DNA from: a virus
IMG/VR virus record: IMGVR_UViG_3300033571_017006
Coordinates: 1 to 24,093 of that record
Length of the DNA stretch: 24,093 nt
Direction: 5' to 3' (one strand)
The notes under the pieces are model-generated. The model was given only the letters and a program-made list of their open reading frames with translations. It made no database searches and was not told the origin of the DNA. A program made the translations under genes and the position numbers. This document shows, one piece after another, positions 1 through 24,093 of this stretch. The first letter of the stretch is position 1; the number at the start of each line of letters is the position of its first letter.

Positions 1-114
1 AACAATCGACTCGTGAAGCTGGAGCAACTCGGACTCGCTCGGCGGCGCGGAAAATGCGGCAAGTGGGTCATGTGGCTCAGGGTGAACGCCGCCAGTGAGA
101 CACGGCGGGAATAA
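1..114 (+). CDS. 3' end of a winged-helix-like protein (partial)
   Basis: The first reading frame is open from base 1 to a TAA at 112-114 and gives 37 residues, beginning NNRLVKLEQLGLARRRGKCG. The pattern of a recognition-type helix (RLVKLEQLGL), basic residues, a turn and then KWVMWLRV resembles the last helix and wing of a winged-helix DNA-binding domain, as in phage replication or regulatory proteins. The start and most of the gene lie outside the window, so function cannot be assigned. It runs in the same direction as the virion genes and is followed 75 bases later by the zinc-ribbon gene. The family call is inference from a short pattern. Confidence 0.5.
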   Translation, partial: NNRLVKLEQLGLARRRGKCGKWVMWLRVNAASETRRE

Positions 115-189
115 GACTTTGAGAGCACTGGAGGCGATCTACCGCCGTTGTCTCCAGTGGCATTGTTCGGCGGGTTTCCACAAACATCT

Positions 190-408
190 ATGGCCTACGA
201 AGACACTCACTGCCCATGCGGAGGGCACAAGCTCCGCGAAACAATGCTCTGCGACTCATGCGAGACACACCTCGCAGATAGGCCGGAAAACCTCATCATG
301 CGAGATCCCGCAACAACATGGGAACATCGTAGATCTGCCGCCATCCGATTAATTGGGTTGGCGAGAAAACGGACTGCTAAGCCTCAACTCGCTCTTGCTT
401 ATGTCTGA
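190..408 (+). CDS. small zinc-ribbon phage protein
   Basis: A 72-residue protein with a CxC-x10-CxxC set of cysteines (C8, C10, C21, C24) in an N-terminal segment containing CPCGG and LCDSC, the layout of a compact zinc ribbon. The C-terminal half is basic and helical, with RRSAAIRLIGLARKR. Proteins of this size with the same CPCGG...LCxxC start and an Arg-rich tail are common near terminase genes in tailed phages; their role is unknown. The ATG at 190 is chosen because the conserved block begins just after it. The frame continues upstream to 148, but those residues look unlike the family. No Shine-Dalgarno sequence precedes the start. Zinc binding is inferred from the cysteines only. Confidence 0.65.
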   Translation: MAYEDTHCPCGGHKLRETMLCDSCETHLADRPENLIMRDPATTWEHRRSAAIRLIGLARKRTAKPQLALAYV

Positions 409-448
409 GCCGAACAACGAGCTGAGCCGCTAGCGAGCCTCAGCGAGT
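387..448. other. inverted repeats between zinc-ribbon gene and terS
   Basis: ACTCGCT (387-393) pairs with AGCGAGT (442-448), and a competing inner hairpin pairs GCTGAG (421-426) with CTCAGC (439-444) around GCTAGC. There is no T-tract, so this is not a standard intrinsic terminator. Bases 449-510 hold no gene. TTGACT at 476-481 resembles a -35 box, but no convincing -10 follows it. Confidence 0.3.
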
Positions 449-510
449 CTGTTTGCCGCAGCGCCAGTTCGCCCCTTGACTTTACGACCTGCATCTAACC
501 CGATACGAGC

Positions 511-945
511 ATGCCCGCATTGAAGAACCCGAAACATGAAGCGTTTGCGCAAGCTGTGGCTCTCGGCATGCCCGCCAGTCAGGCCTACGTCGAGCACGTC
601 AGCCGGGATGGGAATTGCTCAAGCGGGACGGCGGAAGTAACGGGCTGTCGGCTTTCTAAAGATTCTAAGGTGTCTCTAAGAATCGCAGATTTGAGAAAAA
701 AGGTCAGCGAGAAAGCTGACCGCAAGTTCGACCTGACACGGGACCGCTGGCTTGATCGACTCGAAAAGATCGCCGACAAGGCCGAAGATGCGGAGGACTA
801 TTCAGCCGCAACCGGCGCGCTTCGAGAGATTGGGAAAGCCGCCGCCTACTACGAGCCCGAGGAGGTCCGACACACGGGCCACATTGACGTTGCCCTGCCC
901 GACCTCGCGGCAGTGGTGGCGAAAGTCTTCAAAGCCAAGCCATGA
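511..945 (+). CDS. terS: terminase small subunit
   Basis: A 144-residue protein that should recognise the packaging site on concatemeric phage DNA and deliver it to the large subunit. The N-terminal 50 residues carry the pattern of small terminases: a KHEAFAQAVALGMPASQAY segment (helix, turn, helix) for DNA binding. A long charged helical stretch follows, with RIADLRKKVSEKADRKFDLTRDRWLDRLEKIA, as in the oligomerising core. The C-terminus (DLAAVVAKVFKAKP) would contact the large subunit. The ATG at 511 leaves the full N-terminal helix; no Shine-Dalgarno sequence is visible. Its TGA overlaps the ATG of the next gene by four bases (ATGA), so the two terminase genes are probably translationally coupled. 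The assignment rests on size, motif pattern and position before terL. Confidence 0.85.
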   Translation: MPALKNPKHEAFAQAVALGMPASQAYVEHVSRDGNCSSGTAEVTGCRLSKDSKVSLRIADLRKKVSEKADRKFDLTRDRWLDRLEKIADKAEDAEDYSAATGALREIGKAAAYYEPEEVRHTGHIDVALPDLAAVVAKVFKAKP

Positions 946-2552
946 CCGCCACCGTCACAGCCGAGGAAATGGCCGCATGCCTGGGTGACAAGCGATGGCG
1001 CTTGAACAATCTCATGCTCATTCTCCCCGAGGATGACGAGGACGGGGGCCTAATCCCCTTTGTGATGCGCGCCGAACAGGAGCAGTTCCTTCGCGAGCGC
1101 CACACGCGAAATTTTGTCCCGAAGGCTCGAAAGCTGGGCATGTCCACGCTCATTGTCTTGGACAACTTCGACGAGGCCCTGACGGTCCCGAATACCCATT
1201 GCGCGATTGTGGACTACCGCGAGGACGACGCCTTGAAGAAGCTCGACATTGCGCGCAGGGCATGGAAGGACGGGCCAAAGCATCCGAATCCCGTGATTGC
1301 GCACATTTGGGCACAGATTCACAAGGGGCTGAAACTGGTCAAAGACACGACCGAAAGGCTGGAATGGTCGAACGGCTCCTGCATGGAGGCCTCGACCTCC
1401 TTCATGGGTGGAACTCCGCGCCGCATCCATTGGAGCGAGGCAGGGCCGCAGTCTGCACACGCGCCGGATCGCGCCCGAAAAGTCAAGCGAGGCACCCTGA
1501 ACGCCATTGGGGCACACGGCGTCATTGACGTAGAGACGACCATGGAGGGCGGCGAGGGCACGCCAGCACGCGACCTGTTCGATTTGGCGCTCTCGATGGT
1601 GGGCAAACCGCTCTCGCGCATGGATTGGAAGCTCCATTTCTTCCCGTGGTATGGGCACCCGTCTTACGATCTTACCGGCCACGCGCCCGAGACTGACGAG
1701 GTGCTGAAATACGCTGCCGAGATGCAGGAAAAGCACGGCATCAAGATTCCGGCTTCGCGCTGGGCTTGGTATGAGAAGAAGCGCCAGGAGCAGAAAGACG
1801 ACGTGTGGACGCAGTTTCCGACCATTGCCGAGGAGGCAATCCGCGTGGTCGTGTCCGGCCAAATCTTCCCGCAGGTCGTGACGGTCAAGAGCAAGGGCCG
1901 TGTCCGACCGCTGACCGTCGAGGCGAACCGCCCGCTTTGGTCGTTTTGGGACATCGGCAACGACGGCCTCTCTTGCTGGGTGGGCCAACAGGTCTTTCGT
2001 GACATCCTGTGGCATCGGTTCTTTTTCACGACCGGCGCGGGTGCTGTCCGGGCGGCGGAAGTGATTCGCCAATTTGAGCAGGAGCTAGGCTTGTCCTTCT
2101 CGACTCACTTCTTCCCGCATGACGTGGACTATCGCGACCGTGGCTCATCGGTCACTTACCGCAGCCAGCTTGTCGCCGCTGGGGTGCCGAATCACAAGAT
2201 TATTACGATCCCGATTGCGGGCGACAAGTGGGACGGCATCAACGCCGTGCGTGACCGCATCCCGCGCATGTGGTTCGATCCGGCCTGCGAGAAGGCCCAA
2301 ATCGACGCATTCGGCGAAAAGCTGCCTTCGGGCCTCGGATGCTTGACGAACTACCGGACGCAGCCAAAAGCCGCTTCTGGCGCACTGCGGGCTCTGCCGC
2401 TGCATGACGTGAACTCGCACGGGGCTGACGCTATGGTGACGTTTGGCGCTGCCGATGAGCAGGGCAGCCTTGTCGGCAACCTGCGGGCCGATGAGACGCC
2501 AAGAGCGCAACGGCGCGGCACGGTGGCGGTCGGAGGATTGGCGAATTTGTAG
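942..2552 (+). CDS. terL: terminase large subunit (ATPase-nuclease)
   Basis: A 536-residue packaging motor. The N-terminal ATPase domain has a Walker-A-type motif KARKLGMST (residues 61-69), a variant of the KARQLGxST form seen in many phage terminases. A Walker-B/catalytic-Glu-like segment, RRIHWSEAG, lies near residue 160. The C-terminal RNase-H-fold nuclease shows the expected acidic residues: D337 in FWDIGND, D394/D396 in HDVDYRD and D496 in HGADAM. Length is normal for the family. It begins inside the terS stop (ATGA) and has no Shine-Dalgarno sequence. It is followed not by the portal gene but by a 473-base non-coding gap with tRNA-like structures. The function is well supported by motifs and position; the headful or cos type of packaging cannot be read from the sequence. 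Confidence 0.93.
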   Translation: MTATVTAEEMAACLGDKRWRLNNLMLILPEDDEDGGLIPFVMRAEQEQFLRERHTRNFVPKARKLGMSTLIVLDNFDEALTVPNTHCAIVDYREDDALKKLDIARRAWKDGPKHPNPVIAHIWAQIHKGLKLVKDTTERLEWSNGSCMEASTSFMGGTPRRIHWSEAGPQSAHAPDRARKVKRGTLNAIGAHGVIDVETTMEGGEGTPARDLFDLALSMVGKPLSRMDWKLHFFPWYGHPSYDLTGHAPETDEVLKYAAEMQEKHGIKIPASRWAWYEKKRQEQKDDVWTQFPTIAEEAIRVVVSGQIFPQVVTVKSKGRVRPLTVEANRPLWSFWDIGNDGLSCWVGQQVFRDILWHRFFFTTGAGAVRAAEVIRQFEQELGLSFSTHFFPHDVDYRDRGSSVTYRSQLVAAGVPNHKIITIPIAGDKWDGINAVRDRIPRMWFDPACEKAQIDAFGEKLPSGLGCLTNYRTQPKAASGALRALPLHDVNSHGADAMVTFGAADEQGSLVGNLRADETPRAQRRGTVAVGGLANL

Positions 2553-2587
2553 CTTGCCAATACCACGAAATGCCGCACAATAGCATT

Positions 2588-2599
2588 CAAGCGCGCTTG
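2588..2599. repeat. 12-bp perfect palindrome
   Basis: CAAGCGCGCTTG is perfectly self-complementary. It lies 35 bases after the terL stop and just before the tRNA-like array. It could be a protein-binding site or the lower part of a small RNA hairpin. There is no T-tract, so it is not a classical terminator. Confidence 0.35.
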
Positions 2600-2606
2600 T
2601 GGCGCT

Positions 2607-2624
2607 GTGATCTTTGACAACTCG
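2607..2624 (+). promoter_or_regulatory. GTGATC / TTGACAAC motif upstream of the RNA array
   Basis: GTGATC (2607-2612) is followed after one base by TTGACAAC (2614-2621) and TCG. Almost the same pair recurs at 7527-7545, before the capsid gene. TTGACA is a perfect -35 box for a housekeeping sigma factor, but no TATAAT-like hexamer sits 16-18 bases downstream. It is a promoter candidate only. Confidence 0.25.
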
Positions 2625-2751
2625 AAAACAGAATCCAGCGGCGGCGTGGAAGGACACGCAAGCATCGCAGCCAGACGCACGGAGACTAACTGCGTTGACC
2701 CGTTAGCAGGTATCAAGCCCTGCCCGCTGGATTCTGTTTTCCAAATTCGAG
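2621..2751 (+). ncRNA. tRNA-like RNA 1 with extended acceptor helix
   Basis: An 18-bp perfect inverted repeat (GAAAACAGAATCCAGCGG, 2624-2641, with 2724-2741) closes a tRNA-like core; an outer CTCG/CGAG pair extends it. The inner seven pairs act as an acceptor stem (CCAGCGG/CCGCTGG). Then come CG, a D-arm (GCGT/ACGC, 2644-2659, loop GGAAGGAC), and near the 3' end a T-arm (GCAGG 2706-2710, CCTGC 2719-2723) joined directly to the acceptor. The T-loop TATCAAGC has 8 bases instead of 7. The anticodon region is not canonical: either CGCAG/CTGCG with a 19-base loop, or ACGCA/TGCGT with an 11-base loop. No CCA is encoded. It is not a normal tRNA; the fold is by hand pairing. Confidence 0.6.
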
Positions 2752-2895
2752 AGTAGAGTTCAGCGGGGTAGCTCAAGGCGAAACGCACTTTGTCACGGTG
2801 CAAAGTAGGTGTCGGTGACACGACATAGTAGAGCGGCATCCTCCCTAAGAAGCCGGTTGCGGGTTCAAGTCCCGCTCCCGCTGAACTCTACTCTC
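2749..2895 (+). ncRNA. tRNA-Arg(CCU)-like RNA 2 with extended acceptor helix
   Basis: A 19-bp perfect inverted repeat (GAGAGTAGAGTTCAGCGGG, 2749-2767, with 2877-2895) surrounds a nearly exact tRNA layout. It has a 7-bp acceptor (2762-2768 with 2876-2882), TA at positions 8-9 and a D-stem GCTC/GAGC (2771-2774, 2831-2834). The anticodon stem is GCATC/GAAGC (2836-2840, 2849-2853), the variable loop is CGGTT, and the T-arm is canonical, GCGGG/CCCGC with loop TTCAAGT. Three features depart from a tRNA. The D-loop is 56 bases with its own small hairpins. The anticodon loop CTCCCTAA has 8 bases. The anticodon stem has one A-A mismatch. Removing one C gives CTCCTAA, an Arg CCU loop. No CCA is encoded. 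Confidence 0.68.
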
Positions 2896-2896
2896 C

Positions 2897-3006
2897 GAAG
2901 GTTGAATTGAGCGAATGGTGTAAAACTTGTGAGAGCATCCAGCGCGGTGCCGCCCTGCGTGGTAACAGTAGGCGGGTTCAAATCCTGCCCGCTCAATTCA
3001 GCTTTT
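2897..3006 (+). ncRNA. tRNA-like RNA 3 with extended acceptor helix
   Basis: An 11-bp perfect repeat (TGAATTGAGCG, 2903-2913, with 2990-3000) extends outward to about 17 bp with G-T pairs (2897-2913 with 2990-3006). Inside it lie an acceptor TGAGCGA/CCGCTCA (2908-2914, 2989-2995; last pair A-C) and a D-stem GGTG/CATC (2917-2920, 2936-2939) with a 15-base loop. The best anticodon-like arm is CGCGG/CTGCG (2943-2947, 2955-2959), and its 7-base loop TGCCGCC lacks the usual T33. The T-arm is GCGGG/CCTGC (2972-2976, 2984-2988) with a canonical TTCAAAT loop. The 12-base linker before the T-arm is long. No CCA is encoded. It starts two bases after RNA 2 ends. Confidence 0.58.
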
Positions 3007-3025
3007 GGGGAGAGCTATTAAATTT

Positions 3026-3280
3026 ATGAGCACGCCAAATAAAAAGCAGCAAGCATGGATGCGGCGAGTTGAGAGGTTGCTTTGCAATCCTCCGCCTGGA
3101 ATTGGTCTTTATACCACGGGGGACCGTTGTTTAAGCGTCTATGATGTGAAAAAGGAGGCCGCAATCAATGCGCGAATGGATCGAGGTCCGGGAACTGACT
3201 TTTGCTGCGCGGTCGATGAACTCGGGGCCGGTTTAGGCATGATTGAGGCGGCTATTTGTATTCACTCGACCTCCGGTTAA
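3026..3280 (+). CDS. conserved small phage protein
   Basis: An 84-residue protein starting MSTPNKKQQAWMRRVERLLC, with a basic helical N-terminus. It continues with NPPPGIGLYTTGDRCLSVYD, probably a short beta-rich segment, and ends AAICIHSTSG. Small proteins with this NKKQ...RVERLL...NPP...Y..GD..LSVYD pattern occur in other tailed phages; their role is unknown. The ATG at 3026 fits that N-terminus. A TTG at 3005 is in frame but would sit inside the 3' arm of RNA 3. A GGGGAG at 3007-3012 is too far (13 bases) for a standard ribosome site. The stop overlaps the next ATG by one base (TAATG). Confidence 0.65.
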   Translation: MSTPNKKQQAWMRRVERLLCNPPPGIGLYTTGDRCLSVYDVKKEAAINARMDRGPGTDFCCAVDELGAGLGMIEAAICIHSTSG

Positions 3281-3684
3281 TGAACGTCCAGCAAGCAATC
3301 GCCGCCCTCTACGCCTCGCACTTTGCGGCGGGCCATACCTTCGAGGCCGATTTAGCGGCCCATCTCCGCAACGGCTACGTGTGGGCGTCTCCTACCGCTT
3401 TCGTGATGGCTCGCCTTGTTCGTTCAGACTGGACGTGGGCCGAATGGGGCAACCTGGAGCTTTCCGACCCGGACGGCGATTGCTGGTGCGTTTGGATCGC
3501 AGCCGGTGACTTGGCGGAGTTCTTCCGCGTTTGCCCGCGTGAGACAAAATTCGCTTGCTATTCCAGGCGCGGTTTCCCCCGACTTTGGGAGTTCGACGAA
3601 CTCAAACGACTCTGTTGCCATGGGATTCATGCCAAAACCGCAAGCTCCGCCCCCTCCGCCTCCTGCTCCTTTGCCGGTGCGTGA
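3280..3684 (+). CDS. hypothetical phage protein
   Basis: A 134-residue protein, MNVQQAIAALYASHFAAGHTF..., rich in Trp (WTWAEWG, CWCVW) and with several Cys in the C-terminal third. I do not recognise a fold or catalytic motif. The one-base overlap with the preceding stop (TAATG) and continuous phage-like codon use support it as a real gene. The last 21 codons overlap the next gene (from 3620) in another frame, so the low-complexity C-terminus (SSAPSASCSFAGA) may be shaped by that overlap. It lies between the tRNA-like array and the portal, in the place where similar phages carry small accessory genes. Confidence 0.55.
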   Translation: MNVQQAIAALYASHFAAGHTFEADLAAHLRNGYVWASPTAFVMARLVRSDWTWAEWGNLELSDPDGDCWCVWIAAGDLAEFFRVCPRETKFACYSRRGFPRLWEFDELKRLCCHGIHAKTASSAPSASCSFAGA

Positions 3685-3820
3685 AGATGTCCAACAGGGC
3701 ACGACCGACGCCGCTGCGATGCAGCAACGCAAGAAGGGCATTCGCTCAACCATCCTCGGGCAGGCCGCGCAGCCAAAAACCATTCTCGGGCAGGTTCCTC
3801 AAGGCCAAAGCATGCCATGA
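3620..3820 (+). CDS. small Pro-rich protein upstream of portal
   Basis: A 66-residue protein, MGFMPKPQAPPPPPPAPLPV..., with a proline run and then QQRKKGIRSTILGQ and KTILGQ, a duplicated TILGQ motif. Short proteins with a Pro-rich front and an (R/K)xGxxxTIL repeat are often found directly before the head-tail connector gene in podophages; their function is unknown. The start may be 3620 or 3629 (both ATG, in frame). It overlaps the previous gene by 65 bases and ends in an ATGA overlap with the portal start, which suggests coupled translation. Confidence 0.6.
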   Translation: MGFMPKPQAPPPPPPAPLPVREDVQQGTTDAAAMQQRKKGIRSTILGQAAQPKTILGQVPQGQSMP

Positions 3821-5532
3821 CCGAAGAACCCCAAGACGCCAAGGCCATGTACTCCGCCCGCGACAAAGCGAAGGCGGAAAAGCTGGTCAAGAAGTTCGAG
3901 CGCCTCGAAGGCGACCGCGCGCCCTTTGATGCACTTTGGCAGGAAGTGGCCGAGAAGATCAGCCCTCGCCACGCTGGCATTACGGTTCAGCGCGTCACGC
4001 CAGACAAGGGCGTCGAAGCTCGCATGTTCGACACGACCGGCAGCGATGCCTTGCAGACCATGGCGGCGGGCCTCATGTCTTGGACGACTTCGGCAAGTGA
4101 GGAATGGTTTCAATTCGCCGCGCCGTCGAACCAACGGGCAACCGATGCCGTCAAGCTGTGGACTCAGGAGGCCTCGCACGTCGCGCAGGAACTGCTCGCG
4201 AACTCGAATTACTACACTTCGCGTCATGAAAACCTGCTGACCAAGTGCGCGCACGGCACAACCGCCATGCTGGCCGAAATGCGCAACGGTCGCCTTCGCT
4301 TCGAGTCTTTTCCGATTGGCACCTACTGCATCGAGGAGAACATTTTCGGCGAGGTGACGGGCTTTTTCCGTCGCCACAAGCTCGCGCCTTCCCGCATTGT
4401 CGAACTCATGGGCGAAGAGGCGCTGACCAAAGACATGCGCGAGGCCTGGGCGGTCGAAAAGAACGGCGGAGCGGGCAAGGAGTTCGATGTCCTTCACGCC
4501 ATCTACGAGCGCGACCGCGCCGACATTCCCGAGACGGCGAATCCTGCCGCCTCCATCTTCATGCCCGTGGCGTCGTGCTGGGTCTGCATTGCCTCGAAGC
4601 AAATGCTCAAGGAGTCCGGCTTTGCCTCCATGCCGATCTTTGCGGCCCGTTACCTCAAATGGTCGGCCCTTGGTGCAACCTGTCCTTGGGGCTACTCTCC
4701 GGGCATTCTGGCGTTGCCGGAAGTGAAGCAGAACAACTTCTTGCATGCCATGCTCGACGTGATGGTCGAACGCGCCATCGACCCGCCCATGATGGCACCC
4801 GACGAACTCGAAGGGCAGCTAATCATGACGGCGCGTGGCGTGAACTACGTCAACCAGAACGTCGCTGCGGATCGCTGGCCGCGACCTCTGTATCAGCCTG
4901 CCGACCTCAAGACTGCGCAATGGATCGTCGAGCAAAAGAAGCTCGCCATTCAGACCAAGTTTCACGTCGAGCTTTTCCAAATGTTCGCGAACCTCGACCG
5001 CCAAATGACGGCCCGCGAGGTCGCAGAACGGGCAGGCGAGCGCCTGACCCTCATCACGCCCGCCTTCTCGCGCGATGCCGTCGAGGAAGTGCAACCGATG
5101 ATGCAGCATGTTTTTACGCTGCTCGCCGAATCGGGCCAGCTTCCTCCGCCTCCTGCCGAAGCATTCCTTGGCGGCAATCCTGCCAGCGGTCGCGTTGCCA
5201 TGCCGAAGGTCGTGCTCCAAGGTCGGCTTGCGCTGGCAATCCGCATGCAGCGCAACATGGCCGCAAGCCGGACCCTGGAGGAAACGCTGACCATCGCGCA
5301 GGCCGTTCCCGGCGTGCTGGACAACTACGATTTCGACACCATGGAGCGCGCCAAGGCTCTCGCGAACGGCATCCCTGCCGAATGGCTCAAGCCGGAAGAT
5401 GTCCGCGACGCGCAGCGCCAACAGGCCGCAGAAGCTCAACAGGCCGCAATGGCCGCCGAGATGGCCGAAAAAGCAGCGGGAACCGTCCAGAAGGTCGGAG
5501 GCATCGAACAAGCCCGCGAACTCATTGCATGA
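3817..5532 (+). CDS. head-to-tail connector (portal) protein
   Basis: A 571-residue protein of the T7 gp8-like head-tail connector family. The N-terminal FERLEGDRAPFDALWQEVAE and ISPRHAG segments match the start of that family (R...F...W.E.A..I.P). The motifs FDTTGSDALQTMAAGLMSWTT and WFQFAAPS are typical of its stem/wing region. It forms the dodecameric ring at one vertex, where terminase docks and the tail is later built. The C-terminal 50 residues are a Gln/Ala-rich helix (RQQAAEAQQAAMAAEMAEK), probably the crown. Length is close to the family norm. Both the start and the stop are ATGA overlaps with neighbours. The call is strong from sequence pattern and position after terminase and before scaffold and capsid. 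Confidence 0.9.
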   Translation: MTEEPQDAKAMYSARDKAKAEKLVKKFERLEGDRAPFDALWQEVAEKISPRHAGITVQRVTPDKGVEARMFDTTGSDALQTMAAGLMSWTTSASEEWFQFAAPSNQRATDAVKLWTQEASHVAQELLANSNYYTSRHENLLTKCAHGTTAMLAEMRNGRLRFESFPIGTYCIEENIFGEVTGFFRRHKLAPSRIVELMGEEALTKDMREAWAVEKNGGAGKEFDVLHAIYERDRADIPETANPAASIFMPVASCWVCIASKQMLKESGFASMPIFAARYLKWSALGATCPWGYSPGILALPEVKQNNFLHAMLDVMVERAIDPPMMAPDELEGQLIMTARGVNYVNQNVAADRWPRPLYQPADLKTAQWIVEQKKLAIQTKFHVELFQMFANLDRQMTAREVAERAGERLTLITPAFSRDAVEEVQPMMQHVFTLLAESGQLPPPPAEAFLGGNPASGRVAMPKVVLQGRLALAIRMQRNMAASRTLEETLTIAQAVPGVLDNYDFDTMERAKALANGIPAEWLKPEDVRDAQRQQAAEAQQAAMAAEMAEKAAGTVQKVGGIEQARELIA

Positions 5533-5825
5533 GCCAAGAATTTAGACCCAATTTCTCGAACCACTTTCGACGTGGCAACAAAGACGCCGTTATCAAGATG
5601 GCGGACTTTGCCTCGCAGTTCGGCCTGCAAACGCGGATTCAGCACCTATTCGAGAAAGAGGGTGTAACGTGCTTTTCATTTCAGGCTGAAATCATGGGCC
5701 GGAAGTATGCCGCCAATGTGGCGCTGCGTCCCGAGACTCACAACGAAAAGGATGTCGAGGAACTGGCGGTCGAAATCTGGAGCGAGTTCCGCAAAATGGA
5801 AATCATGCCCACAATCGCGCAATGA
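5529..5825 (+). CDS. hypothetical head-region protein
   Basis: A 98-residue protein starting MSQEFRPNFSNHFRRGNKDA at the ATG that overlaps the portal stop. The same frame is open far upstream through the portal gene, but only the part from 5529 reads like a protein with normal composition. The middle contains FASQFGLQTRIQHLFEKEG and a likely strand, FSFQAEIMGRKYAANVALR, followed by an acidic helix. I do not recognise the family. The place between portal and scaffold suggests a small head or assembly factor, by inference only. It ends in an ATGA overlap with the next gene. Confidence 0.6.
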   Translation: MSQEFRPNFSNHFRRGNKDAVIKMADFASQFGLQTRIQHLFEKEGVTCFSFQAEIMGRKYAANVALRPETHNEKDVEELAVEIWSEFRKMEIMPTIAQ

Positions 5826-6127
5826 CCGAAGAGACGCCACGCCAAAAGGAGCTTCGCGTTATTCGCGGGGCCGCACAATCGCTGTCCAAAAACAAGGACT
5901 GGGAACGCATTTGGGTCTATCTGCAAAAACGCTACCCCATCGCCGCGCCAGTTTTTGAAACCGGCCACGAAGGCAACACGCACCGCGCCGCAAAGCGAGA
6001 TGGCAACCGCGAGGTGATGTCTCACATCCTTGCGCTCATGACTTTACCTCTAGACGTTGATTTTGAGATCGACGCTATGGAGTTGAAACCCGCAGAAGCA
6101 ACAAGCAACACCCACGCACCCGCATGA
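5822..6127 (+). CDS. small head-region protein, possibly Bbp19-like
   Basis: A 101-residue protein starting MTEETPRQKELRVIRGAAQS. The core DWERIWVYLQKRYPI...VFETGHEGN...AKRDGNREVMSHILALM resembles the small Bbp19-type structural proteins that lie between portal and scaffold in Bordetella-phage-like podoviruses. Those have an aromatic helix, a polar middle and a G.RE...IL helix. This resemblance is by eye and uncertain. It is coupled to both neighbours through ATGA overlaps. The C-terminus (PAEATSNTHAPA) is disordered-looking. Confidence 0.5.
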   Translation: MTEETPRQKELRVIRGAAQSLSKNKDWERIWVYLQKRYPIAAPVFETGHEGNTHRAAKRDGNREVMSHILALMTLPLDVDFEIDAMELKPAEATSNTHAPA

Positions 6128-6642
6128 TTACCATTGAAGGAAGTGCCGTTCTCCGCGACGGCCAACAAATCGCAGAACTGGAGGGCGGCGTTGTCCGCTC
6201 TCTCTCGAAACTCCCGCCCGTCATCATGGGCCAAGTTCGCAAGGCCGCAGGAGCCGACGTGACTTTTGAAGTCATCGAAAGCGCCAGCAAAGCGCCGGAA
6301 ACGCCTACGCCGATCGACAAGCCGGAAACGCCCGAAGTCGAGCAGAGCAAGCCCGAACCTGCCGAGGAAACGGACCTGACGACCATTTTCGGCATCACGG
6401 TTGCGGCTGACAGGGGGCTGATTCCCATGTACCCGGCCATGCACGAAGCTCTCGGCAGTCGCACGCCCGCCTTTGTGGCCTGGGCGAAAAGCATCCTCAG
6501 CGCCGAGGACTTCGCGCGCGAGTATGCCGGTAAGACACTGCCGACCGTCGAGGAGGTCGAGTTTCAGTTTGGCAAGATCGCGCGCGCAAATGCCGCTCAT
6601 GAAAAGCGGTCTGAAAGCGAGCACGGCGGCGAACCCATCTAA
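6124..6642 (+). CDS. hypothetical head-region protein
   Basis: A 172-residue protein in three parts: an N-terminal 60 residues with beta-like patterns (MITIEGSAVLRDGQQIAELE), a Pro/Glu-rich linker (about 60-95: ETPTPIDKPETPEVEQSKPE) and a C-terminal helical part (PAMHEALGSRTPAFVAWAKS, then TVEEVEFQFGKIARAN). I do not recognise a family. It is the last gene of the overlapping run that begins at the portal; after it comes a 21-base gap before the scaffold gene. A role in head assembly is inferred only from position. Confidence 0.55.
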   Translation: MITIEGSAVLRDGQQIAELEGGVVRSLSKLPPVIMGQVRKAAGADVTFEVIESASKAPETPTPIDKPETPEVEQSKPEPAEETDLTTIFGITVAADRGLIPMYPAMHEALGSRTPAFVAWAKSILSAEDFAREYAGKTLPTVEEVEFQFGKIARANAAHEKRSESEHGGEPI

Positions 6643-6663
6643 TCCACATCCAACAGCACCAAC

Positions 6664-7527
6664 ATGAGCACGACGATCCTCGAACAAGGCCAGCAACAGC
6701 AGCAAGGCGACGTCCAACAACAGCAACAGGGGCAGCAACAGCAAGGCCAGCAAGTCGGCGGGCTGTCCTTCCACGAACTCATCAACCCGGACGGCACTTT
6801 CGCGCAGGGCTGGACCGACAAGCTACCCGAGGCATTCAAGCCATTCGGGCCAAGCGTCGGGCGTTTCCCTTCCATTACCGACCTCATCGGCGGTTATGCG
6901 AATGCGGAAAAGGCCATCTCGGCCAAGCGTCTCACTCCTCCTGGCGAGAACGCCACGCCTGAGCAGGTCGCCGAATGGCGGAAGCTCGTCGGCGCTCCTG
7001 ACAAGCCGGACGGCTACGGCCCCTTGAAGCCTGAAAAGCTGCCTGCGGGTGCCGAGTGGAGCGATGAACTGGCGGGCAAGCTCGCGGAAATCGGCATCAA
7101 GCATCATCTCCCGAAAGCAGCGTTGGCTGACCTTGTGGCGCTCAATCTTTCGGCGCAGGAAGCAGCGGCCCAAAAGAACGGCGCTGATGCGGAGGCCTAC
7201 GTTGCGCAGCAGACCGCAGACCTGAAAAAGGAATGGGGCCAAGGCTACGAGGAAAATCTCGCGCAGTCCGTCAAGGCCGCGAAGCTCCTGGGCGTGGACA
7301 TCACCGACCCGGAAGTTGGCAGTAACGCGAAGATGATCCGGCTCCTGCATTCGGCCTCGAAGCTCATGCGCGAGGATAAACTTCTCGGCGGCGACGGCGC
7401 GCAAGCGACACTTCGCGAGCAGGCCGACACCATCCGCAAGGGCGACGACTACCAAGGCAAAAACGGCCTTGAGAAGCAAAAGCAGGCTCAGGCTCGCATT
7501 GCCGCGCTGCTTGGCGAAAAATTGTAG
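6664..7527 (+). CDS. capsid scaffold protein
   Basis: A 287-residue protein just before the major capsid gene, matching scaffold proteins in place, size and composition. The N-terminus is a low-complexity Gln stretch (about residues 8-30, GQQQQQGDVQQQQQGQQQQG). Next comes a conserved-looking segment ending in TDLIGGYANAEKAISAKRLT and a PDGYG-type motif (APDKPDGYGPLKPEKLPAGA). The rest is charged and helical, ending in KQAQARIAALLGEKL. Scaffolds of podoviruses typically combine a disordered acidic or Gln-rich N-terminus, PD.YG and a helical C-terminus that binds the coat. The start is preceded by ACCAAC with no Shine-Dalgarno sequence. It is followed by a 194-base structured leader of the capsid gene. 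Confidence 0.8.
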   Translation: MSTTILEQGQQQQQGDVQQQQQGQQQQGQQVGGLSFHELINPDGTFAQGWTDKLPEAFKPFGPSVGRFPSITDLIGGYANAEKAISAKRLTPPGENATPEQVAEWRKLVGAPDKPDGYGPLKPEKLPAGAEWSDELAGKLAEIGIKHHLPKAALADLVALNLSAQEAAAQKNGADAEAYVAQQTADLKKEWGQGYEENLAQSVKAAKLLGVDITDPEVGSNAKMIRLLHSASKLMREDKLLGGDGAQATLREQADTIRKGDDYQGKNGLEKQKQAQARIAALLGEKL

Positions 7528-7545
7528 TGATCGACTCTTGACAAC
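7527..7545 (+). promoter_or_regulatory. GTGATC / TTGACAAC motif upstream of capsid gene
   Basis: GTGATC (7527-7532) overlaps the scaffold stop codon, and TTGACAAC (7538-7545) follows after five bases. The same two words occur at 2607-2621. TTGACA is a perfect -35 box, but the -10 position carries no TATAAT-like sequence and the motif also forms the 5' arm of a hairpin. It could be a promoter or an RNA signal. Confidence 0.28.
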
Positions 7546-7721
7546 GCGGCGGGTGTTTCACTCCGTCGCGTTGTCCAAGCGACCTCTCACACGACAAGAG
7601 GGGCAATCGCGAAGCAAGGCACTGACGGCCCGCTTCGCGCGGGGAACCGAAAGACCGAGCTTGAACGCCAAAGGCACCGGACACGCCAAGGCAATCAACC
7701 TCTCATTCTTTCTTCACCTTT
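7537..7721 (+). promoter_or_regulatory. structured leader of the capsid gene
   Basis: Between scaffold stop and capsid start are 194 bases without a convincing gene. They contain a 16-bp stem with one bulge and one G-T pair (7537-7552 with 7563-7579, 10-base loop). Next is a CCTCT/AGAGG hairpin (7583-7601) framed by GCGA/TCGC, and then a GCGAAGC/GCTTCGC hairpin with an inner GGC/GCC (7609-7638). The last 25 bases before the ATG are strongly C/T-rich (ending CTTCACCTTT) and have no Shine-Dalgarno sequence. The stems lack T-tracts, so an RNase processing site, mRNA stabiliser or translation enhancer for the most abundant virion protein is more likely than termination. Function is inferred. Confidence 0.45.
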
Positions 7722-8603
7722 ATGGCTGAAATCCCCTCATTCTACAAAACCGAGTTTGCGACCAATTGGGAGCAGGCTTACCAGCAAATGAACTCCCGCA
7801 TGAAGGGTGCCGTTACGGCCTCTCCCTTCACTGGCGCTCGCAAGTGGTTCAACGAACTCGACCAAACCGAAATGTCCGAAGTGACCGACCGTAAGGCCGA
7901 CACTGGCGACGGCGACTCGACCGGCTTCAAATACTGGATTTTCCGGCGCAAGTTCCAGTTTGTCAAAAGCTGGGACGAAGATGATGCCGTTCAACTCGGC
8001 GAAATCACCCTCCCGCAGTCCGACGAAATCGTCTCCGCTGCTGCCGCTGAAAACCGCCGCGCCGATGACCTCATTATCGAGGCCATGGACGCAACGCGCT
8101 ACATCGGCGAAAACGGCACCGATTCCGACGCCTTCCTTTCGGCGCAGTCCATCGCGGTCAACTACGTGCCTTCTGGCTCGACGGTCGATTCCGGCCTCAC
8201 GATGGGCAAGCTCCGCTATGCGAAGCGCCTGTTCGACCTCGCCGAAGTGCCCGAGTCGGAACGCTATCTCGCCTATGGGGCGCGCCAGCTCGACGACGCC
8301 CTGGGCATTACGGAAGTCACCAGCCGCGACTACAACGACTTCATGGCGTTGAAGGACGGCAAGGTGGACCGCTTCATGGGCTTCACTTGGGTTCCCTCTC
8401 AGCGCCTCAGTGTGGCGAGCAACGTCCGCAAGGTCGTAGCTTGGCACAAGTCCGGCGTCCGCTTCGCTGACCTCGAACGTCACGTCCACATCGACGTGCT
8501 TCCGGCCAAGTCGCACAAGACCCAGCTTCGCGCCGTCAAGCGCATGGGTGCTGTCCGCGCCAAAAACAAAGGCGTCGTGCGCATCTACTGCAACGAGCCG
8601 TGA
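7722..8603 (+). CDS. major capsid protein
   Basis: A 293-residue coat protein, presumably of the HK97 fold. The order scaffold-capsid-terminator, the size and the patterns support it. It opens FYKTEFATNWEQAYQQMNSR, which fits capsids of Bordetella-phage-like podoviruses (aromatic start and a QQxxSR-like helix). It contains RKADTGDGDSTGFKYWIFRR, a central helical domain, GKVDRFMGFTWVPSQRL (the FMGF...P..RL segment typical of these capsids) and a C-terminal basic strand set ending VRIYCNEP. It is flanked by a structured leader and an intrinsic terminator, consistent with separate high-level expression. The start follows a C/T-rich leader with no Shine-Dalgarno sequence. Confidence 0.88.
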   Translation: MAEIPSFYKTEFATNWEQAYQQMNSRMKGAVTASPFTGARKWFNELDQTEMSEVTDRKADTGDGDSTGFKYWIFRRKFQFVKSWDEDDAVQLGEITLPQSDEIVSAAAAENRRADDLIIEAMDATRYIGENGTDSDAFLSAQSIAVNYVPSGSTVDSGLTMGKLRYAKRLFDLAEVPESERYLAYGARQLDDALGITEVTSRDYNDFMALKDGKVDRFMGFTWVPSQRLSVASNVRKVVAWHKSGVRFADLERHVHIDVLPAKSHKTQLRAVKRMGAVRAKNKGVVRIYCNEP

Positions 8604-8611
8604 TGAATCTC

Positions 8612-8642
8612 GGGGCGCTCCTTTCGGGGAGCGCCCTTTTCC
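8612..8642 (+). terminator. intrinsic terminator after the capsid gene
   Basis: A 9-bp GC-rich stem, GGGCGCTCC (8613-8621) with GGAGCGCCC (8628-8636), small loop TTTCGG, followed directly by TTTTCC. It lies eight bases after the capsid stop. A strong hairpin plus T-run is the classic intrinsic terminator; some read-through would be needed to express the next gene unless it has its own promoter. Confidence 0.85.
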
Positions 8643-8669
8643 TCAAACCTTCACCTTTTTCCTCATCCT

Positions 8670-9125
8670 ATGCCTACCTTCTCAACTGACTACGCTACCG
8701 CTCAGGCCTCCGCTCTGACGGATCAATCTAAGGCTCCTTCTCTCGGCGCTTACGGCGGCGACGTGAAATATCTCGAAGCCACCGTTTCGGTCCCTGGCAC
8801 CTTCGCGGTCAATGACGTGATCCGCATCGCTCGCCTTCCGGCTGGCGCTCGCGTGATCCCGTCCCTAATCTCGGTGGACTACACCGACCCTGGCGACGCC
8901 TGCACGCTCAAAATCGGCGACAGCTCCGATGACGACCGCTATGCCTCCGGGCTGGCGCTCGGCAACGCGGCGGGCCGCAAGGAACTGACCGAGGGAACCG
9001 AAGGCGTGGCCTTCACGACTCCGTTCAAGACCACTTCCGCCGACTGGCTGCAAGCCGTCATCACGACCGCGACCAGTGCCGCCGCGCACACGCAGACGTG
9101 GCACATCTTCTACACGCTCGGTTAA
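8670..9125 (+). CDS. small virion protein, possible capsid decoration
   Basis: A 151-residue, probably all-beta protein starting MPTFSTDYATAQASALTDQS. It has the pattern YLEATVSVPGTFAVNDVIRI followed by ARLPAGARVIPSLISVDY and DACTLKIGDSSDDDRYASGL, and ends in alternating hydrophobic strands (TQTWHIFYTLG). The LPAGARVIPSLI segment recurs in small proteins encoded right after capsid genes in many podoviruses, where head decoration or head-fibre roles are proposed; here this is inference. It sits between two intrinsic terminators. Its leader is C/T-rich (CACCTTTTTCCTCATCCT) and lacks a Shine-Dalgarno sequence, like that of the capsid gene. Confidence 0.65.
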   Translation: MPTFSTDYATAQASALTDQSKAPSLGAYGGDVKYLEATVSVPGTFAVNDVIRIARLPAGARVIPSLISVDYTDPGDACTLKIGDSSDDDRYASGLALGNAAGRKELTEGTEGVAFTTPFKTTSADWLQAVITTATSAAAHTQTWHIFYTLG

Positions 9126-9174
9126 ACCATTCGCCCTTCGGGTGTGGCGAGGCGCATGCAGTGGCGCACAAAAC

Positions 9175-9219
9175 AGCGGGGGCCGTCCTTTCTTGTTGGG
9201 GGCGGCTCCCGCTTTCTTT
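9175..9219 (+). terminator. intrinsic terminator before the tail genes
   Basis: A 14-bp stem with two G-T pairs, AGCGGGGGCCGTCC (9175-9188) with 9200-9213, an 11-base loop and a following TTTCTTT. It separates the capsid-associated gene from the adaptor gene. The T-tract is interrupted by one C, so termination may be partial. Confidence 0.75.
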
Positions 9220-9230
9220 AAACGCAAACC

Positions 9231-10034
9231 ATGACCAAGACCGAAATCATCAACACCGCCCTTGCGCTCATCGGGGGCAAGTCTCTCGCGAATGCCGACA
9301 CGGACACGACCCCGCAGGCAGTTAGTGGCCGCAAGTTTTGGGAACTGGCGCTCAATGAAGCTCTTAGCGCGCAGAACTGGAACTTTGCCACAAAGCGCGC
9401 ACGCCTCAAAGTCTCGCGCACGGCCATTACATCCGTGACCAACAATGGCGGGCTTGTCCGCATCACGAAGACGTCGCACGGCCTAGTGACCGGCGACCGG
9501 GCCGCAATCGAGAACGTCCCTTGCGCGGTCGGGTCGTTTTTTGTGACGCGGATCGACGCCGACACGTTCGACCTGCAAGACAGCGTTTTCGCGTCCGGCT
9601 ATTCGAGCGGCGGGACGTTTCTCAAGATTCCGGCCTTCGGGTGGTCGTATCAGCACGCGCTTCCTTCCGATTGCGTCAAGGTCCGGCGCGTCGTCGATGA
9701 TCCTGACCGCGACATGGAGGAGAACGACACGGAAGCGTTTCGCGTCGAATCTGGCTTCATCCTGTGTGACCTCGAAGCGGCTTTCGTGGCCTACACGTGG
9801 CGCAACGAAACGACCTCGACCTATCCGCATGAGTTCGTGGCGGCGCTCTCGACGCTCCTTGCCTCGTATCTGGCGCAAGACCTCGCGGGACCGGCTGGAC
9901 GCTCGGCGGAGCTTCGCCAGACCTATGAACGGCTCATGCTGCCGAATGCACGCGGACGTGATGCGCGCGAAGGCAAGGGCGATACCAACGTCAACACGGC
10001 AAGCAGCGAACTACACGCCTCCCGTTTCGCATGA
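9231..10034 (+). CDS. tail tubular protein A-like adaptor
   Basis: A 267-residue protein that should form the ring under the portal connecting it to the nozzle (T7 gp11-like). The N-terminal TEIINTALALIGGKSLA and the ELALNEALSAQNWNFATKRA segment (helix with W.FA..R) are the family signature. The later SYQHALPSDCVKVRRVVDD and ATLLASYLAQDLAG-like helix (ALSTLLASYLAQDLAG) complete it. An extra domain of about 60 residues is inserted near residues 62-127, with ITSVTNNGGLVRITKTSHGL, GD and DTFDLQD. This pattern matches the small beta-barrel insertion, like the FCCH domain of ubiquitin-activating enzyme, seen in some phage tail proteins. Its stop overlaps the next start as ATGA. Confidence 0.83.
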   Translation: MTKTEIINTALALIGGKSLANADTDTTPQAVSGRKFWELALNEALSAQNWNFATKRARLKVSRTAITSVTNNGGLVRITKTSHGLVTGDRAAIENVPCAVGSFFVTRIDADTFDLQDSVFASGYSSGGTFLKIPAFGWSYQHALPSDCVKVRRVVDDPDRDMEENDTEAFRVESGFILCDLEAAFVAYTWRNETTSTYPHEFVAALSTLLASYLAQDLAGPAGRSAELRQTYERLMLPNARGRDAREGKGDTNVNTASSELHASRFA

Positions 10035-12712
10035 GCATCGCAACCCGAACCTTTCAGGCTTCCTTCAACGGCGGCGAGCTTTCGCAACTGCTCGACTCCC
10101 GGCCAGACGCAGCCATTTACCGTGACGGTTGCCGCGAGCTGCAAAACTGTGTCGTGCGGCCCTACGGCGGAGCGTTCAAGCGTCCGGGCCTGCAATATGG
10201 CGGGGCCGTCAAGACCTCCTCGACGGCAACGCGCCTGATTCCCTTCAAGCGTTCGACCTCGACTAACTACGTTATCGAGATGGGGCACACCTATATGCGC
10301 TTCTGGAAAGGCGGCTCCGCCATGACGCGCATAACCAGCGGAACGCCTGTGGAAATCGCATCCCCCTACACGGCGGCGCAGCTTCAAGCGGTGCAGTTCT
10401 GCCAGATCAACGACGTGATGTTCCTTGTGCATCCGTCGCATGCGCCGCGCCGTCTTTCGCGCAATTCGGAAACAAGCTGGACGCTCGAAGAGTTCCCGTT
10501 CGACTTTCCGCCCATGTCGGACATCAATGATACGACGACGACGATTAGGATTCAGCCGGGCGTTACCGCGTGGGCGACCGGGACGGTTTACACGGTCGGG
10601 CAGGTCCGGCTTCAAAGCGGCTTGCTCTATATGTGCGCAACGGGCCACACGTCCGGCACATTCGCGACCGATCTAGCGGCCTCGCGCTGGAAAGCAGTCA
10701 AACCTCGCGGCCCGTGGGCGCGCGACGACGACCACGACACTGCCGATATGGTGGACGTGGCGGGCGTGCGATATGTCTGCATTCTCTCGACGGCGGCCCT
10801 AATTGCAGGTTCAGGCTACAATGCCAATCCGCGCCCGGGTGGTTCCGGGTCTTGGGCTACCTACTGGCTGGCGGTCGGTGACTCCAACCTTCGCCTCTTT
10901 GCCAGCGCCGCGACCTTTTCTGCTGCCGATGAAGGGACGTATTTCCGCATCGACGTAGGGTGCTCAAAGCGTTCGCTTTTCCTGTCCACGAACCACACGG
11001 CGGGAGTTACGCACGTCACGGAGCCGATGTTCATTGCGGGCGACGCGCTCATTCGCTCGACCATCACGACGACCAATTATTCCGGCTATCTGAACGGTGG
11101 CGTCAAGGGAGAGCTTTACCTTGAGTTCAGCCCTGACCGCAGCACTTGGGACCGCGTTCGCCATTGGGGCTTCAAGAACCCGGCAGACGGCAACATTGCC
11201 TCGACCTACAACGGCCCCTCGACGGGCGGCTATTACCGCATTCGGTGGGAGCCTGGCATCACCTCGACGGCGCGCGACCAAGGCTTTTTGATCGAGGCCA
11301 CAACCGGCGTTGTGACGGCGCTGGTTCGCGTGGACTCGTTTGTTTCCAGCACGGAGGTCACGGCCTCCTTTGTGCTGCCAGACATCACTTTTGCGCCCTG
11401 CGAGATTCTGACGACCGATAACCGAAACTGGTATCGCGGTGCCTTCGGGGCGAGCTACCCGCGCGCCGTGGCCTTCCATGAGGCGCGCCTTTGGTTCGCT
11501 GGTGTGTCGGGCGACGCCTCGCGGGCATGGTCTAGCCGCGTCGATGACTTCTATAACTTCTTCACCGGCCCGGAAGATGACGACGGTATCGACATCACGC
11601 TTTCAAGCGTCGAGACAAATCAAATCGAGTGGATGGCCTCGCTTGGCCGGAATCTCGTCATCGGCACGACCGGGGAGGAATGGATCATCAACAGCGGCGA
11701 ATCTGATTCCGTCCTGACTGCCGACAACATGCGCGCCCGCCTGACGACCCGGAACGGCTCCGCGCCGCTTGCGCCGCAGATGGTCAACGACGCCTTGTTC
11801 TGGTGCCCTCGAAGTGCGCGCCGCCTCCATGAGTTCAATTACGATTTCAGCCGCGACGCTTGGAGCGGGTCTGACGTGCTGCAATTTGCCGAACACCTGG
11901 GCGCTTCGGGCCTTGTAGATATGGACTTTGCGGCCATGCCCGATTCGGTCCTTTGGGCCGTCAATGGCGACGGGGAACTTTGCGGCTTCACCTACGACCG
12001 ACGCCAGAACGTCACGGCATGGCATCGCCACGTCACGGATGGCTATTTCGAGAGCGTCGCGACCATCTACGGCGACAACGGACGGGATGAAGTTTGGTTT
12101 GTGGTGCGCCGGACCATCAACGGCGCGACGGTTCGGAACGTCGAAAGGTTCTATCCGACCGCGCAAGATTTCGATTTCGACACCGCGAGTGATTTCTTCT
12201 ATGTGGACTCGGGCCTCAAGGTCACGCCCTCGGGAACGTCCATCACGGGGCTTTCGCACCTCGAAGGGAAGCAAGTCAAGATTTGGGCGGATGGTGCCCG
12301 GATCGAGACGAAAACGGTTTCCTCGGGAGCCGTCACGCTCTCGACCGCTGCCACGTCGGCCATTGTGGGCCTTGCCTACGAGGCCACGCTTCGACCGATG
12401 CGCCTAGAAGTCGTGCTGGATGACGGCACCGGGCAGGGGCGGCGCTGGCGTCCGAACCGGCTCATTGCCTGCCTCTACAACTCCATTGGGGGCGAGTTCC
12501 GCACGGGCGGCGACTGGACGGCGCTAGACTACTCGTCCCCCTACGAGCGCGAGCAGGCCGACGAACCGGCGCTCACGGTCAGGACGACGCGCATTTCTAG
12601 CCACGTTCCGGCAGATTGGGAGGACTCCATCGAGCTGCAATTCCGCAGCGCCGATCCCGTGCCTTTTAACTTGCTGGCTTACATTTTGATTCATGAAGTG
12701 GAGGGAAGATAA
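10031..12712 (+). CDS. tail tubular protein B-like nozzle
   Basis: An 893-residue protein, longer than T7 gp12 (about 794), expected to form the tail nozzle below the adaptor. The N-terminus FQASFNGGELSQLLDSRPDA, YRDGCRELQNCVVRPYGG and FKRPGLQYGG is a clear signature of this family (F..GELS..L..R.D...Y..GC..L.N......G...RPG). Residues about 180-228 (WATGTVYTVGQVRLQSGLLY...W) resemble a carbohydrate-binding module of the CBM5/12 chitin-binding type; a second, weaker copy may lie at about 238-285 (GVRYVC...YWLAVG). These could add host-surface binding. The C-terminal third has LEGKQVKIWADG and a regular beta pattern. It is coupled to the adaptor by ATGA and to the next gene by a three-base gap. 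Confidence 0.85.
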   Translation: MSIATRTFQASFNGGELSQLLDSRPDAAIYRDGCRELQNCVVRPYGGAFKRPGLQYGGAVKTSSTATRLIPFKRSTSTNYVIEMGHTYMRFWKGGSAMTRITSGTPVEIASPYTAAQLQAVQFCQINDVMFLVHPSHAPRRLSRNSETSWTLEEFPFDFPPMSDINDTTTTIRIQPGVTAWATGTVYTVGQVRLQSGLLYMCATGHTSGTFATDLAASRWKAVKPRGPWARDDDHDTADMVDVAGVRYVCILSTAALIAGSGYNANPRPGGSGSWATYWLAVGDSNLRLFASAATFSAADEGTYFRIDVGCSKRSLFLSTNHTAGVTHVTEPMFIAGDALIRSTITTTNYSGYLNGGVKGELYLEFSPDRSTWDRVRHWGFKNPADGNIASTYNGPSTGGYYRIRWEPGITSTARDQGFLIEATTGVVTALVRVDSFVSSTEVTASFVLPDITFAPCEILTTDNRNWYRGAFGASYPRAVAFHEARLWFAGVSGDASRAWSSRVDDFYNFFTGPEDDDGIDITLSSVETNQIEWMASLGRNLVIGTTGEEWIINSGESDSVLTADNMRARLTTRNGSAPLAPQMVNDALFWCPRSARRLHEFNYDFSRDAWSGSDVLQFAEHLGASGLVDMDFAAMPDSVLWAVNGDGELCGFTYDRRQNVTAWHRHVTDGYFESVATIYGDNGRDEVWFVVRRTINGATVRNVERFYPTAQDFDFDTASDFFYVDSGLKVTPSGTSITGLSHLEGKQVKIWADGARIETKTVSSGAVTLSTAATSAIVGLAYEATLRPMRLEVVLDDGTGQGRRWRPNRLIACLYNSIGGEFRTGGDWTALDYSSPYEREQADEPALTVRTTRISSHVPADWEDSIELQFRSADPVPFNLLAYILIHEVEGR

Positions 12713-12715
12713 ACC

Positions 12716-13228
12716 ATGGCATTTGCACCCATTTTTGCAGGACTAAGCGCCGCCGCCTCCATCGGGGGCCTGGGCATGAGCCTTTACGCCAACCGCCAGC
12801 AACAGCAGGCCGCCAAGATCGAGGGCGACATGCAGGCGCGCGCGGCAGAGGATGAGGCCAAGCGGAAGCAAATCGAGCTTGCCGAGAATCAGCGCCGCAC
12901 AGCCAAGAATCAGGCCGGGGCACGCGCCACACAGGCGGCCCGCATGGCACTGAGCGGCACGGGCGGAGGTTCGCCGCTCTCCATCATGGCCGAAACGCTG
13001 ACGCTGCAACAGCGCGAGCTTTCAGACGCGCAGTATGGCGGCGACCTCACGACCCGCGCGCTGACCAACCAAGCCACAAATGCCCGCTACGGCGCAGCCT
13101 CAAGCGTCGCAGGACTCAAGCAACGCGGGACCGGCCTGCTTATCGAGGGAATTGGAAATCTCGCACAAATGGGGTATGGAGTAGCACGCGATTATCCGCG
13201 CAAACAATCCACCGCAAAACTTCCATGA
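12716..13228 (+). CDS. internal virion protein (gp14-like)
   Basis: A 170-residue protein starting MAFAPIFAGLSAAASIGGLG, a hydrophobic Ala/Gly-rich segment, then a long charged helix (RQQQQAAKIEGDMQARAAED...QIELAENQRR). A motif ARMALSGTGGGSPLSIMAET resembles the SGvxxxxGSPLxxxxxT motif common in the smallest internal core/ejection proteins of podoviruses (role like T7 gp14, an outer-membrane pore during DNA ejection). The position between nozzle and the larger internal proteins fits. It is one of few genes with a purine-rich GGAGGG (12700-12705), about 10 bases upstream. It ends in an ATGA overlap. Confidence 0.72.
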   Translation: MAFAPIFAGLSAAASIGGLGMSLYANRQQQQAAKIEGDMQARAAEDEAKRKQIELAENQRRTAKNQAGARATQAARMALSGTGGGSPLSIMAETLTLQQRELSDAQYGGDLTTRALTNQATNARYGAASSVAGLKQRGTGLLIEGIGNLAQMGYGVARDYPRKQSTAKLP

Positions 13229-13452
13229 CACTACTGAAAAGACTTTATGCCGCTGTTTATAAATGGGTAATGGACCCAGCGCCAATCCCTGGAACTCCAT
13301 TTCCTTTTTCCCCTTATCCAAAAATTCCCAAAGCGCCCGAACCTCCTAAGCGCCGCATTGAGTGTACAAACGCTGGGTTGCTTGAGTTAATCATTGAGCA
13401 AAGCGAGCGCAAAAAAAGGCGATCCCTGCAAAGAAAACCGCATAAGCTATGA
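13225..13452 (+). CDS. small AT-richer hypothetical protein
   Basis: A 75-residue protein, MTLLKRLYAAVYKWVMDPAP..., with an amphipathic N-terminal helix, a Pro-rich middle (PGTPFPFSPYPKIPKAPEPP) and a basic helical C-terminus (EQSERKKRRSLQRKPHKL). GC content is about 50% in the stretch I counted, below the neighbouring genes. It is joined to both neighbours by ATGA overlaps, which argues that it is a real gene. I do not recognise it. A small membrane-associated or core-linked virion protein is possible but unproven. Confidence 0.6.
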   Translation: MTLLKRLYAAVYKWVMDPAPIPGTPFPFSPYPKIPKAPEPPKRRIECTNAGLLELIIEQSERKKRRSLQRKPHKL

Positions 13453-14954
13453 GCACTCGCTACCGTGACGGCCAGACTGCCTTTCTCGAATCCGGCGTTC
13501 AACCGCTGGAAACGGCCCGCGTCGCCGCTCCTACCGATGACATCGGGCGCGGTTTGATGAGCCTCGGGGCCAGTGGTGCCCGTGTGTTTGCGGAGTACAC
13601 GCGAGTCAACGACGCCCGCGAACTGCTCGAAGCGGAACAGGACATGCAGAAGGCCGCGAATGACTTTGCGGTTTTCCAGGCCAAAAACACGAACGAAAAA
13701 ACATGGCTTCCCGAGTGGCGGCGCATTAGCGCCGAACTCGAAAAGCGCAACGGGCAGCGCCAGCTTTCGGCGGATGGTCGTCTCTCGCTCGCGCAGGGTG
13801 TGGGCCGCTGGGCTACCATGCAGACGGGCCGCGTCCAAGAGCAGGCCTTGAAGCAGACCGCCGCGCGCGCCTTGCAGGCTGGGCAAAACTCCATCAATGC
13901 CGCGATTGAGAACGACGATGCCGACCGCGCCCTTGGGGCAATCACGCTCTTGGAGACTTCCGGCACGATCTTTCCCGAACAAGCGGAGGCAATGCGGCAG
14001 GATGTAAAACGCGCCTTCAAGACTAAGACGGCAGAAAAAGACTTTGAGGATTTGTCGATGATGACAAAAACCAACCCCGCGATGGCGCGAGAGTTGGCCG
14101 ACGAAGGCGTAAAGGCTTCCCGCATTTCTGAACTGCAACGGTTCAAGATTAACGAAATGGCCGACCGTCAGGAGCAGCAAAACCGGACGGAGAGCTTCAA
14201 CACATTCCGCCGTCGCATCGGCGTTGGTGATTTGCCCTCTCCCGATGAACTCAAGGCCGACGCCTCCTTGACGGACCTCGACCGGCAGGAGCTTGTCACG
14301 CTCGCGACCTCGCAGCCCTCAAACGACGAGGAGCTTTTTCAGCGTCAAATCACCGCCATTGGCTCGATGCCGTCGAATGCCGCGCCGTTGGAGCGCGCCA
14401 AGTATGAGGCCTTCCTTGAAGCCAATTTCAGCGGGCCGCATCTCGAACACCTGCGCAGCCTCTACGATGCGCGTTTTGCTTCTGGCGGCATGGAGGCAGT
14501 TCGCACGACGGAGGCCTTTCAGGCGCTCGATTCTGCGGCTTTTGACGAACAGCTACTTGGAGCCTTCAAGGTCGCCAAAACGGACGAAACCGGCAAGCCG
14601 CTTTACCGCAAAAAGGAGGGCTTGTTCTTCAAACGCGACGGCCTTTTTGGCGTCAAGGAAGCGCAGCAACCCGCGCAGGAAGAGCCGGTTTTCGAGGAGG
14701 ATGCGGCCAAGAAAACGGAAGTACTGCGCAAGGTCGCCGAAATCAAAGAGACGATCACGCGCGAAGTGAAGGCCGGAACGCTCAAGACCTCCGAAGAAGT
14801 CTTTTCCCGCATCTCCTCACTGGCCCGCGCGCCTATCAATTCCCGCGCTGCCTCCGAAGTCTTGCCCGCTGCCCTGCTGCTCCTTCCTGAAAACACAGGA
14901 TCGACGCCGCCTAACCTCGACGACATCCTGAAAAAGCATGCCCCAAATCCTTGA
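13449..14954 (+). CDS. internal virion / ejection protein
   Basis: A 501-residue, largely helical soluble protein starting MSTRYRDGQTAFLESGVQPL. It shows the repeated-helix pattern of the middle internal (core) proteins of podoviruses. An example is RVNDARELLEAEQDMQKAAN, then a segment with LPEWRRISAELEKR, then paired helices with acidic and Ala-rich faces (NAAIENDDADRALGAITLLE; IFPEQAEAMRQDVKRAF). The role by analogy with T7 gp15 is to form part of the tube through which DNA enters the cell. No enzymatic motif is visible. It overlaps the giant protein gene by 17 bases in another frame, so the pair is probably co-translated. Confidence 0.72.
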   Translation: MSTRYRDGQTAFLESGVQPLETARVAAPTDDIGRGLMSLGASGARVFAEYTRVNDARELLEAEQDMQKAANDFAVFQAKNTNEKTWLPEWRRISAELEKRNGQRQLSADGRLSLAQGVGRWATMQTGRVQEQALKQTAARALQAGQNSINAAIENDDADRALGAITLLETSGTIFPEQAEAMRQDVKRAFKTKTAEKDFEDLSMMTKTNPAMARELADEGVKASRISELQRFKINEMADRQEQQNRTESFNTFRRRIGVGDLPSPDELKADASLTDLDRQELVTLATSQPSNDEELFQRQITAIGSMPSNAAPLERAKYEAFLEANFSGPHLEHLRSLYDARFASGGMEAVRTTEAFQALDSAAFDEQLLGAFKVAKTDETGKPLYRKKEGLFFKRDGLFGVKEAQQPAQEEPVFEEDAAKKTEVLRKVAEIKETITREVKAGTLKTSEEVFSRISSLARAPINSRAASEVLPAALLLLPENTGSTPPNLDDILKKHAPNP

Positions 14955-17900
14955 GAGTGAAGCCTTCGCGCTGGCGCAAGGCATCGACGCCATGACGCCC
15001 GAGAACCAAGCGCGTGCCGCTGACGTGCTGCGCCGGTATCGGGAGCAGCAACGCGAATACGGTTTACCCGATTTCCCGACCGCCGAACAGCAACGCCGCG
15101 AAGGTGAAGATCGCTACTTTTCCCTGTTCGACGACCTCAAGAACGTCGATGCCGCCTCGCCGTCGTTCTCGACTGGCCTACGTCTTTCGGCAAATCCCGA
15201 TGCCGACCGGGCGCGGGTCGTCAATACGGCCTTTCTGGCTCGCCAGTATGGCAAGACGGCAGAGGAAGTTTCGCGCGCCTTCCCGTTCTTTCGTGATGAC
15301 TTCGCGGCCAAGTCCGGCGCTGAACCGGGCCTCGAAGATGCGGCCTTTTACCAGCACGCCGCCAAGATCGCGAAGGGCCAGAAGGCCACGCGCGACGTGC
15401 AGGAGCGTTCCCTAAACGAAGGGTTCCGCGCTGCCGTCGAGGGCATGGGGAGCCTCGAAAAGCTGGCCGAAGTCCGCGCGCTGGCGGCGGGCAACACCGA
15501 CAATGAAATTGACGCCAAGGCGTTCCTTTCGGCCTACGAGCAGACACAGGCCATCATGAGCAAGCACGCGGGTTTCATCCGCGAGTTTTCCGACGCCATC
15601 GCGTCCGACATGGACGGCGGGCAAGTTGACCTCGGGCCGCTGAATGAACGGTTGCTCGACCTGCCCGGAACGGAGCGCCGTCTTGTGCTGGCGGCTCTGC
15701 GCATGCAGGCCGAAAAGGGCGGCGAGAAGGTCAAGGAGGCCAAGGGCGGAGAGAATCAAGGCTCGCAGGCCGCTAAGTCGTTCGCGGAAATCCTGACGCT
15801 TGGGCAGTATCGCGAGGGGAAATTCTTTCAACAGACCGGCGAGGCAGCGGCGCGCATTGCCAGCAACGCCGCCTTTACCGCTGCCGACATCGAACGCAAA
15901 ATCGAGTCCGTTTCAGAAAACAACATCAAGCAAGGCCTCTTTGATGGATCGCAGGGCGTCCGCTTCTCGGGAACGGAAATCAAAACGCCCGAACAGGCGC
16001 GAAAGTATGTTCGTGAAGCTATCTCCTACAGCATGGCAACGGAGGCCTCGGCCTCTGGCGCTGGCCCTGCGGGCGCTGGCGGCTTTGCGATGGCCGATGA
16101 TCGAAACATTGTCACGCTGGATGCCGACGCTCAAAAGCTCATCCGTGACGCCAAGGACCGCGAATTGAAGCGCCTGCGCGTCTCGAATGAAATTCGCTCC
16201 ATCGGCGAAACCGCCGACCCTATCCCGAACGTCTTTGCCTCGACGATTGGCACCAGTGGCGCGGCGCTGGGCCTCATGGCAGCAACGCGCGGCTTTGCGG
16301 CCCCTATGCTGCTGAATGCGTATTCCAATATCGAATACAATGACTTGAGCCTGAAATATCCGCAGATGACCAGCGCGGACAAGAAGCTCGTCGCGGGCGT
16401 TTCCGCTGCGGTTCAAACGGCGCTTGATTACGTGGGCGTGAAGGCACTCGACAAGCTGCCCGGTATCAAGAGCCTCGTTTCGCAACCGTTCACGCGGCAG
16501 CTTGCCACGCGCGCATTGGCTCGCGGTGGCGTCTCGTTCGCGTCTGAGAACGTCGTCGAAGCCGCGCAGGACATCGCAACGCCTGCCATCATTGAAGCCC
16601 TGCGAGTGGACGCTCCCGGCTTTGATGCGGCGGCGGAGGCACGCGACTTCTGGAAGGGCCGCGCCGACGTGGCGATTGGACTGCTTCCCCTGACGCTTGT
16701 GGGCATCGGGGCCGCGTCCGTGAACGAGTATCGCGGCGCGAAAGAGCTGCTGACGTGGAACGACCAACTCGGGGCCGCTGGCGTGGTGGAAACCGATCGC
16801 GTCGCCATCATTGAAGCCGCGCAGGCGGGCAATACCTCGCAGGCGCAAACGATCCTTCGCGAGTCCTGGGGCCGTCGTTCTCCCGAAGTCGCCGCCGAAT
16901 ATCAGGACGCCATGAGTCAGCGCCAGAACGACCTCGCCAGCGCGACGGCAGAGCTTGAACGCCTCGGCGCTATGCCGACCCTCGCGCGCGATGCGGACGG
17001 CTGGACGGTGACGAGTGACGGCAAGACGGCCAAGTTTGCAACGTGGGAAGAGGCCCGCGATGTCGCGACCGCTGCCATGAACGACATGGAGCGGGCACAG
17101 GCTGAGCTTGTGGCCTCGCTGGCCGACAGCTTCCTTGGATCGACTCCCGGCTTCCTCAAGGGCGAGCGCGTGGAGTTCCGGCCCAAATCCGAAACGCTGA
17201 CGGATCGCGTCAACGCGGGAGCCATGACGCCCGAACAGGCCATGGAGGCAGCGGTTGCCGGTGGCGTCATCAAGGGCGCGACGATGGCGGAGGCTCGCGC
17301 GATTGCGGGCGAAGTCTTTGGCGGGCAGGATGCCAGCGCGCGCGCCATGCAGTTCCGCCAGGATGTCGAACGGATCGCGGTCCTTGGCCGGAACACGGTC
17401 CAAGACGGTCAATCGCGCAGCGTCGTCAATGCAGCCGGGAACGAGCGCGCATTCTTGACCGCCGTGGAGGAAATCACGGAAGGACGCTGGAAGGCGGGCC
17501 TTGAACGTCGCGCCTTCACGAAAGAGATGGGCGTCCGCTGGGTGCAGCTCGCTGAATCGGCCACGGGTGAAGCCTTCCTCGAAGGCTCGACGTGGGACGA
17601 AATCGCCGCTTCATCGGAAACGGCTCCTCGCGCGCTGACGGAAGCCATCAGTCGTGTGGTTGTGGCCGATGTCCTCGGACGCATGCGGGAGGGTAAGCGC
17701 ATCGGTCCTGGCGCTGTCTCGCGCGGCCTGAACCTGAACGACCGCGAGCAATCGGCACTTACCGCCATCCTCGATGCTTTCCGTAAGCTGTTCCGCGCCC
17801 TGCTCGAAACGGCCTCGAAGCTCGCCAAAGCACGCCAAGAGGGTAAGCTTGGCGGTGAATACGACGCGCTTTTTGATGCCCTGACGGGTGGCAGTTCGCA

Positions 17901-20900
17901 GCTTGAACACGACGCGGGCGCGGCCAAAGAAGCGGACGCCATCGCGGCGGAGGCCGTCGATACTTCCGGCTATTCGCCCGAGAATCCGGGGCCGAATGGC
18001 GAGACGTTTTCGATGTCTCGCGCCGTTCCTGCTGACGCCTCAAAGGTCGTCCAAATGCCGGACGGCGCGCAGCTTGTCGGCCCTACCACGTTCAGCATTC
18101 GAGCCTATCACGGCACGCCGCACAAGGTCGATAAGTTCACGACGGCCAAGATCGGCACGGGCGAGGGCGCGCAGGCTTACGGGTGGGGGCTTTACTTTGC
18201 TGAGAACGAAGGGGTTGCGGCAGAGTATCAGAAACGTCTAGGTGCTACTGCTTGGAAACTCATTGCAGAATACCCAAGCGTGAGCGCAGAGGCAGCCTAT
18301 AAAGCCAAAGGAACACTTGGCTATAAAGGAAACAAACTGGACGCTAAAAGAGAAATTCAATCAGAGCTTCGTGACGGCATTATTACCCAAGAGGTAGCCG
18401 ATGAGGCCATTTATCTGATCGACACAGCCGAAGGTGGCGGAGGCAACCTCTACACCGTCGAACTCCTGCCGGACGGGGATCAGTTCTTGGATTGGGACAA
18501 GCCGCTGTCAGATCAGAGTGAGAAGGTGAAGGCGGCCATGCGTGAATACATTGCCAAAAACCGTCCCGCTTACTCTTGGGATCGCGCACAAGACCTTGAA
18601 GGGCAAAAGCTGTATATTTTCGGGCTTCCATCAGGTAATCGCGAGGCAACAAGCAAAGCGTTTGCTGAATCCGGCATCCCCGGCATTCGCTACCTAGACG
18701 GCGGCAGTCGCCCCGCGAATGTGATGGATGCGAGGCTTCTGCAAGTCTTTGAGCAGAACAACTACGATGTGGAAAAGACGGTCGCTCAAATGATGCGAAG
18801 TGTTTACAACACACCGAAAAAGAAAGAAGCCATCGCCCGGAACTACCGGGAGCAGCTTGAGAAAGGTAAACCGACGCGGAACTACGTCATCTTTGACGAA
18901 AACCTAGTTCGCATCCTCGAAGAGAACGGGAAGCCGGTCGAGGGCGAGACGTTCAGCCTCCGCCCCGGCGATTTTGCCGCCCGCATGGAGGCCAAGTTCT
19001 CGCTCTTTCAAGCCAAGCCGGAATTGCGCCTTGCCATCGCGCAGGTCGCGAAGGAGCGCGCGCTTCGCCTTGGTGCCGAGTGGATCGCCAAAGGTGACGT
19101 GATCCGCACGGCTAAAGACATCGGCAAAGAACAGGCCTTCCGCGAGGCGGACGGCTTCGACCGGCGCATGACGGCCTATCTTGACGGCCTTTTCGAGAGC
19201 GCGCGGCAAACGCTCGAATTTGAACCGTCCGCGCTCGAAGGTGATCCGCTGGTTGCGGCGATGCTGGACGAGGGAAAATTGATGAGTCGAAGCACTGCCG
19301 TAAAAAACGGGGTGAAGAATCTCGATGAATACGACGGCGTTCCGTGGCTTCCGCCTGCGTGGTATTCCAAGGGTGCGGGAATCACTCCCGGCAAGATGGC
19401 GAAGGCTCTTCACGATGGGCCGCAGGATCAAGGCGGGCCGCTGCGTGGAGACTCGGCACAAGAGCTTTGGGATTCATTGGCCGAAGTCATCGCCTCTACC
19501 CGCAAAGACAAGGCCGCGCATCGTGAAGCCGTGCAGGCCTACAAAGACGCTCAGAAGGTCGCGAAGGCAGAAGCCAAGGCAGAGGCGGAGGCCTGGGCGA
19601 ATCAAGCCCGCGAGACAGCCGGAAGCCCGAAGGCGCAACGCGACATGCTGAAAGCGGCTCTGCGCACGCTGGACGGCATTCTTGCGGCGGCTCCGCCCGA
19701 AGTCCGCGCCCGCGTGGGCGGATATGTGAAGCTCGCAGGTCTGGCGACCGATGAAGCCATGCTGGCCGAAATCGAACGCCGTATCGACAAGATGAACCGT
19801 GAGCTTGAGAAGTATCTCAAGAAGGAAGCCGTTCGCGAAATCGAGAAGCTGTTCAAGAAGGCCCGTCCCGACATGGAGGCCGGAAAGAAGGGCAAGGGCA
19901 AGGATGCGGACATGCACGCTCTTTTTGCTGCCGCCGAAGCTGCCGCCGACATGGACGCGCTGGCTGTCGCTGGCCGTCTGGCCGATCTTGACGCCCGGAT
20001 TGCTTCCGGGGAACTGACGCCTGAACAGGAAGTTTTGGCCGTCACGGAGCGCGGTCTTGTCGAGCTTGTGGGCGATTTGAAAAATGCCGACTCGGGCCGT
20101 GCCTTCTCGGCGCTTGATAGCCTGCGCGACATCTATCAGGGCGCATGGCTGAAATGGAAGCTGGCCGAAATCGAGCGGAAGGAACGCCGCGCCGGGATGC
20201 GGCAAGACTTCATTGTCGCCACCGGCAAAGCGGGCTTGAAGCCGGAACGCGACGCGGCAGACAATGAGGCCAAGGAGGCAGTCGGGCGCTTGAAGGGTAG
20301 CTGGCTCTCCCTGTCGTCGCTGCATCAGGTTCTCTCGTATGTGTTCGGCCTCAAGAGTTCGCGCGTTGACGCGCTTGTGGATGCGGAGCGCGAGGCATCG
20401 AGCAAGTATGAGGACGAATCCCAAAAGCTCGGCGATGAGGTCGAGGCGCTGTTTTCCGAGATGGGCGGCGGTTCCGTGCTCGAAGGTGAACGCCTGCGCT
20501 ACCGTTTGGCGCAACGCACCATCAAGACCGACAAGGGCGAACTCTCGCAGCTCGAAGCCATCCAAGCCCTGCTCATGTGGAGGCAGGAGGACGGCAAGCG
20601 CCACATGGAAGGCACCCGGAACGAGAACAATGAAGTCACGTCGAAGTGGTCCTACGATCAGGCATGGATCGACGAAATCGAGGCCGCGTTGACGCCCGAA
20701 GCTCGCCGCGTCATGGCCTTTATCTCGGAGCGATACGCCGCCGAATGGGCAACCCTGAATCCGCTCTACCGCGCCCGCTACGGCGTCAACATGCCGCATC
20801 ATGACGCCTACGCGCCTATCACGGTCACGCCCGCGCAGACCAAGGCGGGCGAGGTCGTTGATCCCGTGACCGGCTCGGCAGTGTCGGGCGGCTCCATCCT

Positions 20901-22158
20901 GACGCCCGGAAGTCTGCGCACACGTAGCCGCAACGCCATCGCGGAGCCTGAGTTTCGCGACGCTCTCCAAACCCTGATCCTACACAACCGGCAGATTGCC
21001 TACTGGAAGGCCTACTATGACTTGGCCGTCGAGATGAACGCCGTCTTGGGTAATCGCGAGGTCTTGAACGCCGTGCATGCCAGCGGGGGCAAGAATGCCT
21101 CCTCGGCTCTGCGGCAGTGGGTGGACGCCATCGCGCAGGGCGGTTTTCGCGATGCCTCGAACCAGCTTGCCTTCAATCGCGGGATTGCGAACATGGCGCA
21201 GAATGCCGCCACGATGGCGCTGCTGGGCAAAGCCGGAACGCTGGCAATTCAAAGCACCCAGCTTGCCGCCTCGGCGCTGCTGATCCCGACCGGCTCCTTT
21301 GTGCTTCGCTTCGGAAAGCTCTTGGCGGGCCGTCTCGGCTGGCGGGATGCCATCAAGAGCGATTTTATTCAGCGCCGCTACAAGGCCGCGCCTGCCATCG
21401 TGCGCCAAGCTCTCGACAACCTGAGCGGCGCGCAGAACCCCAGCGCGGCCAAGTATTACGCGACCCAGCTAGGCAAGCTGCTTTCGGGCGCGGATGCGTT
21501 CTTTACGGCGGGAAGCTATGCCATCCTGCTAGACTACCATCGCGGCCAAGGCAGGGCGGCGGGCATGACTGGCGCGGAGCTGGACGCCTACGCGCATCGC
21601 GAGGCAGAACGCGGCGTCGAGCAAGTCGCGCAGCCTACCCGCATGGCGACGCGCTCCCTGTGGGAAGTAACGGCCATGCACCCGGCTCTAAAGTCCGTCT
21701 TTGCCTACTCGTCGGAGGCGCGGCAAAAGATCGCCTATCTTGGTTGGAGCCTGCTGAATGCCAAGAAAGACCCGCAGGCGGCGGGCAGGACTGTCATGGT
21801 TTCACTCCTCATGGCGGCGGCGGGCGTTGTGATCCGCAACGCCTGGAAGGACATGAAGGGCGATGACGACGAGGAGAAATGGAGTCTGCCGCGAATCTCG
21901 GGCGCGATGCTCTACGGCATGGTTTCCGGCATCCCGCTCATCGGAGATATGTTCGGGGAAAGCGGGCAGTTTAGTGCGGTCAAGTATGCGGCCTTTTCAG
22001 CTCAAGACATCGCCGAAGGAGACGGCGACTTGAAAGATTGGTGGAACGTCTTCCAAGCGGCGGGCCTGTTCAGTTCCGACATTGCGGCTATTGTGGCACT
22101 GGCCAATGCTGGCGTAGATGCGGCTAAAGTGATTGAAGCCACTCAAACAGGGCAATGA
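14938..22158 (+). CDS. giant ejection protein with ADP-ribosyltransferase-like domain
   Basis: A 2,406-residue protein in the place of the large internal protein (T7 gp16 position). Residues 1-400 are helical and charged. Hydrophobic stretches lie near 430-458, 581-597 and 2285-2303, the last in a C-terminal part resembling membrane-interacting ejection proteins. Residues 1055-1333 form an ADP-ribosyltransferase-like domain: RAYHGTPH (H1058), GTGEGAQAYGWGLYFAENE (the GxGLYFA pattern of H-Y-E transferases) and RNYVIFDENLVRI at the end. The third catalytic residue is not certain. TFS(M/I/L) motifs flank this domain (1023, 1051, 1338). No lytic transglycosylase motif was found. The domain centre is AT-richer (about 46% GC in 180 bases) than its flanks. 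The multi-domain design fits large polyvalent phage proteins delivered with DNA. Confidence 0.82.
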   Translation: MPQILESEAFALAQGIDAMTPENQARAADVLRRYREQQREYGLPDFPTAEQQRREGEDRYFSLFDDLKNVDAASPSFSTGLRLSANPDADRARVVNTAFLARQYGKTAEEVSRAFPFFRDDFAAKSGAEPGLEDAAFYQHAAKIAKGQKATRDVQERSLNEGFRAAVEGMGSLEKLAEVRALAAGNTDNEIDAKAFLSAYEQTQAIMSKHAGFIREFSDAIASDMDGGQVDLGPLNERLLDLPGTERRLVLAALRMQAEKGGEKVKEAKGGENQGSQAAKSFAEILTLGQYREGKFFQQTGEAAARIASNAAFTAADIERKIESVSENNIKQGLFDGSQGVRFSGTEIKTPEQARKYVREAISYSMATEASASGAGPAGAGGFAMADDRNIVTLDADAQKLIRDAKDRELKRLRVSNEIRSIGETADPIPNVFASTIGTSGAALGLMAATRGFAAPMLLNAYSNIEYNDLSLKYPQMTSADKKLVAGVSAAVQTALDYVGVKALDKLPGIKSLVSQPFTRQLATRALARGGVSFASENVVEAAQDIATPAIIEALRVDAPGFDAAAEARDFWKGRADVAIGLLPLTLVGIGAASVNEYRGAKELLTWNDQLGAAGVVETDRVAIIEAAQAGNTSQAQTILRESWGRRSPEVAAEYQDAMSQRQNDLASATAELERLGAMPTLARDADGWTVTSDGKTAKFATWEEARDVATAAMNDMERAQAELVASLADSFLGSTPGFLKGERVEFRPKSETLTDRVNAGAMTPEQAMEAAVAGGVIKGATMAEARAIAGEVFGGQDASARAMQFRQDVERIAVLGRNTVQDGQSRSVVNAAGNERAFLTAVEEITEGRWKAGLERRAFTKEMGVRWVQLAESATGEAFLEGSTWDEIAASSETAPRALTEAISRVVVADVLGRMREGKRIGPGAVSRGLNLNDREQSALTAILDAFRKLFRALLETASKLAKARQEGKLGGEYDALFDALTGGSSQLEHDAGAAKEADAIAAEAVDTSGYSPENPGPNGETFSMSRAVPADASKVVQMPDGAQLVGPTTFSIRAYHGTPHKVDKFTTAKIGTGEGAQAYGWGLYFAENEGVAAEYQKRLGATAWKLIAEYPSVSAEAAYKAKGTLGYKGNKLDAKREIQSELRDGIITQEVADEAIYLIDTAEGGGGNLYTVELLPDGDQFLDWDKPLSDQSEKVKAAMREYIAKNRPAYSWDRAQDLEGQKLYIFGLPSGNREATSKAFAESGIPGIRYLDGGSRPANVMDARLLQVFEQNNYDVEKTVAQMMRSVYNTPKKKEAIARNYREQLEKGKPTRNYVIFDENLVRILEENGKPVEGETFSLRPGDFAARMEAKFSLFQAKPELRLAIAQVAKERALRLGAEWIAKGDVIRTAKDIGKEQAFREADGFDRRMTAYLDGLFESARQTLEFEPSALEGDPLVAAMLDEGKLMSRSTAVKNGVKNLDEYDGVPWLPPAWYSKGAGITPGKMAKALHDGPQDQGGPLRGDSAQELWDSLAEVIASTRKDKAAHREAVQAYKDAQKVAKAEAKAEAEAWANQARETAGSPKAQRDMLKAALRTLDGILAAAPPEVRARVGGYVKLAGLATDEAMLAEIERRIDKMNRELEKYLKKEAVREIEKLFKKARPDMEAGKKGKGKDADMHALFAAAEAAADMDALAVAGRLADLDARIASGELTPEQEVLAVTERGLVELVGDLKNADSGRAFSALDSLRDIYQGAWLKWKLAEIERKERRAGMRQDFIVATGKAGLKPERDAADNEAKEAVGRLKGSWLSLSSLHQVLSYVFGLKSSRVDALVDAEREASSKYEDESQKLGDEVEALFSEMGGGSVLEGERLRYRLAQRTIKTDKGELSQLEAIQALLMWRQEDGKRHMEGTRNENNEVTSKWSYDQAWIDEIEAALTPEARRVMAFISERYAAEWATLNPLYRARYGVNMPHHDAYAPITVTPAQTKAGEVVDPVTGSAVSGGSILTPGSLRTRSRNAIAEPEFRDALQTLILHNRQIAYWKAYYDLAVEMNAVLGNREVLNAVHASGGKNASSALRQWVDAIAQGGFRDASNQLAFNRGIANMAQNAATMALLGKAGTLAIQSTQLAASALLIPTGSFVLRFGKLLAGRLGWRDAIKSDFIQRRYKAAPAIVRQALDNLSGAQNPSAAKYYATQLGKLLSGADAFFTAGSYAILLDYHRGQGRAAGMTGAELDAYAHREAERGVEQVAQPTRMATRSLWEVTAMHPALKSVFAYSSEARQKIAYLGWSLLNAKKDPQAAGRTVMVSLLMAAAGVVIRNAWKDMKGDDDEEKWSLPRISGAMLYGMVSGIPLIGDMFGESGQFSAVKYAAFSAQDIAEGDGDLKDWWNVFQAAGLFSSDIAAIVALANAGVDAAKVIEATQTGQ
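18100..18954 (+). other. ADP-ribosyltransferase-like domain in the giant protein
   Basis: Residues 1055-1339 of the giant protein. The transferase signatures are at its two ends: YHGTPH with GLYFAEN (1057-1095), and the terminal NYVIFDE block. Between them is a long insert (about 1100-1165) with Lys/Glu-rich sequence and lower GC (18241-18420: 83 of 180 bases G or C; 18061-18120: 40 of 60). Segment SGIPGIRYLDGGSR is also seen in related phage domains. Confidence 0.7.
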
Positions 22159-22288
22159 CCAGACGGCCCGCCAGATAGAGGGGGCCGTAGATCACAGTCG
22201 CGAAGAAGATGAGCCAGAAAATGCCCTTGCCCCCGCCGTCCCAAAGTTCGCGGGCTTCAATCTTGATGGCTTCTTTGATTCGGTTCAC
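22124..22288 (-). CDS. 54-residue membrane protein, antisense, holin-like
   Basis: On the minus strand a GTG at 22288-22286 opens a 54-codon frame ending with TAG at 22126-22124. The product starts with a charged helix (MNRIKEAIKIEARELWDGGG when GTG is read as Met). A hydrophobic, aromatic stretch follows, GIFWLIFFATVIYGPLYLAG with RLVIALFEWL, that would cross the membrane once or as a tight hairpin, and it ends QSL. GGGGAG stands nine bases before the GTG, a better ribosome site than almost any plus-strand gene has. Third codon positions are G or C in 37 of 54 codons, as expected for phage genes. It overlaps the last 35 bases of the giant gene, tail to tail. A holin or other small lysis protein is possible; the family is unknown. 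Confidence 0.6.
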   Translation of the reverse strand: MNRIKEAIKIEARELWDGGGKGIFWLIFFATVIYGPLYLAGRLVIALFEWLQSL

Positions 22289-22382
22289 GCCGCAAGTCTC
22301 CCCGACCGCCTGCCCGCTGTCACGTCAAAAATGCCCGTAGCCGGGACTTGACACGCCCGCGCCCGTTTCCCCGAAGTTCCGC
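22289..22382. other. intergenic hairpin and TTGACA before the spike genes
   Basis: This 94-base gap contains a hairpin-like repeat: GTCAA (22324-22328) with TTGAC (22348-22352), and inside it CCCG/CGGG (22334-22337, 22342-22345) with loop TAGC. TTGACA at 22348-22353 could be a -35 box for the spike genes, but no -10 is visible. The sequence also includes the ribosome site of the minus-strand gene. Confidence 0.3.
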
Positions 22383-22664
22383 ATGACCAACGCGGCCTTT
22401 CTTACCTCCGTTCAAACCAGCGCCACGGGAACGAATTTCGTGACCTTCCCGGCCTACGTCTGCGATGGCGTCCACGTCATCAACAACACGGGCACGACGC
22501 TTGCGTTCAAGCGCGGCAGCGATTCGGCGACCTTCGAGCTTCCGACTGGCTCCGGTTATTCGTTCTACGGCATCACGAACGCGAACCAGATTTCCGTCAA
22601 GCGTGCCGATGACTCGAACACGCAAGTCACCCTCAAGAGCATCGAGGCCGAATATCTGTCATGA
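22383..22664 (+). CDS. small beta-rich protein next to tail spike
   Basis: A 93-residue protein with alternating hydrophobic residues typical of a small beta-sandwich: MTNAAFLTSVQTSATGTNFV, then VCDGVHVINNTGTTLAFKRG, SGYSFYGITNANQISVKRAD and a final TLKSIEAEYLS. Small proteins with a V.NNTG..L.F.RG and ITNANQISVKR pattern are found beside receptor-binding genes in other phages; they may be adaptors or minor tail proteins. The stop overlaps the spike start as ATGA, tying the two together. The leader is C-rich, with no Shine-Dalgarno sequence. Confidence 0.65.
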   Translation: MTNAAFLTSVQTSATGTNFVTFPAYVCDGVHVINNTGTTLAFKRGSDSATFELPTGSGYSFYGITNANQISVKRADDSNTQVTLKSIEAEYLS

Positions 22665-23968
22665 TCCACTCCGCCAAATTCGGCGGGATTGACCGCCTGC
22701 GCAGGCGTCCGCGATTCGTGGCAAGTGGGGCGGCGACCTTTAACCCGTTGTCGCTTTCGCCTGCGATCTGGCTGGATGCGAACCAAGAGACTTATGCAAA
22801 CAACGCATCGGTCACCACCGCCACGGATTGGAGTGGCAACGCGCGGCATTTTACGGAAGCCACGGTGCCGCCTGTTTTCAAGACCAACGTTTTGAATGGC
22901 AAACCGGGGTTCTACTTCGATGGAACCAAGCGTTTGCTGCGTTCTTACACGGGCAGCGGAACGGCTTATTCCATCATGGCGGTGGTCAATCGTGAGGATG
23001 ATGTGTTCCGGTTGTTTTGGAGCAATGGCATTGATCCTTATCTCGGAATCCAAACGGCGCGGCGGCCAAACTTTTACCAAGGCGCAGGCGTCTTGGCGAG
23101 CATGTCATGCTTGCCTGTGTCGTTGACAGAACCAATCCTTGTTGGCATGCGTGTTACTGCGGGCGCTTGTCAAGTTTTTGACGGCAAAACGCGCGTGGCC
23201 GCTGGAACAACAACGGCCAGCGCTTTGAAAGTTTCCGGCTTGAGCAACCTCTCCGGTTATTTTTGGAGTGGGCACATGCACGAGGTGTTGGCTTTTAATT
23301 CCCGTCTAGCCGACACGGATTGGACCGCGTGCGCCAATTACCTGCGCGATAAATGGGCACTTAAAGATCGCCGCCGTATTGTGTTGGATGGTGATTCCAT
23401 CACCGCAGGCTCTGGAGCCAGCGCCCCGGCCAATGCGTGGGCTGCGTTGCTTGCCGCATCGCTGGGAACCAATGATTACCACGTTGGGAATTTTGGTATT
23501 TCGGGGCAAACTGTTGGCAATGCCACGGCGGGCGGAGGTCCGGCCATTTACATGAGGCTCAATGCCGCCACCGAAGAATTTACGGCGGGATTTCGCACGT
23601 CCGGCAACAACGTCTTGGTGGCGTGGGGTGGGACAAATGATCTCGTTTTTGGCCGGACTGCCGCCCAGGCGTTTGGTGATTTCCAAGCGTATTGCCAAGA
23701 TGCCCGCACGGCTGGCTATAAAGTTTTGGCCATCGGCATGCTTGACCGAAACCCAGGGACGTGGACACGCGCCAAGCGCGCTGAATTCAATGGCCTTTGC
23801 GTCACCAATCAATCGGGTATGTGCGATGCGTATTTCGATCCGGCTAATGTGGACGCTCGGTTTGACGATTACACGTCCGCCGTGTTCTCAGACGGTGTGC
23901 ATCCATCCGATGCAGGCCATGCCATTTTGGCCTCAGCAATTGAAACTCAAATCAGGGCGCTGCTGTAA
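22661..23968 (+). CDS. tail spike with LamG-like and SGNH hydrolase domains
   Basis: A 435-residue protein. Residues 1-25 are a basic leader (FGGIDRLRRRPRF) that may attach it to the tail. Residues about 30-235 form a concanavalin/LamG-like beta-sandwich (SPAIWLDANQETY, TDWSGNARHFTEAT, NGKPGFYFDG), likely glycan-binding. Residues about 240-435 are an SGNH-family esterase with all four blocks: GDSITAG (nucleophile S246), NFGISG (G279), WGGTND (N326) and DGVHPSDAGH (D411, H414). It should remove acetyl or similar ester groups from a surface polysaccharide, allowing the phage to reach the cell. GC is about 47% in a stretch I counted, and TTT/TTG/GAT codons are frequent, unlike the head genes, which suggests acquisition from another source. 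Confidence 0.85.
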   Translation: MIHSAKFGGIDRLRRRPRFVASGAATFNPLSLSPAIWLDANQETYANNASVTTATDWSGNARHFTEATVPPVFKTNVLNGKPGFYFDGTKRLLRSYTGSGTAYSIMAVVNREDDVFRLFWSNGIDPYLGIQTARRPNFYQGAGVLASMSCLPVSLTEPILVGMRVTAGACQVFDGKTRVAAGTTTASALKVSGLSNLSGYFWSGHMHEVLAFNSRLADTDWTACANYLRDKWALKDRRRIVLDGDSITAGSGASAPANAWAALLAASLGTNDYHVGNFGISGQTVGNATAGGGPAIYMRLNAATEEFTAGFRTSGNNVLVAWGGTNDLVFGRTAAQAFGDFQAYCQDARTAGYKVLAIGMLDRNPGTWTRAKRAEFNGLCVTNQSGMCDAYFDPANVDARFDDYTSAVFSDGVHPSDAGHAILASAIETQIRALL

Positions 23969-23972
23969 CAAC

Positions 23973-24035
23973 ATGAGTAACCCGCTGACAGACTCGAATG
24001 ATGCGCGCTTTCTAACGGAAGGGGGAATGTCGTGA
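23973..24035 (+). CDS. possible 20-residue peptide gene
   Basis: A short frame encoding MSNPLTDSNDARFLTEGGMS starts five bases after the spike stop and ends in a GTGA overlap with the next start. It may be a leader peptide coupling translation to the following gene, or simply non-coding spacer; its GGAAGGGGG also serves as a ribosome site for that gene. Evidence for expression is weak. Confidence 0.3.
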   Translation: MSNPLTDSNDARFLTEGGMS

Positions 24036-24093
24036 GCATTATGGACGACAACCAAGAAATCATCAAACTCGGGACGGTTCATGGGTGGGTATT
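24032..24093 (+). CDS. 5' end of a gene cut by the window edge
   Basis: A GTG at 24032 (or the in-frame ATG at 24041) opens a frame that runs off the window, giving MSIMDDNQEIIKLGTVHGWV. GGAAGGGGG lies about 7 bases upstream of the GTG, a strong ribosome site, which favours the GTG start. Its place after the tail spike is where lysis or further tail genes commonly lie. Too little is present to name it. Confidence 0.45.
   Translation, partial: MSIMDDNQEIIKLGTVHGWV

What the first reader, a model, noticed from the sequence alone, without database searches (positions are those of the whole stretch)
2621..3006. Three back-to-back tRNA-like RNAs, each locked by a 17-19 bp extended acceptor helix
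Between terL and the head genes, a gap without genes is almost filled by three units. Each has a tRNA-like acceptor and T-arm at its 3' end and a D-arm-like element at its 5' side. In each, the bases before the acceptor pair with the bases after it (18 bp perfect, 19 bp perfect, 11 bp perfect plus wobbles). Ordinary tRNAs have unpaired flanks and a free discriminator base. Decaying tRNA genes would not keep perfect pairing outside the acceptor. The cores are non-canonical (8-base T-loop, 56-base D-loop, 8-base or missing anticodon loops). The units therefore look like a selected family of tRNA mimics: possibly decoys or escape variants against anticodon nucleases, RNase III/RNase P processing signals that separate the terminase and head mRNAs, or a new structured RNA. 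The function is inference.
Basis: partly seen in the sequence, partly recalled or inferred. Interest (0 to 1): 0.85.

Follow-up and report, generated by a model that had tools for sequence, protein, structure and literature searches.

The report
Phage tRNA-like scaffolds with swappable cores
Between two packaging genes this virus of bacteria carries three small RNAs built on a tRNA-like frame whose outside is strongly conserved while the inside is swapped from phage to phage; the first belongs to a widespread RNA family, found here in over 70 phage sequences and in several isolated phages, that appears to be unannotated.

Summary
Units at 2624-2741, 2749-2895 and 2891-3012 are closed by 18, 20 and 23 bp helices and fold far better than shuffles (z -5.8, -7.0, -6.0). 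Arms from 22 related units show compensatory changes at 13 of 18 pairs, with 98% of cells paired. A phage with 98% identical TerL has the same three slots with near-identical arms but unrelated interiors, so interiors are exchanged between fixed arms. Arrays with these arms occur in otherwise unrelated metagenomic phages.

Unit 1 led further. Its 3' hairpin (8-nt T-loop UAUCAAGY) defines a family with a tRNA-like shell: acceptor helix, 2 nt, D-arm with loop GAWGGA, a variable 36-208 nt domain, then a T-arm abutting the acceptor. I found it in 72 of 76 viral contigs, in phages of Caulobacter, Alcaligenes, Komagataeibacter, Pseudanabaena and Acidovorax (always unannotated), and in prophage-like regions. 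All five D-stem pairs covary. In about 20 copies the acceptor is extended to 12-24 bp, as here. Rfam has no model for it.

Best explanation: a natural tRNA scaffold, expressed as stable RNA, displaying an exchangeable RNA payload. The payload's role (a counter-defence decoy or antisense RNA) is inference.

The parts
2554..2581 (+). sigma70-like promoter candidate, TTGCCA-16-CACAAT, directly after the terL stop
   Evidence: 1 found, 0.5 expected in shuffles; conserved in L003; other arrays have TTGACG-16-CATTAT at the same relative place
2608..2622 (+). boxA-like element TGATCTTTGACAACT just before unit 1
   Evidence: present upstream of the unit-1 slot in window, L003, L265, L267, L269, L271; 2 hits in 522 kb of phage pieces and 2 in 913 kb of other contigs. 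Matches the E. coli boxA TGCTCTTTAACA at 10 of 12 positions (consensus from memory). Function inferred
2624..2641 (+). unit 1, left arm GAAAACAGAATCCAGCGG
   Evidence: pairs perfectly with 2724-2741; covariation
2644..2659 (+). unit 1, D-arm GCGUG-GAAGGA-CACGC, 2 nt after the arm
   Evidence: D-stem covariation 5/5 pairs; GAWGGA present in 61/72 family members, 57 of them at exactly this position
2660..2705 (+). unit 1, variable domain (46 nt), unrelated between phages
2706..2723 (+). unit 1, T-arm GCAGG-UAUCAAGC-CCUGC (8-nt loop) abutting the 3' arm
   Evidence: exact hairpin in 76 viral contigs; model R1 match 2635-2730, 87.8 bits (this unit is in the seed)
2724..2741 (+). unit 1, right arm
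2749..2768 (+). unit 2, left arm GAGAGTAGAGTTCAGCGGGG
   Evidence: same arm in L003, L041, L049
2762..2883 (+). unit 2, tRNA-like core with 53-nt D-loop insertion and 8-nt anticodon loop
   Evidence: Rfam tRNA 32 bits
2859..2875 (+). unit 2, canonical T-arm GCGGG-UUCAAGU-CCCGC
   Evidence: sequence; T-arm position enriched 8/24 vs 0.23 in shuffles
2876..2895 (+). unit 2, right arm
2891..2913 (+). unit 3, left arm CTCTCCGAAGGTTGAATTGAGCG
   Evidence: arm GAAGGTTGAATTGAGCG shared with L041, L043, L050, L053, L195, L229
2971..2989 (+). unit 3, T-arm GGCGGG-UUCAAAU-CCUGCC
   Evidence: shared with L043, L045 and L053 unit 3
2990..3012 (+). unit 3, right arm
3026..3280 (+). small ORF (84 aa, PHROG 1714, unknown function) inserted together with the units
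   Evidence: absent with the units in L004-L007 and L027

Best explanation
The three units are separate small non-coding RNAs transcribed as an array from their own promoter, apparently under boxA-type antitermination. Each is a tRNA-like scaffold: the acceptor helix (here extended by about 11-13 bp into an rRNA-like leader-trailer helix), a D-arm where present, and a T-arm form a fixed outer shell. The part that would hold the anticodon is a variable payload that phages exchange by recombination between conserved arms. Shown: the structure, the arm covariation, the slot-wise exchange, the family around unit 1, and its occurrence in isolated phages and prophage-like regions. Inferred: the shell gives processing (RNase III in the long arms, or RNase P / tRNase Z / CCA ends in short-arm members) and exonuclease resistance; the payload acts in trans on a fast-evolving host target, most likely as a decoy or antisense RNA in host-defence conflict.
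For: Arms: 13 of 18 pairs with compensatory changes, 98.0% of cells paired, covariation score 0.504 vs 0.199 in shuffles and at most 0.13 when slid. Exchange: window vs L003 arms match 18/18, 18/18, 18/18, 17/18, 17/17 and 21/23, but interiors of 82/124, 111/172 and 76/146 nt align near shuffled level (z 2.5, 0.8, 0.8). L041 vs L229: flanking leader 173/190 and downstream element 220/234 identical, unit-3 interiors unrelated (z -0.8). Shell: among 76 contigs found with the T-hairpin alone, 72 have an acceptor pairing across the unit and 61 have the GAWGGA D-loop near the acceptor (57 at the exact position; 3.6% expected), with D-stem covariation 5/5. Hypervariability: 6 of 1830 pairs of variable domains are similar. 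Isolates. Prophage-like regions. Acceptor + A73 + encoded CCA in 9 members. Transcription-unit signs. rRNA precedent (boxA, leader-trailer helices cut by RNase III): PMC10250234, PMC4807359.
Against: There is no expression, processing or phenotype evidence. Variable domains are barely more stable than shuffled sequence (mean z -0.40), so some may be mere spacers. The longest payload matches to the phage's own genome are 11-13 nt, about what chance gives, so no antisense target was found (its shuffle control failed). Only unit 1 belongs to the 8-nt T-loop family; units 2 and 3 are tRNA-like by T-arm only.
Confidence: 0.5

Rival explanations
1. RNA-processing punctuation: the long helices are RNase III (or RNase P) sites that cut the transcript, and the interiors are neutral spacers.
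For: 18-23 bp helices resemble leader-trailer helices cut by RNase III (PMC10250234); interiors fold like shuffles; arms are more conserved than interiors.
Against: Neutral spacers would drift, not be replaced wholesale while neighbouring bases stay identical. A conserved D-arm and T-arm are not needed for a cut site. Near-identical phages lack the units at the terL junction. Two diverged unit-1 alleles show a paired compensatory change inside the core (positions 119/125).
Confidence: 0.2
2. Counter-defence tRNA decoys specifically for anticodon nucleases or other tRNA-cutting defence toxins.
For: tRNA-like acceptor and T-arm, rapid turnover, presence only in phages and prophage-like regions among the genomes checked.
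Against: Most units have no recognisable anticodon arm. Assignable anticodon loops lack U33 or have 8 nt (L053 CGCAUAG, L045 GAGUCCU, L041 UCGCAAG, window CUCCCUAA). In long-arm members the acceptor end is buried in a helix.
Confidence: 0.2
3. Decayed tRNA genes kept by chance.
For: Unit 2 is recognisably tRNA-derived, and nine of 24 units keep GGTTCRANNCC.
Against: Compensatory arm changes and D-stem covariation in unrelated phages. Record-wide Rfam searches of 14 array-bearing contigs found no other match at E <= 0.001 outside such tRNA-like elements.
Confidence: 0.03
4. DNA-level cassettes: the inverted arms are recombination or transposition sites and the RNA form is incidental.
For: Interiors are exchanged exactly between arms; unit numbers vary 0-3, and L229 looks like a deletion between unit-2 and unit-3 arms; RecT-like genes lie near some copies.
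Against: Each slot keeps its own arm sequence, and arms of different slots differ by compensatory changes, unlike a single transposon end. T-arm and D-arm conservation inside is strand-specific (T motif 9/24 forward, 0 reverse). Short-arm members with CCA ends have no long inverted repeat.
Confidence: 0.12

Closest known systems
Transfer RNA (Rfam RF00005)
   Same: Acceptor helix, 2-nt linker, D-arm, T-arm stacked on the acceptor; some members end in A73-CCA
   Different: Anticodon arm replaced by an unrelated 36-208 nt domain; 8-nt T-loop UAUCAAGY in the unit-1 family; acceptor extended to 12-24 bp in about 20 members; not called by ARAGORN
tmRNA (tRNA-like domain)
   Same: tRNA-like acceptor and T-arm with the anticodon arm replaced by a large insert
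   Different: No Rfam tmRNA match and no ARAGORN tmRNA call; inserts share no sequence between phages
Bacteriophage T4 species 1 / species 2 stable RNAs (rnaC, rnaD)
   Same: Phage-encoded stable RNAs; rnaC has a T-arm GGTTCGAATCC at its 3' side
   Different: No match to the unit-1 covariance model (L075); no known relatives with exchangeable interiors
rRNA operon leader-trailer helices with boxA
   Same: boxA-like element followed by long complementary helices that bracket a stable RNA
   Different: Brackets 60-200 nt RNAs in phages, in tandem, with exchangeable contents
Adenovirus VA RNA
   Same: Short viral non-coding RNA with a terminal stem that blocks host defence (PMC6599070)
   Different: Analogy only; unrelated sequence, host and structure
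GOLLD / ROOL ornate RNAs
   Same: Structured non-coding RNAs of phages (PMC12286853)
   Different: Far larger RNAs that form homo-oligomeric complexes; no Rfam match here

Membership tests
Functional tRNA | 7-nt anticodon loop with U33 in a 5-bp anticodon arm | tested here: not met
   window unit 2 loop has 8 nt; L041, L045, L053 loops lack U33 (sequence reading); unit 1 has no anticodon arm
Functional tRNA | Reaches tRNA model cut-off | tested here: inconclusive
   unit 2: 32 bits over cut-off 29; units 1 and 3 no match; ARAGORN none
Functional tRNA | Free 3' end with discriminator and CCA after a 7-bp acceptor | tested here: not met
   window: pairing continues 11-13 bp past the acceptor; but 9 of 72 family members do encode CCA after the arm
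tmRNA | tmRNA covariance model or ARAGORN tag-peptide gene | tested here: not met
Unit-1 family defined here (8-nt T-loop tRNA-like RNA) | acceptor - 2 nt - D-arm with GAWGGA loop - variable domain - T-arm UAUCAAGY abutting acceptor | tested here: met
   window unit 1, model R1 87.8 bits (in the seed); non-seed hits L281, L384, L378, L344, L377 and others at 45-75 bits
Unit-1 family defined here (8-nt T-loop tRNA-like RNA) | same, for units 2 and 3 | tested here: not met
   no model R1 match in units 2 or 3
T4 species 1/2 RNA | sequence or structure relation | tested here: not met
   no model R1 match in T4 locus L075
rRNA-like transcription unit | boxA upstream of leader-trailer helix | tested here: inconclusive
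   boxA-like string conserved before the unit-1 slot; NusB binding not testable
Any Rfam 15 family | gathering-score match for units 1 and 3 or the neighbouring elements X and Y | tested here: not met
RNase III substrate | cleavage in the arms | not testable with these tools
   needs RNA experiments

The most novel reading that the evidence does not exclude
Bacteriophages use a dedicated, widespread tRNA-like scaffold to present hypervariable RNA payloads: a modular RNA weapon or antidote system in which the shell (D-loop GAWGGA, T-loop UAUCAAGY, covarying acceptor, optionally extended into a leader-trailer helix) is fixed and the payload is swapped between phages in an RNA-level arms race with the host.
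Probability: 0.35. Interest if true: 0.95.

Novelty: categorically new. Interest (0 to 1): 0.86.

Why it matters
It points to an uncatalogued RNA family in phages of several bacterial phyla, including isolated phages with cultivable hosts, in gaps where the annotation shows nothing. The pattern 'conserved tRNA-like shell, exchanged interior' is what one expects of a modular RNA effector, and is the natural counterpart of the engineered tRNA scaffold. It gives a concrete motif and model to test what phage non-coding RNAs do, a question with very few worked examples. It also warns that tRNA finders and gene callers overlook such loci.

Tried and rejected
Decayed tRNAs: rejected by covariation. 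Terminase/head separator: rejected as the general role because close relatives lack it at this site and other phages carry it next to DNA polymerase, tail or HNH genes. TerL of one array phage is nearest (29%) to an Akkermansia phage, so a Verrucomicrobiota host for the array group is only a hint. boxA string as host marker: a Verrucomicrobiota genome (G038) has 8 copies of TGATCTTTGACAACT, but they are an unrelated dispersed repeat without the arms. Antisense targets in the phage's own genome: longest matches 11-13 nt, near chance; the shuffle control of that script was faulty and is not used. Kinship to T4 rnaC/rnaD: not supported. The mir-205 hit across units 1 and 2 is below its cut-off and reflects partial complementarity between neighbouring paralogous arms. 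Literature searches gave no paper describing this RNA; the library holds open-access papers only, so absence is not proof of novelty.

Full report
1. What is in the window. The window is a virus record of 24,093 bases. TerS, TerL (942-2552), a head-tail adaptor (3817-5532), a major head protein and tail proteins are identified by PHROGs. Between terL and the next genes lie three inverted-repeat units: 2624-2741 (18 pairs, all perfect), 2749-2895 (20 pairs), 2891-3012 (23 pairs with wobbles). Each folds far below its dinucleotide shuffles (z -5.75, -6.99, -6.02). Unit 2 is a tRNA by Rfam's cut-off, with a 53-nt insertion in the D-loop. ARAGORN sees nothing.

2. The arms are selected as a helix. 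Using arm patterns I found further copies in metagenomic viral contigs (IR screens). Three arm types recur, in the order u1-u2-u3 where several are present: GAAAACAGAATCCAGCGG, GAGAGTAGAGTTCAGCGG, GAAGGTTGAATTGAGCGG. They look like paralogues of one arm (inference). Across 22 distinct arm pairs, 98.0% of cells are paired, 13 of 18 pairs show changes on both sides, and the covariation score is 0.504 against 0.199 for shuffles and at most 0.13 when partners are slid. Caveat: each sequence counts, and many changes are inherited within an arm type.

3. The interiors are exchanged between fixed arms. L003, a phage whose TerL is 98% identical, has the same three slots in the same place. Its arms match 18/18, 18/18, 18/18, 17/18, 17/17 and 21/23, and the 371 bases before unit 1 match at 342, but the interiors differ in length (82/124, 111/172, 76/146) and align near shuffled level (z 2.5, 0.8, 0.8). 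L041 and L229 share the promoter and leader (173/190) and the downstream element (220/234) but have unrelated unit-3 interiors. Relatives L004-L007 and L027 (96-98% TerL identity) have neither units nor the small ORF here. The window's unit-3 interior reappears in L043, a phage with unrelated tail genes. Neighbouring genes differ from phage to phage: DNA polymerase and helicase, tail and baseplate, HNH.

4. A tRNA-like shell. Nine of 24 units keep GGTTCRANNCC, always on the same strand (0 of 24 on the other). Eight of 24 have a perfect 5-bp hairpin abutting the 3' arm, against 0.23 in shuffles; at the 5' arm 1 of 24 does. Where an anticodon loop can be assigned it lacks U33 or has 8 nt (sequence reading). 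Record-wide tRNA searches of 14 array-bearing records found only three further matches at E <= 0.001, all in such elements.

5. Unit 1 belongs to a widespread family. In slot u1, the window, L267 and L281 share the first 36 and last 36 bases exactly, with unrelated middles of about 46-115 nt. The shared 3' hairpin GCAGG-UAUCAAGY-CCUGC occurs in 76 viral contigs. In 72 of them the bases after it pair with a strand upstream. The D-arm loop GAWGGA, which was not used to find them, is present near the acceptor in 61 of 72 (57 at the exact position; 3.6% expected in shuffles), and all five D-stem pairs show compensatory changes. The acceptor also covaries at 7/7 pairs, but pairing was a selection criterion there. 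Variable domains are 36-208 nt (median 84); 6 of 1830 pairs are detectably similar. Nine members have CCA right after the arm, about 20 have arms of 12-24 bp, and one (L314) contains a complete tRNA-Pro inside the variable domain.

6. Isolated phages and prophage-like regions. The same shell is in Alcaligenes phage vB_Af_QDWS595, Caulobacter phage DMCA, Komagataeibacter phages phiKX1 and phiKX2, Pseudanabaena phage Pan3 and Acidovorax phage AP1, which has a 14-bp arm and an altered T-stem and T-loop; a weaker match is in Roseobacter phage DSS3P8 (25.6 bits). All lie in gaps without annotated genes. A covariance model from 16 units scores the non-seed copies at 45-75 bits. In bacterial genomes it finds copies in three of 18 tested (12 of these 18 were chosen because they held the T-arm string). 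The two regions examined hold terminase, helicase or RecT-like genes. The model does not match units 2 and 3, so only unit 1 is a member by sequence; units 2 and 3 share the design (inference).

7. Transcription unit. A promoter candidate follows the terL stop, and a boxA-like string TGATCTTTGACAACT precedes unit 1 in all u1 arrays inspected. In related phages the array follows a promoter and a leader motif X made of two hairpins whose loops can pair with each other, the loop-loop helix changing in concert (GUGCGAA/UUCGCAC, CUGGUAG/CUACCAG, GUGCAAG/CUUGCAC, GUGGAGC/GCUCCAC). It is followed by a conserved element Y of about 230 nt with 12 double-changed pairs. None of these match Rfam. rRNA operons have boxA and leader-trailer helices cut by RNase III (PMC10250234, PMC4807359); the phage arrays have the same plan (inference).

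8. Mechanism. Most likely the shell is a natural tRNA scaffold that gives processing and stability, and the payload acts in trans. Shown: structure, covariation, exchange, distribution. Inferred: transcription, processing, trans action, and that the target is host defence. Variable domains have little intrinsic stability (mean z -0.40, n = 57), which fits either accessible single-stranded payloads or spacers.

9. Limits. Distant members were sought only with exact T-hairpin or arm strings in viral contigs. E-values from the covariance model are rough. Host of the window phage unknown. No RNA data. Non-open literature was not searched.

Noticed in passing
L041 6779-6875, L053, L045, L195, L049, L222, L223, L225, L229: Leader motif X at the head of related ncRNA arrays: two hairpins with a covarying loop-loop helix, 5'-AAATAGGTTTGC..., directly after a strong promoter; not in Rfam; shape recalls HK022 put antiterminators (from memory).
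   Followed up: partly
L041 7199-7432, L229 6905-7140, L053 5062-5296 and four more: Conserved ~230-nt structured element Y after the arrays, 12 covarying pairs among 60 predicted, no Rfam match.
   Followed up: partly
L314 6825-7010; L377 1497-1659: A complete tRNA-Pro (GGG) gene, and a tRNA-like sequence in Pseudanabaena phage Pan3, nested inside the variable domain of the tRNA-like shell.
   Followed up: partly
L281 8813-8877 minus: Type II hammerhead ribozyme (40 bits) in a phage contig that also carries a unit-1 copy.
   Followed up: no
L265 6100-7700: Long ncRNA cluster: unit 1, then a unit with arms TTGCCTGCCG/CGGCAGGCAA, another tRNA-like element and an intrinsic-terminator-like hairpin.
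   Followed up: partly
L021 2599-2685: tRNA-like element at the terL-portal junction of a distant relative, weak tRNA-Sec match (29.6 bits, below cut-off) with a 9-10 bp acceptor.
   Followed up: no
G038 (L290, L292-L298): Eight dispersed copies of a leader-like repeat containing TGATCTTTGACAACT in a Verrucomicrobiota genome, unrelated to the arms.
   Followed up: partly
L247 19077-19244 (G004): A second, isolated unit-1 copy about 31 kb from the unit-2/unit-3 array of the same phage.
   Followed up: partly
window 2724-2768: Right arm of unit 1 and left arm of unit 2 are partly complementary (the source of a sub-threshold mir-205 match), so neighbouring arms could mispair; divergence between slots may prevent this.
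   Followed up: no
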